Below are positions 1 through 64,000 of a DNA stretch of 64,000 bases, one piece after another. The translations under genes were made by a program, and so were the position numbers. The notes beneath the pieces were generated by a model that was not told the origin of the DNA, made no database searches, and saw only the letters and a program-made list of their open reading frames with translations. The number at the start of each line of letters is the position of its first letter. Positions within the stretch are counted from its first letter, which is position 1. Origin of the DNA: Algoriphagus lutimaris (lineage in GTDB: Bacteria; Bacteroidota; Bacteroidia; Cytophagales; Cyclobacteriaceae); the NCBI RefSeq assembly GCF_017051705.1, contig NZ_JAFIDJ010000002.1:702384-766383 (forward strand), given 5' to 3'.

Positions 1-176
1 CTACCTTCAATGTGGGAGCAGAATTAGGACAAATTTTTTTTGTCTTGGTGGTTTTGCAGATCATAAGATTCACACAATTTATTCTGCCATCAAAAAGTTG
101 GACCGAAAAACTTGTTCCTTATGCCATAAGCTCAAAGGCTGTATTCTGGTTGATCGAACGGATTACAGGATTTTAG
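1..176 (+). CDS. HupE/UreJ-like membrane protein, C-terminal fragment
   Basis: The gene is cut by the window edge. One frame stays open from base 3 to a TAG at 174-176 and reads TFNVGAELGQIFFVLVVL followed by a hydrophobic stretch and a short basic/aromatic tail. A 'FNxGxELGQ' motif near the C-terminus is typical of HupE/UreJ family membrane proteins, which are thought to move nickel/cobalt or to serve hydrogenase/urease maturation, although many Bacteroidota copies have no assigned role. About 57 residues are visible, with one partial and probably one further membrane segment. A second frame over the same bases is also open but reads as low-complexity Cys/Lys-rich sequence. The family call rests on this short motif only. 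Confidence 0.55.
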   Translation, partial: TFNVGAELGQIFFVLVVLQIIRFTQFILPSKSWTEKLVPYAISSKAVFWLIERITGF

Positions 177-331
177 AATAACTATGAACTTCCCCTCGAG
201 ATGTTGTAAAAAAATCAATGGAAGCATTAAAAGAATCTATCAGGAAATATAATTCGCATATAAAGACTGTTACCAGATAATCCCAACTTTGGAGAAGCAT
301 CAACCAATTGATAAACACGAACCCTGAAAAA

Positions 332-850
332 ATGGAGATCGAACTACTTAAAGGAGATATCACCCAACTAGCCGTAGATGCCATTGTCAATGCAGCAAAT
401 ACTTCCTTATTGGGTGGAGGAGGAGTGGATGGAGCAATTCACCAAGCTGGAGGACCCGAAATCCTAGCTGAATGTCAAAAAATCCCAGCTCAACAAGGAG
501 GATGTAAGGTCGGTGAAGCAGTGATTACGACTGCGGGAAATCTAAAAGCAAACTATGTCATTCACACCGTAGGACCGATTTGGAAGGGTGGTAAGTTCGG
601 AGAAGCAGAGCTATTGAAGAATTGCTATATCAACTCCCTGAAAATTGCCAGTGAACATGGGGTCAAATCCATTGCCTTCCCCAATATCAGCACAGGAGTC
701 TATGAATATCCATTGGAAGAAGCCGCGGAGATTGCCATAAAAGCAGTATCGGAAGCCAATTTCCCGGAAATAGAAATCCTCACCTTTGTATGTTTCAATC
801 AGGAAGACTATGAGCTCTATGACCAAAAACTGAATCAAATGCACAAATGA
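332..850 (+). CDS. Macro-domain ADP-ribose hydrolase
   Basis: A protein of 172 residues consisting of a single macro domain of the MacroD/YmdB type, which hydrolyses O-acetyl-ADP-ribose or removes ADP-ribose from proteins. Visible hallmarks are the ADP-ribose-binding loop [20 protein letters not shown] with the following AIH, and the second loop [11 protein letters not shown] that wraps the diphosphate. The Asp in GGVDGAIH corresponds to the residue usually held to be catalytic. The ATG at 332 was chosen because [11 protein letters not shown] is the normal family N-terminus. An in-frame TTG at 308 would add only eight unrelated residues. No signal peptide is present, so it is cytoplasmic. It stands alone, with 115 bases before the next gene. 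Confidence 0.9.
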
Positions 851-965
851 TCCCCCTCTTTTAACTTTTCGTTCAAGTTAGCACTTTACCTTGTCAACTA
901 TACCAACCTCCAAAATTGAAGTTGATTGAATTCACTAACTTGTCATTGGTTCTTAATAACAAATA

Positions 966-1175
966 ATGAAACTCATCTTACAATCGACAATCACTTGCCC
1001 TGCTTGTGGACATCAAAAAGAAGAAACCATGCCTACCGATGCATGTCAATTCTTTTACGAATGTGAAAACTGTAAGAAAATTTTAAAACCTAAACAGGGT
1101 GACTGTTGTGTTTATTGCAGTTATGGAACAGTGAAATGTCCTCCGATTCAAAAAGGAACGAACTGCTGTGGATAA
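966..1175 (+). CDS. Small Cys-rich zinc-ribbon-like protein
   Basis: A 69-residue protein with ten cysteines. The N-terminal half has a CPACGH knuckle and a CENCKK knuckle, like a zinc ribbon. The C-terminal half carries the motif GDCCVYCSYGTVKCPP, which recurs in small uncharacterised bacterial proteins often annotated simply as GDCCVFCSYG-type hypotheticals. Paired CxxC elements suggest it binds zinc or another soft metal. No signal peptide or membrane segment is visible. It starts at an ATG preceded by an A/T-rich stretch and is monocistronic. The biochemical function is unknown. Confidence 0.75.
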   Translation: MKLILQSTITCPACGHQKEETMPTDACQFFYECENCKKILKPKQGDCCVYCSYGTVKCPPIQKGTNCCG

Positions 1176-1353
1176 TTTTGATTTGAATCAGTAATACTTA
1201 AAACTATATCCTCACCAAGCATTCTTAAAACACCCAAGCTTTCAATCTCTGAATCTTTGCTAAATTAGTACATCACTTGGCAAAACTTCATTCCGTTTTA
1301 TTAGCGATTTGAATGATAATCAGGTATTCCACTCTAAAACAGGTTGAATAATA

Positions 1354-2148
1354 GTGACCAAAGAATTGAAAATAGCAGGATCCATCAATTTTAACAAACG
1401 CTATTTGTCCAGGTATTTTCCAGTAATTTTTGGTATTCTTTCTGGCTTTTCGGTCTTCTATTTTCTGTATTTTTTTGAAGCTTATGGAATTCAAAAAGGA
1501 CTGTCTTACTCAGGCCATTCCCATCTATTTCGAAGCATCAGTTTCGGTGTGTTGACTTTTACCTATCTCACACTGTTCGAAACTTGGCTCAAGCCAAAAT
1601 GGGCAAAAGGTCGCTGGCTGAATCAAACCGCCTGGTATGTAGGTTTAGTGATGTTGGGCAGCCATCTCATCTTTATCCTATTCAATTATTTCTGGAATTG
1701 GCAAGAGTGGGATTTAATAGGCTATGGATTGATTATTAAAGAATTCCCTTTGATGATGGTACTCCCGCTATCCTTTTATTTGGTTCTAAATGCCATGACC
1801 AAACCAAAAGGGATCGACGCGGATTATTTACTATTCCAATCTGAAAATGGCAAAGACCTCTTAAAGGTGAAGTTGAGTGATTTTATGTTTGCAAACTCTT
1901 CTGATAACTACATCACCATTTTTTATCTGTCTCATAACCAAAGCAAGCAGCACTTGATCCGAAAACCCTTGAAGGTGCTGGAAGAAGAATTAAAAACCCA
2001 TTTAGAAATTGAGCGTGCCCACAGAAGTTATTTGGTCAATAGAAGGAATATTCAGGCTGTAAAGCAACTCAAAGGGAAAGTACATGTTGAAATAAATGGC
2101 CACAGTTTACCTGTATCCAAACAGTTTCAAACACACTTTCTCAACTGA
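1354..2148 (+). CDS. LytTR-type membrane transcriptional regulator
   Basis: A 264-residue protein with an N-terminal membrane part (about residues 20-150, four hydrophobic helices such as FPVIFGILSGFSVFYFLYFF and LVMLGSHLIFILFNYFW) and a C-terminal LytTR DNA-binding domain (about 165-262). The domain shows the typical FMFANSSDNYITIFYL beta-strand entry and the ERAHRSYLVNRRNI segment. LytTR domains bind DNA as a beta-fold, and fusions to four-helix membrane domains are common in Bacteroidota as one-component regulators. There is no in-frame ATG near the front, so a GTG start at 1354 is the most plausible. The gene ends 100 bases before the serine hydrolase gene on the same strand, which could be a target. 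The signal sensed is unknown. Confidence 0.8.
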   Translation: MTKELKIAGSINFNKRYLSRYFPVIFGILSGFSVFYFLYFFEAYGIQKGLSYSGHSHLFRSISFGVLTFTYLTLFETWLKPKWAKGRWLNQTAWYVGLVMLGSHLIFILFNYFWNWQEWDLIGYGLIIKEFPLMMVLPLSFYLVLNAMTKPKGIDADYLLFQSENGKDLLKVKLSDFMFANSSDNYITIFYLSHNQSKQHLIRKPLKVLEEELKTHLEIERAHRSYLVNRRNIQAVKQLKGKVHVEINGHSLPVSKQFQTHFLN

Positions 2149-2248
2149 TCCTTCGTTTCGTCCCTCCAGTAAATTTTTCATCCCAAAACGGCCAAATTAT
2201 TCGTCAAACAGCATTCTAGGCTTTCATATTTGTAAAAAACGAAAGTCC

Positions 2249-3403
2249 ATGAAGAACAATTTAATCCTGCTGTTTATAGGAATTTTCTTGAGTTTCTCAG
2301 TCGGCTGCCAATCAAAGAAAGAGGATGGCAAGGTGTCTTCTATGCCGGATCAAGCTCAAAAAATAGACTCACTGATCCAGGCACATTTTCAACAGAATCA
2401 ATTCCACGGGGGAGTAGTCATTACGGAAAAAGGAGAAACCCTCTACGAAAACTACCTGGGACTGGCAGATAGAACCTGGGGGATTCCCGTGGCGAATGAC
2501 ACCAAATTCGATATTGCCTCGGTTAACAAATCCATGATTGCTGCACTTGTTTTAAAAGGTGTAGAAGAAGGAAAGCTAAGCTTAGAGGATAAATTGGTGG
2601 ATTTGTTATCTTCATTTTCTTACCAGGGAAGTTTTCACCCTGACATTACCCTCCATCACCTTATGAGCCACAGTTCGGGATTACCAGATTATGATGGAGT
2701 AGCCAAAGAATTACAGGAAGATTTCTTTTTGCCTTTTAAGCGTTTGCGATTTACGAATGTGGGCTATGTTGATTTTATCAGTACCCTCAAGCCGATCAAT
2801 AGCCCAGGTCAACAATTTTACTACAGCAATTTTGCCTATCACCTCCTGGCTATCCTGTTGGAAGAAACTTATGATATGCCTTTTGCAGAACTGTTAAAGG
2901 AAAAACTGACTCGTCCTTTGGGACTAAAACATACAGTCTCTGAAAGTCAAAACGAAATCATCATCCCACAACTTGCCAGAGCATATAACTACCAAGAGCA
3001 GACAGGAAGCTGGCATGAGAATAGGTTCATTGACTTAAGCCTAGGAAGAAGAATATTTTCTACTCCCTCTGATCTAAACCGATGGGCCCATGTCATGGAT
3101 AATCCGGGATGGTTAACCGCAGAATCTTTGAACTTGATGCAGCAAAACCACCAAGCCACCATCGACCAAAACTTTAGCTATGGCTATGGATGGGTTGTCA
3201 TAGACCAAGAAAACAAAAGTAGGATGGTCGATTTGGGGATAAGCCAACCCTACATCATTCATGGGGGGAGTACGGAAGGGTACAAAGCCATGCTCATCAA
3301 TATCAATCATGGAGCATATGTCATCAGCTTCCTGAGTAATGTGGGAAGCAAGACCAATGAAATCCAACTCGCTAAAGCAATTGTAAACATTCTAATAAAC
3401 TAA
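2249..3403 (+). CDS. Class C beta-lactamase-fold serine hydrolase, lipoprotein
   Basis: A 384-residue predicted lipoprotein: signal peptide with lipobox ending FSVGC (Cys20). The mature part has the three penicillin-binding-fold motifs: SxxK as SVNK (Ser91, Lys94), YxN as YSN (192-194) and HGG (338-340) in place of KTG. This family (Beta-lactamase, PF00144) includes esterases, D-aminopeptidases and class C enzymes, so the substrate cannot be read from sequence. The ATG at 2249 was preferred over an upstream in-frame start that would lie inside the LytTR gene and would bury the lipobox. The next gene begins two bases after the stop, so the two form an operon. Confidence 0.85.
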   Translation: MKNNLILLFIGIFLSFSVGCQSKKEDGKVSSMPDQAQKIDSLIQAHFQQNQFHGGVVITEKGETLYENYLGLADRTWGIPVANDTKFDIASVNKSMIAALVLKGVEEGKLSLEDKLVDLLSSFSYQGSFHPDITLHHLMSHSSGLPDYDGVAKELQEDFFLPFKRLRFTNVGYVDFISTLKPINSPGQQFYYSNFAYHLLAILLEETYDMPFAELLKEKLTRPLGLKHTVSESQNEIIIPQLARAYNYQEQTGSWHENRFIDLSLGRRIFSTPSDLNRWAHVMDNPGWLTAESLNLMQQNHQATIDQNFSYGYGWVVIDQENKSRMVDLGISQPYIIHGGSTEGYKAMLININHGAYVISFLSNVGSKTNEIQLAKAIVNILIN

Positions 3404-3405
3404 AG

Positions 3406-4122
3406 ATGAAAAAAGAATTGAACTACCTCCTAGGATGTATCCTTTTACTCCTTTCTATCCCTGCTCAAGCCCAAAAAGAAAAGGTCTTAGGATTTTGGGA
3501 AGTTGAAAATGTAATGGTTGGGGAAGAAAACATGACGCCGGTGGCCAAATGGTTCAAAATAAACCAAGATGGAACCTATCAAGCAGGAAATGGATGGCTA
3601 CAAAATGGGGAGGGTCATTGGGATTTCGACGCGAAAACAAATAAGTATGCTGCTCAAGACAATTTAGATGTGGCGGATGATTTCGGGGCTTTTGACGTCT
3701 CATTTACGGGTGAAAAAATGATTTTCGAACGTGAAGAAGAAGGGATGCATGTAAAAGTGATATTAGTACCTATCGAAAAATTACCGATGTCACCTACAGA
3801 TTATTTGGAAGGAATTTGGGATTTGGTGGAAATCACAGAAAACGAGCAATCCATTTTAAACGAATTCGATGGAGAGGGAAAACATAAATTATTTATTCGT
3901 TGGGACAGGATCTACATTAATTTTTCTCCAGAAGGAAAAAGACTTTCAGGTTATTGGCATATCAATGGGCATAGGCCAGAAATCACCTTACTCCCCCATC
4001 AAGGAGATCAGGGCCCTGAAAGCTGGAAAATCGAAGTAGATGAAAAGAAATTAGTAATGACCGGGATCTCAGATAGCAATCGTGGCATTCAACGAAAATA
4101 CCAGAGGTTAAAAAGTTTTTAA
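3406..4122 (+). CDS. Secreted lipocalin-like protein (two repeats)
   Basis: A 238-residue protein with a clear Sec signal peptide (cleavage near PAQA-QKEK, about residue 22). The mature part seems to hold two related beta-rich halves, the first opening KVLGFWEVENV (about 24-125) and the second LEGIWDLVEI (about 135-235). Both are reminiscent of lipocalin-like/DUF4488-type folds common in Bacteroidota, where 'W' follows a Gly in the opening strand and the end has 'KxxxTGxxDxxRGxxRxYxR'. It starts two bases after the preceding serine hydrolase and is almost certainly co-transcribed with it. Ligand and role are unknown. The domain assignment is a pattern judgement. Confidence 0.65.
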   Translation: MKKELNYLLGCILLLLSIPAQAQKEKVLGFWEVENVMVGEENMTPVAKWFKINQDGTYQAGNGWLQNGEGHWDFDAKTNKYAAQDNLDVADDFGAFDVSFTGEKMIFEREEEGMHVKVILVPIEKLPMSPTDYLEGIWDLVEITENEQSILNEFDGEGKHKLFIRWDRIYINFSPEGKRLSGYWHINGHRPEITLLPHQGDQGPESWKIEVDEKKLVMTGISDSNRGIQRKYQRLKSF

Positions 4123-4496
4123 ACTTTCTGATAACTATCCTCCGTCTTCTACTAAAGTAGTATTTAATTTAGGAAATCAAAGCCTTTTAAATTGTGGATA
4201 AATAAGATATATACGCAATTGGTGAAAGGTAATTGGGTTTATACAAGTTGGAATCTATGTAAAATATTAGTTAATCGTATTTTAAGGTTATCAGAAATAG
4301 AAAACACCCCTGACGTCGCTAAATGCATTTTTCCTTTGAGTTGAACCTCAACTAGGGTGACTAAATTAAAACCTAAAACAAATTTTTAAACATCATCTTC
4401 AGATTCCCGTGAAAAGTTTTGATCCTATCTTGGATTAAAACCCAAGACAAAAAAGTCCATTATCTTAGGATAATTAAATCCCTCACCCCAAAAAGC
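4123..4496 (+). other. Intergenic region upstream of the esterase gene
   Basis: 374 bases with no gene-like frame. It is A/T rich and holds two weak hairpins only: AGTTGA/TCAACT near 4338-4353, and TCTTGG/CCAAGA near 4433-4445. A TTCCTTTG string near 4330 differs from the Bacteroidota -7 consensus TAnnTTTG at one fixed position. No convincing terminator follows the lipocalin-like gene. The promoter of the esterase gene presumably lies here, but I could not fix it. Confidence 0.4.
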
Positions 4497-5669
4497 ATGA
4501 GTAAAAATATCCTACTCCTTATTTTTTTCTTATCTGGAATTCAAATTATCAAAGCCCAAGAAACAAAAGAAATCTCCATCGGCACCGTTCACCAAATTCA
4601 CTCCGATCAGCTCAACGAGGATAGGGAATATTGGGTCAACTTACCCGAATCTTACCATGAAAAAGGCAGCTCTTACAAAAGATATCCACTTCTGATCCTG
4701 TTGGATGGAAATGCTCATTTTCGGTCCATCACGGGGATGGTAAACTATATGAGTTCGGGGTACAATGGAAATCGGGTCATTCCGGAAATGATCGTCGTAG
4801 CCATTCAGAATGTGGATCGAAGACGAGACTTTACTCCAGACAAAATCATCACGGTTCGAGAAAACACATCCGGAGGGGGAGAACAATTTTTAAGCTTTTT
4901 GGAAGAAGAACTGATTCCTGAGCTGGATGCAAACTACAGAACGGATTCCTATCGCATCCTATTCGGACACTCCTTGGGAGGCTTGCTGGCAACACATGCT
5001 TACATGAAAGAAAAAACGCTGTTTAATGCATTCATCGCCGTAGATCCAAGTTTTGGAACCTGGGATGCGGAAACCATGGACCAAAAACTCGAGGCAGTGA
5101 CCGATCAGTCTTATCAACGATACCTGTATCTAGCCACTGCAAACTGGGGCAAAAGGAATATTAGAAACCGAGATCGACATGTGAGGTTATATGAATCTTT
5201 ACATAGCAAAAGCCCCGCTGAATTCTTTGCTAAGTACGAGTATTTCGAACAAGAAAATCATGGTTCTGTCCCTCCGATTGCTTTTTATCAGGGTATCTCT
5301 TCCATGTTTGAGGGATATGGGATTTCTTACAGAGATATACAAAGCATGGATCAAATGCTTCAGCACTTTCAATTGATTTCCCAACGACTTTCCTATGATT
5401 TTCACCCTCCAGAATACTTGGTCAACCGAGTCGGTTACGGTTTCCTTCAAAGCAGAAATCCTGAAGAGCAAGTCAAGGCTTTGGAATTTTTTCTCTTAAA
5501 TACCCAAAACTACCCTGAATCTTACAATGCTTTTGACAGTCTGGGAGAAGCCTATGAAACCTTGGGTGATACAGAAAAGGCCATTGAGAGTTATCAGCAG
5601 TCCCTGAATCTCAATCCCACCCATGAACATGCCAAGAACAAGCTTGAAATTTTAAGTCAAGGCAATTAA
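4497..5669 (+). CDS. Secreted esterase (esterase D / IroE-like) with TPR tail
   Basis: A 390-residue protein. Residues 1-20 are a Sec signal peptide ending KA-QETK. Residues about 25-290 form an alpha/beta-hydrolase esterase domain of the esterase D family (PF00756). It has REYWVNLPESY at its start, LLILLDGN (66-72) and the nucleophile elbow GHSLGG with Ser159. The acid and His (ENHGSVPP) follow. Residues about 325-385 carry a tetratricopeptide repeat, ending with the typical GDTEKAIESYQQSLNLNP string. Relatives hydrolyse siderophore esters, feruloyl or acetyl esters, or S-formylglutathione, and the substrate cannot be chosen here. The ATG at 4497 places the signal peptide at the N-terminus, while an earlier in-frame start would bury it. 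Confidence 0.8.
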   Translation: MSKNILLLIFFLSGIQIIKAQETKEISIGTVHQIHSDQLNEDREYWVNLPESYHEKGSSYKRYPLLILLDGNAHFRSITGMVNYMSSGYNGNRVIPEMIVVAIQNVDRRRDFTPDKIITVRENTSGGGEQFLSFLEEELIPELDANYRTDSYRILFGHSLGGLLATHAYMKEKTLFNAFIAVDPSFGTWDAETMDQKLEAVTDQSYQRYLYLATANWGKRNIRNRDRHVRLYESLHSKSPAEFFAKYEYFEQENHGSVPPIAFYQGISSMFEGYGISYRDIQSMDQMLQHFQLISQRLSYDFHPPEYLVNRVGYGFLQSRNPEEQVKALEFFLLNTQNYPESYNAFDSLGEAYETLGDTEKAIESYQQSLNLNPTHEHAKNKLEILSQGN

Positions 5670-5726
5670 ACAAAGACTGTTTCTTCAAGCAAATTTCAAA
5701 TCTTATTAAGCTAGGAATAGACGAGT

Positions 5727-6905
5727 CTATTTCACAATCTTCCTGGGAATCGCCGAGGGCAACCTACTCAACATCTCATTATTCATAAGTTGAGTTACTT
5801 GAGTAAATGAGCTAATATTAATGGTATTGTTATTCTGTCTTCCAACTAACACCACTTCATCACCAACCTGAACACCCGGAATGTGGGACACATCCACCAT
5901 AAACAGATTCATATTGATCAATCCCACAATCTGAGCCTTTTTACCTTTAATCAGTACATGCCCTCGATTGGATTGGGCACGGGGATATCCGTTGGAATAG
6001 CCTAAGGGCATCACGGCCACTTTCATGTTTTGCGAAGCTTGGTAGGAAGTTCCATAGCCAATAAATTCGCCCGCATCCACATCTCTTACATCCATCACAT
6101 CAGTTTTCCAGGTAAAAATTCGTTTGAGTGCTCCATCTGATTGCTTCCCGATTTCCTGCAAATGGGAGTAATAAATATCTGGACTGGGCCAAAATCCATA
6201 CTGTGCTACTCCAATTCTCACCATGTCATACACGGTATCTTTGTAGGCCAAGGCGGCTGCAGAGCAAGCGATGTGTCGGATTTCAGGAAGCGTTTTCTTT
6301 TGTTGACATTGCTTGAGGAAACCTTTGAACCGTTCATGCTGAGCATTGATCTTGAAGAGATTTGAAAAATTCTCTGCTCCCCCAAAATGAGTACAAAGCC
6401 CCTTGAAGGCAATCTCCTCCGGATACTTCTTAAGGAAACTTAAAGTAGGAGCGAATTCCTTTTTGGTCATTCCGGTACGGTTGGCACCAGTTTCCACCTC
6501 AATATGCACTTTTGCTTGCTTTCCCACCTTTTTTGCCAACTCCAGCACCAGCGGTAGGCGCTCATAGTTGAACACATAAAATTCAATTTCATTCCGGATA
6601 GCCCATTCAATATCCTCATCATAGAGAATACCCATGATCATCACATCACTGACCTCTGATTTGGCTTCCAGAACTTCCTCCGCTTCAAAAGCTGAAGCAG
6701 TAGCAAAATGCCCTACTCCAGCTTTTTCGGCCATCTTTACAAAAGATCGAATGCCATGACCATAAGCATTCGCTTTGACCACAGAGGATATCCGAACACC
6801 CTCACCAACCTTTTTCCTGATGAAATTAATATTATTCGTTAGCGAGGATTGACTCAATTCTATTCTCGACGAATGTCTTACCATAATTTTGTTTGTTGAT
6901 TCCAT
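5727..6905 (-). CDS. alr: Alanine-racemase-like PLP enzyme
   Basis: A 392-residue fold-type III PLP enzyme. The N-terminal TIM barrel has the Schiff-base lysine in VVKANAYGHG (Lys44). Arg230 in VRIGVAQYG matches the Arg that contacts the PLP ring. The C-terminal beta domain has the opposite catalytic Tyr (Tyr284 in FIGYGTSYQ). The normally strict Met-Asp pair of the alanine racemase C-terminal motif is Met-Asn here (INMNLFMVDV, Asn333). It is the last gene of a minus-strand operon with a Cys/His/Asn-triad protein and an ATP-grasp ligase, and its start overlaps the gene before it by 28 bases. An ATG at 6884 is an alternative start. In many Bacteroidota the housekeeping racemase is fused to MurF, so this stand-alone copy may be specialised. 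Racemase fold: confident; substrate alanine: uncertain. Confidence 0.85.
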   Translation of the reverse strand: MESTNKIMVRHSSRIELSQSSLTNNINFIRKKVGEGVRISSVVKANAYGHGIRSFVKMAEKAGVGHFATASAFEAEEVLEAKSEVSDVMIMGILYDEDIEWAIRNEIEFYVFNYERLPLVLELAKKVGKQAKVHIEVETGANRTGMTKKEFAPTLSFLKKYPEEIAFKGLCTHFGGAENFSNLFKINAQHERFKGFLKQCQQKKTLPEIRHIACSAAALAYKDTVYDMVRIGVAQYGFWPSPDIYYSHLQEIGKQSDGALKRIFTWKTDVMDVRDVDAGEFIGYGTSYQASQNMKVAVMPLGYSNGYPRAQSNRGHVLIKGKKAQIVGLINMNLFMVDVSHIPGVQVGDEVVLVGRQNNNTINISSFTQVTQLMNNEMLSRLPSAIPRKIVK

Positions 6906-8866
6906 ACATACGATTTCCCCCAGCTTTCCCTACCCATTTTTTCCACCAGAATGAGCTCCTCTTGGGGCACCTCATTGAGCTTATTTCTCACATCCAAAGT
7001 ACTATAATGAAAGGCATAAACTCGCGCAGCAAAATGATGGAAAGGCAAGGATGATTCGCCCTGTTTTTCTCCTTGACCATGCACTGATGGCTTGATTCCC
7101 TGTCCCCAGTCCTGTCGGCCTTCGTTGTTTGGATTGAGAAAATAAGCCCGCAATTCACCGGCTTTGGTTTCATCAACCCTAAGAAGGGATACAGCGTGAA
7201 ACCCGATCATATCTCCCTTATTGCTCGTAATGAAAATTCCTACGGGGTTAGGGTAAACCATTTGTTGATTCCCATTGTAGTTAGGGTGAAAAGCCCCATA
7301 AAAGATTCGCAGGTAGCCTGGATAATCCATGATGGAATTGCTCAGATAATCGTAACAGGAAGCAAAGCCCACCTGAATCCACTGACCATACATCGCCGGA
7401 TTGACCCATTTGTGTGGGTCCTCCAGCCTTCCAGTGGATAGCCTCATCATTTCATTGTAAATCTTATCCAAGTGAGGAACCAATACCACAGAAACCACAT
7501 CCAAGTTGTAATCGAGCTGATCCACCAAGCCTTTCAATAGATTATTTGAAACCAAGTTTTGGTTTTCAAATCGCATGATCAGGTTGTTTTGGGTGGACAC
7601 GGTGATGATCATATCAATCAGTTTTGCAGGAGAATGCTGGCTCCACATACTGATTCCCCTCGCCGATTGGCAGGTAGGGTTATTCCCTTGACCTACCCCC
7701 AGCGGTTGTCCCAAAACCTTGATCGTGCCCCCAATCAAATATTGAAGAGCAGTAATCTCAGCATCTGGATCCGTTAAGGATTTCATGATCCTCTTCTCCA
7801 CTTGAGGATTTATTTTAATACGCCGAAGGTTTTCCAAGCCTATTCGAACAGCCCTTCTGGAAAATAGGTTTTTGCCCAACATCCTGGCCAAACCATAAAT
7901 GCATTGACAATTGTCCCAGCTTACTGTTTCCAAAATCAAGTTGGAGACCATCTCATGGAACTTCTCCCATTCGGCAATTCCCCGATCATTCAGGTCCAGA
8001 CAGATAGGAACCAAGTTTGGATTTTTCTCAACTATAAATCGCAGTAAGAGGGCATGATACCCACTCACCAATCCAGTGGCGTTCATATACTCCCCCATGG
8101 AAAGAGATTCCGATGCGAGTTCAGTTTCAGAGGCCTGATCTAAAAACTCTAGATATTCTTCTTTTCCTTCATGTAGTTTAGCTCCTTCGGATGGTGCGAA
8201 AAGCGCATCTATATAAATGCGAATCGCTTTATCTTTCTTAGTGGTACCTGAGGTATCAAACCTTCTGTTGACTAAGCTGATCAGTTCTCGAGCTTTTTGG
8301 GTCCGAATAGGTCGTTGCTCGCAAATCATCTGAACTTCATCTACCAACTTTCCATAGACCCCATTGAGGTCCATTTCAGACATGATAAAGCCAAAGAGAT
8401 TGAAGGCTTTTTTCAACTCCCGGTCCGACATCCGAACCCGGGTTTCCTCATTTGGCTCCCTTAGGGCAAATTCCAGATTATGCACAATGACTTCTTCTAG
8501 AAAGCTTTGCGCATCCTCTGCAGAAAGTAGCTCGTGGACATCCTCTCCTTTGGCATAACGAAGCATGCGCAGTTCGGATAGGGTTTCAAAACTAGAGGAG
8601 GGGTGCCCATATTTGAGCGTACCTTTCACTAAAAATGGCACCAGCTTATCAGGATCATTCCAGGAAGTCCCCTGAAAAAAGCCCGCTTGCTCCAGCTCGA
8701 CACTTTTGTGATAGAGGTAAGCAAGACCTGATCTTGTCAAACTCAAAATATCAATGTGGCTGGCTAACTTGGTAGCTTTCTCTTTCTTAGTGAGTGCTCC
8801 AGAGTCGATAAACTCCTGGAGACTTTGATCGAAATTATTAAATACCTTATCGGTCGTCAATCCCAT
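6878..8866 (-). CDS. Uncharacterised protein with possible Cys-His-Asn triad
   Basis: A 662-residue cytoplasmic protein (no signal peptide or membrane helix) that I cannot place in a named family. The first two thirds look mainly alpha-helical. The last third holds three blocks that together resemble a papain/transglutaminase-type active site: GNNPTCQSARGISMWSQ (Cys399), MIGFHAVSLLRVD (His557) and AYFLNPNNEGRQDWG (Asn578 or Asn580). Order and spacing Cys, His, Asn/Asp fit that fold. This is inference from motifs only. It lies between an ATP-grasp ligase (13-base gap upstream) and an alanine-racemase-like gene (28-base overlap downstream), so the three products probably act in one pathway, for example forming or trimming an amide or peptide product. 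Peptidase, amidase or acyl-transfer activity are all possible. Confidence 0.6.
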   Translation of the reverse strand: MGLTTDKVFNNFDQSLQEFIDSGALTKKEKATKLASHIDILSLTRSGLAYLYHKSVELEQAGFFQGTSWNDPDKLVPFLVKGTLKYGHPSSSFETLSELRMLRYAKGEDVHELLSAEDAQSFLEEVIVHNLEFALREPNEETRVRMSDRELKKAFNLFGFIMSEMDLNGVYGKLVDEVQMICEQRPIRTQKARELISLVNRRFDTSGTTKKDKAIRIYIDALFAPSEGAKLHEGKEEYLEFLDQASETELASESLSMGEYMNATGLVSGYHALLLRFIVEKNPNLVPICLDLNDRGIAEWEKFHEMVSNLILETVSWDNCQCIYGLARMLGKNLFSRRAVRIGLENLRRIKINPQVEKRIMKSLTDPDAEITALQYLIGGTIKVLGQPLGVGQGNNPTCQSARGISMWSQHSPAKLIDMIITVSTQNNLIMRFENQNLVSNNLLKGLVDQLDYNLDVVSVVLVPHLDKIYNEMMRLSTGRLEDPHKWVNPAMYGQWIQVGFASCYDYLSNSIMDYPGYLRIFYGAFHPNYNGNQQMVYPNPVGIFITSNKGDMIGFHAVSLLRVDETKAGELRAYFLNPNNEGRQDWGQGIKPSVHGQGEKQGESSLPFHHFAARVYAFHYSTLDVRNKLNEVPQEELILVEKMGRESWGKSYVWNQQTKLW

Positions 8867-8879
8867 TAATTACTTCAAA

Positions 8880-10103
8880 TTATACATAAAATTCTTCTTC
8901 CTCATAATGTTTTAGAAGCTCAGTCATCCGATCCGGATCCTCCCCTTTGAAATTGATGGTTCCAAAGTGATTACCAAATCCATTTCGGTCTGCACTTAAC
9001 TTCTGCCCTTCATAAGGTGCAATCAACGTATGCTCCACGAAATAAGGCTCATTGTTGAGGGACTCAGGAATTTCTAACTTGGAGAACTGACGTTTCTGTG
9101 GATAGATCATCACGTTTCCGTGGTAGTTTTTGGGTTTGAAATCCTTGGCAGGAAATATCTCATCCAACTCCTCTTCGGTGATGTTTGGATCATGGCTAAT
9201 CACAAAGGCAGCCAAGGCGTCAAATTCATAAGATTTAGAACATAATTCTAGAATATGCCCTCCTGGAATTCTACAGGCAGTTTCCCCGAAATTAAGCTCA
9301 TCTTTTTCAGTCAAGAACCACTCTGGGTGAACCATACCATATTCGATTCCAAAGATGTCTACCATCTTCTGAACTTCCTTATGGATCAAATCCCGCTTAC
9401 TTTCCAGGTATTTTCCTTCTGGGATAAAGTTGGAGTAGCCCAGTTTCACGTATTCAGTGATATTGAGGAATCTGATTTTACCTTTGTTGATAAATGCTTC
9501 ACAAGAAAACTCCCGACCTGGCAAATGACTTTCCGCCAAACATGGGAAATCGCTATCCTCACATTTTTCGTCTACATCACTCATAGAACGAAGTAATCTA
9601 TGGCCTACCGTACCAGCGGAGGCAAATGGCTTGATGTGAACCCAGCTATCTTCTTCTCCTTCCAACTGCAGGTTTGCCTGATTCAGCCGTTTCATAAAGG
9701 CCTTTACGCCTTCCTTGTTATACACTTCCTCAAAGAGCCCAACTCGTAAACCACCAATTAAGGCCTTTCTCTTCATCATGGCCTTATTACGGAATAAAAA
9801 TGCCCTATTAAGAACACGTGGGTCTCCACGGTAAATAGAGTTAAGAGCACCTGCCCATTCTACTGTTTCTTCGTATAAGGGAACTGCTACATCCGCATCG
9901 AATGCTTTAAGCTTTTCATAAAGGTCAAGGGAATTGGAGCTGTCACTCCACTCATCTAGTTGATATGGAAGAAATGGGATATTATTTTCTTGTGCATACG
10001 GTTCAAAATCTGGAAAGGAGACCACTACAAAGGGTCTTCCTGTTTTTTGCATACTTTCTATGACGGGCAAACTCCAGCCCATTAGTGCGAAACATTTAGC
10101 CAT
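8880..10103 (-). CDS. ATP-grasp carboxylate-amine ligase
   Basis: A 407-residue protein with an ATP-grasp fold. The N-terminal pre-grasp domain (about 1-110) is followed by WVHIKPFASAGTVGHRLL, holding the ATP-contacting Lys and the glycine-rich small loop. CLAESHLPGREFSCEAF is the central strand pair, and FGETACRIPGGH supplies the Mg-binding Glu and Arg normally read as 'ExNxRxGG'. This arrangement resembles ligases such as L-amino acid ligases, carnosine synthase and the D-Ala-D-Ala ligase superfamily, which join a carboxylate to an amine through an acyl phosphate. It is the first gene of a three-gene minus-strand operon with a possible Cys-triad enzyme and a racemase-like PLP enzyme. Substrates are unknown. 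The start ATG at 10103 follows a structured leader. Confidence 0.8.
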   Translation of the reverse strand: MAKCFALMGWSLPVIESMQKTGRPFVVVSFPDFEPYAQENNIPFLPYQLDEWSDSSNSLDLYEKLKAFDADVAVPLYEETVEWAGALNSIYRGDPRVLNRAFLFRNKAMMKRKALIGGLRVGLFEEVYNKEGVKAFMKRLNQANLQLEGEEDSWVHIKPFASAGTVGHRLLRSMSDVDEKCEDSDFPCLAESHLPGREFSCEAFINKGKIRFLNITEYVKLGYSNFIPEGKYLESKRDLIHKEVQKMVDIFGIEYGMVHPEWFLTEKDELNFGETACRIPGGHILELCSKSYEFDALAAFVISHDPNITEEELDEIFPAKDFKPKNYHGNVMIYPQKRQFSKLEIPESLNNEPYFVEHTLIAPYEGQKLSADRNGFGNHFGTINFKGEDPDRMTELLKHYEEEEFYV

Positions 10104-10141
10104 AATTAAAATGGATTAAGGGTTAAAAAACTGATTTATTC

Positions 10142-10209
10142 GGATGTCTAAGGCAACACTGGATGGTGTGATAGAGAATTGGACAGAACAGTCAAAGGCT
10201 TAGACATCC
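10142..10209 (-). promoter_or_regulatory. Leader stem-loop ahead of the ATP-grasp operon
   Basis: GGATGTCTAAG (10142-10152) and CTTAGACATCC (10199-10209) are perfect 11-bp inverted repeats enclosing 46 bases. On the minus strand they would lie in the leader of the operon, ending 38 bases before its start codon. The enclosed bases can form two smaller hairpins (TTGAC/GTCCAA with one bulge, and ACAC/GTGT), giving a three-way junction. No T run follows directly, so it is not a simple terminator. The regulatory role is inferred. Confidence 0.45.
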
Positions 10210-10627
10210 ACTTATACAAGGGATCTAGTAGGAAGTTCGTTCCATAAATTTTCAATCCCTTAGCAGAGTACAAGGGTTCTTAGAATATTATAATGAATTT
10301 GGATTTTATGAAGCGGAAAAAGGTGAATTCAATCATTCCTAATTACATCACCAGCTCAAATTTTCTGTATTCCAGTTGGGAGGCTGACCTGATAATAAAA
10401 TATAAAAAGAAAAGGTATTTCAGCCATTTTTCCTGAAATGTCAACAAAATAAAAAGCATCAGGAACTTCGGTATTCCTGCTATTTTTCCATTCTCTGGAA
10501 CAACATTTCAGTTTAAAACAGCCCTCCAAGAATATATCTTAAGTACAATTTAACCTAAGTATTTTTAAACTCCGATTGATTATCATTAAATTACAGGAAT
10601 ATCAAATTGATTTATTATAAGTTATTT

Positions 10628-10658
10628 CATGATTTTAATCATGGAATTTTTATTCCAT
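10628..10658. promoter_or_regulatory. Two overlapping inverted repeats upstream of the sulfatase
   Basis: CATGATT-TT-AATCATG (10628-10643) and ATGGAAT-TTTT-ATTCCAT (10641-10658) are both perfect 7-bp inverted repeats, and they share the bases ATG at 10641-10643. As RNA the two hairpins exclude each other. As DNA they could be two operator sites. They lie about 170 bases before the arylsulfatase start. Function is inferred. Confidence 0.35.
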
Positions 10659-10826
10659 TAGGTTTAACTTAAACATCCAACTGAAGATTGAATGCTACTA
10701 TTAAGTAATCACTAATTTTTATCAAATTGAATCTCGGGAAAAGTAGTATCAACTTCAATTTTTAGGGCAAAGTTCAAGAGTAAGTAAATCGTTTATACAT
10801 ATAATATCAACAAACTTAGGCAAGTT

Positions 10827-13232
10827 ATGAATTCATCATTTTTACAAAAAGCAGGGGGGGGCCTAGTATTTATACTTGGTATTTTTAGCTACATTCCTAT
10901 AAGTATAGCTCAAGAGGTGATCCCATTTCCACAAAAGAAATCAGGTGGAACTCCTGGCTTGACGATTCAGGAGTCAATTTATAGTCCTAACAAAGAAAAA
11001 AGCTATTTAAGTAAAGATGCACCCAATATTATTATCATTTTGATTGATGATGTGGGACCAGCACAATCAAGTACGTTTGGAGGAGAAATCAACACTCCTA
11101 CAATGGACAAAATAGCAGGGCAGGGCATCACCTACAATCGATTCCACACCACTGCCATGTGTTCTCCAACTCGTGCTGCCCTATTGACGGGAAGAAATCA
11201 CCACATGGTCGGAGCAGGTCAAATTGCAGAATTAGCAAATGATTGGGATGGCTATTCAGGAGTTCAACCTAAAACCAGTGCCATGCTTCCTGAGGTGTTA
11301 AAAGCATATGGATATCACACTGGGGCTTGGGGGAAATGGCATAATACTCCTGCCCAATACACTACTGCAGCGGGTCCTTTTGACTATTGGCCCACCGGAT
11401 ATGGCTTTGAATATTTCTATGGGTTTTTAGCTGGAGAAGCCTCTCAATATGAGCCAAATATGGTTCGGAATACTTCCATTGTCCATCCCAATGAACCAAA
11501 AAATGGAAAACCCTATCATTTAACAGAAGATATCGCTGATGATGCAATTGAATGGCTTCAAGACCATAAAGCATTTTCTCCAGATAAACCCTTTTTCATG
11601 TATTGGGCCCCGGGAGCAGTCCACGGACCTCATCATGTTGCCAAAGAATGGGCTGACAAGTACAAAGGGAAATTTGACGATGGCTGGGACGCCTACCGAG
11701 AACGTGTATTTGCCAATGCAAAGGCCAAAGGATGGATTCCTCAAGATGCTCAATTGACTCCTAGACCAGCAACTTTGCCGGCTTGGGATGATATTCCAGA
11801 AAGCGAAAAACCTTTTCAAAGAAGGTTAATGGAAGTTTTCGCAGGTTTTGTGGAACATACCGATGTACAAGTAGGCAAAGTAATCGATGAAGTGGATCGC
11901 TTGGGTTATGGTGACAACACCCTCATATTTTATATCTGGGGTGATAATGGAGCTTCAGCAGAGGGGCAGGGAGGAACTATCAGCGAATTGTTGGCCCAAA
12001 ATGGAATACCTACTACCATTGACCAGCATATCAATACATTGAATGATTTAGGGGGGCTAGATGTTCTTGGTAGCCCAAAAACTGATAACATGTACCATGG
12101 AGGTTGGGCATGGGCAGGCAGCACTCCATACCAATCGACCAAATTGATTGCAGCCCATTTCGGTGGAACAAGAAACCCTATGGCCATCCGCTGGCCTAAA
12201 TCTATCAAGCCAGATTCAAAACCCCACACTCAATTTCATCATGTCAATGATATTGTTCCTACCATTTATGACATCCTAAATATTACTCCTCCCAAGGTGG
12301 TAAATGGTTTCCCTCAAGATCCTATTCAAGGAGTAAGTATGTTGTACAGCTTCGACAATGGTCAAGCTAAAGGTGAAAAACTTACCCAATATTTCGAAAT
12401 CATGGGAAGTCGGGGAATTTATCATGATGGTTGGTTTGCCAGTGCTAAAGGACCAAGGGAACCTTGGGTTCCTGGGATACCAAAAGGAATGTTTAATGAA
12501 AAAGGAGAATTGATCTGGAACCCCAATGATGACAAATGGGAGCTCTTTAATTTGGACGAAGATTGGTCTCAAGCCAATGATCTATCCAGTCAAATGCCTA
12601 AGAAACTTAGGGAAATGCAGGATCTTTTCTTGGTTGAATTTGGTCAAAACAAAGGCTTGCCAGTAGGCGGAGGATTATTTGTTCCTTTGGTGAGACCTGA
12701 CCTGAGAGTATCCACTCCATATACTGAATGGACTTTTGCCGGAAACATGACCAGAATGCCGGAATTTGCTGCTCCAGCTCTGGGCAACAAAGAGAATATC
12801 GTGACGATTAATGCAAAATTCCCAGCAAACGCAGATGGGGTGATCTATTCCTTGGGTGGGTTTTCTGCCGGCCTCAGTTTGTATATGGAAAAAGGAATCC
12901 TATCCTATGAATACAATCTCTTTGAAATCTCACGGACTCACATAAAAGCCAAAAGCAAGCTTTCTCCAGGCGCAAAAAAGATTGAAGTCATCACGAAATA
13001 TGTAGAAAAAAGACCTGCAGGACCTTTAGAAGTATCCATCTATGTAGATGGAAAAGAGGTGGCCAAAGGGATAGTCCCAGTAAGTGCTCCTTTAGGTTTC
13101 ACTGCTAATGATTGCTTGGATGTTGGGATAGACTTGGGATCCCCTGTTTCCATAGATTATTATGATAAAGCCCCTTTTAAATTTAATGGGACAATAGATG
13201 AAATGCAGGTAAAATACACAGATTCAAAATAG
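10827..13232 (+). CDS. Secreted arylsulfatase
   Basis: An 801-residue type I sulfatase. After the signal peptide (ending near SIA-QEV, residue 28) come the metal-binding pair Asp74-Asp75 in IIIILIDDVG and the formylglycine motif CSPTR with Cys112, so maturation by a formylglycine-generating or anSME enzyme is expected. Further metal and active-site segments follow: GAWGKWHN, HHVAKEW and the WGDNGAS region. The C-terminal 180 residues form a beta-rich extension. The long RNHHMVGAGQIAEL segment resembles arylsulfatases of the AtsA (S1_4-like) group. It hydrolyses a sulfate ester in the periplasm or outside, but the substrate is unknown. Codons 9-12 run through eight consecutive G bases. The next gene starts 50 bases downstream on the same strand. 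Confidence 0.9.
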   Translation: MNSSFLQKAGGGLVFILGIFSYIPISIAQEVIPFPQKKSGGTPGLTIQESIYSPNKEKSYLSKDAPNIIIILIDDVGPAQSSTFGGEINTPTMDKIAGQGITYNRFHTTAMCSPTRAALLTGRNHHMVGAGQIAELANDWDGYSGVQPKTSAMLPEVLKAYGYHTGAWGKWHNTPAQYTTAAGPFDYWPTGYGFEYFYGFLAGEASQYEPNMVRNTSIVHPNEPKNGKPYHLTEDIADDAIEWLQDHKAFSPDKPFFMYWAPGAVHGPHHVAKEWADKYKGKFDDGWDAYRERVFANAKAKGWIPQDAQLTPRPATLPAWDDIPESEKPFQRRLMEVFAGFVEHTDVQVGKVIDEVDRLGYGDNTLIFYIWGDNGASAEGQGGTISELLAQNGIPTTIDQHINTLNDLGGLDVLGSPKTDNMYHGGWAWAGSTPYQSTKLIAAHFGGTRNPMAIRWPKSIKPDSKPHTQFHHVNDIVPTIYDILNITPPKVVNGFPQDPIQGVSMLYSFDNGQAKGEKLTQYFEIMGSRGIYHDGWFASAKGPREPWVPGIPKGMFNEKGELIWNPNDDKWELFNLDEDWSQANDLSSQMPKKLREMQDLFLVEFGQNKGLPVGGGLFVPLVRPDLRVSTPYTEWTFAGNMTRMPEFAAPALGNKENIVTINAKFPANADGVIYSLGGFSAGLSLYMEKGILSYEYNLFEISRTHIKAKSKLSPGAKKIEVITKYVEKRPAGPLEVSIYVDGKEVAKGIVPVSAPLGFTANDCLDVGIDLGSPVSIDYYDKAPFKFNGTIDEMQVKYTDSK
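10854..10861 (+). repeat. G8 homopolymer inside the arylsulfatase signal sequence
   Basis: Eight consecutive G bases in codons 9-12 (Ala-Gly-Gly-Gly) of the arylsulfatase gene. Reading onward by hand, loss of one G gives an immediate TAG and gain of one G gives a TAG nine codons beyond the tract. Either change would therefore switch the enzyme off. Confidence 0.85.
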
Positions 13233-13282
13233 TGGAAAAACCGCTATTTTTTTAAAAATAAGGCATACCAAAAATCAATACA

Positions 13283-14719
13283 ATGAAAACTCTAATTACT
13301 GTTCTATTCGCTTTTAGTATATCCATTTTTCTGGTTGGATGTGAGAATCAGACTGAAAAAACCGGGGAGTTAAAAGTAGATGAACAAGGCTATGTAATAC
13401 TCACAGATGCTGAGGTAGAAAACTTAATCAAGCGCTCCTACCAGTATGTCGCTATGTACAATGTAAATAACAAGTTTGCATTAGCTGAGTCAGGCATGTC
13501 CACTAGGGGCTATAATAAGGGCCTAAAAAACACCCAATTGTTGGACCACACCGTCAAAGCCATTGCAAGGCCCAATAATGATGTGATGTATCAAATGGCC
13601 ATGTTGGACTTACGAAAAGATGCCGCCGTATTTGAATTTCCTGCCATGGAATCCAAATATGTATCCTTGATGGCCACTGCCTATGATCATTATGTAAATG
13701 TGCCTCTTACCACCACTGAAGGTGATTTTAAAGAACCAACCACCATTCTTTTCTATACTCAGCGAACAGAAAATTACGATGGATCTCCTGTGGAAGGTGT
13801 GGACGAAATCTTCGAAATGACAGGTGATTTTGTCTCTGTAGTACTAAGAGTTATGCCTCATGCCAATGAACCAGAAAAGTTTCAAAGGATTATAGACCAA
13901 ATTAATCAAATCAAAGGCATGACCCTATCGGAGTTTCAAGGCCAACCAAAACTTCCGGAAGAACCCATTGAATTCCCCGATTATGGAGCCACAGATGCCG
14001 ATATATTCGAACATAACTTATTGGAGGTAATGCAATTCATATTCAACCATACCACCTTCGATACTACCAAGATCTTGGATAAGGGAGTTTTGGATGCTTA
14101 CAAACCCTTGGGTATTGAACCTGGGAAAACCTATGATCCAGAAACAGCCTTTCGTATTGATGGGAAACGTTTTCGGGAAAAATCCATCCAAATCAAAGAG
14201 GAGTTCTTAGCTAAAATGAATAATCCAGAAGAAAGTAAAAGTCTATTACCAAAGTTGTTTCAGTTGAAAGGTAATATGACCCTAGAACCTATGGTGCTTC
14301 AATCTGTCGTTGGGCCCATTGGCCTTCCACTCAAAGAGGCAGTATATCCTCCTGTGGTAACCTCAGATGGAGCTCCAATGAATGCCATGAATGATTACGT
14401 CATCGAAATGTCAAAAGAGGATATCCCTCCAGCTACGGCTTTTTGGTCGCTGACTCTCTATGATACTGAAAATGGATTTTTCATCCCAAATGACCATAAG
14501 AAATACAGTGTAGGGGAAAACTCAGGCATGCAATTGAATCCAGACGGAGGAATTAAAATTTACATTTCCGAGAAAAAACCAGATGACATCCCTATGGACA
14601 ACTGGCTTCCTATCAATAGAATTGACCAGAATATTGATGTCATATTAAGGGTATATGCTCCTGATCTAGAAAAGTATACAACCTGGACTCCTCCAAAGGC
14701 TGTCAAGGTTGAAAACTAA
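13283..14719 (+). CDS. DUF1254/DUF1214 lipoprotein
   Basis: A 478-residue lipoprotein with lipobox FLVGC (Cys20). The N-terminal half (about 40-190) is a DUF1254 domain, recognisable from KAIARPNNDVMYQMAMLDL and the VSLMATAYDHYVNVP strand. The C-terminal part (about 350-470) is DUF1214, with the typical FWSLTLYDTENGFFIPN, the KYSVG stretch and a final WLPxxR-like motif. Proteins of this double-domain family are widespread and mostly uncharacterised. They often lie beside sulfatases or transport genes. Here it follows the arylsulfatase by 50 bases without a terminator, so co-transcription is likely. No catalytic residues can be assigned. Confidence 0.8.
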   Translation: MKTLITVLFAFSISIFLVGCENQTEKTGELKVDEQGYVILTDAEVENLIKRSYQYVAMYNVNNKFALAESGMSTRGYNKGLKNTQLLDHTVKAIARPNNDVMYQMAMLDLRKDAAVFEFPAMESKYVSLMATAYDHYVNVPLTTTEGDFKEPTTILFYTQRTENYDGSPVEGVDEIFEMTGDFVSVVLRVMPHANEPEKFQRIIDQINQIKGMTLSEFQGQPKLPEEPIEFPDYGATDADIFEHNLLEVMQFIFNHTTFDTTKILDKGVLDAYKPLGIEPGKTYDPETAFRIDGKRFREKSIQIKEEFLAKMNNPEESKSLLPKLFQLKGNMTLEPMVLQSVVGPIGLPLKEAVYPPVVTSDGAPMNAMNDYVIEMSKEDIPPATAFWSLTLYDTENGFFIPNDHKKYSVGENSGMQLNPDGGIKIYISEKKPDDIPMDNWLPINRIDQNIDVILRVYAPDLEKYTTWTPPKAVKVEN

Positions 14720-14784
14720 CCCTAATCCATCATTTCAATTCAAAAAAATCCCATGTAGAGATCTCTAATATTAAAATCCAAAAG

Positions 14785-14824
14785 TCAGGTGAAAAGTCAA
14801 AATCATTAAAAATGATCAGGTGAA
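14785..14824. repeat. Direct repeats TCAGGTGAA 31 bp apart
   Basis: TCAGGTGAA occurs at 14785-14793 and 14816-14824, a spacing of 31 bp (about three helical turns). A small ATCATT/AATGAT hairpin lies between them. The pair lies in the 292-base gap (14720-15011) between the DUF1254 gene and the GH31 gene. The gap otherwise shows only A/T-rich sequence. The repeats may be a regulator site, which is inference. Confidence 0.35.
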
Positions 14825-15011
14825 GGCAATCTCTTCGTTTTGTAGATTAAATGCACAAGAAGGCCGAAAAAGTAGTATAAAAAGCTGATATTAAAGTATT
14901 AGAGATTGAAAATTAAAATGTGCTTGCTGCATTGAAACTCCTGTTTATTAAACTTTATAGTACTCCAATTATTTTTTGATTCAATCGTAAAATCAGGTTA
15001 GATTGGTTGAT

Positions 15012-17180
15012 ATGAAGACAAAGCTTTTAAAAGATCAATCAAGAATTCTTTTTTTAACATCCATTTTAATCATTTTCTGTTTTAATGGATTTGCTCAGAA
15101 CACCCTTATTTCTGACATGGATCAATTGAAATGGGAGAAGGTCATGCCTGGAATTTGGAAGGCAAGTTTTGGTGAAATGGGTCTAAATCCCATGGATTAT
15201 ACCAATCCACCCAATATAAAGGCAATAGAAGAACTGGGAGATACTCCTTTTCCCTTTGACGAAGAGGCTACTTATAGCCTTCTAACAGCAAACCGGGCTA
15301 GCATTCGATTACCTCTAGGTGAAACCGAAAAGATTTATGGGCTAGGTTTAGAATTTGAAGGAATGAATAGAAGAAGTAATGTTTATTCTTTAAAAGTAGA
15401 TCACTATGGAGGCACAAAAGGATACACGCACGCACCAGTGCCTTTTTATATTTCGAGCAAGGGTTATGGTGTACTAATCAATTCTTCGCAACGAGTCAAA
15501 ATTCATGTTGGCGTTGGCAATAGAAAAGATAGTAATTTACCCGAGCGAATCGACCGAACAACAGGTAAAAACTGGGCTGCAAGACCCCTTTCTGACGCCA
15601 TTGAAGCAAGTGTCCAAGCCGGAGGAATGGAAATTTATGTCTTTACTGGACAAACAAACCTTGAAGTAGTTCAGAGATACAATTTATTTTTTGGAGGAGG
15701 AATTCTCCCTCCAAAATGGGGACTTGGCTTTTGGCATAGAGTGCACACTACAAGTTCTGATCAGGATGTCTTGAAAGAAATACAAGATTTTGAAAGCAAT
15801 AATTTTCCATTGGATGTAATCGGATTGGAACCAGGATGGCAGAGTTTCGCATACCCTTGCTCTTTTGATTGGGATCCAACACGTTTTCCTAACCCTGGGA
15901 ACTTTGTAAACATGCTGGATAAGAAAGGAATAAAAGTCAATCTCTGGGAAAATCCCTATGTGTCTCCTTCCTCCACCATGTACGAAGATATTAGACCCTT
16001 CACTGGTAGCCATACCGTTTGGCTAGGTGAAGTTCCGGATTATACCATTCCCGAAGCCCGGGAAGTACTGCTAAACCATCACGAAAAAAATCATTTAAAC
16101 TTAGGTGTCAGTGGGTATAAGATTGATGAAGTAGATGGCTATGATGTTTGGTTATGGCCAGACCATGCCACTTTCCCTTCAGGAACTGATGCGGTAGAAA
16201 TGCGACAAGTCTATGGAATGATGATGCAGGATATGTTTGATGATTATTTTAAAAAGCAAAACACCAGAACCTATAGCCTTATTCGCTCCGCCTATATTGG
16301 GGCAAGCAATCATAATTTCGTTTTGTATAGCGATTATTATGATCATAAAGGGTATGTAACAGCGATGGCAAGTGCATCCTTAACCGGACTTTTATGGACT
16401 CCTGAAATCAGAAGTGCAAACTCAGGAGAGGAATGGGTCAGGAGATTTCAAACTGTTGCATTCTCTCCATTGATGATGCTTAACGCTTGGTCATCGGGTA
16501 AAAAGCCTTGGAGTTTTCCAGAAGTAACTGATATTGTTAGAAACACCATAGAACTAAGATTAAAGCTTTTGCCCTATCTCTACACGGCATTTTATGATTA
16601 CAATCAAAAAGGAATTCCTCCTTTTAGGGCCATGATTCTAGAAAACGGTTATAGGACTCAGGAGACACAAAAAAGCGGTGTTATAAATGATGTTACCAAT
16701 CCCTATGCAGAAGAAAAAAGATTGGAAGTAACAGATCAGTATATGATGGGACCATCGATTCTAGTCGCACCGGTTTTTACGGGGCAGAAAGAGAGAAACG
16801 TAGTACTTCCTCAAGGAGATTGGTTTGATTTCTATACCGGGGAATACGTCGGTGATGGAGAAATTATCACCATACAAACCAAACTGGAAGAAATTCCTCT
16901 ATTTGTAAAAGATGGGGCAATAATTCCTATGTTGACTTCTATCAGTAAGAGTGAAACAGATAATTCACTGGAGGTCAGACACTATGGAAAAAAGGAAAAT
17001 TCATTTTTATTGTATGACGACGATGGAGTGAGTTATAATTACGAAAAGGGCGAATTCTCGATGACAGAACTGAAAGCCGAAAAAACTGAGAATGGAAAGT
17101 TATCTGGCAGCTCAAATGCTATAAATAACAAGAAGTCTAACTACAGTGAAATCACCTGGCGCTGGATGACTAAACAGTAA
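15012..17180 (+). CDS. Secreted GH31 glycosidase
   Basis: A 722-residue glycoside hydrolase family 31 protein with a signal peptide ending FA-QNTL (residue 28). The N-terminal galactose-mutarotase-like domain (about 40-225) includes EKIYGLGLEFEGMNRR. The TIM barrel (about 230-600) has PLDVIGLEPGWQ on an early strand, the nucleophile Asp372 in YKIDEVDG, and a likely acid/base Asp441 in VLYSDYYDH. The beta-sandwich C-terminus includes SILVAPVFTGQKERNVVLP. GH31 members act on alpha-glucosides, alpha-xylosides or sulfoquinovosides. The nucleophile block IDEVDG is unlike the classic WxDMNE, so a less usual specificity is plausible. The ATG at 15012 was preferred to a TTG nine bases earlier. It stands alone, 157 bases before the next gene. 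Confidence 0.85.
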   Translation: MKTKLLKDQSRILFLTSILIIFCFNGFAQNTLISDMDQLKWEKVMPGIWKASFGEMGLNPMDYTNPPNIKAIEELGDTPFPFDEEATYSLLTANRASIRLPLGETEKIYGLGLEFEGMNRRSNVYSLKVDHYGGTKGYTHAPVPFYISSKGYGVLINSSQRVKIHVGVGNRKDSNLPERIDRTTGKNWAARPLSDAIEASVQAGGMEIYVFTGQTNLEVVQRYNLFFGGGILPPKWGLGFWHRVHTTSSDQDVLKEIQDFESNNFPLDVIGLEPGWQSFAYPCSFDWDPTRFPNPGNFVNMLDKKGIKVNLWENPYVSPSSTMYEDIRPFTGSHTVWLGEVPDYTIPEAREVLLNHHEKNHLNLGVSGYKIDEVDGYDVWLWPDHATFPSGTDAVEMRQVYGMMMQDMFDDYFKKQNTRTYSLIRSAYIGASNHNFVLYSDYYDHKGYVTAMASASLTGLLWTPEIRSANSGEEWVRRFQTVAFSPLMMLNAWSSGKKPWSFPEVTDIVRNTIELRLKLLPYLYTAFYDYNQKGIPPFRAMILENGYRTQETQKSGVINDVTNPYAEEKRLEVTDQYMMGPSILVAPVFTGQKERNVVLPQGDWFDFYTGEYVGDGEIITIQTKLEEIPLFVKDGAIIPMLTSISKSETDNSLEVRHYGKKENSFLLYDDDGVSYNYEKGEFSMTELKAEKTENGKLSGSSNAINNKKSNYSEITWRWMTKQ

Positions 17181-17337
17181 TCCAAACTGAGTTGTTAAGG
17201 GAGTAGAAATCTCAAAACTCAAATAGTTGAAAAAAGTCTTTGTCAATTGTTAGTAGCCCATTTGGCTGATACCCATTTATAACTCTTGTCAAGTGACTTA
17301 TTTTCAGTATTTTGAAATTTTCAAATATTATCTTGTT

Positions 17338-17799
17338 ATGGCGTCTTATACATTGAATATTAACGATCAAACTCACAAGGTAGAGGTGGACAAAGGAACC
17401 TCACTATTGTGGGTGTTGAGAGAACATTTGGGTTTGACTGGAACCAAATATGGATGCGGAATAGCCCAATGCGGTGCTTGTACCATCCATGTGGACAATA
17501 CCCCCATGAAAGCTTGTGTGCTCTCAGTTGAGGATTTTTCCAATGGAGAAAAGATCAAAACCATAGAAGGATTATCCGAAAAAGGCGATCATCCCCTTCA
17601 AAAAGCTTGGGTAGAAGTTCAGGCTCCCCAATGTGGCTATTGCCATTCCGGTCAAATCATGCAAGCTGCCGCCTTGTTGAAAAACAATCCAAGTCCAAGC
17701 AAAGAGGAAATCAAAACGCATATGAATGGAAATATATGCCGTTGCGGTACGTATCTGAGAATTGTGCAAGCCATCCAATTAGCCGCCCAAAGCCAATAA
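17338..17799 (+). CDS. Molybdenum hydroxylase small subunit, two 2Fe-2S clusters
   Basis: A 153-residue iron-sulfur subunit of the xanthine oxidase/isoquinoline 1-oxidoreductase family. A plant-type ferredoxin cluster is bound by Cys40, Cys45, Cys48 and Cys60. The helical second cluster is bound by Cys99, Cys102, Cys134 and Cys136 (CGYC and CRCG). This protein passes electrons from the molybdenum site to an external acceptor. It has no signal peptide. The gene for the large subunit, which has a Tat signal, starts three bases after its stop, so the folded complex is probably exported together. The ATG at 17338 gives the usual N-terminus (SYTLNINDQ). Confidence 0.9.
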   Translation: MASYTLNINDQTHKVEVDKGTSLLWVLREHLGLTGTKYGCGIAQCGACTIHVDNTPMKACVLSVEDFSNGEKIKTIEGLSEKGDHPLQKAWVEVQAPQCGYCHSGQIMQAAALLKNNPSPSKEEIKTHMNGNICRCGTYLRIVQAIQLAAQSQ

Positions 17800-17802
17800 G
17801 CC

Positions 17803-19986
17803 ATGACCCAAAAACACTCCAAAATCGAAACGTTGAACCGGAGAGAATTCCTGAAGTCATCGGGAGGTATTGCCTTATTTATCGGAGCATCCGGGATTTT
17901 TCCGGCCTTGGTTTCTTGTACAGATACCAAAAAAATCCAGGAGCAATTTGAAAAACATGCCATTACCGCTTGGGTAAAGATTTCAGAAGATGGTCAGATC
18001 ATAATTTATAATCCTGCATCAGAAATGGGACAAGGTTCCATGACTTCTTTACCCTTGATTTTTGCCGAAGAAATGGATGCCGATTGGTCCAATGTACAAG
18101 TAGAGTTTTCTCCCCAGGAAAGTGATATCTACGGTTCACCAGGTTGGGCTCCCGGAAGCAAATTGATGTTTACGGTAGGTAGTAGAACCACCAATAGTTA
18201 TTTCAATACGATGCGAACAGCCGGTGCACAAGCAAGAGCTATTTTGCTCCATGCTGCAGCTCAGCATTGGAAGGTGCCAGTGGGAGAGTTGAGTGCTGAA
18301 AACAGTGTGGTTTCCCATACCGGCTCGGGTAAAACGATCACCTACGGAGAATTGATACCCTATTTGGTTGCTGGAGAAACTATGCCGGATTTATCAGAAG
18401 TACCTCTGAAGGCCCCAGACAAATTCAAATTGATCGGTCATGAAATACCTAGGACGGAAATCCCCTCCAAAGTAGATGGCACTGCCCAATTTGCAATTGA
18501 TATTCGCCTACCAGATATGCTTTATGGAGTACTGGAAAGAGGAAACCTTCATGGAGCCAAACCCACCTTACTCAATGAGTCTGAAATTTTGGGATTGGAA
18601 GGGGTAGTCAAAATCGTTCCTTACGATTATGCCATTGGAATCATTGCCACGAAGCTAGAGCTAGCCTTAAAGGCAAAAAGTCAGCTCAAAATCGATTGGA
18701 GTACTTCAAATGCCTCAGGCTTTAACTCAGAAGAAATCTACAGCGAATACAAAAAGATTGCCAACCAAAATCAATCGGGAGAGGTCATTATTAATGAAGG
18801 AGATGTAAGCCAAGCATTTCAGAATGCTTCCAAAGTTTATCAAGCGGATTTTAAAAACGATTATGTCTACCACGCCCAACTGGAACCTTTAAATGCAGTC
18901 ATACAGGTTTCGGAAGATCTTCGGAAAGCCGACGTTTGGGTAGGTAGTCAACAAGGGACCGATACCAAACTTGGGGTACCAAGAGTGTTGGGGATCCCTC
19001 CCGAAAATGTCAATGTCCATTTACAATATTTGGGAGGTGGTTTTGGAAGGAGAAGCCTCAGTGATTTTGTGGAAGAATGTGCTGTACTGGCCAAGGAAGT
19101 AGCTCCAAAACCCGTAAAATTGATCTGGACACGTGAAGATGACCTGAGATATGGTACTTTCAGACCTATGTCCCTTCAACGAATCAAAGCAAGTGTTGAT
19201 GTTTCTGGAACTATCCATGCGTTTTCGCATACGGTCGTAGGAGACGGAGGAAATCTGGTGGCCAGTGGTATCCGAAACGATCATTATGCCATTCCCAATC
19301 AATTTGCCGATTGGAGATCCACTTCCCATGGGATTCGATTAAAGCATTGGCGTTCGGTAGGACATGGTCCAAATAAATTTGCCATAGAATCCATGTTAGA
19401 TCAAATTGCCTTTGATCAAAAAATAAGTCCTGTAACACTACGGAAGAAGCTGATGATCAACTCACCGAGGGCCTTAGCTACCTTGGAGAAAGCCGTAGAA
19501 ATTTCCAGTTGGGAAGAACCATCTCCTGAGGGCTATGCCAAGGGAATCTCATTCGTGGAACACGGATCTTTAGGTACAGGAGTAGTGGAGATTTCATTGA
19601 ATAAAGAAACTGGCGAAATTAAAGTACATCGTGTTTGGATTGCTTTGGACGCCGGAACCATCATTCAGCCCGATAATGTCAAAGCGCAGATGGAAGGCGG
19701 GATCATCATGGGGATTAGCAGTGCCTTGAAAGAAAAAATTTCGGTAGTGGATGGTCAGGTTCAGCAACGTAATTTCAATGATTATTCTTTGCTGAGAATG
19801 CAGGATGCCCCAGATAGCATTGAAACGGTGTTGATTCCATCTGGAGAAACTCCTCAAGGAGTGGGAGAAACAGCAACACCGATGGTGGCTGGTGCCATTG
19901 CCAATGCTTTCCTTCAATTAACCGGAAAACATTTACTACATATGCCATTCACCCCAGATCGGGTCTTGGAAGCTCTGAATTCCTGA
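17803..19986 (+). CDS. Molybdenum hydroxylase large subunit (IorB-like), Tat-exported
   Basis: A 727-residue molybdopterin-cytosine-dinucleotide-binding subunit. The N-terminus has the twin-arginine motif LNRREFLK with a hydrophobic stretch, so it is exported folded. The two aldehyde oxidase/xanthine dehydrogenase domains follow: TEIPSKVDGTAQFAIDIRLP, the molybdopterin loop GGGFGRR, and near the C-terminus QGVGETATP with the catalytic Glu. Relatives oxidise isoquinoline, aldehydes or related N-heterocycles and aromatic aldehydes with water as oxygen donor. The substrate is not predictable. It forms an operon with the iron-sulfur subunit. No cytochrome c partner, FAD subunit or XdhC-like maturation gene is adjacent. 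A bidirectional terminator follows. Confidence 0.85.
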   Translation: MTQKHSKIETLNRREFLKSSGGIALFIGASGIFPALVSCTDTKKIQEQFEKHAITAWVKISEDGQIIIYNPASEMGQGSMTSLPLIFAEEMDADWSNVQVEFSPQESDIYGSPGWAPGSKLMFTVGSRTTNSYFNTMRTAGAQARAILLHAAAQHWKVPVGELSAENSVVSHTGSGKTITYGELIPYLVAGETMPDLSEVPLKAPDKFKLIGHEIPRTEIPSKVDGTAQFAIDIRLPDMLYGVLERGNLHGAKPTLLNESEILGLEGVVKIVPYDYAIGIIATKLELALKAKSQLKIDWSTSNASGFNSEEIYSEYKKIANQNQSGEVIINEGDVSQAFQNASKVYQADFKNDYVYHAQLEPLNAVIQVSEDLRKADVWVGSQQGTDTKLGVPRVLGIPPENVNVHLQYLGGGFGRRSLSDFVEECAVLAKEVAPKPVKLIWTREDDLRYGTFRPMSLQRIKASVDVSGTIHAFSHTVVGDGGNLVASGIRNDHYAIPNQFADWRSTSHGIRLKHWRSVGHGPNKFAIESMLDQIAFDQKISPVTLRKKLMINSPRALATLEKAVEISSWEEPSPEGYAKGISFVEHGSLGTGVVEISLNKETGEIKVHRVWIALDAGTIIQPDNVKAQMEGGIIMGISSALKEKISVVDGQVQQRNFNDYSLLRMQDAPDSIETVLIPSGETPQGVGETATPMVAGAIANAFLQLTGKHLLHMPFTPDRVLEALNS

Positions 19987-20012
19987 AAAAAGATAGACGT
20001 TTAAAAAATAGT

Positions 20013-20052
20013 AAAACACCTTCTGAAGAAATTTACCTTCAAAAGGTGTTTT
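20013..20052. terminator. Bidirectional terminator
   Basis: AAAACACCTT (20013-20022) pairs with AAGGTGTTTT (20043-20052), with a small inner TGAAG/CTTCA pairing. It has an A run on one side and a T run on the other and lies between the convergent molybdenum hydroxylase and DsrE-like genes. Confidence 0.8.
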
Positions 20053-20056
20053 TTCT

Positions 20057-20767
20057 TTAACCTAGACTGGAATCGATGTAAGCAATTTTATTTTCTGCCA
20101 ATCGACCTAATGCCCAAACTCCAGAAGGTGCAGGTAAAATTCCAGGAAGAGTTCCTGCCACAAAATCCTGATACACTTCCTCTTGTTTCAAGCCCATCTT
20201 CTGGGCCACAAACATGGCATTTACTTTTCTAGCCATATCACAGACACAAAAAACTGCGCCCTGCTCCTGCAATCCTTTGATACCAGCAAGCCCCGGAAGT
20301 GGAAAAACCCCATCTTCTGGGATATAGTATGGATTTTTTAAAGCAGGTTGCTTTGTGACAGGGTCATTATACCCAAAAAATTCTCCCAGCTTGTACTTGG
20401 AAATTGTCTCATCGTTCAAGGCGAATATCATCCCGTGGTGACGAAGTACATTAAAAATACCTAGCTGTTCACCCGGAGTACCAGTCTCCGCATTGGTCAA
20501 ATAATACACATTGGACCAAATGAATCCCCATGGAATGGCTTGAGAAATATCATAGGAAACCGGATGCTTCTTCTTCCCTATTCTTTTAATTTCCTCATCC
20601 AGTTCCGCTCCACCGGCACCCATATTGCTCATGGCAAATCCTGATGAAGCATCCTTGTTGATTTTAGCCTGAAGGTTGTTTGGAAGTAAACTAAGTCCGG
20701 AGGCAACCGCCCCAGTAGCAACTAAACCAATGAAATTCCTTCTCGATTGTATGATGTCCTCTTTCAT
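20057..20767 (-). CDS. Tat-exported DsrE-like protein
   Basis: A 236-residue protein with a twin-arginine signal (QSRRNFIGLVATGAVASG, cleavage near LQA). The mature part (about 75-230) resembles the DsrE/DsrF-like alpha/beta fold. It has HHGMIFALNDETI, GAVFCVCDMARKVNAMF with a Cys-x-Cys pair, and the ending LPAPSGVWALGRLAE. Similar uncharacterised Tat proteins end in PSGVWALGRAQE-type strings. The two cysteines could carry sulfur or bind metal, but no activity is proven. It is convergent with the Tat-exported molybdenum hydroxylase, sharing the terminator, so the two may act in one periplasmic process. That link is inference from position. Confidence 0.6.
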   Translation of the reverse strand: MKEDIIQSRRNFIGLVATGAVASGLSLLPNNLQAKINKDASSGFAMSNMGAGGAELDEEIKRIGKKKHPVSYDISQAIPWGFIWSNVYYLTNAETGTPGEQLGIFNVLRHHGMIFALNDETISKYKLGEFFGYNDPVTKQPALKNPYYIPEDGVFPLPGLAGIKGLQEQGAVFCVCDMARKVNAMFVAQKMGLKQEEVYQDFVAGTLPGILPAPSGVWALGRLAENKIAYIDSSLG

Positions 20768-21053
20768 AATAAAATATGGTTTATGATTTAAATTGATTAA
20801 AAAGCAGATTTGGGGATGGGGACTTCTGATACTTAAAACAATCCACTTCCTTGCCCTATTCCATTACAGGAAGCTGGTTTCAATTCACTTCTCCAGTTGT
20901 GAGAAATAATGATGAGTCAAAATTGCAAAGAGAAAGATGAGGATACTACACCCAAAAAGATGATTTTAAAAAATCACACAATAGTGTGAGAAGCAACTTG
21001 AATAGCCAACTTCAGAGGACTTTCCAGCAAAAAAATAATTGACATCCTGAGGA

Positions 21054-21947
21054 TTAATGGCTTAAGTACCAGCTGAAGCTATGGTCCAAGATATGCTGCT
21101 TTTCCGAACGGATAAATTCTAGAAATGCCTGGCTAATGGGAGATAGTTTTTTGCCTTTGAGCCAAATCAATCGCCACTCTGTTTTGATGGGTAAATCCAC
21201 AGATTCAAGGATAAATAATTCTTTATTGACCAATTCATTATGAATCCCAATCATTGGCATGATGGAATAACCCAGCCCAGCAATCACCGCCTGTTTTACT
21301 GCTTCATTGGAAGTCAACTCCATCCTTTTCCTCTGCTTTCCTTGGTGCTCCTCAAAATATTTCTCCATGGCCAATCGGGTGGCAGACCCTTCTTCTCTAT
21401 AAATCAGGGGCTTTTTCTCATCTCTAAAATCTTGATTTCCAATAAGGTATAGTTTATTTTCTATCAATAGCTCTTCCTCTACAGGTAGCTTTTCAGGAAC
21501 AACAGACACCAAGGCAAAATCTGTTTCATTATTCTTTAAGCTCTCTATCACACGGCTTTTATTGGTCACATCTAAAACCAAATCAATTCCGGTATGCAAT
21601 TCCATAAATCCGGATAGAAAGTAAGGAATGACATACTTCCCGGTAGAAGCTGAAGAAATGCTAAGTCTCCCCGTCAAAATCCCCTGATAGGCTTGGGTTT
21701 TATAGGTGATATTATCCAACTCTTGAATTACCCGCTCTGCTACCTGTGCGATTTCCTTCCCAAAATCTGTAATGTATAACTGCCGACCAATGACCTCAGT
21801 CAAGGGGATTTCAAATTGGTCCTGAAGATTTTTTAACTGGATAGAGACTGCAGGTTGTGTCATGAAAAGCTCCTCAGAGGCCTTGGTAATACTCCTTGTC
21901 TGTACCACTTTTAAAAAGATCTGTAACTGATGTATCGTGTAATTCAT
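21054..21947 (-). CDS. LysR-family transcriptional regulator
   Basis: A 297-residue LysR regulator. The winged helix-turn-helix occupies residues 1-60 (MNYTIHQLQIFLKVVQTRSI, then TQPAVSIQLKNLQ for the recognition helix). The effector-binding domain covers about 88-290. It is divergent from the small unknown gene, dabB and dabA, with only 90 bases between the starts, so it very probably controls that inorganic-carbon uptake operon. LysR proteins related to CcmR/CbbR/CmpR regulate carbon-concentrating genes in autotrophs. The upstream 286-base gap (20768-21053) shows only A/T-rich sequence with no clear element. Confidence 0.9.
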   Translation of the reverse strand: MNYTIHQLQIFLKVVQTRSITKASEELFMTQPAVSIQLKNLQDQFEIPLTEVIGRQLYITDFGKEIAQVAERVIQELDNITYKTQAYQGILTGRLSISSASTGKYVIPYFLSGFMELHTGIDLVLDVTNKSRVIESLKNNETDFALVSVVPEKLPVEEELLIENKLYLIGNQDFRDEKKPLIYREEGSATRLAMEKYFEEHQGKQRKRMELTSNEAVKQAVIAGLGYSIMPMIGIHNELVNKELFILESVDLPIKTEWRLIWLKGKKLSPISQAFLEFIRSEKQHILDHSFSWYLSH

Positions 21948-22037
21948 AAATTTTGTTTATGTATATTATAATAAATATAAATAAAAATTTATAAATAAGA
22001 TTTCCAAACTTTGTATCGAAATCTAAAGACTTGAAGT
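21948..22037. promoter_or_regulatory. Divergent LysR/DAB control region
   Basis: The 90-base gap between the LysR start and the 101-residue gene is almost pure A/T between 21960 and 22005, with repeated ATAAAT/ATTTAT half sites that could serve as LysR T-N11-A boxes. An exact operator cannot be assigned by eye. The location alone argues for divergent control. Confidence 0.45.
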
Positions 22038-22343
22038 ATGATACAAACAGAATTGACAGAAAAAAAACCAGTTGAACTCCAAAAGTATGATCTGATCAAA
22101 GGAGATTTCTCCCCTGAGGATGCTTCAGAAATGATTTATCATATGATCTCCAAGAAGATAAATTTCCACGAGCACAGAAATTTTAGCAGTGAGATCAGGT
22201 TTGGAGAAGTGGATCAGCATTCAGTTGAACGTATCCAGCAATTAAAAGCCTGTTTATCCTCATTTAATACAGTAATCAAGGAAGCAAAAGAGCAGGGCAG
22301 AAATCTGAAAATTTCCTCCACCATTTCTGTAGAACTTATATAA
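22038..22343 (+). CDS. Small unknown protein in the DAB operon
   Basis: A 101-residue soluble protein I do not recognise. It is charged, with no signal peptide or membrane helix. A helical N-terminal part contains DFSPEDASEMIYHMI, a His-rich stretch INFHEHRNFS follows, and the ending RNLKISSTISVEL looks like a beta strand. It starts 90 bases from the LysR gene and ends 14 bases before dabB, so it is the first gene of the DAB operon. It could be a regulatory or assembly factor for the DAB complex. Confidence 0.7.
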   Translation: MIQTELTEKKPVELQKYDLIKGDFSPEDASEMIYHMISKKINFHEHRNFSSEIRFGEVDQHSVERIQQLKACLSSFNTVIKEAKEQGRNLKISSTISVELI

Positions 22344-22357
22344 TCAATCGATTAGCT

Positions 22358-24022
22358 ATGCTTCAAAACCTACTTACATTTCTAACCTTGGTATCTCCGG
22401 TTGTCTTTATATTGACAGCAATTGTATCTTGGTTCCAACCGGGAATTCGACCATTTTTTCTTAAAAAATTGGCTACGGCTGCTTCTATCATAAGTATTTC
22501 CATCGCCGCTTTAAGCGGTTTTTTTGTAGCCAATTACTCCTTGTTGGAATCTCCTTTTTATGGAATAGCAGATTTGGGATTCAGTATTAGATTGGATGCG
22601 CTGAGTGTAATTATGCTGAATATGATTGCCTTATTAGGATTTATTGTGATCAGATTTAGCTTGAATTACTTAGATGGTGATTCCCGGCATGGAACATTTA
22701 TAGGAAGATTGGCCGCAGCCATTGCCTCTGTTCAGCTCTTGGTCTTATCAGGAAACCTAGGAATACTATTTATTTCCTGGGTACTCACTAGCATGTCCCT
22801 TCATAGATTGCTGGTATTTTACAAGGAAAGACCTGGTGCCATCATCGCTGCCCGTAAAAAATTCATTGTGGCACGACTTGGAGATGTCAGCCTATTGGCA
22901 GCCGCTATTCTCCTATATTCTCAATTTGGGACTGGAAACTTAGAAGTACTTTTCCAAACGATAAAAAGTAATCTTGCTACCGGAATCTCCATGCCCGGGA
23001 TCGAGCTGGTTGCAGTACTTTTAGCATCAGCAGCTATCCTGAAATCCGCTCAATTCCCTACTCATGGGTGGTTGATTGAAGTGATGGAAACCCCCACTCC
23101 TGTATCTGCACTCCTACATGCAGGATTACTCAATGCAGGTCCATTTCTGATTATTCGAATGGCCTTTGTAATGGATGCAAGTACTTATGCTTCAGCGATC
23201 TTAATAGGGATTGGAGGATTTACCGCACTTTTTGCTTCGGTCGTTTTCCTTACCCAAACATCTGTCAAAACAGCCTTGGGATATTCAAGTGTGGCACATA
23301 TGGGCTTTAGCCTGATGACTTGTGGTTTGGGGGTTTATCCTGCCGCGATGCTTCACTTAGTATCGCACTCCTTCTATAAAGCTCATTCTTTCCTATCCTC
23401 GGGAAGTGTAATCGAGGTAATCAGAGCTTCAAATGTTATTAACTACAAACGAATAGGAAGCCCAATAAGAATTTTAATGGGTGCCCTTCTAGCTTTGGTT
23501 TTATATTCAGGTTTTGCCATGCTTTGGGGTATAGATCCGCAAAAAGAACTATCCTTACTTGCCATAGGAGCAATCATCATCTTGGGACTGACCAGACTCT
23601 TTACCTCTGCGATAGATTCGAATGGGGGTATGAAGCTGATCTCAAGAGCAATTGCTTTATCTATGCTTGTTACCTTGTCTTTCTTCACCCTTGAATCAGG
23701 TGCGCACTTCCTGCTTTCTTCCCAAGTTCCTGAACTAACTCAACCCAATCTATTTGAAAGCATCTTATTGGGCATCATGTTGATTGCCTTTGGAATCACA
23801 GTGTTCATTCAAATCCTTGCTCCTACTCTTTCCTCAAACCCTGCCTACTTGGCTATGTCAGTTCACATTAGAAATGGTCTATACATCAATACAATATTTG
23901 ACAGAATGGTAAGATCACTTTATACGCATAAACCTTTGCAGCATCCAGCTTTGATTTCAAAGTCTGTTCGGCAAAAGTCTAGACAAGAGGAAACTTTGGA
24001 AAAAACTCTTGCAGAAGCTTAA
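22358..24022 (+). CDS. dabB: DabB, membrane subunit of DAB inorganic-carbon uptake
   Basis: A 554-residue polytopic membrane protein related to the NuoL/MrpA proton-channel subunits. The core shows the family segment SAQFPTHGWLIEVMETPTPV followed by SALLHAG (about 228-255) and about 13 or more hydrophobic helices. On its own this would be called an NADH-quinone oxidoreductase L-like protein. The neighbouring DabA (DUF2309) gene 15 bases downstream identifies it as DabB, which couples the cation gradient to DabA-driven carbon dioxide hydration. The pair works as an energised, vectorial carbonic anhydrase that traps bicarbonate in the cytoplasm. The C-terminal 60 residues are soluble and basic. 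Confidence 0.9.
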   Translation: MLQNLLTFLTLVSPVVFILTAIVSWFQPGIRPFFLKKLATAASIISISIAALSGFFVANYSLLESPFYGIADLGFSIRLDALSVIMLNMIALLGFIVIRFSLNYLDGDSRHGTFIGRLAAAIASVQLLVLSGNLGILFISWVLTSMSLHRLLVFYKERPGAIIAARKKFIVARLGDVSLLAAAILLYSQFGTGNLEVLFQTIKSNLATGISMPGIELVAVLLASAAILKSAQFPTHGWLIEVMETPTPVSALLHAGLLNAGPFLIIRMAFVMDASTYASAILIGIGGFTALFASVVFLTQTSVKTALGYSSVAHMGFSLMTCGLGVYPAAMLHLVSHSFYKAHSFLSSGSVIEVIRASNVINYKRIGSPIRILMGALLALVLYSGFAMLWGIDPQKELSLLAIGAIIILGLTRLFTSAIDSNGGMKLISRAIALSMLVTLSFFTLESGAHFLLSSQVPELTQPNLFESILLGIMLIAFGITVFIQILAPTLSSNPAYLAMSVHIRNGLYINTIFDRMVRSLYTHKPLQHPALISKSVRQKSRQEETLEKTLAEA

Positions 24023-24037
24023 ACTAAGTGTAGAAAT

Positions 24038-26572
24038 ATGCAATCCGCTAAAAGTCATCAAATGAACCATCTCAAAACTTCTACCATGAATACACTCGAA
24101 AATCTGGATCAAGACCAAAAACTCCTGATGAAAACCATGAAAACAGCAGGAAAGAAAATCGCTCCTGTCTGGCCTTTGGAGAATTTTGTAGCCGTAAACC
24201 CCTACCTTGGATTTACTGAAAAAAGATTTGAACAGGTTGCACATGAATTGGCTACAGCGGGAGATATACAAATGACCCTACCTAGCTCTTTTTACCTCCA
24301 AAAGATCCAGGAAGGAAGTTTGAAAAAGGAAGACGTTCTCCAGGTTTTGAAGCATAGAAAAAGCAAACAGGGATATAAGGAATTCATTCAATCAGTAGAA
24401 AATAACAGGGGTTCCAATGAATCCATGATTTATGTTTCCACGGTGGCAGACTTAGCCACGCAAGTCACCCAAAAGGACTGGAACCGTTTCGTCACCTCCA
24501 GAATTTCTCAATGGGCAGCATCTTACTTCGATAAAGGTCAGGCGATCTGGATTGCTGCAGATCAACAGGTAAGTATTTTCAAAGCTTGGAAAACTGAAGC
24601 CCAATTGGACAAAACTCCAGACCTGAGTGGTTTAACTAATTTTAGAAAAATTATCCAATCTTTTCCTGATCATCCGATCCAAGCTGCTCAGAAAGCAATT
24701 GAAATACTTGGGATACCTGCTGATCAAACCTCATTTTACTTTCATCGACTCCTACTGAAACAAGGAGGATGGGCAGCTCATGTAGCTAGGTTAGATTGGG
24801 ATAAACAATTAGCAGGAGAAAAAGATGGGATGATCGTAGAATTTCTTGCTGTCCTGATTTGCTGGGAAGCTGCTCTATTGAAAAGCCTAAAAGGGTTTGA
24901 AATCGTACCTTTGTGGGAAGATCTAAAAGATCAATGGATAGGAAGTGAAGAGGACTTGGAAGTCAACAAGCAACTCACTGAAAATCTGATTCTTCAAGAA
25001 GCATTTGATTTGGCTACTCAACGAAGGCTGATAGAGAAGTTTAAAAATATTCAGGGCGGAAATAAATCCAAGAAAGAGCAGCCTAAGGCTCAGGCGGTAT
25101 TTTGCATCGATGTAAGATCCGAAGTCTTCCGAAGAAATTTGGAATTAGTGGACCAGTCGATCGAAACCCTGGGATTTGCGGGATTTTTCGGATTCCCGAT
25201 CAACTACATTCCCTTAGGACATCAAAGCGGAGAGGCACAATGTCCGGTTTTATTGAAAACAGGGCCAACAATTGAGGAGCAGATCCCTGATCCTGAAATC
25301 CATGAGAAAGCGGTCAAAGACCGTATTTTGTCTCATCAAATTGGTAATGTATGGAAGTCTTTCAAATCCGGAGCGGTCACCTGCTTCAGCTTTGTGAGCC
25401 CCATGGGTATATCTTATCTACCCAAAATCTTCACAGATTCCTTTCGATGGACGAGACCGGTTCCCCATCCAGATAAGCAAGGGATTTCTTCCAGCATTTT
25501 AAAAAGTAAAACAGTCCAATTGGAACCTCATTACTATGAAGCTGACTCGGCAGGGATTCCACTTGATCAACAAATTCAGATGGCCAAAAACGCCTTAAAA
25601 GCCATGTCACTTACAGATGATTTTGGAAAATTCGTCATGATAGTCGGGCATGGCTCCAGTACTGTCAATAACCCTCATGCCACAGGATATGATTGTGGGG
25701 CTTGTGGAGGACATACAGGCGAAGCCAATGCCAAAGTAGCGGCAGCCGTGTTAAATAACCGGGAAGTAAGAACCGGCTTACTCCAAGAAAACATCTTCAT
25801 CCCTGTTCAGACCATTTTCCTGGCCTGTTTACATGATACTACTACTGACGAAGTGACCATTTTTAATGAACAAGTGGTGCCGTCCGAAAGAGCACAAGAA
25901 TTGGAAGATCTGAAAAATTCCCTTAAAAATGCAGGGAAAGCTTCCAGAACAGAGCGGGCGCTCCGAATGTCAAGTCAAAAGAATTCAAGTGTGGAAAAGA
26001 TGATTTTTGCAAAAAGTAAAGATTGGTCAGAAACCCGACCAGAGTGGGGATTGGCTGGCTGCTCCACATTCGTGGTCGCTAACCGGGAGAAAACAAAAAA
26101 TCTGGACCTAGAAGGAAAATCATTCCTCCAATCTTATGATTGGAAAAAAGATCAAGGCTTCTCAATTCTCGAATTGATCATGACCGCACCAATGGTAGTG
26201 ACCAGTTGGATCAACCTCCAATATTATGGATCAACAGTGGACAACAAGCACCACGGGTCTGGTAACAAAACCTTACACAATGTCACTGCTGGTCTGGGAG
26301 TTTTAGAAGGATTCTCCGGGGATTTAAGAGTAGGGCTTCCCTTACAAGCAATCCATGATGGAGAGAATTATCAACATGAGCCCAATCGCTTACAGGTGAT
26401 TATTCATGCGCCTCTTGAAGCTATCAACGGGATCTTAGAAAAGCATCCCTCTGTAAAAAATCTATGTGATAATGAATGGATATTTCTGATGGCCATGGAT
26501 GAGGAAGGCTACATCTCTGACCGTTATATGGGTAACCTAAAATGGCAAAGCTTAACCCAACATGTGGCCTAA
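24038..26572 (+). CDS. dabA: DabA, zinc carbonic-anhydrase-like subunit of DAB
   Basis: An 844-residue protein of the DUF2309/DabA family. The zinc ligands known for the Halothiobacillus DabA are Cys, Asp, His and Cys. They are matched here by Cys356 and Asp358 in FCIDVRSE, His538 in VGHGSS and Cys553 in GYDCGACGGH. The His-Cys spacing of 15 residues equals that of the characterised enzyme. Upstream ENFVAVNPYLGF is another family hallmark. The ATG at 24038 is used, although a later ATG at 24089 (MNTLENLDQD) may be the true start. DabA sits on the cytoplasmic face of DabB and converts carbon dioxide to bicarbonate. A strong terminator follows. Confidence 0.92.
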   Translation: MQSAKSHQMNHLKTSTMNTLENLDQDQKLLMKTMKTAGKKIAPVWPLENFVAVNPYLGFTEKRFEQVAHELATAGDIQMTLPSSFYLQKIQEGSLKKEDVLQVLKHRKSKQGYKEFIQSVENNRGSNESMIYVSTVADLATQVTQKDWNRFVTSRISQWAASYFDKGQAIWIAADQQVSIFKAWKTEAQLDKTPDLSGLTNFRKIIQSFPDHPIQAAQKAIEILGIPADQTSFYFHRLLLKQGGWAAHVARLDWDKQLAGEKDGMIVEFLAVLICWEAALLKSLKGFEIVPLWEDLKDQWIGSEEDLEVNKQLTENLILQEAFDLATQRRLIEKFKNIQGGNKSKKEQPKAQAVFCIDVRSEVFRRNLELVDQSIETLGFAGFFGFPINYIPLGHQSGEAQCPVLLKTGPTIEEQIPDPEIHEKAVKDRILSHQIGNVWKSFKSGAVTCFSFVSPMGISYLPKIFTDSFRWTRPVPHPDKQGISSSILKSKTVQLEPHYYEADSAGIPLDQQIQMAKNALKAMSLTDDFGKFVMIVGHGSSTVNNPHATGYDCGACGGHTGEANAKVAAAVLNNREVRTGLLQENIFIPVQTIFLACLHDTTTDEVTIFNEQVVPSERAQELEDLKNSLKNAGKASRTERALRMSSQKNSSVEKMIFAKSKDWSETRPEWGLAGCSTFVVANREKTKNLDLEGKSFLQSYDWKKDQGFSILELIMTAPMVVTSWINLQYYGSTVDNKHHGSGNKTLHNVTAGLGVLEGFSGDLRVGLPLQAIHDGENYQHEPNRLQVIIHAPLEAINGILEKHPSVKNLCDNEWIFLMAMDEEGYISDRYMGNLKWQSLTQHVA

Positions 26573-26578
26573 TTTTAC

Positions 26579-26616
26579 AATGGCAAATAACTAGGTTATT
26601 TGCCATTACTTTTTTA
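26579..26616 (+). terminator. Terminator of the DAB operon
   Basis: AATGGCAAATAAC (26579-26591) pairs perfectly with GTTATTTGCCATT (26595-26607) over a three-base TAG loop. A T run (ACTTTTTTA) follows. The 13-bp stem makes this a strong Rho-independent terminator. Confidence 0.9.
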
Positions 26617-26710
26617 TCAGTAATCCCAGAATAAACTAGAATGCTCTTTATTTTTGATTTATCTAAAGTATTTTCAAATAACTTTTCATAAAGATGAATC
26701 ATCCTTTTAG

Positions 26711-27706
26711 ATGCCAGACAACCCAGCTCTTACGTTAATCAAACAATTCAGCTCTTCTTTACAAAACAACGAGATAGATCCACTTCAAGCCGAACGATTA
26801 ATTAATGATATCCACAGTCATTTTTGCAAGCTGACTGATATCTCAGGCTTTGACTTAAAAGTTGAATATTTAGCAGCCATCCCCACTTCAAAAGGAAAAG
26901 CACTTGGTCTAAATCATGCGGCTCAATGCTTATTGGACTACCGCCGAACGGTGAAATTTGTCAAGGCCATTTTACAGGCCATCAAAGAAAAGCAAGGTCT
27001 ATACCCAGGTAAAGTGATACAGATATTTTATGCTGGTTGTGGCCCATATGCACCCTTTCTAACTTTAATTGCACCACTTTTTTCTTCTGATAAAATTCAA
27101 TTCACCCTCTTAGAAATCAATGAAAACTCCCTAAACTCAGCTAAAAGATTAATCCGATCCTTAAATTTGACAAACTTTTTAAAGACGGATTTTCTCGAAG
27201 ATGCAGTAACTGTTCAAGTTCCTGACCCAAGCCACTATCATATTCTAATTAGTGAAACACTGGATGCCTTGCTATACCGGGAATGTTATGTCCCAATATT
27301 GAATAACTTGCTTCCACAATTTGACCCAGAGGTAACTTTGATTCCCGAAAACGTGACTATTCATCTCAGCTTGCGAAAAAACGCCGACCAGCAAGACCCT
27401 GATGAGGAAGAAATCAGCACAATTTTTAATGTTCGGGATACCCTATCCACCTTATCAAATGAACAACTATCCAGTGCTATATTCCCTGATGTGGTTATTC
27501 CCTTTACTACTATTGACATCCAACCTACCCATAGCTTTATCTTAGATACCACTGTACACATATACAAGGATATTGCACTTTTCAGAAATGAATCCTCACT
27601 TACCTTACCCATAGAACTACCGATAGAGCTTCCAACTAACGCTCAATCCTTGATTTTCAACTACTATTTAGAGCCTGAAGTTGAATTGAAATATAGGATT
27701 CAATAA
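26711..27706 (+). CDS. SAM-dependent methyltransferase (PRMT-like)
   Basis: A 331-residue class I methyltransferase. The SAM motif I reads IQIFYAGCGPYAP (about 103-115), and the acidic ribose-binding residue is Glu135 in LLEINENS. The ISETLDALLYRECYVPIL segment with the later IPENVTIHL resembles the double-Glu and beta-barrel parts of protein-arginine methyltransferase-like enzymes. That suggests a protein or small-molecule N-methyltransferase, but the substrate is unknown. A TATTTTTG string at 26649-26656, 54 bases before the start, matches the -7 consensus but lacks a -33 partner. It is monocistronic. Confidence 0.7.
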   Translation: MPDNPALTLIKQFSSSLQNNEIDPLQAERLINDIHSHFCKLTDISGFDLKVEYLAAIPTSKGKALGLNHAAQCLLDYRRTVKFVKAILQAIKEKQGLYPGKVIQIFYAGCGPYAPFLTLIAPLFSSDKIQFTLLEINENSLNSAKRLIRSLNLTNFLKTDFLEDAVTVQVPDPSHYHILISETLDALLYRECYVPILNNLLPQFDPEVTLIPENVTIHLSLRKNADQQDPDEEEISTIFNVRDTLSTLSNEQLSSAIFPDVVIPFTTIDIQPTHSFILDTTVHIYKDIALFRNESSLTLPIELPIELPTNAQSLIFNYYLEPEVELKYRIQ

Positions 27707-27772
27707 TATATTCATCATCCCTTTTAATGACCAGTATATGATCCAATTTTGAACAATAAAAAATTAGTATAT

Positions 27773-27798
27773 TCAGTAAATAATTTTGTGTTTACTGA
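27773..27798 (+). promoter_or_regulatory. -7 element flanked by an 8-bp inverted repeat
   Basis: TCAGTAAA (27773-27780) and TTTACTGA (27791-27798) are perfect inverted repeats with ten bases between them. Those ten bases begin with TAATTTTG (27781-27788), an exact match to the Bacteroidota -7 consensus TAnnTTTG. A symmetric site centred on a promoter core is what a repressor operator would look like. The hydrolase gene starts 86 bases further on. There is no TTTG at the usual -33 distance. Confidence 0.5.
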
Positions 27799-27883
27799 TC
27801 ATCCGAAAAAATCTGAATTCCCTTCCCTAAATGGACAGTGAATTACCTACTTTTAAGTATAGGTCACTCAATCGATAGAAATT

Positions 27884-28699
27884 ATGAAAAGAATAGTAAC
27901 TATAGGAGGTTTGGTTGCTTTATCGATTATTGCCGCCTATTTCATAATTCAACAAATCAAAACAGAGGCAATTGTTGCTTTAATAGTCACTGTTCCAGAA
28001 AAACCTAGCCCATTGGACTCTTTACCTATTCAAAAGATAAAGATTCCTGTAAAAAAAAGAGTGCTTGCTGCGAATTATTACCAAAAAGATGAAAATGCTC
28101 CTGCTATTTTCATTTGTACCGGCAACGGGGAGGCTTTATATGAATGGCTGGAAGTTCAGAAATATCTGTATGAACAAGGGTTTTCCTCTTTTGTATTTAG
28201 TTATTCCGGATTTGGAAACAGTACAGGAAAGACTTCTTCAACCAGTCTATTTGAAGATGCTTTAGCGGCATATCAACAGTTTATTTTACTGACGCCAAAT
28301 GCCAATAAGCGCTTTGCTTTGTCTCATTCCTTAGGAGGAACTCCCCTTTTGGGCATCGCAAATCAACTTGATCCTGCGCCCGAAAAACTTATAGTACATG
28401 CTGCTTTTTCTTCCATCGTAGAGCTTCTTATTGATTTAAAAATTGCTACGAGTAATTCCGACTTTCTCTGGCCAAACCTGTGGAACAATACAGAGTTTGT
28501 AGAAGATATCGAACTCCCTATTTTATTTGTCCACAGTAAAAAAGACCATTCCGTCCCTTTTAAACATAGCCAGCGACTCCTAGAACATGCAGGAGAGAAT
28601 GGATCTCTCTTGCTTCTTGAAAATTATGGACACAATGCTATCTATCAGAACGTTTCTGACAGTTTGTACAGGCCAATTCTAGAATTCATCAGAAAATAA
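27884..28699 (+). CDS. Membrane-anchored alpha/beta hydrolase
   Basis: A 271-residue protein. An N-terminal hydrophobic helix (residues 4-24) without a clear cleavage site suggests an uncleaved signal anchor. The alpha/beta-hydrolase core includes the oxyanion region FICTGNGE (77-84), the nucleophile elbow ALSHSLGG with Ser149, an acid in HSKKDHSVP and the final His in NYGHNA. It resembles the BAAT/YqkD-type serine aminopeptidase-like hydrolases (PF12146 group). Substrate unknown. It has its own operator-like promoter and is followed by a palindrome without T run. Confidence 0.75.
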   Translation: MKRIVTIGGLVALSIIAAYFIIQQIKTEAIVALIVTVPEKPSPLDSLPIQKIKIPVKKRVLAANYYQKDENAPAIFICTGNGEALYEWLEVQKYLYEQGFSSFVFSYSGFGNSTGKTSSTSLFEDALAAYQQFILLTPNANKRFALSHSLGGTPLLGIANQLDPAPEKLIVHAAFSSIVELLIDLKIATSNSDFLWPNLWNNTEFVEDIELPILFVHSKKDHSVPFKHSQRLLEHAGENGSLLLLENYGHNAIYQNVSDSLYRPILEFIRK

Positions 28700-28740
28700 T
28701 TGATTCCACTTAGGACGATAAGTTAATATTCTTTCTCTTT

Positions 28741-28767
28741 CATATAAGCCGAAGTTCGGCTTATATG
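28741..28767. promoter_or_regulatory. 27-bp palindrome upstream of the AraC-type regulator
   Basis: CATATAAGCCGA (28741-28752) and TCGGCTTATATG (28756-28767) are perfect 12-bp inverted repeats with a three-base centre. There is no T run after it, so it is a poor terminator, and it ends 35 bases before the AraC-type regulator start. It could end transcription of the hydrolase gene by a hairpin only, or bind a dimeric repressor. Confidence 0.5.
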
Positions 28768-28802
28768 CCACGATTCAATTTTGTAACACTAAGAAAAAAA
28801 CG

Positions 28803-29885
28803 ATGCCCATTTACATGGACCGACACGATATTTCAGCAGATGTTACTGCAGAAAACGTGGCTGAACTGCATAGAGAAGACCTGAAAATTCAAGCAAAGTT
28901 TAGTTGCAAGGGCTTAACCTATTGGTTTGATGAATCCAAAAAAATAGCTTTTTGCCTGATTGAGGCACCCAATCAAGATGCAATTCACAAGATGCATCAA
29001 CATGCCCATGGAGAAGTCCCCAATCAAATCATCGAAGTGGATCCTCAATTAGTAGAATCTTTTCTAGGTAGGATCAAAGATCCTTTCCCATCTTCTCCCA
29101 AAGCACAAGGTTTAATCAATGAATCCGCACAAAGAGTGATCATGTGCCTTCGGTTTGAACCGCAACAACTGAAAAACCTACCTGTATTGAAATGGAAAAG
29201 TCTTCTTCAAAGCTACTTGTATACCCTTAGAGATAAGCTAAGCAAATTCGAAGGTAACATAGGAAATCAAGTAGGTTCTCAATTTTTTATCTCATTTAAA
29301 AACTTCCAAGATGCGATTAGGTGCGGCCAAGAACTAGTAAATCATTTTAAATCAGAACATTTAAAAAATGGGAAGTACCTACTCGATATAAAAATCGGGC
29401 TATCTACCGGCATGCCTCTCAGTGATGGAAATGATCTTTTTGAGCCTGCAATATCCGAGTCGATTGCATTGAGTTATTTTAAATCAAATGGTATCATTCT
29501 TTCAGATTCATATTTAATAAACCAAGAGGGCCTACAAAAAAATAGGCCTATCAATTTACCTAAAGAGGATTTAAAAATTCTTTGTCATCTTTTAGAATTT
29601 ATAAAAAAGGAATGGCAAAACCCCCTAGTAAAAGTCGAGGATTTTGGCCATTCATTAGGATTGAGCAAAACTTTGATGTACCGAAACATGATCCGACTGA
29701 CCGGAAAATCCCCGAATAACTTTTTACGCAAATACAGGCTCGACCAGGCATTGGATGAAATAACCAAACAGGAAAAATCACTTACTGAAATAGCCTTTGA
29801 ATCAGGATTTAATAGTGTTAATTATTTCTCAAAATGCTTCAAAAAACAATTTGGGACTCTTCCTTCCTCCTATTTAAAAAAATAG
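28803..29885 (+). CDS. DUF4242 / cyclase-like / AraC-type regulator
   Basis: A 360-residue three-part protein. Residues 1-90 form a DUF4242 domain (MPIYMDRHDI, FCLIEAPNQDAIHKMHQHAH), a small ferredoxin-like fold in which a Streptomyces member binds nickel. Residues about 110-240 resemble a class III nucleotide cyclase without metal-binding Asp residues: VIMCLRFEP, then IKIGLSTGMPL, then SYFKSNGIILSD. Residues about 270-358 form an AraC DNA-binding domain with two helix-turn-helices (VEDFGHSLGLSKTLMYR and LTEIAFESGFNSVNYFSKCF). The middle part is therefore a likely ligand- or dimerisation-module rather than an enzyme. Two direct repeats just downstream at the globin promoter are good candidate binding sites. 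Confidence 0.8.
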   Translation: MPIYMDRHDISADVTAENVAELHREDLKIQAKFSCKGLTYWFDESKKIAFCLIEAPNQDAIHKMHQHAHGEVPNQIIEVDPQLVESFLGRIKDPFPSSPKAQGLINESAQRVIMCLRFEPQQLKNLPVLKWKSLLQSYLYTLRDKLSKFEGNIGNQVGSQFFISFKNFQDAIRCGQELVNHFKSEHLKNGKYLLDIKIGLSTGMPLSDGNDLFEPAISESIALSYFKSNGIILSDSYLINQEGLQKNRPINLPKEDLKILCHLLEFIKKEWQNPLVKVEDFGHSLGLSKTLMYRNMIRLTGKSPNNFLRKYRLDQALDEITKQEKSLTEIAFESGFNSVNYFSKCFKKQFGTLPSSYLKK

Positions 29886-29897
29886 AATAATACTGAA

Positions 29898-29931
29898 CCA
29901 AATGTGCAGGAAAAAAAACCAATTGTGCACG
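29898..29931 (+). promoter_or_regulatory. AraC-type operator: two 13-bp direct repeats
   Basis: CCAAATGTGCAGG (29898-29910) and CCAATTGTGCACG (29919-29931) agree at 11 of 13 bases and lie exactly 21 bp apart, two helical turns. AraC-family activators bind such direct repeats. The second repeat abuts a -33-like TTG. The regulator gene ends 12 bases upstream and the globin gene starts 68 bases downstream. Confidence 0.65.
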
Positions 29932-29959
29932 TTGAGCTAGGATGATTCCGGTACTTTTG
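29932..29959 (+). promoter_or_regulatory. Bacteroidota-type promoter of the globin gene
   Basis: TTG at 29932-29934 is followed after 17 bases by TACTTTTG (29952-29959), an exact TAnnTTTG -7 element. Transcription would start near 29966, leaving a leader of about 34 bases before the ATG. The weak -33 element next to the operator fits activator dependence. Confidence 0.6.
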
Positions 29960-29999
29960 AAAACTGCTGAACTATATTTTTCAATTCTAAAACCCATAA

Positions 30000-30401
30000 A
30001 TGACCATGTCAAACTCAACTCAACAAATAGACGTATCCCTTTTCGAAAGATTGGGAAAGACAGATGGGATCACTAGGATCGTGGAAGATGTGATTCAAGC
30101 ACATATGGAGAACCCCAAAATCCAGGCAATTTTCATTCCTTATAAGGATACTCCTGAAAAACTAGAGGTCATCTTACAGCATACCGTAGATTTTTTTAGT
30201 GAAGGAAGTGGTGGCCCGGTGGTATACAAAGGGAGAGATATGGTGACTACCCATAAGGGGATGAACATTACTCCGGAGGAATATGCATGTGTAGTAGATG
30301 ATATCATGGGGGTATTGGAAAAGCATCAAATAGATAAGGATTCCCAAAATGAAGTGACCAAAATTCTTGAATCCCTAAAAGGGATGATCATAGGACAATA
30401 A
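30000..30401 (+). CDS. Group 1 truncated hemoglobin
   Basis: A 133-residue 2-on-2 globin. The start SLFERLGKTDGI matches the truncated-globin A/B helix, and the proximal heme His is His85 in MVTTHKGMNIT, after the GGPVVYKG turn. Aligned from memory with the mycobacterial GlbN protein, the distal B10 Tyr is replaced by Ile32 and the E11 Gln by about Thr62, so the distal pocket looks apolar. Classical group 1 members scavenge nitric oxide or bind oxygen. This one may instead sense or carry a gas or sulfide. An ATG two codons later is an alternative start. It is downstream of the AraC-type regulator and its probable operator. Confidence 0.8.
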   Translation: MTMSNSTQQIDVSLFERLGKTDGITRIVEDVIQAHMENPKIQAIFIPYKDTPEKLEVILQHTVDFFSEGSGGPVVYKGRDMVTTHKGMNITPEEYACVVDDIMGVLEKHQIDKDSQNEVTKILESLKGMIIGQ

Positions 30402-30518
30402 GCCTAGCCTGATTTTCATAGAGGCTTAGCAAAAAGTAAGATGAACCAGCTCTGCTAAATCCCACTTTCCATTCCTCTTTTCCATTCAAAATTCTTTATC
30501 TTACTGAAAATAAGGAAT

Positions 30519-31883
30519 ATGAAAAGGAAAGATTTCATCAAAACATCTTCAGTACTTTTTGCTGGAAGTCTACTTTCCCCATACTTAGCATGTTCACCCC
30601 AAAATACAACGAAAGAAGACCTTCAAGAAATCGTTAGGAAAAACTGGGCTGGGAATTATACCTACCAAGCAAAAAAACTATACGAGCCCACTTCGGTAGA
30701 AGAACTACAAAATCTAATCAAGTCTATAAATAAACAAAAAGCTTTAGGTTCGAGACATTGTTTTAACAACATTGCCGATAGTCCGGAAAATCAAATCTCC
30801 ACCAAAAACCTAAATCAAATTGTCTCACTGGATGAAGAAAACAAGACCCTTACAGTAGAGGCAGGCGCTCGGTATGGCAATTTTTCCGAAGAACTCTATC
30901 AAAAAGGATACGCCCTACATAATCTAGCCTCTTTGCCCCATATTACTGTGGCCGGTGCATGTGCCACGGCGACGCATGGCTCTGGTGTAAATAATGGGAA
31001 TCTAGCCACTTCAGTGGTAGCAATAGAATTAATCAAGCCATCTGGTGAACTAGCTAAAATTGACAGGAACCACCCTGACTTTCCTGCTGTGGTAGTAGGT
31101 TTGGGAGCATTTGGAATTATCAGTAAAGTGACTTTGGAAATCCAGAATGCCTTTGATGTAAGGCAGGATGTTTTTCAGGATTTACCACTCTCATCTGTAG
31201 AAAACAGCTTTGATGAAATCATGTCCAGTGGTTATAGTGTCAGCTTGTTTACAGACTGGATGGATAAAAAGGTTAGTGAAGTTTGGATCAAAAGGAGAAT
31301 GGACACCAATCCACAAGAGTTGGGAGATGATTTTTATGGAGCAAAAGCAGCTACTAAAGACCTGCATCCCATCGTAGAACTATCCGCGGAAGCTTGTTCA
31401 GCGCAAATGGGAGTTCCCGGTCCTTGGTATGATAGACTACCTCATTTTAAAATGGGATTCACACCAAGTGCTGGAGAAGAATTGCAATCCGAATATTTTA
31501 TTCCAAAAGAGCATGCAGTAGCAGCAATCATGGCAGTAGAAAAACTGAAAGAGGAAATAAATCCTCACTTGATGATTACTGAAATTAGAACCATCGCTGC
31601 AGATAGCTTTTGGATGAGCCCATGCTATCAACAAGATTCTATTGCCATTCACTTTACATGGAAACCAAAAACCAAGGAAGTAATGGAAACCTTACCAAAA
31701 ATTGAAGAGGTATTGGCTCCTTTTGGAGTTAAACCTCATTGGGGAAAATTATTTACGATCTCTCCTGCACTCCTTCATGTATTGTATGAGAAATTTCCTG
31801 AATTCCTGGCTTTGGCCAACAGCTACGACCCTGAAGGTAAATTCCGAAATAGCTACCTGGATTTAAATATTTATAAAATGTAG
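30519..31883 (+). CDS. FAD-linked alditol/aldonolactone-type oxidase
   Basis: A 454-residue flavoprotein of the vanillyl-alcohol-oxidase fold. A signal sequence ends in a lipobox-like LSPYLAC (Cys25), so it is probably an exported lipoprotein. The FAD_PCMH domain contains ALGSRHCFNNIADS, in which His80 matches the residue carrying covalent FAD in alditol oxidase (GSxHSF). It also has the glycine-rich HITVAGACATATHGSG. The C-terminal D-arabinono-1,4-lactone oxidase domain ends HWGKLFTISP and KFRNSYLDL. Such enzymes oxidise sugar alcohols or aldonolactones with oxygen. It lies alone, 117 bases after the globin gene. Confidence 0.8.
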   Translation: MKRKDFIKTSSVLFAGSLLSPYLACSPQNTTKEDLQEIVRKNWAGNYTYQAKKLYEPTSVEELQNLIKSINKQKALGSRHCFNNIADSPENQISTKNLNQIVSLDEENKTLTVEAGARYGNFSEELYQKGYALHNLASLPHITVAGACATATHGSGVNNGNLATSVVAIELIKPSGELAKIDRNHPDFPAVVVGLGAFGIISKVTLEIQNAFDVRQDVFQDLPLSSVENSFDEIMSSGYSVSLFTDWMDKKVSEVWIKRRMDTNPQELGDDFYGAKAATKDLHPIVELSAEACSAQMGVPGPWYDRLPHFKMGFTPSAGEELQSEYFIPKEHAVAAIMAVEKLKEEINPHLMITEIRTIAADSFWMSPCYQQDSIAIHFTWKPKTKEVMETLPKIEEVLAPFGVKPHWGKLFTISPALLHVLYEKFPEFLALANSYDPEGKFRNSYLDLNIYKM

Positions 31884-32025
31884 TAGGTAGCTCATTCAAT
31901 TTAGATTTTTGGTGTCTATTAACTGGTACTGATTGTATTTTGTCAGGATTATGACTGAATCCTGCAAAACTTTGGTAATCAAGTACTTTTTAGCGTTTTT
32001 CATAAAGCAACCAACCACCAACCAT

Positions 32026-33600
32026 ATGAAACATCTACTAACTTTTTGCCTTGGGTTTATACTTGTTAGCTCCAGCGTGTATTCCCAAGTTCAACTCAAT
32101 CCAGCTCCAGATAGAAGAGCTGATGAAGGAGAAGGCCCCTTTGAACGATTAATTATTAGAGGTGCCATCGTCATCGATGGTTCAGGGGCTCCTCCTGCCG
32201 GACCTGCTGACATCGTCATCGAAGGAAATAAAATTGTGGAAATCAGACAGGTCGGGGTTCCAAATGTCCCAATAGACGATGCTTCCAGACCGCAAGGAGC
32301 TACCAAGGAAATCGATGCGCATGGATCCTACATTATGCCCGGATTCATCAATCTTCATGCTCACATCGGGGGTGCTGAAAAATCACCCAATTCAGAATAT
32401 CCCTACAAGTTGTATTTGGCACATGGAGTTACCACGATTAGGGGAGTGCCTGCTGCCAATGTAGCTTGGACACAAAGCGAGAAAAAACGCTCCGCTGCCA
32501 ACGAAATCGTGGCACCGAGAATCGTTGCTTTTCATACCTTGGGCCAAGGAGAAAACTGGAAGGGAGGAGCCGTTTATACCCCTGAAAAAGCCAGAGAATG
32601 GGTCTCTTGGGCTGCCAGCCAAGGAGTAGAAGGAATCAAGTTCTTCAACCATGATCCAGATGTGCTTCAAGCTGCAATCGACGCTGCTCACGAAAATGGA
32701 ATGGGAACGGTCGCCCATATCGCTCAGCCAATGGTCGCCCAGACCAATGCCTTAGATGCAGCAAGAATGGGCCTTGATAACATGACTCATTATTATGGAT
32801 TATTTGAGGCATTGTATAAAGATGAAGACATACAACATTGGCCTGCTGAGTTCAACTATAATGACGAGCAGCATCGCTTTAGTCAGGTAGCTTATCAATG
32901 GGACAAAATACATCCAAGAGGAAGTGCTCAATGGAATGCTTTGATAGAAGAATTTTTGGAGCATGATTTCATTATTGATCCCACCATGACGGCCTATCTG
33001 GCTGGAAGAGATCTTATGAGGGAGCGAAATGCTGAATGGCATCAGGAATATACCTTGCCCTCTCTTTGGGATTTTTACACACCAAACCGTGAAAACCATG
33101 GATCCTATTTTTACAACTGGACTTCTTGGGATGAAACTGCCTGGCGGAATTTCTACAAAGTATGGATGTCATTCCTGAACGACTACAAAAATGCAGGAGG
33201 TCGGGTTACTGTCAGTGACGATGCGTCTTTTATCTATAATCTTTGGGGCTTTGGATTGATTGAGGAAATGGAGTTGCTTCAAGAGGCAGGCTTCCATCCT
33301 TTAGAAGTCATCAGAGGAGCAACATTACATGCGGCTCAAGCAATCTTTGAACCTAAGGGAAAACCCATTGAATTTGGGGTAATTCGTCCGGGCCTATTGG
33401 CAGACTTGGTGATAGTGGATGAAAACCCGATAGAAAATCTCAAGGTGCTTTATGGAACTGGCTTCTTGAAACTCAATGATGAGACGGGTGAAATGGAGCG
33501 AGTGGGTGGAGTAAAATATACCATCAAAGACGGGATTGTTTACGATGCAGTTCAGCTTAGGGAGGATATCAAAGAGATGGTCCGAAATCAAAAGAAATAA
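32026..33600 (+). CDS. Secreted amidohydrolase
   Basis: A 524-residue metal-dependent amidohydrolase with a signal peptide ending VYS-QVQ (residue 20). The metal ligands HxH are His111 and His113 in GFINLHAHIGG. The later Asp of the barrel is in VTVSDDASFIYNLWG, followed by the FGVIRPGLLADLVIVD strand that closes the composite beta-sandwich domain. Family relatives are imidazolonepropionase-, prolidase- or cytosine-deaminase-like enzymes, and the substrate is not predictable. The ATG at 32026 was chosen because it opens the signal peptide. An earlier in-frame start adds about 30 residues without homology. A terminator follows. Confidence 0.8.
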   Translation: MKHLLTFCLGFILVSSSVYSQVQLNPAPDRRADEGEGPFERLIIRGAIVIDGSGAPPAGPADIVIEGNKIVEIRQVGVPNVPIDDASRPQGATKEIDAHGSYIMPGFINLHAHIGGAEKSPNSEYPYKLYLAHGVTTIRGVPAANVAWTQSEKKRSAANEIVAPRIVAFHTLGQGENWKGGAVYTPEKAREWVSWAASQGVEGIKFFNHDPDVLQAAIDAAHENGMGTVAHIAQPMVAQTNALDAARMGLDNMTHYYGLFEALYKDEDIQHWPAEFNYNDEQHRFSQVAYQWDKIHPRGSAQWNALIEEFLEHDFIIDPTMTAYLAGRDLMRERNAEWHQEYTLPSLWDFYTPNRENHGSYFYNWTSWDETAWRNFYKVWMSFLNDYKNAGGRVTVSDDASFIYNLWGFGLIEEMELLQEAGFHPLEVIRGATLHAAQAIFEPKGKPIEFGVIRPGLLADLVIVDENPIENLKVLYGTGFLKLNDETGEMERVGGVKYTIKDGIVYDAVQLREDIKEMVRNQKK

Positions 33601-33622
33601 GCACTACCTGCTTTAAAATATC

Positions 33623-33653
33623 TCCCGGGGAGGTTTTCTCCCTGGGATTTTTT
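33623..33653 (+). terminator. Terminator after the amidohydrolase gene
   Basis: TCCCGGGGAG (33623-33632) pairs with CTCCCTGGGA (33638-33647), with one G-T wobble, followed by TTTTTT. Good Rho-independent terminator. Confidence 0.85.
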
Positions 33654-33831
33654 ATGCTTTTCTGATTTTGGTTTTCAATGATATGTTTCTCCAAAATCAG
33701 TAATTTTATCAAGGTTCGGAGAGCACTAGGTATTGTTCGAATCGATTCATTTAGAGTGTCTCTCCTAGCCAACTGAATGGAATCCACAACTTAATAAGTT
33801 GATTCCCATCAACCTTCCAAAAAAACCCAAG

Positions 33832-35697
33832 ATGAACCTTCGAATCCCACTACTGAACAGTCTTCTTCTATTTTTTAATTGCTGCAGTTTATTTGCCCAA
33901 AATAATCCTAGCATTCCTCCTCCCAACATAGTATGGATTACCTCTGAGGATAATTCCATGCATTATTTAAAGCTTTTCCATGAAAATGGCATAGCAACTC
34001 CAAATATAGAAAGCTTGGCAGATCATGGACTGGTATTTACACACACATTTTCAAATGCTCCCGTTTGTAGCGTAGCCAGGTCCACCATCATTTCGGGAAG
34101 TTATGCTCCAAGAATCGGCGCACAATTTCATAGAAAAAACAAAACTGTTCCCATGCAGGATTCCCTTCGAATGTTTCCCTTTTACTTAAGAAGAGCAGGA
34201 TATCATACGAGTAATAACAACAAAAAGGACTATAATATCATCGAAGGAGACGGGGTTTGGGATGAGTCTTCACGAGAGGCAAGCTGGAAGTCTAGGAAAC
34301 CTGATCAACCCTTTTTTCATGTTTTCAATATTGGAGTTAGCCATGAATCAAGCCTGCACTTTTCGAAAGAAAAGATGGAGACTACTCCCACACAAACCAA
34401 CAAAAATTCATTTTCAATCCAGCCGAACCATCCAGATACGGAATTATTCCGCTACACCAATGCCTATTATCGGGATAAGATCAAGGAAATGGACCAAAGA
34501 CTAGGCGAAGTTATCAGAGAGCTTGAAAATGACGGCTTATTGGAAAACACCTTCATTTTTTATTTTGGAGATCATGGAGGTGTACTTCCCGGAAGTAAAG
34601 GTTACCTCTATGAAACTGGATTGCATGTTCCCATGGTGGTTCATGTACCCGAGAAGTATAAAAACCTCGCCCAAATTGGAGAAGAAGGCAAGGTGAATGG
34701 GTTTGTGAGTTTCATTGATCTCGGGCCTACTGTGCTTCAATTGGCAGGTATAAAAACTCCCGAGGGAATGGATGGCAAGCCCTTTTTTGGAGACAATGTT
34801 ACCAAAGAAATGATCGCTTCTAGAAATACTACCTTTAGCTATGCAGATCGATTCGATGAAAAATACGATATGGTCAGAGCTGTAAGAAAAGGGAAGTACA
34901 AGTACATCAGAAATTTTCAACCTTTCAATTTTGATGGGTTGATGAATAATTACAGATTCATCCAATTAGCCTATCAAGAATGGAAAGAACTATATGAAAA
35001 AGGAGCTTTAAATGAGATACAGGCTGCATTTTTCAAACCTAAAGAAGCAGAAATGCTATTTGACCTAGAATCAGACCCCTATGAAACGGTCAACCTCATA
35101 ACCGATCCTTCCTCCAAAAAAATAGCCGAGGACCTACGAATGGAACTGAATAATTGGCTACAAGAAATGCCTGACCTCTCTTTCTACCCTGAGCATGTAC
35201 TGATAGACCAGGCATTTTCAAACCCGACAGCATTTGGAAAAGCACATCAAAAGGATATTCAACGATATATAGATATAGCCAACTGGAGTATTTTGCCTTT
35301 CGAACAAATTGAAAACTTCTTACAGACAAGTCTGAAGTCAAAGGATCCATGGGAAAGGTATTGGGGCTTGATTACTTCCAGTAATTTTGGTCCAGAAGCA
35401 AAAAGTCTGAGCTCTCTTATTTCAGAGATCTCAAAAGAAGATGAAGAATTAATAAACAGAGTAAGAGCAGCCGAATTTCTATCTATTTCCAACCAAATTG
35501 ACCCAAGTCAAGTGATGGTAGAAAGTTTGTACGAAAGTAAGAAACCAATGGAGGCTTTGCTGATTTTAAACTCGATTGTGCTCCAGAGTTCTTTTGATTA
35601 TGGCTATGAAATCCATTTGGACAAAAGCAAAATTTCATCCACGGTCATTCAGGATAGTGAGGTGAAAAGAAGACTGGAGTATTTAACGGGAGGATAA
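33832..35697 (+). CDS. Secreted sulfatase with non-canonical active-site motif and HEAT-like tail
   Basis: A 621-residue sulfatase-fold protein with a signal peptide ending LFA-QNN (residue 23). The first metal block reads PNIVWITSEDNS, with Glu39-Asp40-Asn41 instead of two Asp. The formylglycine motif region reads NAPVCSVARSTI, with Cys79-Ser-Val-Ala-Arg83. The third residue is Val, while the type I consensus is C-x-P/A-x-R. The other landmarks are present: FYFGDHGGVLPGSKG and ETGLHVPMVV. After the sulfatase domain, about residues 470-615 form helical repeats reminiscent of HEAT repeats (DPWERYWGLITSS, then VRAAEFLSI). Some sulfatases with this EDN motif are known in Planctomycetes and Bacteroidota. 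The ATG at 33832 gives the signal peptide. Confidence 0.8.
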   Translation: MNLRIPLLNSLLLFFNCCSLFAQNNPSIPPPNIVWITSEDNSMHYLKLFHENGIATPNIESLADHGLVFTHTFSNAPVCSVARSTIISGSYAPRIGAQFHRKNKTVPMQDSLRMFPFYLRRAGYHTSNNNKKDYNIIEGDGVWDESSREASWKSRKPDQPFFHVFNIGVSHESSLHFSKEKMETTPTQTNKNSFSIQPNHPDTELFRYTNAYYRDKIKEMDQRLGEVIRELENDGLLENTFIFYFGDHGGVLPGSKGYLYETGLHVPMVVHVPEKYKNLAQIGEEGKVNGFVSFIDLGPTVLQLAGIKTPEGMDGKPFFGDNVTKEMIASRNTTFSYADRFDEKYDMVRAVRKGKYKYIRNFQPFNFDGLMNNYRFIQLAYQEWKELYEKGALNEIQAAFFKPKEAEMLFDLESDPYETVNLITDPSSKKIAEDLRMELNNWLQEMPDLSFYPEHVLIDQAFSNPTAFGKAHQKDIQRYIDIANWSILPFEQIENFLQTSLKSKDPWERYWGLITSSNFGPEAKSLSSLISEISKEDEELINRVRAAEFLSISNQIDPSQVMVESLYESKKPMEALLILNSIVLQSSFDYGYEIHLDKSKISSTVIQDSEVKRRLEYLTGG

Positions 35698-35712
35698 ATC
35701 CTCAGTTTTTTT
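35690..35712 (+). terminator. Short terminator overlapping the sulfatase stop codon
   Basis: GAGGA/TCCTC (35690-35694 and 35699-35703) form a five-bp stem with a four-base loop containing the stop codon, followed by AG and seven T bases. Short, but the T run is convincing. Confidence 0.5.
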
Positions 35713-35732
35713 GAAACAAAACGCAGTGAAAC

Positions 35733-36269
35733 ATGGGAAAGATCATCTATTATGTCGCAAGTTCTCTAGACGGATTTATTTCTGGTCCCAATGAAGATAC
35801 TAGAATGTTTGTTCCAGGAGGAAAAGGGATAGAAAAATACTTCGAGGATTTAAAAAAATTCAAGACAGTGATCATGGGAAGGAAAACGTATGAATTCGGT
35901 TACAAATTTGGCTTGCAACCTGGACAACCAGCCTACCAACACATGCAGCATCATATTTTTTCAGATTCGCTGACATTTGAAAACAAGGCCGAATCGGTCC
36001 ATGTAGAACCTAGGAAAATCTCTCGGGTTCAAGAAATTAAAGCATCTGCTTCTTCGGATATTTATTTATGTGGAGGAGGAATATTTGCAGGTTGGCTATT
36101 GGACCACCATCTGATCGACCAATTGAAAATTAAACTGAACCCCATTATCCTGGGAGATGGAATTAGGCTATTCGGATCATCCAAGACCAAAGGAAAGCTG
36201 GATTTGATGCAAGATGAAACCTTCGAAAATGGTCTAAAAATTATTACCTATTCTATTAGAAAAAATTAA
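35733..36269 (+). CDS. Dihydrofolate-reductase-like protein (RibD C-terminal family)
   Basis: A 178-residue protein of the RibD C-terminal/DHFR superfamily (PF01872). It opens IIYYVASSLDGFISGPN and contains VIMGRKTYEF, then SSDIYLCGGGIFAGWLLDHHLIDQ-type NADPH-binding glycine turns, then LNPIILGDGIRLFG. These stand-alone proteins are annotated as dihydrofolate reductase family or deaminase-reductase, but most are not known to reduce dihydrofolate. It is cytoplasmic. It starts 35 bases after the sulfatase stop, separated by a weak terminator. The YLCGGG turn and the LGDGI segment are the strongest family markers. Confidence 0.85.
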   Translation: MGKIIYYVASSLDGFISGPNEDTRMFVPGGKGIEKYFEDLKKFKTVIMGRKTYEFGYKFGLQPGQPAYQHMQHHIFSDSLTFENKAESVHVEPRKISRVQEIKASASSDIYLCGGGIFAGWLLDHHLIDQLKIKLNPIILGDGIRLFGSSKTKGKLDLMQDETFENGLKIITYSIRKN

Positions 36270-36436
36270 GTCTGCAGCCCCTCTCCAGTTGATAGAATAA
36301 AAGGTTGTATTTAAAGTTACCATCATTTAATAAGGTGCTTATTATTTAGAATAGGATAGAAAGATTTTTAATATGAGGGAAAGCATATATTTTTAAAAAC
36401 CTAATTATCAATTAGTTCTCTTAACCCAATAAACCT

Positions 36437-37357
36437 ATGAAATTTTCAAAAATCGCCACTTTTGTTGGCTTACTATGCTTTGCTGCGTCCGCTTTCGCCC
36501 AAGACGGTACCATTTACCCTTTAGAAACCCCATCTGAACCAAATGCCATATTACTTAATACCGGTGGGGTAGATGATCAACCTGCCTCCGAAACCTGGTT
36601 TCGACAATGGGGAGATCCAATGGCTAGAAATATTACCACTGCGACCTTAACTCCATTTCTTCCAGAACCTGGAACTGCCAATGGTGCAGCAGTGATCGTA
36701 GCTCCTGGAGGTGGTTTTAGATGGCTTTCTATGGGAAATGAAGGATGGGAAGTAGCTGAGGCTCTTGCGAAACAGGGAATCGCCGCCTTTGTACTCAAAT
36801 ACCGCTTACATCCTACACCTGAATCGTTGGATGATTTTAGCGACTGGATGAATCGTCCTCGCCCTACTACTCCTGCGACATCTTCAGATGCTGCTCCTCG
36901 TCCTGCACCTATGGATCTTACCAACCAACTTGAAGATGCAGAGGCTGCCTATGCGATGATCTTGGACCGTGCTATAGAATGGGGAGTCGACACCGATAGA
37001 ATTGGAATGATTGGATTTTCTGCAGGAGCAGGACTTACTATGCACTCTACTTTGAATTCCAAAACCATGAAGTTGGCATTTATAGGCCCAATTTATGGTG
37101 GAATGGGACCTGTGGAAGTTCCAAAAGGTGCTCCTCCTATGTTTAATGTCATTGCCTCTGATGACTTTTTATTTAGAGGTCAATTTGGAGTAATCGATTC
37201 TTGGTTCAAAGCCGGAATCCCAGTTGAGTTTCATTTGTATCAAAATGGCGGTCATGGTTTTGGGCTAGGCAATCCAAATCGTACTAGTAATCGTTGGTTC
37301 GATGCTTTTATTCATTGGTTGGATGTCAATCAATTTCTTACTGCCAAGGCAGAATAG
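36437..37357 (+). CDS. Secreted carbohydrate-esterase-like alpha/beta hydrolase
   Basis: A 306-residue alpha/beta hydrolase with a Sec signal peptide (ending AFA-QDG, residue 21). The oxyanion loop is VIVAPGGGFRWLS (87-99), the nucleophile Ser195 sits in MIGFSAGAG, an acid in ASDDFLF and the His in NGGHGFG. This layout matches acetyl xylan esterase-like and BD-FAE/prolyl-oligopeptidase-like enzymes that remove acetyl or feruloyl groups from glycans. A Pro/Thr-rich stretch (139-158) interrupts the domain. In a neighbourhood with GH31, GH2 and GH127 enzymes a glycan de-esterification role is plausible. A terminator follows. Confidence 0.8.
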   Translation: MKFSKIATFVGLLCFAASAFAQDGTIYPLETPSEPNAILLNTGGVDDQPASETWFRQWGDPMARNITTATLTPFLPEPGTANGAAVIVAPGGGFRWLSMGNEGWEVAEALAKQGIAAFVLKYRLHPTPESLDDFSDWMNRPRPTTPATSSDAAPRPAPMDLTNQLEDAEAAYAMILDRAIEWGVDTDRIGMIGFSAGAGLTMHSTLNSKTMKLAFIGPIYGGMGPVEVPKGAPPMFNVIASDDFLFRGQFGVIDSWFKAGIPVEFHLYQNGGHGFGLGNPNRTSNRWFDAFIHWLDVNQFLTAKAE

Positions 37358-37382
37358 AGATACTCTACCGCTACATATTTCT

Positions 37383-37413
37383 AAAAATCCCCAAAATTCT
37401 ATGGGGATTTTTT
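37383..37413 (+). terminator. Terminator after the esterase gene
   Basis: AAAAATCCCC (37383-37392) pairs with GGGGATTTTT (37403-37412) and is followed by T. The rest of the 37358-37650 gap is A/T rich and contains the palindrome ATTTCTC-AA-GAGAAAT at 37526-37541, of unknown role. Confidence 0.8.
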
Positions 37414-37650
37414 GTTAACTAATTTTTAAATATAAATATTCTTTTTCTTATAAAATTGTATCTATCTAATAATTTATTTGTATTTTACTACGCTTTAATT
37501 GTGTTTAAGAGACAAACTTTGCTTTATTTCTCAAGAGAAATGAATAGTCTAAGCTTATTGGGATTCAATTTTTCTTGTCTTGGTTTTTCTTTTAAAAGCT
37601 AATAATTCTAGGAAATCATTGTCTTAAATTTTTACCTAACCAATAAAAAG

Positions 37651-39621
37651 ATGAAATCTACCTATTCATTTTTAGTGTGGTCAGTTGTTGGGCTTCTTTT
37701 ATTTGCATGTTCCAGCCCTAATGATCCTCTTACCATTACTCAAAGCGTAAATTGGTCTTCCTACGCTTCAGATAAATTTAACTCTAAATATTCCCCGCTG
37801 GATCAAATCAACAAGGACAATGTTAATAACCTAACCATAAAGTGGACATGGGACTCCCCGGATAATGCCTTGGTAAATCAGTTCAATTTCCCTGTTTCTA
37901 TCTACCAAGCTACCCCTATTGCCATAGATGGAATATTGTACGTAAGTTCTTCTTCGGCAATTGTCTCAGCGATTCATGGTGTTACTGGAGAAACTATTTG
38001 GACCTATGACCCTGAAACCTATAAGTCCAATGCTCCAGCCCATGGAGCTTTTATCCATCGTGGGGTTTCCTATTGGGATGATGGCATGGAAGGAAGAATC
38101 ATTTTTGGAACTCCTGATGCCCGTTTGATCGCCTTAAATGCGAGGGACGGGAGTTTGGTCGAATCATTTGGAGAAAGGGGGATTGTGGACCTTTCCAAAG
38201 GACTGGGTAGAGAATTTGACCCTTCCCATTACGGAGTATCTACTCCTCCCATCATCGCCAACGATGTCATTGTGATTGGTGCTTCCATTACAGATAAAGA
38301 CCCTCAAAGTATGCGTCCTCCGGGAGACATTCGAGGATTTGATGTGAAAACCGGAAAACAGCTTTGGGTATTCCATACTATTCCACAAGAAGGGGAATTC
38401 GGAAATGAAACTTGGGAAAATGAATCCTGGAAATTCACCGGAAATACCAATGTATGGACCAGAATGAGTGCCGATGAGGAGTTAGGCTATGTATATCTTC
38501 CCATCAGCACCCCTACTAACGATTGGTACGGAGGAAATAGATTAGGGGACAACCTCTTTGCCGAAAGCTTGGTTTGTCTAAATATTAAAACTGGAGAACG
38601 AATTTGGCATTTTCAAATGGTCCACCATGGTGTATGGGATTATGATCTTCCCGCTGCACCCAACCTACTGGATATAAACAAAGATGGAAAAACCATTAAA
38701 GCGGTTGCACAGGTTAGTAAGCAAGGGTTTACTTATGTTTTTGACAGAGTAACTGGCGAACCCATTTGGCCAATTGAAGAACGGCCTGTACCCCAATCTA
38801 CTGTTCCGGGAGAAAGGACCTCTCCCACACAACCTTTCCCGACCAAACCAGCCCCATTTGACAGACAAGGCGTAACTAAAGAAGATATCATAGACTTTAC
38901 TCCGAAAATTTTTGAAGATGCATGGTCCAGTTTAAAGGGTGTGGACTTGGGTGAACTTTTTACACCTCCTACTGAGAATGGGTTAATGTATCTTCCCGGG
39001 GCACTTGGCGGTGCCAACTGGCATGGTGCTGCGGTAGATCCTGAAACTGGAATATTATATGTTCCCTCGATGACCTTCCCAGTATTCTTTAGAATCGTCA
39101 AATCTGATTCTACCAAAACAGATGCTAATTACGAATGGGAAAATTTTGGATTCCCTGGCCCAAATGGATTGCCATTCTTAAAACCTCCATATGGCAGGAT
39201 CACAGCAATAGATATGAATGAGGGTAACCATATATGGCAATCACCCATGGGAGAAGGACCAAGAAATCATCCTCTTCTAAAAGACTTGAACTTACCAAGA
39301 CTGGGATGGAATTTACGCGGATCACCAGTTTTGACGAAAACACTCCTATTTATTGGGCAAGAAGGAAAGTACTGGGAGTTCGTTCCTGCACTGGTGGGAG
39401 GAGCTAAGCTAACCGAGGTACAAACCCAAGAAATCATCAAGTTTGATCCAAAAATGCAGGTTTTCGATAAGGAAAATGGGGAATTGATATTTGAACTTGA
39501 ACTCCCCCTCAATGTCACTGGTGCACCAATGACTTATATGGCAAATGGAAAACAATACATTGCATTTGCAGTGGGAGGATCAATTGGCCCAGCTAAAATT
39601 ATTGCCTTAGGTCTAAAATAG
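37651..39621 (+). CDS. PQQ-dependent dehydrogenase, lipoprotein
   Basis: A 656-residue quinoprotein with a lipobox (LLLFAC, Cys20). It is a beta-propeller dehydrogenase of the quinoprotein glucose/alcohol dehydrogenase type: W-motif blades such as GETIWTYDPETY, GKQLWVFHTIPQ and GERIWHFQMVHHGVWDYD recur. The ASDKFNSKYSPLDQIN opening and the WHGAAVDPETGILYVPS and LGWNLRGSPVLT blocks are typical of the membrane-independent soluble-type glucose/inositol-like family. It oxidises a sugar or alcohol in the periplasm, passing electrons to the respiratory chain. No PQQ biosynthesis genes are visible here. The methyltransferase gene starts 28 bases downstream. Confidence 0.85.
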   Translation: MKSTYSFLVWSVVGLLLFACSSPNDPLTITQSVNWSSYASDKFNSKYSPLDQINKDNVNNLTIKWTWDSPDNALVNQFNFPVSIYQATPIAIDGILYVSSSSAIVSAIHGVTGETIWTYDPETYKSNAPAHGAFIHRGVSYWDDGMEGRIIFGTPDARLIALNARDGSLVESFGERGIVDLSKGLGREFDPSHYGVSTPPIIANDVIVIGASITDKDPQSMRPPGDIRGFDVKTGKQLWVFHTIPQEGEFGNETWENESWKFTGNTNVWTRMSADEELGYVYLPISTPTNDWYGGNRLGDNLFAESLVCLNIKTGERIWHFQMVHHGVWDYDLPAAPNLLDINKDGKTIKAVAQVSKQGFTYVFDRVTGEPIWPIEERPVPQSTVPGERTSPTQPFPTKPAPFDRQGVTKEDIIDFTPKIFEDAWSSLKGVDLGELFTPPTENGLMYLPGALGGANWHGAAVDPETGILYVPSMTFPVFFRIVKSDSTKTDANYEWENFGFPGPNGLPFLKPPYGRITAIDMNEGNHIWQSPMGEGPRNHPLLKDLNLPRLGWNLRGSPVLTKTLLFIGQEGKYWEFVPALVGGAKLTEVQTQEIIKFDPKMQVFDKENGELIFELELPLNVTGAPMTYMANGKQYIAFAVGGSIGPAKIIALGLK

Positions 39622-39649
39622 AAATGGACAAACGCTTAACCCTTATCCT

Positions 39650-40459
39650 TTGAAAGATCAATCTAGTTCCTTTGAAAAGTCTATTCCTGAAGTATATGAA
39701 AAATACTTGGGCCCTTATCTATACGAACCATTTTCCAAATATGTCACCAATAGAATACTAGGTGACCCACAACAAGTATTGGAAATAGGTTGTGGTTCTG
39801 GTAGACTTACCAATCATTTGGTTAATTCCTTAAGTCAAACTGCCAAGCTAACGGCACTAGACATTAACTCCAATATGATTGCTGTGGCCAAAGAAAAGGT
39901 GCAAAGTTACCAAGTCGAATTTGTCCATGGGGATGCCCAGGAAATGCCCTTTGAAGACAACACTTTTGATTTTGTAGTTTGTCAATTCGGGTTCATGTTT
40001 CTCCCAAATAAACAAAAAGGATTCAATGAAGCATGGAGAGTTTTAAAACCTAGAGGCCAATTTATTTTTGTTACTTGGGACAAAGCTGAAAACAATATCA
40101 CACTGCATATTAGCCAAGAAACTATTCTAAGCCATTTAAAAGCCAGTCCTCCGGCATATTTTGGACGAGCCTATTATTCCATGAATAATCCTGATGACTT
40201 ATTAGCCTACACCAAAAATGCTGGATTTGAAAATGGTAAAATTGAAAAAGTGAGTTTACAGGCAACTTGCCAAACAGCATTGGACGCAGCTATTGGATTT
40301 GTGGAAGGGAATTCCATTATCAAAGAGATTCTTAAAGAAGGAGGTCCCGAATTACTTCAGAAAATCGAGTCCAACATTGTAAAAAGAATTAATTCGGAAG
40401 TTTGCCAAGATCCAGTTTGTTCTGAAATCAATGCCTGGCTGGGAGAAGCATTTAAGTAA
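39650..40459 (+). CDS. Class I SAM-dependent methyltransferase
   Basis: A 269-residue methyltransferase of the UbiE/COQ5-like type. Motif I reads VLEIGCGSGRLTNHL (about 44-58), the acidic ribose ligand is in LTALDINSN, then FVHGDAQEMPFEDNTFD (motif II), and EAWRVLKPRGQFIFVTWD (motif III). No ATG lies in frame near the front, so a TTG at 39650 is used here, which is unusual and uncertain. No signal peptide is present. It lies 28 bases after the PQQ dehydrogenase and may be co-transcribed. Substrate unknown. Confidence 0.75.
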   Translation: MKDQSSSFEKSIPEVYEKYLGPYLYEPFSKYVTNRILGDPQQVLEIGCGSGRLTNHLVNSLSQTAKLTALDINSNMIAVAKEKVQSYQVEFVHGDAQEMPFEDNTFDFVVCQFGFMFLPNKQKGFNEAWRVLKPRGQFIFVTWDKAENNITLHISQETILSHLKASPPAYFGRAYYSMNNPDDLLAYTKNAGFENGKIEKVSLQATCQTALDAAIGFVEGNSIIKEILKEGGPELLQKIESNIVKRINSEVCQDPVCSEINAWLGEAFK

Positions 40460-40538
40460 TCTTAAAATACACTTATTCAAAGCTTTAGTTCTTATAAAAA
40501 CAAGGATTTCCTTCATTGAGAGTATCTTTAAATACCCT

Positions 40539-40967
40539 ATGAAAAGATATCTAAAAATTATTCTTGCCGGACTTGTTGGGGGGTTTATTGGGGAAGGTAT
40601 GATGGGAGCACTATTTATGAGTCCTCCGATCCATTCTATTTTATATGACCCCTCTTTACAAAGCGAGCTTTTTATACAACTTACTCCTGAGAGAAACCTA
40701 GTCCTGTCTATTGCAGGAATGGTAATTTTGACCATAGCTCATGCATGGTTTTATTACCTCTTTAAAAACTCAATTCCCGGCACTACTTGGGCTAAAAAAG
40801 GCTTATTCTGGGGTTTTACCATTTGGTTGCTCTATTGGGTATTTCAAGAATGGTTTATTTATCATACACTGATTGGAGAACCCATTTTATTAAACTTGTT
40901 AGAGTTGGCGGTTTTACTTCTAGGCTCGCTCGTAGAGGGCATCATCATTGCCAGAATTCTCAAATGA
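40539..40967 (+). CDS. Small integral membrane protein
   Basis: A 142-residue protein with four predicted membrane helices: about 5-27 (ending MMGALFM), 55-78 (NLVLSIAGMVILTIAHAWFY), 87-107 and 115-138 (LLNLLELAVLLLGSLVEGII). The first loop has the short acidic/aromatic PPIHSILYDPSL. I do not recognise the family. The ATG at 40539 was preferred to an earlier in-frame start that would lie inside the methyltransferase gene. It follows the methyltransferase by 79 bases. Confidence 0.6.
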   Translation: MKRYLKIILAGLVGGFIGEGMMGALFMSPPIHSILYDPSLQSELFIQLTPERNLVLSIAGMVILTIAHAWFYYLFKNSIPGTTWAKKGLFWGFTIWLLYWVFQEWFIYHTLIGEPILLNLLELAVLLLGSLVEGIIIARILK

Positions 40968-41058
40968 AAACTTTTTAATACTTCCTGATCCGATGAAGTA
41001 ATCTGGATTTCATAAATTAGAAAATCACTATTTCTATTTAAGAGTGAATCCTAAACAA

Positions 41059-41982
41059 ATGATGAAATTGATTCCCATGCCTTCCTATTCCCAACAAGTG
41101 TTAATTGTCTTGGCATTCCTCTCCCTATTTTCCTGCCAAAAGAAAACTACCGAAAAACCAAGTCTTGAAGAAAGTGTTCTTGCACAGCTAGACTCAATCC
41201 AAGGAGATGTAGCGGTGGCATATTTCAATTTGGGTGATCCTTCTGATACCTTGATGATTCATGCTTTTGAAGAATTCCATGCCGCCAGCACGATGAAAGT
41301 TCCCGTCATGATTGAATTATTTAAACAAGAGAAAGAAGGTAAACTCGATTTAAACGATTCTATTGTATTGGTCAATGAATTCAAAAGTATTGTAGATGGT
41401 AGTCCATACAGTATGGACATAGGAGATGATAGTGATGATGTGATTTACAGTAAAATTGGAAGTACTGTCTCATTAAATGATCTTATGTATAGCATGATTA
41501 CGGTCAGTAGCAATTTGGCAACCAACGTATTGATCGAATTGGTGGATGCCAAAAACGTAACTGCAACAATGAGAACATTAGGAGCTGACAAAATACAGGT
41601 GTTAAGGGGAGTGGAAGATCAAAAAGCTTATGATCTGGGATTAAGTAATTCCACCACAGCCAATGACCTAATGATGATTATGAAAGCCATCGCTGAGGAC
41701 CAGGCCGGAACTCCTACTGATTGCGAGGAAATGATCTCCATTTTGAAAGATCAACAATTCAATGAAATAATCCCCTTTTACTTACCCAAGGATGTTTCAG
41801 TTGCCCATAAAACTGGGGTCATTACAGGAGTTCATCATGATGCAGGAATCGTATACTTGCCAGATGGAAGGAGCTACGTTCTTGTTCTGCTTTCTAAAAA
41901 CTTACAGGATTTTGACAAAGGAACTAATCAATTGGCTAAGGTTTCAAAGCTTATTTATGATCATTTCTTGATTCAAAATTGA
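41059..41982 (+). CDS. Class A beta-lactamase-fold serine hydrolase, lipoprotein
   Basis: About 307 residues with a lipobox (LSLFSC, Cys26). The four class A landmarks can be followed: SxxK as STMK (Ser77, Lys80), the SDN loop as SSN in ITVSSNLATN, an omega-loop Glu in RGVEDQKAYD without the usual Asn two residues on, and KTG in AHKTGVI. It is therefore a class A/PenA-fold hydrolase with an altered omega loop. It could be a beta-lactamase or a non-resistance peptidase/esterase. An upstream GTG at 41044 is an alternative start and ATG 41059 is used here. The next serine hydrolase starts one base after its stop, so the two are co-transcribed. Confidence 0.8.
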   Translation: MMKLIPMPSYSQQVLIVLAFLSLFSCQKKTTEKPSLEESVLAQLDSIQGDVAVAYFNLGDPSDTLMIHAFEEFHAASTMKVPVMIELFKQEKEGKLDLNDSIVLVNEFKSIVDGSPYSMDIGDDSDDVIYSKIGSTVSLNDLMYSMITVSSNLATNVLIELVDAKNVTATMRTLGADKIQVLRGVEDQKAYDLGLSNSTTANDLMMIMKAIAEDQAGTPTDCEEMISILKDQQFNEIIPFYLPKDVSVAHKTGVITGVHHDAGIVYLPDGRSYVLVLLSKNLQDFDKGTNQLAKVSKLIYDHFLIQN

Positions 41983-41983
41983 C

Positions 41984-43060
41984 ATGTGGAAGGCTAAGCT
42001 TTCTAAATTTGGTTTCCACTTCATTTTTTGGGGGATTCTAATCTCCCAACCCCTTTCCGCTCAAGTGAATGTGCAAAAGATGGATGAATTGCTACCTGCA
42101 ATTTTGGATAGTGCCAAAATACCAGGCATCAGCATAGCCGTCATCGACCAAGGAAAGATGGTTTATTCCAGCGCTTTCGGAAGAAAGGAGCTTAGAAAGG
42201 AGAGTGAAATAAGTAAGCAAACTATTTTTGAAGCGGCCTCGTTGACCAAGCCCATTACTGCCTTCTGTGCCATGAAGTTGGTAGAAATGGGAAAATTGGA
42301 TTTGGATAAGCCTCTTTATCAGTACTTGGAATATCCGGATGCAGCTTCCGATCAAAGGTACCAATTGATCACGGGCAGAATGGTGCTTTCTCACAAGACT
42401 GGATTTCCAAACTGGAGGAAAAACAGAAATAGCAATAAGTTAGAAATCAAATTCGATCCTGATACCAAATTTGGATACTCTGGGGAGGGCTTTGTATACC
42501 TTCAAAAAGTGATGGAGCAAATCGAAAGGAAAAGCTTGGAACTAATCGCTCAGGAATTTGTCTTTCAACCTTTGCAAATGCATCGAAGCTTCCTGATTTT
42601 TCCTGAAACAGATGATTTTGCAGTAGGACATAATCCAAAAAATGAACCGAATCAAAAATTTATGCCAAAAGAGGCAAATGCTGCCTATAGTTTACACACT
42701 ACTGCTGAGGATTATTCGAAATTCTTACTTGAACTCATGTATCCGAGTTTAATAGATTCGGCCTTCGTTTCTGACATGATTTCCCAAGAGACCCTCATGG
42801 ACTCAAAAGACCCTTCTCTAGGATGGGGTTTAGGATTAGGTATTAATACCACTTCCCTAGACCAATACATTTGGCATTGGGGAGACAATGGCACCTTTAG
42901 AGCATTCTTTATCTTTTCCCCAAAAACAGAGGTTGGTCTAGTATATTTCACCAATAGCCAAAATGGCCTTAGCATAGTAAAAAGAATGGTTCATCTTACT
43001 TTTTCAGATCCTGAGGTCATGGAAAATTGGAACGAATACAAGCAGTTTGATGATGAATAA
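41984..43060 (+). CDS. Class C beta-lactamase-fold serine hydrolase, secreted
   Basis: A 358-residue protein of the beta-lactamase PF00144 family. Signal peptide ends LSA-QVN (residue 26). The SxxK motif is SLTK (Ser86, Lys89). The YxN motif is YSG in KFGYSGEGFVYL, with Gly in place of Asn. The third motif is HWG in YIWHWGDNGTF. The Asn change is common in esterase/peptidase relatives rather than true class C beta-lactamases. It lies one base after the class A-like gene and its 3' end overlaps the next gene by 14 bases, which implies translational coupling of three genes. Confidence 0.8.
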   Translation: MWKAKLSKFGFHFIFWGILISQPLSAQVNVQKMDELLPAILDSAKIPGISIAVIDQGKMVYSSAFGRKELRKESEISKQTIFEAASLTKPITAFCAMKLVEMGKLDLDKPLYQYLEYPDAASDQRYQLITGRMVLSHKTGFPNWRKNRNSNKLEIKFDPDTKFGYSGEGFVYLQKVMEQIERKSLELIAQEFVFQPLQMHRSFLIFPETDDFAVGHNPKNEPNQKFMPKEANAAYSLHTTAEDYSKFLLELMYPSLIDSAFVSDMISQETLMDSKDPSLGWGLGLGINTTSLDQYIWHWGDNGTFRAFFIFSPKTEVGLVYFTNSQNGLSIVKRMVHLTFSDPEVMENWNEYKQFDDE

Positions 43061-43676
43061 AAGTGTAGACAACTACTTCATTGAAGGATGTGGAAGATGT
43101 CCCTTCGGAGGAACTCCCCAGTGTAAAGTCCATTCTTGGGCTCAGGAACTTGGTCTTCTCCGGGAAATCCTTCAGGAAAGTGAATTAAAAGAAGAATGCA
43201 AATGGGGTGTTCCCTGTTATACCTTCCAAGGAGTAAATGTGCTGATTATTAGCGCTTTCAAAGAATATTGTTGTCTTAGCTTTTTTAAAGGAGCACTGCT
43301 AAAAGACCCTTATAAAATCTTGTCCAAACAGGGCGAAAATACCTATGCAGCAAGATTGATTCGATTTACCAATGTCCAGGAAATCAAAAAATTTACCTCT
43401 GAAATAAAGTCTACAATTGGCGAAGCCATAGAAGTAGAAAAATCCGGTTTAAAGTTACCTCCAAAGGAACTTACAGCAACAGATTTTGTGGATGAACTTT
43501 GGCAAAAGCTGGAGGAAGACCCTTCTTTTAAATCTGCATTTGAAGCATTGACACCAGGAAGGCAAAGAGGATATAACCTCTATTTTTCCCAAGCCAAACA
43601 ATCAGTCACTCGTTTTTCAAGGATAGAAAAATCCATGAACAAGATCTTTGAAGGAAAAGGATGGAACGAACGATAA
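43047..43676 (+). CDS. DUF1801 / YdeI (OmdA)-like protein
   Basis: A 209-residue cytoplasmic protein. Residues about 25-120 are a DUF1801 (PF08818) domain with ECKWGVPCYTFQGVNVLI and the CCLSFFKGALL strand. The last 75 residues are the bacteriocin-protection YdeI/OmdA-type tail with FEALTPGRQRGYNLYFSQAK and TRFSRIEKSM. The N-terminus is Cys-rich (GCGRCPFGGTPQCKV), unusual for the family and perhaps metal-binding. It overlaps the preceding hydrolase gene by 14 bases and three in-frame ATGs (43047, 43050, 43053) are possible starts. The physiological role is unclear. Confidence 0.8.
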   Translation: MMMNKSVDNYFIEGCGRCPFGGTPQCKVHSWAQELGLLREILQESELKEECKWGVPCYTFQGVNVLIISAFKEYCCLSFFKGALLKDPYKILSKQGENTYAARLIRFTNVQEIKKFTSEIKSTIGEAIEVEKSGLKLPPKELTATDFVDELWQKLEEDPSFKSAFEALTPGRQRGYNLYFSQAKQSVTRFSRIEKSMNKIFEGKGWNER

Positions 43677-43713
43677 AAAGGGGAACAGATTAAATGAAAT
43701 CTGATCCCTTTTT
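43675..43713. terminator. Bidirectional terminator
   Basis: AAAAAGGG (43675-43682) pairs with CCCTTTTT (43706-43713), and an inner AGATT/AATCT pairing extends the hairpin. A and T runs on both sides serve the convergent DUF1801 and galM genes. Confidence 0.75.
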
Positions 43714-43735
43714 CAATTAAATCAAGGCTAGATTT

Positions 43736-44857
43736 TTATTTCGTTCCAAATTTGTAAATACAAGTTTGTTCGTATTGATCTCCAGGCTCCAAAATCGTAG
43801 ATGGGAAGTTCGGTTGATTTGGAGAATCTGGAAAATGCTGTGTTTCCAAACAAAATGCAGACCTATATTCATAGGCGATGCCACCTTTGCCTTTGGCAGT
43901 ACCGTCTAAGAAGTTACCCGCATAAAACTGAATTCCTGGTTCGGTGGTAAAAACCTTCATTTCAATTCCTGAATTTGGAGAATAGGCAGTAGCAGCCAAT
44001 TCCAATGCTCCTTGTTCCTTTTTATCCAGCACCCAGTTATGGTCAAATCCTCCACCAAATTTCAATTGTTCATGGTCTTTGTTAATATCTTGGCCGATAG
44101 GTTTTGATTTAGTAAAATCAAAAGGTGTTCCTGCCACAGGTTCATTGCCTCCCAAAGGAATCAAGGTGCTATCAACAGGGGTATATTTACTGGCCATCAA
44201 TTGAAGCTCTTGATCCAGCACATCACCACTTCCAGCCCCATCTAAATTGAAAAAAGAATGATGCGTTAAGTTGACTGGTGTAGCTTTATCGGTTTCAGCC
44301 TCATAAGTGATTTTAAACTCATTATCTTCTGTTAGAAAATAGGTCATTTTCACATTCAAATTCCCAGGAAAACCTTCCTCTCCATCTTTAGATAAGTAGG
44401 TAAAAACGATATGAGAATCATCAGCCTCTTGAATATTCCAGATCACATTGTGGAAACCTCCTGGTCCACCATGTAGGGAATTTGCTCCGTTATTGAGAGC
44501 CAAAGAATAGGTTTGTCCATTCAAATCAAATTTTCCTTTTGCAATTCTATTTCCATACCTACCCACTGCAGTTCCAAAAAAAGGTTCAGGTGACGTGAGG
44601 TATTCCGAAGGAGTGTCAAACCCTAACACTACATCGATTAATTCCCCATTCTTATCGGGAACAAGTAAGGTCATTACCCTTGCACCTAAATTGGTGACCG
44701 TCATTTTCATCCCTTTGCTATTGGATAAAGTCAGGATTTGGTAGGGGCTTTCTTCTGGAATCATAGTTTCTTCAGGCATTTCGGTTTGTTTTTTTTGAGC
44801 ACAGGCAAACATAAGAACGATACAGCTCAAGCCTAGGATTTGGATTATATTTTTCAT
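43736..44857 (-). CDS. galM: Aldose 1-epimerase, lipoprotein
   Basis: A 373-residue galactose mutarotase with a lipobox (LMFAC, Cys19), so it acts outside the cytoplasm. Family blocks seen: GRYGNRIAKGKFDLNG, NNGANSLHGGPGGFHN (substrate His), NLTHHSFFNLDG (second His), HNWVLD (acidic) and CLETQHFPDSPNQPNFP with the catalytic Glu. GalM interconverts alpha and beta anomers of sugars released by glycosidases. It lies 82 bases downstream of the GH2 gene on the same strand, and both belong to the minus-strand group with GH127. Confidence 0.92.
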   Translation of the reverse strand: MKNIIQILGLSCIVLMFACAQKKQTEMPEETMIPEESPYQILTLSNSKGMKMTVTNLGARVMTLLVPDKNGELIDVVLGFDTPSEYLTSPEPFFGTAVGRYGNRIAKGKFDLNGQTYSLALNNGANSLHGGPGGFHNVIWNIQEADDSHIVFTYLSKDGEEGFPGNLNVKMTYFLTEDNEFKITYEAETDKATPVNLTHHSFFNLDGAGSGDVLDQELQLMASKYTPVDSTLIPLGGNEPVAGTPFDFTKSKPIGQDINKDHEQLKFGGGFDHNWVLDKKEQGALELAATAYSPNSGIEMKVFTTEPGIQFYAGNFLDGTAKGKGGIAYEYRSAFCLETQHFPDSPNQPNFPSTILEPGDQYEQTCIYKFGTK

Positions 44858-44939
44858 TGCTATGGGGTCCAGTCTGTATTGGGGAATTGGGGTAGAAAAG
44901 ATTTCATGAAACCTTTCTACCCTACCAATTTACCTGATT

Positions 44940-46793
44940 TTACTGAATCGAAACCTTATAAAGTCGATCATGAAGAGATTTTAACTCTGCTGCTTTCATT
45001 TTAATGATTTTACGGTCATAGGTCATCAAACCATTCGTCTCCACTTCCACATCGGTAGTTTGTGTGTACACCGCTGCTGAAAGACCTGCTGCTATTAATT
45101 CTTCCATTCTACTCATCAATTGGGAGTATTTGGCTAAAAGCTCTTGTTCATTTTTGAAGCTCTGATATCCCCAATTGTCTTTCTGTTGCCAGACATGACC
45201 ATCTACAGGAAGCCCTAATCCTCCAAATTCGCCCAACACGAGGATGTTCTCTTTTCCATAGATCCCCGGTGAAGGCATTTTGGCATCAGGGTAATTATGC
45301 AAGTCAATGATATCTCCGGTGATCTTTGCTCCCTCCATTTCAAAGTTACCTCCACTTGCAGAATTCACTAATCTACCTGGATCATGTGCCTCAGTCCATT
45401 CTGTGATTTCCTTGGTTTTGAATTGTCCCCAGGCCTCGTTGAAAGGGACCCAAACCACGATAGAAGGGAAATTGTAAAAATCATCCATGATTTCTTTCCA
45501 TTCTGTTCTATAAATCGCTTCAGATTCAGGAGTACGATCCCGATCAGTTTGACTTCCTAGTACAGCCAATTTCATCTCCCAGCCATTACCCATATCACCG
45601 CTTGGCATATCCTGCCACACCAACATACCCATTTTATCGCAGGCATAATACCATCTGGCTGGCTCTACTTTCACATGTTTCCTAATCATATTGAAACCCA
45701 TTTCCTTGGTTTTGGCAATGTCATACACCAACGCCTCTTCAGTAGGAGCTGTATACAATCCATCAGGCCACCATCCCTGATCCAGTGGTCCGTACTGGAA
45801 AAGGAATTTACCATTTAACATCATTCGCTGGATGCCATTCGAGTCCGGTGCCTTCTTTATTTCACGAAGAGCAGCATAACTTCCCACTTCGTCAAGGACT
45901 TTCTTTCCATTGATCAACTCAACTTTCAAATCATATAACACGGGATTTCCAGGTTCCCACAATTCTGCATTGGATATGCTAAGCTTTGCAGTTCCACTAG
46001 GACTGATAATTTCTTCAGCCAGCATAGTTCCATCTTTCCAGGCTGAAACCTTTACTTGATGACCTTCTGCTACGCCTGTCACTTCAGGGCTCACTAAAAT
46101 TTGTTTGGATTGAATGTCAGAGGAATTTCTGATCCCAGAAATATAACTTGCAGGAACTGTTTCTAGCCAAACAGTTTCCCAGATCCCCGTCACCGGAGTA
46201 TACCAAATTCCTCCTGGCTTATTTACTTGCTTTCCTCTAGGCTGTGGTCCATCATTGCTGGGATCCCAAATTCTTACTTGGAGTGTTTGATTTTTCCCTG
46301 ATTTTAAAAATTCAGTAATATCAAATTGAAAAGGATCATATCCTCCTTTATGCACACCTACGGATTGCCCATTGACAAATACCTCTGTCTCCCAATCAGA
46401 AGCAACAAAGTGCAACAAAACTTTATCCTTGCTTCCTTTTTTTGGGGTTGAAAAAGTGGTGTTATACCATAATTCATTGTCTTTTCCCACTGTCTTTCCA
46501 ACTCCAGAAAGAGCTGATTCTATTGCAAAAGGGACTAAAATCTCACCATCATAATTGCTGGGCATAGGTGTTCCTTTAGGAAGAATTGCATAGTCCCAAA
46601 GTCCATTCAGATTGACCCAATTTTGTCGAGTCATTTGTGGTCTTGGATATTCTTGATGCACATTTTCCGGATTTACTTTTGCCGCCCATTCGGTCATTAT
46701 TTTCCCTTCAACGGGAGTCCATTCTTGTGCTTGGGCAACGGAAAATTGATGCGCAAAAAGCAAGGTTGCGCCGATAATTAAGGATCTTTTCAT
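44940..46793 (-). CDS. Glycoside hydrolase family 2 enzyme, secreted
   Basis: A 617-residue GH2 protein with a signal peptide (ending VAQA-QEW, residue 22). The sugar-binding jelly-roll domain (about 45-215) is followed by an Ig-like domain (about 220-310) and the TIM barrel (about 320-610). The acid/base Glu453 lies in WVPFNEAWGQ and the nucleophile is Glu522 in VLGEFGGLG. It is shorter than classic beta-galactosidases because domains 4 and 5 are absent. Members act on beta-galactosides, glucuronides or mannosides; the specificity is open. It lies 76 bases from the GH127 gene and upstream of galM, forming a glycan-degradation unit. Confidence 0.85.
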   Translation of the reverse strand: MKRSLIIGATLLFAHQFSVAQAQEWTPVEGKIMTEWAAKVNPENVHQEYPRPQMTRQNWVNLNGLWDYAILPKGTPMPSNYDGEILVPFAIESALSGVGKTVGKDNELWYNTTFSTPKKGSKDKVLLHFVASDWETEVFVNGQSVGVHKGGYDPFQFDITEFLKSGKNQTLQVRIWDPSNDGPQPRGKQVNKPGGIWYTPVTGIWETVWLETVPASYISGIRNSSDIQSKQILVSPEVTGVAEGHQVKVSAWKDGTMLAEEIISPSGTAKLSISNAELWEPGNPVLYDLKVELINGKKVLDEVGSYAALREIKKAPDSNGIQRMMLNGKFLFQYGPLDQGWWPDGLYTAPTEEALVYDIAKTKEMGFNMIRKHVKVEPARWYYACDKMGMLVWQDMPSGDMGNGWEMKLAVLGSQTDRDRTPESEAIYRTEWKEIMDDFYNFPSIVVWVPFNEAWGQFKTKEITEWTEAHDPGRLVNSASGGNFEMEGAKITGDIIDLHNYPDAKMPSPGIYGKENILVLGEFGGLGLPVDGHVWQQKDNWGYQSFKNEQELLAKYSQLMSRMEELIAAGLSAAVYTQTTDVEVETNGLMTYDRKIIKMKAAELKSLHDRLYKVSIQ

Positions 46794-46869
46794 TAATCTA
46801 AAAGGTTTACTGTTTTGAGAACGGTTACTTGTATAATATTTAGGCTATAATTAGCCAGTTATTTCAAAT

Positions 46870-49005
46870 TTATTGATTCTGTCTCAACTCTGGAAAAGCG
46901 GTAATTCTTAACCTTGCAGCTCCCATCGGGATCAAGGTCACATCTACCACAGGTTGATCCGAAGTTTTGGGAAGGTCTTTCAATTCTCCAACCAAGCCAT
47001 ATTCATCGAATTGCCATTCCGGGATTTGCTGTGCCTTTACCACCATTTTGATCGGAACTTCTTCCAGCGTAAATGGAAAGTTAGAAGAAGGCCATTTCCC
47101 CTTCATTACTTCAAAAGAGGATGAAGGATCATTTTCATCGACAATGATGCTATAATTCCAGTCCGTCACAGGATGAACTTCCCAGGAAGGCCATTTTTTG
47201 GTATCCACCCCCTCTTGCCATTTGGAATCCCTGATTGCCGTTTCATCACTATCCTTTTTAAGATATTTCTCCCTGATTTTTAAGGAATAGGTCAAAGGAC
47301 CTCTATTCACACTTAAACTGTTGCTGTTTTTCTCCCAACGTTTGGTTTCTATTTCCATTGGCAGTTGAATGGAAACTTGATCTCCACTATACCAGGTTCG
47401 ATTGATTTTTGCAAATCCAATTCCCGAAATATGATCCTTTACAACTTCTCCATTAATGGAAATAGAGGCACTTTTTACCCAAGCTGGAATTCTTAAATAA
47501 AGTGGAAAATCGACTTGCTTTTCCATACTTAAGGAAAACTGAATCTCTTCTTCAAATGGATAGTGCGTGGATTCCTTAATGGTTACCAGCGTACCATCTC
47601 CCACTTTGACTTCCACTTGATTTGCACCATAGAGTGTCGCAGCCACCCCATTGTCGGGAGTGGCCATCCATAGGTTTTCAATAAAATAAGGCCAACCCTG
47701 AGAATGATTGTGTTGGCAACATCTAGAACTAAAGGGGTTCATCATCAAGAATGGCCCTTTGTTGCCTATTCCCGGGAAATGGTTTTCAGCATCCAGCAAA
47801 GCCATGTTGGGAGAAGTAATGTAATGCAAAGCTTTAAAATCCGGCATGACTGCAGCCGGATAGGTATTATAGGCAACTTCCTCCGCATGATCTCCCCAAA
47901 AAGGATCTCCGGTGATTCTAAGCATATGTTCGTCTGAATTCATTTGCTCCACCATCCCGCAAGTTTCTACTCCTTGTCTTGGGTCTGCATACCCAGGTCT
48001 AGCATCTTCATCTGCCCCAAACATTCCTCCGGGAACCTGTCCAAAGTGGTTCCGAATGATTTCAAAATTTTCGTAGGAAGCCTTTAAATCCGCTTCATTT
48101 TTGGAAAGCAAGTAATATTGGGCAGGTTCTCTAAATGCTTGAGCATGGTTCACATTATGCCAATCCACCTGATCTCTATACCAGTCAGGAACTTCCCCTC
48201 CATCTCTTACTTCATAGTAGTTTCTGATATCTTCCAAGGGTAAATCCCTTCCAGTCCAATTGGCAGTATTTCGATGAATTTTCTCCGCCAATTCCAATAA
48301 AAATTCGTCCCCAGTTCGATTATATAGCCAGAACACGCTATGTAAATTATCTCCTCCACGAAGTTTTTGCCAGTAGCCTTCGAGGAAATTTTCATCAGGA
48401 ATTGTCAACTCGTACTTGAAATAATTGGTCATTAACTCCAATACTCGGGGATCCTGGGAATATTCATAATAAGATTGAAGGCAATAGAGCATGATCATAT
48501 TTGCCCAAAAATCCTGATTATCCCCATCAAAATGCTTTGGACCAAAATTTCCATCTTCCCGTTGGCTACCCAAGGTTCCTTCAATCCAGACCATCGCCTC
48601 ATCGATCATTTTTTGATCCTCCAAAATGTAACCGATATTGGCATAGCCTTTCAACCAATAAGGAACCTCTTCCCATCCCCATTTTCCTTCTCCATCCGGC
48701 GAAAGCCAAGCATTATCCGTTTTTTGAAGCCAAGCAGAAATTTCTCCTAAATTCCCTGTCAATCCCTCTTTTTGTCTTAGTAGGTATTCCTTTAAAAAAC
48801 CCTCAGGCTTTACCGACCCCACAGGCAGTTTGATTAAAGAACTTGGGATCAACGGAGCCCGATTACTTACATAATATTGATTAGTAGATTGAGTTTCAAT
48901 TTTATCAACTATTGTCACTTCATTACTGCCAGAACCATTTTGGCAGGCAAAAGAGGTTATTGTAATACCAAGTAGTAAAAAAGTTTTTCTGGTGAAAAGA
49001 TACAT
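46870..49005 (-). CDS. GH127-like beta-L-arabinofuranosidase, lipoprotein
   Basis: A 711-residue DUF1680 protein with a lipobox (TSFAC, Cys21). The (alpha/alpha)6 barrel has the zinc site known from Bifidobacterium HypBA1 (Glu-x-Cys plus Cys-Cys): Glu347 and Cys349 in QGVETCGMVEQM, and Cys429-Cys430 in SSRCCQHN. The zinc-bound Cys acts as nucleophile in this unusual mechanism. The C-terminal part is beta-sandwich. GH127 enzymes remove beta-L-arabinofuranose, while GH146 and other DUF1680 families have different specificities. It is first of the minus-strand GH127, GH2, galM group and divergent from the M28 peptidase gene. Confidence 0.85.
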   Translation of the reverse strand: MYLFTRKTFLLLGITITSFACQNGSGSNEVTIVDKIETQSTNQYYVSNRAPLIPSSLIKLPVGSVKPEGFLKEYLLRQKEGLTGNLGEISAWLQKTDNAWLSPDGEGKWGWEEVPYWLKGYANIGYILEDQKMIDEAMVWIEGTLGSQREDGNFGPKHFDGDNQDFWANMIMLYCLQSYYEYSQDPRVLELMTNYFKYELTIPDENFLEGYWQKLRGGDNLHSVFWLYNRTGDEFLLELAEKIHRNTANWTGRDLPLEDIRNYYEVRDGGEVPDWYRDQVDWHNVNHAQAFREPAQYYLLSKNEADLKASYENFEIIRNHFGQVPGGMFGADEDARPGYADPRQGVETCGMVEQMNSDEHMLRITGDPFWGDHAEEVAYNTYPAAVMPDFKALHYITSPNMALLDAENHFPGIGNKGPFLMMNPFSSRCCQHNHSQGWPYFIENLWMATPDNGVAATLYGANQVEVKVGDGTLVTIKESTHYPFEEEIQFSLSMEKQVDFPLYLRIPAWVKSASISINGEVVKDHISGIGFAKINRTWYSGDQVSIQLPMEIETKRWEKNSNSLSVNRGPLTYSLKIREKYLKKDSDETAIRDSKWQEGVDTKKWPSWEVHPVTDWNYSIIVDENDPSSSFEVMKGKWPSSNFPFTLEEVPIKMVVKAQQIPEWQFDEYGLVGELKDLPKTSDQPVVDVTLIPMGAARLRITAFPELRQNQ

Positions 49006-49352
49006 GGATTTAGTTTGGGTTTTGGTAAAATAAAGTATCAGTTACGCCTGAATGATTTCGACCCAAATCATGAAAATGATTCAATTGAAGCAATATAAGA
49101 ACATGAAAAAAAGTCGTGATCATTCAAATTGAGATTGTACGCACTTGAAAACTACAAAAATATACAGATAGTCCCATAGATAAGAAGCATCTAGGGTTGT
49201 TGAATAACCCCTGAATTATTGTTTTTAAACTTGAAAACCCCGGGAGTTTGGAGGAATCATCAAGAGGAACTTTATTTAGACAAATACAAATCCACCAGCG
49301 GTGTGGAAAAGCGTTCTTCAAAGCCTATTTTTATCGTTTAAATACACCAAAT
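49006..49352. other. Divergent intergenic region GH127 / M28 peptidase
   Basis: 347 bases with no convincing frame. It contains TTCAATTGAA at 49080-49089, a related TTCAAATTGAG near 49124, and a weak GGGTT/AACCC hairpin near 49195-49212. Two divergent promoters are expected but no exact TAnnTTTG element was found. Confidence 0.4.
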
Positions 49353-50897
49353 ATGAAAAAGAGATACCTACTCGGTCTTAGTATGATGTTGATTTTGGGA
49401 AGTCAGGTGCAAGCCCAAGACGAAATCATCGAAAAGATCATCAAGGAAGAAACTGAAAATTCTCAGTTAAAAGAGATTGCTCATGAATTAATGGATGGTA
49501 TCGGTCCAAGATTAGTGGGAACTCCAAATATGCAGAAAGCTCATGATTGGGCGGTAGCAAAATACGAAGGATGGGGAATTGAAGCTCGCAACGAACAATG
49601 GGGTGAGTGGAGAGGATGGGAAAGAGGAATCACCCATATTGATATGGTGGCTCCATGGACCAAATCTTTGGCAGGTCAACAATTAGCCTGGAGTCCAGCA
49701 TCTCCAGCAGGTGGTGCACAAGGAGAAGTTGTTGTTATTCCAAATGTGGCTGATGAAGCTGCTTTCCAAGCTTGGTTACCATCCGTAAAAGGGAAATACG
49801 TGATGATTTCCGCTCCTCAAATCACTGGTAGACCAGATTACAATTGGGAAGAATTTGCCACGGAAGAATCTTTCGAGAAGATGAAAGAGGAACGCACAGA
49901 ATCCAATAGAGCTTGGAATGAAAGACTTCAAAAAACCGGTAAAGGCAGAAGAGAACTCCCTACCACTTTAGAAGATGCAGGTGCTTTGGGAATCATTACC
50001 TCTTATTGGTCACAAGGATTTGGAGCAAATAAAATTTTCTCAGCTTATACCAAAAAAGTTCCTACCATCGATCTTTCATTAGAAGATTATGGGCTACTAT
50101 TTAGACTAGCAGAAGGTGGAGAAAAACCAAAGATCCATCTTAATGCGCAATCCAAAGATCTTGGGGTAGTTCCTACCTTCAACACCATTGCGGAAATCAA
50201 AGGAACAGAAAAACCAGAAGAGTATGTGATGTTATCAGCCCATTTTGACTCTTGGGATGGAGGTACGGGTGCTACCGACAATGGAACCGGAACCATCATG
50301 ATGATGGAAGTAATGAGAGTTTTGAAAAAAATCTACCCAAATCCTAAAAGAACCATCTTGGTAGGACATTGGGGTTCTGAGGAACAAGGCTTAAACGGTT
50401 CAAGAGCATTTGTAGAAGATCATCCGGAAATGATGGATAAAATCCAAGCCTTGTTTAACCAAGACAACGGAACAGGTAGAGTAGCTAATGTTTCTGGACA
50501 GGGTTTTGTAGATAGCTATGAGTACTTGGGTAGGTGGATGTCAAAAGTTCCAAGAGAAATCACAAAAGATATCAACACGACTTTCCCTGGCAATCCAGGT
50601 GGAGGAGGCTCTGATTATGCTTCTTTCGTTGCAGCAGGAGTACCAGCATTCTCTTTGAGTTCATTGAACTGGTCATATTTTAATTACACTTGGCATACCA
50701 ACTTGGATACTTATGACAAAATTATTTTTGATGATGTTCAGAGCAATGTGATTATGGCTGCTATCATGGTATACATGGCCAGTGAAGAGGAAAATATGGT
50801 TTCCAGAGAAGTGAGAGTTCCTGTGGGAAGAAATGGTGAGCCTACTGAATGGCCTGCAAAAAGATCTCCAACCAGAAGAGGCGGATTGGATAATTAA
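49353..50897 (+). CDS. M28-family zinc peptidase, secreted
   Basis: A 514-residue metallopeptidase with a signal peptide ending VQA-QDE (residue 21). A PA-like insert (about 105-265) precedes the catalytic domain. Dinuclear zinc ligands are visible: His297 in LSAHFDSWDGG, Asp309 in ATDNGTG, the catalytic Glu343-Glu344 in HWGSEEQGLNGSRAF, a later Asp in NQDNGTG and the distal His in TWHTNLDTYD. It resembles bacterial aminopeptidases and the plasma glutamate carboxypeptidase-like group. The ATG at 49353 gives a proper signal peptide, and an earlier in-frame start would bury it. A strong terminator follows. Confidence 0.9.
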   Translation: MKKRYLLGLSMMLILGSQVQAQDEIIEKIIKEETENSQLKEIAHELMDGIGPRLVGTPNMQKAHDWAVAKYEGWGIEARNEQWGEWRGWERGITHIDMVAPWTKSLAGQQLAWSPASPAGGAQGEVVVIPNVADEAAFQAWLPSVKGKYVMISAPQITGRPDYNWEEFATEESFEKMKEERTESNRAWNERLQKTGKGRRELPTTLEDAGALGIITSYWSQGFGANKIFSAYTKKVPTIDLSLEDYGLLFRLAEGGEKPKIHLNAQSKDLGVVPTFNTIAEIKGTEKPEEYVMLSAHFDSWDGGTGATDNGTGTIMMMEVMRVLKKIYPNPKRTILVGHWGSEEQGLNGSRAFVEDHPEMMDKIQALFNQDNGTGRVANVSGQGFVDSYEYLGRWMSKVPREITKDINTTFPGNPGGGGSDYASFVAAGVPAFSLSSLNWSYFNYTWHTNLDTYDKIIFDDVQSNVIMAAIMVYMASEEENMVSREVRVPVGRNGEPTEWPAKRSPTRRGGLDN

Positions 50898-50917
50898 TCC
50901 AAACTGAATCAAATTAG

Positions 50918-50950
50918 GAAAGCCACAGACATCTGTGGCTTTCTTATTTT
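50918..50950 (+). terminator. Terminator after the M28 peptidase gene
   Basis: GAAAGCCACAG (50918-50928) pairs with CTGTGGCTTTC (50933-50943) over a four-base loop, followed by a T-rich TTATTTT. Confidence 0.85.
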
Positions 50951-51016
50951 CCACTTTTTACAATTCCCCTATTAGTGCATGAGTAAAAGGTTTTGTATTT
51001 TTCTAAACCTTACTCT

Positions 51017-52108
51017 ATGAACATGAAAAAAATCATCTTTCAATTCATCCTCCTATCTTTTGCATTTACCTCACCGACGATTGCCCAAGAAAAAATCCTG
51101 GTAGACGCAGTAGAAAAAGCGAGAAGTGAAGGTTTTTCAGGAGTAATATTGGTTGCCCAAGAAGGTAAAGTCCTGTACCAAGAAGCCATAGGGTTACGAT
51201 CATTTGAGAACCATGTCGCCTTAAAGAAGAACGATATTTTCGAAATGGCTTCAGTATCCAAGCAATTTACCGCCATGATGATCATGATGTGCCAGGAGAA
51301 AGGATTGTTGGAGTATGATGATCCCGTGGGGAAATATCTGGATATCCCCTACCGGGGAATTACAATTAGACAATTATTAACACATACCAGCGGTGTACCA
51401 GATTATCAAGCAGTGATGGATGAGCATTGGGACAAAAGCAAAGTAGCGGGTAATCCTGATATTCTGGAGTACCTAAATCAATACCAACCACCTATGATTT
51501 TTGAGCCCGGAGAAAAATATGAATACAGCAACACCGGGTATGTATTCTTGGCAAGTATAGTGGAAAAAGCCACCGGAAGAGATTTCGTGGAATTAATGAG
51601 GGAATGGATATTTCAGCCTTTAGGAATGAAAAACACCGATATCCGATCTCCAGAAGCGAAAGCCAAAGTAAAAAACTTTGCGGCTGGACACATTAAAAAT
51701 GAAGCGGGGGAATATGTCAATGCAAATAACTTCCATTCCTCGGATTATACCGTTTGGTTAGGAAATAGAAAAGGACCAGGAAGAGTAAGTAGTACTGCTT
51801 TAGATCTTTTATTATGGGATCAAGCTCTATATACTGATCAATTGGTTTCCCAAAAAACCATGGAACTCGCCTATTCTCCAGCCAAACTTAATGATGGCAC
51901 TAGAAGCTATTATGGATTCGGTTGGGAATTGGAACCCAAAAGCCCTTTAGGAAAAATGGTCATGCATACAGGAGACAATCCCGGATACAAGACCATTATT
52001 GTAAGATACATTGAGGAAAATAAAACCATCATCATCCTGAACAACAATTATCATCCTGATATGATGAGGCTTGTGGAGGCAGCTACACTTTCCCTAGGAA
52101 AGTGGTAA
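51017..52108 (+). CDS. Class C beta-lactamase-fold serine hydrolase, secreted
   Basis: A 363-residue PF00144 serine hydrolase with a signal peptide ending TIA-QEK (residue 23). SxxK is SVSK (Ser79, Lys82), YxN is YSN in YEYSNTGYVF, and the third motif is HTG in MVMHTGDNPGYK. ATG 51017 or 51023 opens the signal peptide, whereas an upstream TTG start is unlikely. It is the fourth penicillin-binding-fold hydrolase of the window. Relatives include D-aminopeptidases, esterases and beta-lactamases, and substrate assignment is impossible here. It converges on the arylsulfatase gene with only 20 bases between the stops. Confidence 0.85.
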   Translation: MNMKKIIFQFILLSFAFTSPTIAQEKILVDAVEKARSEGFSGVILVAQEGKVLYQEAIGLRSFENHVALKKNDIFEMASVSKQFTAMMIMMCQEKGLLEYDDPVGKYLDIPYRGITIRQLLTHTSGVPDYQAVMDEHWDKSKVAGNPDILEYLNQYQPPMIFEPGEKYEYSNTGYVFLASIVEKATGRDFVELMREWIFQPLGMKNTDIRSPEAKAKVKNFAAGHIKNEAGEYVNANNFHSSDYTVWLGNRKGPGRVSSTALDLLLWDQALYTDQLVSQKTMELAYSPAKLNDGTRSYYGFGWELEPKSPLGKMVMHTGDNPGYKTIIVRYIEENKTIIILNNNYHPDMMRLVEAATLSLGKW

Positions 52109-52128
52109 ACAATTAAATTGTGTAAAAT

Positions 52129-53658
52129 TTATTTATCGCCCAAAGCTGCCATTTTAAAGCGGTCTATTTCTGGAGTGGTGTGCTCCATCTTCATTATCTC
52201 TTCCATCTTTTTCACGATTTCCGGATTTGCTTCTGCCAAATTATTTTGCTCTTTTGGGTCAACAGATAAATCGTACAATTCAATTTCCAGATTTCCTTCC
52301 TTTACGATATTCTGGCGAACAGCCTTCCATTTACCCATTCGAACAGCCTGCTGTCCTCCATACTCAGGATATTCCCAAAACAAATATTCGTGCTCTTCTT
52401 GCTCCTGACCAAGTAGTGTCGGTAAGAAGCTTTTTCCATCTGCATCGGCAGGAACTGGTATTCCCAAAAGATCACATATGGTAGGCATGACATCATAAAA
52501 GGCAGAGATATGATCAGTGGTAGAACCAGCCTGAACTTTCCCTGGCCAACTCACCAGCATCGGGATTCTGATGCCTCCTTCATATACGAAGCCTTTGGTT
52601 CTTCCATAGCCATTGGTAAATGGTTTAGAGCTTTGGAAATAATCGAAATCCACACCTCCAGTATAAGTCGGTCCATTATCGCTCGTTACGACAATGATGG
52701 TATTTTCTTCCAATCCCAATTCTTTTAGTTTATTACGTACCTCACCGATTTGTTGGTCAAGGAGGGTGATCATGGCAGCGTAGGTAGCATGTGGATATCT
52801 ATTTGGAAAGTATCCTCTGGATCCATCATACGGCACTTCATCGCCAAATTCAGATTCATACTTATCCACATCTCCCATAGGTGCCTGAAGAGGGACGTGA
52901 GGCAATGGTGAAGCATAGTACAAGAAGAAAGGCTCATCCTTGCTTTCCTCCAAGAAACTTAAAACCTTTTCGTGCATTAAGGTAGGTGCATAATCTTGCT
53001 GCTGGTATTTAGAATAGCTGGCGGGATCATTGGGATCAGCTTGCGGATCCAATTTTGTATTAGGAACCACGATCGGATTATTAAGCGGCACCTTCGTTTC
53101 ATTTTCCCACATATGTGGTGGATAAAGGTTGTGCGCTTGTCTTTGGCAGTTGTAACCATAGAAATAATCAAAGCCCATCTTTGTGGGAATACTTTCAGTG
53201 GTCGGAGCACCTAAGCCCCATTTACCCACAATTCCTGTTTTATAACCTTGGCCTTGCAAAAGTGAAGCTAGTGTAACTGTACCGGTTGGTAAAGGTCGTT
53301 GTCCCTCTAAATTGGGGTCTGCAGCAGCTTTGGCATAATCCCATACCTCACCTCTTTCTCTCCATTCGTCATTTCCACGAATATAAGCATGCCCACCATG
53401 CTTACCAGTCAATAAAATGCATCTAGCCGGAGCACAAACTGGAGCTCCAGAATAGTGATTCGTAAAGACCATTCCAGAAGCCGCCAATGCGTCGATATTA
53501 GGAGTATGAATCTTTTCCTGCCCCTGGTAACCTACTTCTCCATACCCAAGATCATCTGCTAGAATATATACGATATTAGGCTTGATGGGCTTTTCTTCAG
53601 GTGAGGAGCATCCAAAAACTAAGGCTACGGCAAATAGAGATAAAAAGATTCGATTCAT
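52129..53658 (-). CDS. Arylsulfatase, lipoprotein
   Basis: A 509-residue type I sulfatase with a lipobox (VFGC, Cys17). Metal-binding Asp35-Asp36 lie in IVYILADDLGYGEVGY, the formylglycine motif CAPAR has Cys75, and the substrate Lys is in TGIVGKWGLG. The last metal block is VTSDNGPTYTGG and the C-terminus has RMGKWKAVRQ and the VDPKEQNNLA segment. This looks like a sulfatase of the arylsulfatase A/N-acetylgalactosamine-sulfatase branch. Its start overlaps the end of the NadR-type kinase gene by four bases, so it is translated from the same message as pnuC and the kinase. Confidence 0.9.
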   Translation of the reverse strand: MNRIFLSLFAVALVFGCSSPEEKPIKPNIVYILADDLGYGEVGYQGQEKIHTPNIDALAASGMVFTNHYSGAPVCAPARCILLTGKHGGHAYIRGNDEWRERGEVWDYAKAAADPNLEGQRPLPTGTVTLASLLQGQGYKTGIVGKWGLGAPTTESIPTKMGFDYFYGYNCQRQAHNLYPPHMWENETKVPLNNPIVVPNTKLDPQADPNDPASYSKYQQQDYAPTLMHEKVLSFLEESKDEPFFLYYASPLPHVPLQAPMGDVDKYESEFGDEVPYDGSRGYFPNRYPHATYAAMITLLDQQIGEVRNKLKELGLEENTIIVVTSDNGPTYTGGVDFDYFQSSKPFTNGYGRTKGFVYEGGIRIPMLVSWPGKVQAGSTTDHISAFYDVMPTICDLLGIPVPADADGKSFLPTLLGQEQEEHEYLFWEYPEYGGQQAVRMGKWKAVRQNIVKEGNLEIELYDLSVDPKEQNNLAEANPEIVKKMEEIMKMEHTTPEIDRFKMAALGDK

Positions 53659-54194
53659 ATTGGGTTGTTTTTGTGAAGGTACTTATTGATATAATTTATT
53701 GCTTGTTCAAGTCTTGAAACCTCTTTTCCACTGACCACCTCGAATGGAAATCCGCTTTCTTGTGCAAGTTGAAAATATTTGTCAAAGAAATACTTTCTCA
53801 TTTCCAATTCTGGGTATTCCCGTTGCGGGTCAGGTTCCCATGGAAGGTCTGTGTCGGTCAATAGAATCAGACTATAAGTTCTTTTCTGGATTTGATCTAA
53901 GACCCAAGGGTCTGTTTTGTTAAATCGATGTTCGGACCAAATGTGGATAACTCGTAAATCCGTATCGCAAAAAAGGTATTTAGTCGCCTCTTGTACAAGT
54001 TGATCTTCCAGTTCCACTTGCCCTTTGGCTATTTCCAATAAATCATCGTATTGATAAGGTTTACCTAGTTTCTCCAAATATTCCCGGGCAAATTCTGGAA
54101 CCCAGGGTTCTTTAAAGGCTGTGGATAAGTCTTGACATAAGGTGCTTTTCCCTGTCGACTCTGGGCCTAGTATCAGTATTCGTTTAGGCTGCAT
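53655..54194 (-). CDS. NadR-type nicotinamide riboside kinase
   Basis: A 179-residue P-loop kinase. Walker A is GPESTGKST (10-18). The PEFAREYLEKLG segment and WSEHRFNKTDPWV with a D-Y-P-like region (DLPWEPDPQREYPE) are characteristic of the C-terminal kinase of NadR, which phosphorylates nicotinamide riboside to NMN. The N-terminal adenylyltransferase and repressor domains of enterobacterial NadR are absent, as often in Bacteroidota. It overlaps pnuC by 11 bases and the downstream arylsulfatase by four, so all three are translationally coupled. Confidence 0.85.
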   Translation of the reverse strand: MQPKRILILGPESTGKSTLCQDLSTAFKEPWVPEFAREYLEKLGKPYQYDDLLEIAKGQVELEDQLVQEATKYLFCDTDLRVIHIWSEHRFNKTDPWVLDQIQKRTYSLILLTDTDLPWEPDPQREYPELEMRKYFFDKYFQLAQESGFPFEVVSGKEVSRLEQAINYINKYLHKNNPI

Positions 54195-54798
54195 AACTTC
54201 TTTCAGATTTTATCCAAGCTAGCAAGCCCATTATTGCCAGCACCGTGAAAAACGTAAACTGGAAGGAAGTTAAAATTAACCCCTTGTAAAAATAAAGTGG
54301 GATGGAAACCAAATCCGTAATAATCCAAAAAATCCAGTTTTCCACTTTCTTTTTTGCCATCAGCCACATCCCAACAAAAGCAGAGGCAGTAGTGAATGAA
54401 TCCCAATAGGGCACATCACTATCCGTAAATTGGGATAAGATCAAGTACAAGACCAAATAGGAAAATAAGAAAAGGACGATTGAAAAAAACCAACCGGAAG
54501 GCTTCAACCATGTAACCGGTAAGACAGTTTCTCCTTCTTTAGGGTGCGTCCAAACATACCATCCATAGATGGACATGCTAAAATAATAGGCATTGATCCC
54601 CATATCTGCATATAGCTTGTATTGAAAGCAGATCCATACATAAATTAAAGTAGAGATGATACCCGTTGGATACACCCAAATGTTTTCTTTGATGGAATAA
54701 AAAACAGAAGCGATGCCAAAAAAGACAGCGATCCCCTCCAGCAAGCTCATCTGCTGTAAGCCTTTTATTAAACCATCAAGGAGCCATTGGATTTCCAT
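54184..54798 (-). CDS. pnuC: Nicotinamide riboside transporter PnuC
   Basis: A 204-residue membrane protein of the PnuC/SWEET-like family with about seven hydrophobic helices. The family block NIWVYPTGIISTLIYVWICF followed by KLYADMGINAYYF and YGWYVW is clear. PnuC admits vitamin B3-type nucleosides by facilitated diffusion, and the coupled NadR-type kinase traps the substrate as NMN. In Bacteroidota similar transporters with a thiamin pyrophosphokinase partner carry thiamin instead. Here the kinase partner argues for nicotinamide riboside. No riboswitch-like sequence was seen in the 89 bases upstream. Confidence 0.9.
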   Translation of the reverse strand: MEIQWLLDGLIKGLQQMSLLEGIAVFFGIASVFYSIKENIWVYPTGIISTLIYVWICFQYKLYADMGINAYYFSMSIYGWYVWTHPKEGETVLPVTWLKPSGWFFSIVLFLFSYLVLYLILSQFTDSDVPYWDSFTTASAFVGMWLMAKKKVENWIFWIITDLVSIPLYFYKGLILTSFQFTFFTVLAIMGLLAWIKSERSYAA

Positions 54799-54837
54799 TA
54801 CACGAAATAAAGAAAATAAACTTGAATCCTATCATAT

Positions 54838-54866
54838 AAAAAAAGCGAGATTGAATCTCGCTTTTT
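54838..54866 (-). terminator. Terminator after the kelch-like lipoprotein gene
   Basis: AAAAAGCGAGAT pairs with ATCTCGCTTTTT around a three-base loop, and the T run on the minus strand continues (GCTTTTTTTAT). It separates the kelch-like lipoprotein gene from pnuC. Confidence 0.85.
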
Positions 54867-54887
54867 ACTCAGCAGAAATTTAAATTT

Positions 54888-56444
54888 TTACTGGGTATTT
54901 GGGTCTGCTTTAGTTGCAAAGCTTGCTGGTATGGCTCCGGAGGGAGTCTTAGTCACATAAACTGCAAAGATCGAATTACTAGCCCAAGTACCCTGGTTTG
55001 GAATTTTGGGCAAGGGCGCTGCTGCTTCAATCCCTCCAAGAATATATCCTGCAAGAACTTTCTCTCCGTTTGAAAGCCCACTCAACTTTAAGATTCCATT
55101 GCTTGTAGCCTTTCCTTCACTTTCAAGTTTTCGGTTTCCGATAAAGGTAACACTCGCTCCAAGAAGTCTATTATTTTTAATCGGCTCAGAATTAATATAC
55201 TCAGAATAAGTTCCATCTGCTGATTCTATGAAGGTACTTATATCTGCCACGAAGGGGATTCCGTCATTTCTACCTTGGGCGGTTGCCAGATCGTAGATTG
55301 CTTTTTGAGTTGAGTCTTGGGAATAGTAATACAATCCTATTCCACCAAACATGGTCCTATAAATAGATTTATTATCTGCCTCATCATCGTAAATTGAAAT
55401 AATCGGGCATTCATATTGGCTAAACTTCTGATGAACATCCTTATTCACCACAGGATTTTGGGGGCCAGTAATATAGATAGGGTAATCATATCCTCCGATG
55501 ATACCTGGAGGAAATACACCTCCCAAAGCAGTAATTCTTTCTTGTCCAGTACTTGGATCAATGTCTTCGATAATGTTTCCGTCTCTTCGATGAAAAGGTC
55601 GATCTGGATCTGGACTAGTTGATGTACCATAGGTTAATATATCCAAAGACCCTGGTTTTAAGGTAAATACCCTTACTTCTTCGGTATATTCCTGAGTAAA
55701 ATCAGTTCCACCAAATGCTCGATATTGACCATCAAAGCGCTGACCAAAGACTAAATAAAATCTTCCATTAAGTTTAATTAGATCTCCTCCTGTCACAGCA
55801 AATCGGTCATCTTCTCCATATTCCATAAGGGCCTCCATTTCACTTGCGGAAGCTCCATTTTTGATTGCTTGAGTTACTGCTTCAAGTTTGAACCGAATGA
55901 TACTAGGAAAAGTCTTCATATCGGAACCGTCGGCCTTCCATCCATAGCCTCCGATCACATACACTTCATCCGTGTCTTCATCATGGTATCCCTGCAAATT
56001 ATTGGATTGTAAAGGAGCGGACAGCTCATCTTTCAACCCATTTACATCGAAAGACCAAAAGTCTCCTGTCTCAGGGTTAATAACATAAAGAAAGTTGTTG
56101 GCACTATCTGGAATAAAATTATTCTCAGGAGCAGCTTTAAAAGTATGTAATCCTTGCCTTCTTCCTCCGACTATTAATATTTCTCCCGCCTGATTAACAG
56201 CACTTGTATAGGATTGCAATCCAGGAAGCGCAGGTTTATTAGAAAATTCTTGCTCCACAAATTCTATCGTATAAGGCAAAACATCCTGTTGAATATTTGG
56301 ATCTGGCACACTCGTTTGTACCATCATAATCCCTTGAGCTTCTTCAGAAGTTTGTGAACCTCCGCTTCCCGAGTTTTCACAGGAGGAAAATACAACACTG
56401 GCTAACCCCACCAATCCAATATATTTTAAAATAAATTTATTCAT
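54888..56444 (-). CDS. Kelch-like beta-propeller lipoprotein
   Basis: A 518-residue lipoprotein (lipobox VVFSSC, Cys22) with a Ser/Gly-rich linker after the Cys. Kelch-like repeats are visible: AVNQAGEILIVGGRRQG (about 83-100), DEVYVIGGYGW (about 165-176), GRFYLVFGQRFDGQYRAFGG (about 230-250) and ITALGGVFPPG (about 300-312). The GG-hydrophobic-aromatic pattern fits a beta propeller. No enzymatic motif is apparent. Its start overlaps the end of the VioB-like gene by four bases, so the two proteins are made together. It may be a cell-surface binding or scaffold protein for whatever the VioB-like protein does. Confidence 0.65.
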   Translation of the reverse strand: MNKFILKYIGLVGLASVVFSSCENSGSGGSQTSEEAQGIMMVQTSVPDPNIQQDVLPYTIEFVEQEFSNKPALPGLQSYTSAVNQAGEILIVGGRRQGLHTFKAAPENNFIPDSANNFLYVINPETGDFWSFDVNGLKDELSAPLQSNNLQGYHDEDTDEVYVIGGYGWKADGSDMKTFPSIIRFKLEAVTQAIKNGASASEMEALMEYGEDDRFAVTGGDLIKLNGRFYLVFGQRFDGQYRAFGGTDFTQEYTEEVRVFTLKPGSLDILTYGTSTSPDPDRPFHRRDGNIIEDIDPSTGQERITALGGVFPPGIIGGYDYPIYITGPQNPVVNKDVHQKFSQYECPIISIYDDEADNKSIYRTMFGGIGLYYYSQDSTQKAIYDLATAQGRNDGIPFVADISTFIESADGTYSEYINSEPIKNNRLLGASVTFIGNRKLESEGKATSNGILKLSGLSNGEKVLAGYILGGIEAAAPLPKIPNQGTWASNSIFAVYVTKTPSGAIPASFATKADPNTQ

Positions 56445-58255
56445 GATTCTTGATTGTTTGGTCCAGTGGCTGTGCCGTTTTGGAGATTAAAAATAAAATT
56501 TAAGACAGTATCTCTTTTTGCCTTTGACAAATCCCGCGTTACAGGCATATACCTGGTGTCATTCTCATCTCTGGTCATAAAAAACCCTATCGCACCTGCC
56601 TTTATTCCATGCGAAGGAGGGGTATTTGGACCATACATATGATTCCATGGGGGGTTTTTCGCAAAGACTTCAAAGGATTTGAAATCAATAAGATTTATTT
56701 TTTCCGTCATTCCTGGAAACAACTTCACATAAGGGGCTAATATATCTTGAACATCTTCCCACTTTGGATTTTTTTTGACTTTATAATCTGACCAAGCAAG
56801 GCATGAGATCATAGCACTTTGGGAAATGCTAGAAGGAACTGGATAATCCGCATCATATAGGTTGATAAAATATAATTGGCCATCCAATTGGGGAGTTCTA
56901 AATCCTGGATCTTTAAGCACTACAATAGAAACTGTTGCAAAACCTAAAGAGTCAGTCTCTGTGATGGTTGCATCAATAGCTCCAAATGCCTGAGGAGTAT
57001 TTCCGGGATTCGAGGGAGGAACTGTTGCGCCCGGAGTGTTTCCATGAACACTCACAATTTGAACACCTAACTTTTTCCCAGGAACAGGTTTCCCTAGCCT
57101 ACTAACATAAACTTTAGTTGTTGCGACACTGCCAGGAGATCCTTCAAGTCGAATCGGCCTGACTTCTACTTCAATATTTACAGGGGTAATATCTTCAACA
57201 AATATCTCGGAGGGTCCAATATCTGTCCTGGATATCTGTAGGCTTAATGCTGATGAATTAAGGGCAGTAATCTGATCATCACTTAGTGGTATCTGAACTA
57301 TGTGGGAATAAGTATTAAAACAATATTCTAAATAGTCTACCTCTCCTATTAAAATTGGATCTGCATGGTCAGGCTTAATCCAAGCCGTCAAAGTTCCTAA
57401 ATCTACTGGTGGACCTCCTGCATTCTTTCTGCAAATTCCATTTGCCAAGTCCAGAATCAAAAATTTTCTTTCCTCATCAATTGTAAAGGGACAATTGTTA
57501 AACATTGGATAATGCCAAGGATCACTTTTATCTTGAGGTCTCCCATTCAGTATTCTTACACCAGGACTATAAAGCGGTTCATTTGCAAAAACCGGCCCCA
57601 AAGACCCCGTAATTCTTCCAGTTTGATATTGCTTATCCTCAGGGACATTTCTATATCCATCCACAACAAATCGAATAGACACCAAGTAATTTCCATTTTC
57701 TTGCAATGTCCTGGATTTCAACTCTTTTAATACCGGAGAAACCTCATCACTAGGCCAAGAGGAAAAAGGTACCCGTATAATGGATTGGTAAACACCACTT
57801 GCATTCATATCCCCTCCAAAACTATCCATTTGATAATCAGCATCTTGCCAACTCCTTGTCGCCAGAACAGATACCCACCATAATTGATTAAGCACAGCAG
57901 GGTCAATCAATCCTGTAAGACTGATAGAATCAGAAATTGGAATGCTTACTTCCATTCCATAAATAGTGGGCACTCCTTGTTGGTATACATCAATATCAGC
58001 AATTTTAGCAGCTGATGGTTGATCTGTAGTGATAAATGGAAGCCCTAAGATTGGATCTTGAATTTCACCATCCTTTCCTATTGTAGAAACTATACTACAA
58101 TCTTGGAGTTGAAACTTATGAAGTCCTTTTGGATTCTGCCATGGGGAAGGAACAGTATTGTCAACTTCATAATGGGTAGGATCATTGTTTACAGTAGAAG
58201 GATCGGTAAAAAATCGACCGTAAAAATTAATCCTCGGATAAGATAAATAACTCAT
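56441..58255 (-). CDS. VioB/RebD N-terminal-like protein lacking the ferritin-like domain
   Basis: A 604-residue protein without signal peptide. The N-terminus SYLSYPRINFYGRFFTDPS followed by TVNNDP resembles the opening of VioB and RebD/StaD, which make the iminophenyl-pyruvate dimer in violacein/rebeccamycin biosynthesis. The end, RYMPVTRDLSKAKRDTVLNF (568-587), resembles the segment YMPSTRELSxxK of VioB that precedes its C-terminal ferritin-like catalytic domain. Here the protein stops there, so the ferritin-like domain is absent. An Ig-like region (about 385-470) lies between. This is a recalled similarity, not an alignment. The start ATG is 62 bases from the stop of the cyclase gene. No dimer synthesis activity can be assumed. 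Confidence 0.5.
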   Translation of the reverse strand: MSYLSYPRINFYGRFFTDPSTVNNDPTHYEVDNTVPSPWQNPKGLHKFQLQDCSIVSTIGKDGEIQDPILGLPFITTDQPSAAKIADIDVYQQGVPTIYGMEVSIPISDSISLTGLIDPAVLNQLWWVSVLATRSWQDADYQMDSFGGDMNASGVYQSIIRVPFSSWPSDEVSPVLKELKSRTLQENGNYLVSIRFVVDGYRNVPEDKQYQTGRITGSLGPVFANEPLYSPGVRILNGRPQDKSDPWHYPMFNNCPFTIDEERKFLILDLANGICRKNAGGPPVDLGTLTAWIKPDHADPILIGEVDYLEYCFNTYSHIVQIPLSDDQITALNSSALSLQISRTDIGPSEIFVEDITPVNIEVEVRPIRLEGSPGSVATTKVYVSRLGKPVPGKKLGVQIVSVHGNTPGATVPPSNPGNTPQAFGAIDATITETDSLGFATVSIVVLKDPGFRTPQLDGQLYFINLYDADYPVPSSISQSAMISCLAWSDYKVKKNPKWEDVQDILAPYVKLFPGMTEKINLIDFKSFEVFAKNPPWNHMYGPNTPPSHGIKAGAIGFFMTRDENDTRYMPVTRDLSKAKRDTVLNFIFNLQNGTATGPNNQES

Positions 58256-58297
58256 AATAAACTAATTACAATTTTTAATAAAATATTATACTCGAAA

Positions 58298-58319
58298 AAT
58301 CCATCTAAATAGATGGATT
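58298..58319 (-). terminator. Weak terminator after the cyclase gene
   Basis: AATCCATCT (58298-58306) pairs with AGATGGATT (58311-58319) over a four-base loop. On the minus strand it is followed by a TTTTT run ending at 58294-58298 and overlaps the cyclase stop codon. It is a possible partial terminator between the cyclase gene and the VioB-like gene. Confidence 0.5.
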
Positions 58320-61300
58320 AAATTTTAGAATCAACAAAATACATTTCTACCTGACCTTTGTTTTTAACCTTGATTTTTCCCCGAGGCGTACAGTTAAATT
58401 TATCTTTGATCAGCTCATAGGTTTGCCCACTAATATTAATTTTTCCAGACTCTCCTGCAGTTTCCATTCGTGAGGCAACATTCACAGTATCTCCCCAGAT
58501 GTCGTATGCAAACTTTTTGATCCCAACGATCCCTGCAATGACAGGCCCAGTATGGATTCCAATCCGCATACCGATCGGCGGTTTTCCTTCAGAAATCTTT
58601 GATTTCATATGCTCCTGTATGAATTCATTAATTTCAAAAGCAGCTAAAATAATATTAGAGGCATCAAACTCTTTGGTAAAATTCAATCCGCCGGCACACA
58701 TGTAGCTATCTCCGACTGTCTTAATTTTTTCGATCCCATATCGATCAACAATTCGGTCAAATTCACAGTAGAAATAGTTTAACTCAGCCACTAATTCTTC
58801 CGCCGTGAGGACTTCACATAATCCGGAAAAATTTACAATGTCAGTAAACATGACACTTACATCATCGAAATTACGAGCCTTTGACATCCCATTATTTTTC
58901 AGTTCACTGGCTATTTCTGGAGGCAAAATATTCAATAGTAATTCCTCAGATTTTTCCTTCTCCTCATTAAGCTGTTTGGTTCTCAATCGAATTTTATCCT
59001 CCATATTTTGATAAAGCATCGCATTCTCCAAAGAAATGGCCATTTGGCTTGAAAGGATATTGATCAGGTTTAAGCGTTCAATTGTAAATGCCCCTTCAAT
59101 CAAGTTATTTTCCAGGTAAATGATCCCAGTCACTTCACTTTGTTTCATCAAAGGAACAATCATTATAGATTTGAGCTTTTCTTTTAGAATGTACGGATCC
59201 TTTCTAAATCGCTTGTCCTGAACTGCATTTTCCAAAATGACACTCTCCTTATTCTTCAAAGCATACAAGACCACCTCTTTTGCTATAGATTCGAAACTTT
59301 TCAGAGGGAGGTTTTCAAATAAATTTGGCTCATCATTTTTAGTACAGGATTCAGATTGGACTGTGAATTCATTCTCAGTTTTCAACAATAAAACCATGCG
59401 TTGAGCCCCGGCATTTTCGATGATAATCTTCATCAAAATTTTAAGCAAATCCTTTAATTTGATCTCCTTTGAAATTGCTTCTGAGGACTTCAGCACGGAT
59501 TTCAAATCCAAATCATTATTCGAAAATTTTTGACTTACTCCTTTCTCATCTGCACGTTGCCCAAATCTGAATTCCATTCGGGAAAAATTACTCGAACTCC
59601 TTTTTGAAGCCATTAAATCAACGATACCTTTGGCTCCTAACAGATTATATAGATACTCGGCATCACTCAAATGAATTGCTGCTATTTTCTTTTTCCCATC
59701 TTTCAAATTCAATTCAAACAGGCGACGGTTAACCAATGCCTGGATCTGTAGATACTCGTTCTTTTCAGAACAATTTAACGCCTCATAATATTCAGATTGA
59801 GCCTTTTCTAAATCCCCTTGAATCAAAGCTAGTTCAGCAGAAAGAAGTCTATATTTATGTTCAAAATTTGAGGAACTTTGCTGCGTATATTTTTTGAATT
59901 TTTTGACAATAGATGAAAGTGCCCTCTTCCACTTTAAGTTATTTACCCTATTTGCATTCGGGATCAGACAGGCTAAAATCAATCCTTTGTAAAAATAATG
60001 CTCCGCAGTATGCAGCATCCCGGGAGAATCCTTCAAGTAAATGTCCGAAGTAAGAGAGACCTCATAGGCTTTTTCATATTCCTCCCATAAATAAAGGGAC
60101 TGCATCTTATTGATATAATAAAAGTGTGCAAAATGCCTTGAGTTAAAGTTTTCTAACTTTTTTACATACTCATTTTCATTAAAACCCTCATCAGAAAACG
60201 AATCAATTGAATTTGTTTTGCCCTGCAGATTTTTAATGGACTGAGAAATCGCACTCATGGTGAGAATCCCCTCCTCAATTTGAAATCTTTTTAAGAAATC
60301 TAAATACGAGTTACATGACTCAAGAACCAGATCATACTGAACTCCTCTCATAAAATAACTTTGCACCATCGCACAACTCGCACAGCTGGCATGAAATAAA
60401 TCTCCTACCTCCAATCCAGCCTCGTACGCGGTTAACCAATACCCTTCCATTTCCTTGGCAGGTTTTTTCCATGGAATTGCAAAGTACCCAGTTACAAAAT
60501 TTACCTCAGCTCTTGCACCATAATTCTGGTATTTATCAACTAAACCTAGGGTGAGCTGCCCTATCTTATATCCTGTTGTTCTAAAACCCAGGATACCGCT
60601 ATGAAAAACGGGGCCAAAACCAAGAAAACCGATAAAGCCTCCATCTGTATTGCCATGTTTTAAGCATAAGTTTACCATGATCGCGCAAACCAATACACAT
60701 AATTCCGGCTTAATTTGAAATGCAGATTGACCAGCTGCAGCCATCAGAAGAATAGCCGTTTTAAGCTTTTCATCCGACATCTCCGGAAGGTCAATCAACT
60801 CCTCCACATCCCTTTTACCCATCATGGCTTTGTATTTCACGAACTCAATCGCTAGGCTAGGAGGCGAGAAACTAGCCGGAATACTCACTCCTAATTCGGA
60901 TGTTACTTCCCTACAAACCTTATATGCTGCCTCAAAATTTCTGATATTATTGTAAAACTGAATTTTTCGAATGGTGATTTTTGCTTTTTCTATTACATCC
61001 TCTGCATTGTTTAGGGCCTCATCAAAATAATCTACTACATAGGTGTTATTTCCAGCTAGATGTTCGGATTCAGCCCTTTGCAAATTCAAATCCCGTAGGG
61101 TTTCTCTAGAGACGTTCAGATTTTTAGACTGAACCAATTCCATTGCATTTTTTATATAGCTCAATCCTGATTCATAGGCATTCGCATATTTTGCTCGGAT
61201 GCTTGCAGAAATATTCAATTCTACCAATTTCTTTAATAAATCCTGATCAAGAATAAGTTCTTGGGCATAATTAAGATGATCAGTAACTATGTAGACATAG

Positions 61301-63429
61301 TCAGAGTGTTCAATATCAGAAAGTTTAGATATAATACTTTTTGCAATTTCAAGTCGAACCTTCCGCTTTTCAATTTCCGAAAGTAAGCCTAAGGCAGCTT
61401 GTTGAATTTTATCATGTTGGAAACCGTAATCATCATCTCCCGAGCGCTCTTTTGTTTTAATGTTTTCAATGATGCATAGTTTTTCCGCAAATTTGAGTTG
61501 CATGTCTAGCTCCCCCTCAGAAATATCAACTAGACCACTCAAAATTTCTATTGAAAAGGTGTTTCCTATACAGGATGCATATTTCAAAGTAGTCTGAACC
61601 TCATCTGGAAGCCTGAAAAATAGCTCCGACATCAGGTCAATTACATTATCACTGATGCTTACACGATTGGCTTTCTCAATACTATAAGTCCAACTTTGTG
61701 TGTTTTGAGATACTTGGATTACCCCACTTTCATAGAGCGTAAGAAGGCATTGCCTGATAAAGAAAGGGTTTCCAAGCGTTTTCCTGTAAACTATTTTAGC
61801 TAGATCTTTTCCTGATTCTTTTGAAATTGAAAGAGAGTCTGCAATGATTTCTTCGACAGAATTTTGATCTAAAGGAGATAAAGCGAACTGGGTAGTAGTG
61901 ACCCCATGAGAATTAAACCGATCCAACATCAACATCATAGGATGTGAGGGAGAAACTTCATTTTCCCTGTAAGCACAAATAACAAGCAAGTGCTTTAAAC
62001 TTGAATCCATTAATGTATTTTCCAACCACCTTCTAGTAGTACTATCCAACCACTGTAAATCATCCAAGAAAATACATAGTGGATGATCCTCGCTTGCAAA
62101 AGACCTGATAAAGCTGTTAAAAACTTGGTCAAATCTATTTTTGGACTCATTCATAGGAAGTTGGGGAACTTCCACTTGCGGGCCTATCAACAATTCCAGA
62201 TCAGGCATGATATCAATGATCAGTTGACCGGAATTACCTACGGCTTTTAAAATTGACTTCCTCCAATAATCTTGTTGCTCCTCTCCCCGGATTAGAATTT
62301 GGTCGATAAGGTCATTTAATGCAATTAATAATGAACTTAAAGGAGGATTATTTTTGTATTGTTCAAATTTCCCTGAGATGAAAAACCCTCCACCTAAATC
62401 AATATATTTCTGAAACTCTCGGACAAAACTTGATTTACCTACTCCAGAGTATCCACTCACCAATGCCAATTCAGCTCTCTTGTTTTTTATTCGCTGAAAG
62501 ACTTCATTCATTTGTTTTAATTCCTCATCCCTTCCATAGATTTTGGAAGAAATCTGAAATTGATCTAATCGATCTTGAGTACCCAAAGTAAATTCGGTGA
62601 TCTCATTGATATCCAAAAGCCTATCCAAACACTGTTGCAGATCATTTAATAGCCCAGAGCAACTTTGGTACCTTTCACTTGTGTTTTTCTTCAACAGTTT
62701 TAAAACGACTTTACTGATAACCTGAGGAATATCATGACGCAACTTACTTGGTTCTTCTGGTAGCAATGCCAAATGAGCGTGCATCAGCTCCATGGGATCA
62801 GAAAAATTAAATATCGTTTTGCCTGTTAGCATTTCGTAAAAAACAGCCCCTATGGAATATAAATCAGTTCGATGATCAATAGGCCTGTTCATTCTTCCAG
62901 TTTGCTCAGGAGAAATGTAATGCAGTCCTAATTCCAAGGCCTCGCTCACATTGGAAAAATTAAGATCTCTACCTCTTTCTATCGCATAGTCAAAACCCCA
63001 AACTTTTATTTCTCCGTTCTTATCCACTATAATATTTGAGGAGTTAATATTTTTGTGGATGATATTTTTACTATGTAGGTAATTCACTGCTTTAGTGATC
63101 TCCATAGCAATTTTTAAAAAATTGATTAGGTCTAAATTCCCTTTTTTAAGATACTCAGATAAAGGCTCCCCAATCACATCCTCATTGACTATGATTGGCA
63201 AATTTTCCAAATATTCTAATCCTATGGGCTGAACAATATTTGGATGAGAAAGCTTTGATAAAATGGAATACTCTTGTTTTAAGTGATTCAAATCTCGAAA
63301 ACTAGGATAAGCCGAGCGAAAAGTTTGAATGGTCACAGGTTTCGAATCCTGAATCCGATTTGCTTTATAAACGATGTATCTTGAGTTCTCCCGAACTTTA
63401 TCCAGTATATCAAAGCTAAAATCAGGCAT
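58318..63429 (-). CDS. Pseudokinase / AAA ATPase / GAF / adenylyl cyclase signalling protein
   Basis: A 1703-residue cytoplasmic protein. Residues 1-270 form a protein-kinase fold with lost catalytic residues: beta3 Lys replaced by Gln35 (VTIQTF), HRD replaced by HKN (Asn127) and DFG replaced by GFD (WGFDYA, 144-149). Residues about 300-560 are an AAA_16 STAND-like ATPase with Walker A GYSGVGKSS (326-334) and Walker B LCIFLDDLQWLD. Residues about 700-1280 are TPR-like helical repeats. A GAF domain covers about 1316-1470. A short coiled coil follows. The class III cyclase covers about 1515-1700, with metal Asp1530 and Asp1574, catalytic Asn1650 and Arg1654, and adenine-selecting Lys1568 and Asp1643. 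It is an intact adenylyl cyclase controlled by the other modules. The 62-base gap to the VioB-like gene makes co-transcription possible. Confidence 0.85.
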   Translation of the reverse strand: MPDFSFDILDKVRENSRYIVYKANRIQDSKPVTIQTFRSAYPSFRDLNHLKQEYSILSKLSHPNIVQPIGLEYLENLPIIVNEDVIGEPLSEYLKKGNLDLINFLKIAMEITKAVNYLHSKNIIHKNINSSNIIVDKNGEIKVWGFDYAIERGRDLNFSNVSEALELGLHYISPEQTGRMNRPIDHRTDLYSIGAVFYEMLTGKTIFNFSDPMELMHAHLALLPEEPSKLRHDIPQVISKVVLKLLKKNTSERYQSCSGLLNDLQQCLDRLLDINEITEFTLGTQDRLDQFQISSKIYGRDEELKQMNEVFQRIKNKRAELALVSGYSGVGKSSFVREFQKYIDLGGGFFISGKFEQYKNNPPLSSLLIALNDLIDQILIRGEEQQDYWRKSILKAVGNSGQLIIDIMPDLELLIGPQVEVPQLPMNESKNRFDQVFNSFIRSFASEDHPLCIFLDDLQWLDSTTRRWLENTLMDSSLKHLLVICAYRENEVSPSHPMMLMLDRFNSHGVTTTQFALSPLDQNSVEEIIADSLSISKESGKDLAKIVYRKTLGNPFFIRQCLLTLYESGVIQVSQNTQSWTYSIEKANRVSISDNVIDLMSELFFRLPDEVQTTLKYASCIGNTFSIEILSGLVDISEGELDMQLKFAEKLCIIENIKTKERSGDDDYGFQHDKIQQAALGLLSEIEKRKVRLEIAKSIISKLSDIEHSDYVYIVTDHLNYAQELILDQDLLKKLVELNISASIRAKYANAYESGLSYIKNAMELVQSKNLNVSRETLRDLNLQRAESEHLAGNNTYVVDYFDEALNNAEDVIEKAKITIRKIQFYNNIRNFEAAYKVCREVTSELGVSIPASFSPPSLAIEFVKYKAMMGKRDVEELIDLPEMSDEKLKTAILLMAAAGQSAFQIKPELCVLVCAIMVNLCLKHGNTDGGFIGFLGFGPVFHSGILGFRTTGYKIGQLTLGLVDKYQNYGARAEVNFVTGYFAIPWKKPAKEMEGYWLTAYEAGLEVGDLFHASCASCAMVQSYFMRGVQYDLVLESCNSYLDFLKRFQIEEGILTMSAISQSIKNLQGKTNSIDSFSDEGFNENEYVKKLENFNSRHFAHFYYINKMQSLYLWEEYEKAYEVSLTSDIYLKDSPGMLHTAEHYFYKGLILACLIPNANRVNNLKWKRALSSIVKKFKKYTQQSSSNFEHKYRLLSAELALIQGDLEKAQSEYYEALNCSEKNEYLQIQALVNRRLFELNLKDGKKKIAAIHLSDAEYLYNLLGAKGIVDLMASKRSSSNFSRMEFRFGQRADEKGVSQKFSNNDLDLKSVLKSSEAISKEIKLKDLLKILMKIIIENAGAQRMVLLLKTENEFTVQSESCTKNDEPNLFENLPLKSFESIAKEVVLYALKNKESVILENAVQDKRFRKDPYILKEKLKSIMIVPLMKQSEVTGIIYLENNLIEGAFTIERLNLINILSSQMAISLENAMLYQNMEDKIRLRTKQLNEEKEKSEELLLNILPPEIASELKNNGMSKARNFDDVSVMFTDIVNFSGLCEVLTAEELVAELNYFYCEFDRIVDRYGIEKIKTVGDSYMCAGGLNFTKEFDASNIILAAFEINEFIQEHMKSKISEGKPPIGMRIGIHTGPVIAGIVGIKKFAYDIWGDTVNVASRMETAGESGKINISGQTYELIKDKFNCTPRGKIKVKNKGQVEMYFVDSKI

Positions 63430-63682
63430 TAAAAAATTATTAGTCGTTAATTGAAGTTTTAGTTCAACAATGAAAGACCTTTACGGAAAAACATGTTGGT
63501 TCATAAACGTCTTAAAGTACAAACATTTTTGAATTTAATTAAAAAAATTACTCCAATAATCATGTAAAATGGACAATAATAATATTTGCAAAAATCATTA
63601 TTTACTCCACCTCACCTGAGAAAATTTTAAACTCTTCCTATTCCCAAACAAAAAAGGATTTGCCTTTGTATCTTTGCCAGCT

Positions 63683-64000
63683 ATGACTTTGAGCACATTA
63701 TCCTCCAAAATAGACATTGATTCTTTTGACCCTAAGAATTTTATCATCATAAAAAATGCGAGGGTCAATAACTTAAAAAGTCTAAGTGTCGCCATTCCAC
63801 GAAATAAATTGATTGTCGTGACCGGACTATCGGGTTCAGGTAAATCTTCTCTGGCCTTCGATACACTTTTTGCTGAAGGACAACGCATGTATGTGGAAAG
63901 CCTTTCTTCCTATGCACGGCAATTTTTGGGAAGGATGGAAAAACCCGATGTAGAATACATCAAAGGTGTAGCTCCGGCCATAGCGATCCAACAAAAAGTC
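63683..64000 (+). CDS. uvrA: UvrA excinuclease subunit, N-terminal part
   Basis: The gene is cut by the window end; 106 codons are visible. The first ABC ATPase Walker A is [20 protein letters not shown], followed by [20 protein letters not shown] and [20 protein letters not shown], the characteristic N-terminal signature of UvrA, which detects DNA lesions in nucleotide excision repair. The ATG at 63683 is used. TATCTTTG at 63669-63676 matches the -7 consensus but sits only six bases upstream, with no -33 partner. If it is the real promoter, the message would be leaderless. It is divergent from the cyclase gene, with 253 bases between. Confidence 0.93.

Follow-up and report, generated by a model that had tools for sequence, protein, structure and literature searches.

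The operon described here lies in a stretch of 64,000 nucleotides from Algoriphagus lutimaris, referred to below as the window. Its three genes, ATPG, MID and RAC, are tightly joined on the minus strand and transcribed in this order, and the genes flanking the trio are on the plus strand. Within its genome (G000) the trio maps to contig C8. The genes and the codons of particular interest are (positions in the window):

8880..10103, minus strand: ATPG, operon gene 1, an ATP-grasp protein of 407 amino acids and predicted amino acid ligase
6878..8866, minus strand: MID, 662 amino acids, from a family without a database name, predicted cysteine acyltransferase
5727..6905, minus strand: RAC, an alanine-racemase-fold PLP enzyme of 392 amino acids
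7688..7690, minus strand: codon of MID Gln393, the proposed oxyanion-hole Gln, invariant in 66 of 66 sequences
7670..7672, minus strand: codon of MID Cys399, the proposed nucleophile, invariant in 66 of 66
7196..7198, minus strand: codon of MID His557, the proposed base, invariant in 66 of 66
7127..7135, minus strand: codons of MID Asn578-Pro579-Asn580, the proposed third member, invariant in 66 of 66
5778..5780, minus strand: codon of RAC Asn376, at the position of Tyr354 of the Bacillus alanine racemase

The sequence confirms the three open reading frames which an earlier note on this DNA had placed here, together with the gap of 13 bases between ATPG and MID and the overlap of 28 bases between MID and RAC. 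This overlap shrinks to 7 bases if RAC begins at its second Met, the start found in the ORF calls of several relatives.

A conserved gene pair and its distribution

A scan with one genome per species yielded 90 stretches encoding MID relatives; the comparison used the best 80. These 80 loci belong to Bacteroidota, Balneolaceae, one Gemmatimonadetes MAG and a Bacilli group with Bacillus, Planococcus, Paenibacillus, Lysinibacillus and others; a diverged MID copy is present in Halomonas. Within the phylum of the window the gene is rare, occurring in 4 of 395 genomes of a phylum sample, 14 of 341 of an order sample and 5 of 58 among relatives. Because of this patchy spread, horizontal transfer or repeated loss is suggested. 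One record with the arrangement of the Bacilli is labelled Chryseobacterium, perhaps wrongly.

In 76 of the 80 loci (best 80 of 90) ATPG precedes MID on the same strand by 11 to 559 bases, and at the four remaining loci MID is cut by the contig end or lies less than 400 bases from it. This arrangement is beyond chance and lets us conclude that the two work together. The third gene behaves differently: RAC is found in 49 of the 50 non-Bacilli loci, L051 being the single exception, and in none of the 30 Bacilli-type loci; in two of these the room behind MID is less than 1,500 bases. Therefore, the conserved core is the pair ATPG-MID, and RAC is a Bacteroidota-type addition. The earlier note had treated the trio as one unit, to be abandoned if the three genes were routinely separated. 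At Bacteroidota-type loci they stay together and the unit stands, but it does not extend to Bacilli and Halomonas, where ATPG-MID occurs without RAC.

Around the 80 loci a few families recur within one lineage. Apart from the core and the arginine-pathway genes treated below, both groups share just two small clusters, of 5 and 4 loci. A GNAT gene, with Pfam scores from weak to just over the cut-off, stands divergent beside ATPG in 25 of the 30 Bacilli-type loci. Roles in defence, siderophore synthesis or the cell wall were considered and set aside, as PADLOC returned nothing and no such family recurs beside the cluster.

Linkage to ornithine genes

When all ORFs in the fetched flanks of the best 80 of 90 loci were compared, the sole non-core families present in at least 9 loci and in both groups were arg genes. 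At least one of argB, argC, argD or argJ occurs in the flanks of 15 of the 80 loci, three of them of Bacilli type (L065, L069 and L079), and argJ in 12; in the other 65 the fetched flanks, which are short in some cases, show no arg gene. In L092 the genes ATPG-MID-RAC-argB-argD-argC-argJ are contiguous, L122 has the same order with one small gene in between, and in L100 the arg genes come first (argB-argD-argC-argJ-ATPG-MID-RAC, again contiguous). Two copies of MID enclose argJ alone in L079 and argC, argJ, argB and argD in L069. In L021, L022, L092, L100 and L122 argJ is at the end or the start of the operon and no argF, argG or argH is nearby. At other loci the trio faces genes for arginine itself: in the Cyclobacterium loci L034 and L035, two of the 15, an arginine operon that includes argG and an argF of the acetylornithine type, and in L126 an ordinary arginine operon.

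The association extends beyond the immediate neighbourhood. ArgJ, sought genome-wide with PF01960, is present in 17 of 341 genomes of the order sample, that is in 12 of 14 MID genomes versus 5 of 327 others (Fisher 1.3e-16). Counted by genus, the only step at which shared descent is handled, it is found in 10 of 11 MID genera versus 0 of 110 others (8.7e-14). Among relatives the figures are 5 of 5 MID genomes versus 3 of 53, in a sample overlapping the order sample. Of the phylum sample, 155 of 395 genomes have ArgJ, mostly outside the class among the matches listed, and with so common a gene its occurrence in 4 of 4 MID genomes, of which one is itself a weak match, is uninformative. The correlation has exceptions in both directions. 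ArgJ occurs without MID in G019, G021, G028, G675, G617, G725 and G742 of the order and relatives samples (5 of the 17 ArgJ genomes of the order sample), and MID without ArgJ in G720 and G731, two of the 14 MID genomes of the order sample, which belong to one genus.

The window genome carries an argB-argD-argC-argJ operon (L091) 460 kb away from the trio, and its linked arg genes pass the curated NCBIfam cut-offs for ArgJ, ArgC, ArgB and the ArgD family. Separate from this ornithine arm, on another contig, is a gene for an ArgF resembling N-acetylornithine carbamoyltransferase, 73% identical to that of L034. Such an acetylornithine-type ArgF was found in 15 of 19 MID genomes tested and was absent in 4. 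Since the acetylornithine-type carbamoyltransferase route makes arginine without free ornithine, the free ornithine released by ArgJ most likely feeds something else, for which ATPG-MID is the best candidate. In the four genomes lacking this ArgF, ArgJ may serve plain arginine synthesis, and in L034, L035 and L126 the substrate could be arginine or acetylornithine. For the pathway as such the substrate is probably ornithine, a point absent from the earlier note.

One operon, L132, combines a symporter, a GNAT protein, an M20 deacylase, Alr-like and Orr-like genes and argBDCJ. A D-ornithine pathway via the ornithine racemase Orr was nevertheless dropped as an argument, as the Orr-like gene is as common in genomes of the same genera without MID (14 of 16) as in MID Bacteroidota (19 of 19), none of these matches being over the cut-off. 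In Bacilli it was strong in 1 of 29 genomes, again not over the cut-off.

Predicted functions of the three proteins

The window ATPG matches Pfam ATP-grasp_4 with an E-value of 5.8e-4 and 19.9 bits, below the cut-off of 27, around which its relatives scatter (26.0 bits for the Halomonas protein, 37.6 bits for that of Bacillus L055); the NCBIfam subfamily matches are all below cut-off. Its best match among PDB sequences is 4wd3, an L-amino acid ligase (E 8.6e-9, residues 62-312), which supports the earlier reading of ATPG as a probable amide ligase. Glu261, Glu274 and Arg278 align with the metal/ATP motif of 4wd3 and are, like Lys158, invariant among 87 distinct relatives. ATPG thus appears to possess the metal-binding Glu pair and the Arg of the ATP-grasp amino acid ligases, with which it has the motif Glu...Glu-x-Ala-x-Arg in common. 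It differs from them in staying well below the curated cut-offs, in being paired with MID wherever the contig allows and in its linkage to ornithine genes.

We take 4wd3 to be RizA, an arginine-taking ligase, and BacD and BL00235 presumably are kin of ligases of this type. If so, ATPG might be an Arg-Xaa ligase acting on arginine, or the substrate might be acetylornithine, in place of free ornithine, as would also suit the three loci at which the trio faces an arginine operon. We regard this as quite unlikely: the ArgJ that is enriched in MID genomes releases free ornithine, 15 of 19 of these genomes have the acetylornithine-type ArgF, and the five loci with terminal argJ have no argF, argG or argH nearby.

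MID had been described as a protein of no nameable family, and this is borne out by every collection searched. There was no match in Pfam and NCBIfam at E-values up to 1 nor in PHROGs and PADLOC up to 0.1. A search of PDB sequences with the single protein gave chance matches only (E 0.58 to 1.3), and profile searches of the PDB, run with the family as a whole and with the C-terminal part alone, gave nothing up to an E-value of 10. A Pfam scan of all 66 members touched 53 families, none in more than five members and the best with E 0.0012 in one member, which we take as chance. The transglutaminase core PF01841 has three matches in the window genome, all on contig C1 and none at MID on C8.

Despite this, the alignment of the 66 family members contains a constant set of residues. 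Invariant throughout are Gln393, Cys399, Gln400, Ser401, Arg403, Asp456 and His485 and, further downstream, Asn489, His557, Asn578, Asn580, Trp587 and Glu600. The triad of Cys399, His557 and Asn578 or Asn580 proposed earlier is therefore present in all 66 relatives. Gln393 precedes Cys399 by six residues in every sequence (Gln-x5-Cys), followed by His557 within a His-Ala-Val and then by Asn-Pro-Asn. The pattern in papain is likewise Gln, Cys, His, Asn, with the same spacing between Gln19 and Cys25, so that the former guess of a papain-like protein can be extended by a putative oxyanion-hole residue. The invariant residues and their order suggest that MID is a papain-like thiol enzyme.

The order Gln-x5-Cys, His, Asn and the His-Ala-Val at the His are common to MID and the papain-like (clan CA) enzymes, which include acyltransferases of the BtrH and phytochelatin synthase types. 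As differences, profile comparison of MID with PF00112 and PF01841 sequences gave nothing significant, a Pfam match is lacking, and MID has a large N-terminal part (about residues 1-375). With hhalign its C-terminal part gave P 0.057 against peptidase C1 sequences and P 0.29 against transglutaminase core sequences, both from relatives and neither significant. The top local C1 match, at the non-significant P of 0.057, places His557 and Trp587-Gly on the C1 His (His-Ala-Val) and Trp-Gly. In Bacilli a second copy of MID is present in 9 of the 30 loci of that type (best 80 of 90 loci); these copies keep all invariant residues, and in the 8 loci where the two were compared they share 33 to 40% identity with the first.

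Because MID is encoded beside an ATP-using ligase and ornithine genes, we infer that acyl transfer is more likely than proteolysis. Enzymes with Cys, His and Asn are often hydrolases, and MID could accordingly be a protease, amidase or other degrading enzyme in an operon which recycles an ornithine amide. This is improbable, since MID is linked to argBDCJ, which is biosynthetic, and shares its operon with a ligase that consumes ATP; moreover, no degradative gene recurs beside the cluster in the best 80 of 90 loci.

RAC matches both the N and the C domain of Ala_racemase (PF01168, PF00842) far above cut-off and TIGR00492 with 285 bits; the VanT models of serine racemase match as well, below their cut-off. 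The PLP lysine Lys44, the catalytic Tyr284 and Arg143 are kept in all 88 rows of a racemase alignment (63 distinct sequences, 82 rows from the cluster). With both domains, the PLP Lys and the catalytic Tyr in place, the prediction of a racemase-fold PLP enzyme holds good. The peculiarity of RAC is the inner gate. Asn376 takes the position of Tyr354 of the Bacillus enzyme, as fixed through Gln360 of AlrTt, and the 82 cluster rows show 75 Asn, 4 Gln, 1 Ala, 1 Thr and one Gly, the latter gapped and unreliable, but never Tyr. The three distinct non-cluster paralogues examined all have Tyr at this place. The window genome has three alanine-racemase-fold genes including RAC, and both others, one of which is a MurF fusion, keep the gating Tyr.

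According to PMC3485190 this Tyr limits substrate size, and it is replaced by Thr in the lysine-preferring Lyr and by Ala in Bar. AlrTt, which has Gln, shows 28% relative activity on L-Ser, sharply lowered when Tyr is introduced (PMC4517790). RAC has both Pfam domains and the catalytic residues in common with Lyr, Bar and the alanine racemases, but in the cluster proteins Asn, Gln, Ala or Thr replaces the inner-gate Tyr of alanine racemases, and Thr144 stands after the Arg where Lyr and Bar have Asn (PMC3485190). Since the Tyr that is size-limiting in the published work has been lost, RAC is unlikely to be a strict alanine racemase, and its predicted substrate exceeds alanine in size or polarity. 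Ornithine and serine are both candidates. It is conceivable, though somewhat doubtful, that RAC supplies D-alanine or D-serine and that ornithine stays L, giving an L-ornithine/D-Xaa dipeptide. Alanine racemases are nearest to RAC, the VanT models match it below cut-off, and Asn or Gln for Tyr would permit serine (for Gln, see PMC4517790); the Bacilli do without RAC, so the D-residue would be optional. On the other hand, D-alanine is already provided by the two other racemase-fold genes with Tyr.

A possible ornithine amide pathway and its product

Inside the cell, the gene set probably couples ornithine with a second small molecule. We give a probability of about 0.45, somewhat below even odds, to the reading of the operon as a cytoplasmic pathway to a small amide or dipeptide derived from ornithine, by steps which we infer as follows. 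ArgB, ArgD, ArgC and ArgJ would make ornithine de novo, their genes lying beside the pair or, as in the window genome, elsewhere. ATPG, judged by its family, would activate a carboxylate as acyl phosphate and form an amide, for which ornithine is the simplest partner. The conserved residues of MID suggest a thioacyl intermediate on Cys399, assisted by His557 and Asn578 or Asn580, from which the acyl group would be passed to a second amine; alternatively, MID may close or trim the first product. In Bacteroidota, RAC may invert one building block, ornithine or a small polar amino acid, as the loss of the gating Tyr would indicate. No signal sequence is evident by eye in ATPG, MID or RAC, and among the best 80 of 90 loci no family of transporters turns up repeatedly next to the cluster in both groups; therefore, the product is likely to be cytoplasmic.

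Amidoligase gene neighbourhoods of a related kind were reportedly described by Iyer and colleagues in 2009. The theme of an ATP-grasp ligase, a papain-like acyltransferase and ornithine-generating genes links the present cluster to these and to the non-ribosomal peptide sets in the accessible part of PMC2922099. The latter are aminoacyl-tRNA-synthetase-like systems, and the ATPG-MID pair was not found described in that part. Among the matches listed from the open-licence literature, as far as their text was available, none describes the ATPG-MID combination, the MID family or the ornithine link. Within these bounds, the parts belong to known kinds, and their combination, the MID family and the link to ornithine appear new. 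A protein family of about 660 residues that no database names shows an invariant active-site pattern in two distant phyla and goes together with a single ligase. Free ornithine as the likely feedstock makes an open annotation testable, the question being which ornithine amide appears.

As to the physiological role, a bolder version of the above reading would make the product an osmolyte, an ornithine derivative with masked charge that builds up at high salt and resembles N-delta-acetylornithine or N-acetylglutaminylglutamine amide in its role. This is a guess, and an unlikely one. Other soluble roles fit equally well, and several carriers among the Bacilli (Lysinibacillus, Neobacillus, Peribacillus) are not known as salt specialists. 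Slightly less probable is the most far-reaching reading, in which a class of ornithine-derived compatible solutes or cytoplasmic peptides not described before would be made by an ATP-grasp ligase and a new family of papain-like acyltransferases, namely MID, which is duplicated in some Bacilli. The genes would have spread by horizontal transfer among Bacteroidota, Bacilli, Halomonas and others, and in Bacteroidota a racemase without its alanine gate would add a D-residue. If the product is an osmolyte, the cluster would provide genes for a solute class whose synthesis is little known; if it is not, MID would still be a new acyltransferase family within ATP-grasp chemistry. The record titles of many of the best 80 of 90 loci point to marine, soda-lake or halotolerant groups, and N-delta-acetylornithine is a solute of aerobic Firmicutes according to PMC2329653. 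The divergent GNAT gene of the Bacilli-type loci and the lack of a transporter family common to both groups would also agree with an osmolyte. Finally, at three loci only, a gene for an MscS-like channel is close to the cluster: in L092 it follows argJ directly, in L015 it lies behind RAC, and in Halomonas L086 two genes away from MID.

Ornithine-linked genes outside the window

In a relative, genome G678, which also carries MID, the 662-residue family without a database name, an additional and separate ornithine-linked set was found. An ornithine-racemase-like gene lies in Bacillus thermotolerans:

L132:92-9821, ornithine-linked operon, genome G678
L080:224-1099, ornithine-racemase-like gene (NF040742, 316 bits, below the cut-off)

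The former comprises genes for a sodium:solute symporter, a GNAT protein, an M20 deacylase (DoeB2-like, with a score below the cut-off), an alanine-racemase-like and an ornithine-racemase-like protein, and argB-argD-argC-argJ. The latter is located about 5.5 kb before the ATP-grasp gene ATPG in one of the two ATPG-MID loci of this genome (L080 and L070).

In the window's genome itself, the argBDCJ operon is convergent with genes at L091:3954-8795, resembling those for a DapA-like protein, an aldehyde dehydrogenase, a proline-racemase-like epimerase and an FAD oxidase, which may serve hydroxyproline breakdown.

Variation at the MID loci

Directly behind RAC, the alanine-racemase-fold PLP enzyme, a gene for a 250–280 aa protein is found in L012, L014, L122, L119 and L120. 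A Pfam search with this protein gave no significant match; judged by eye, it apparently combines a single membrane helix with a coiled coil, and the L119 and L120 genes are only loosely similar to the other three. In the Halomonas record, the MID match (L086:9845-11929) is split over two frames near its end, which could reflect either damage to this copy or a sequencing error.

Other genes in the window

Two adjacent genes at 22358-26572 resemble a DabB/DabA pair for inorganic-carbon uptake.
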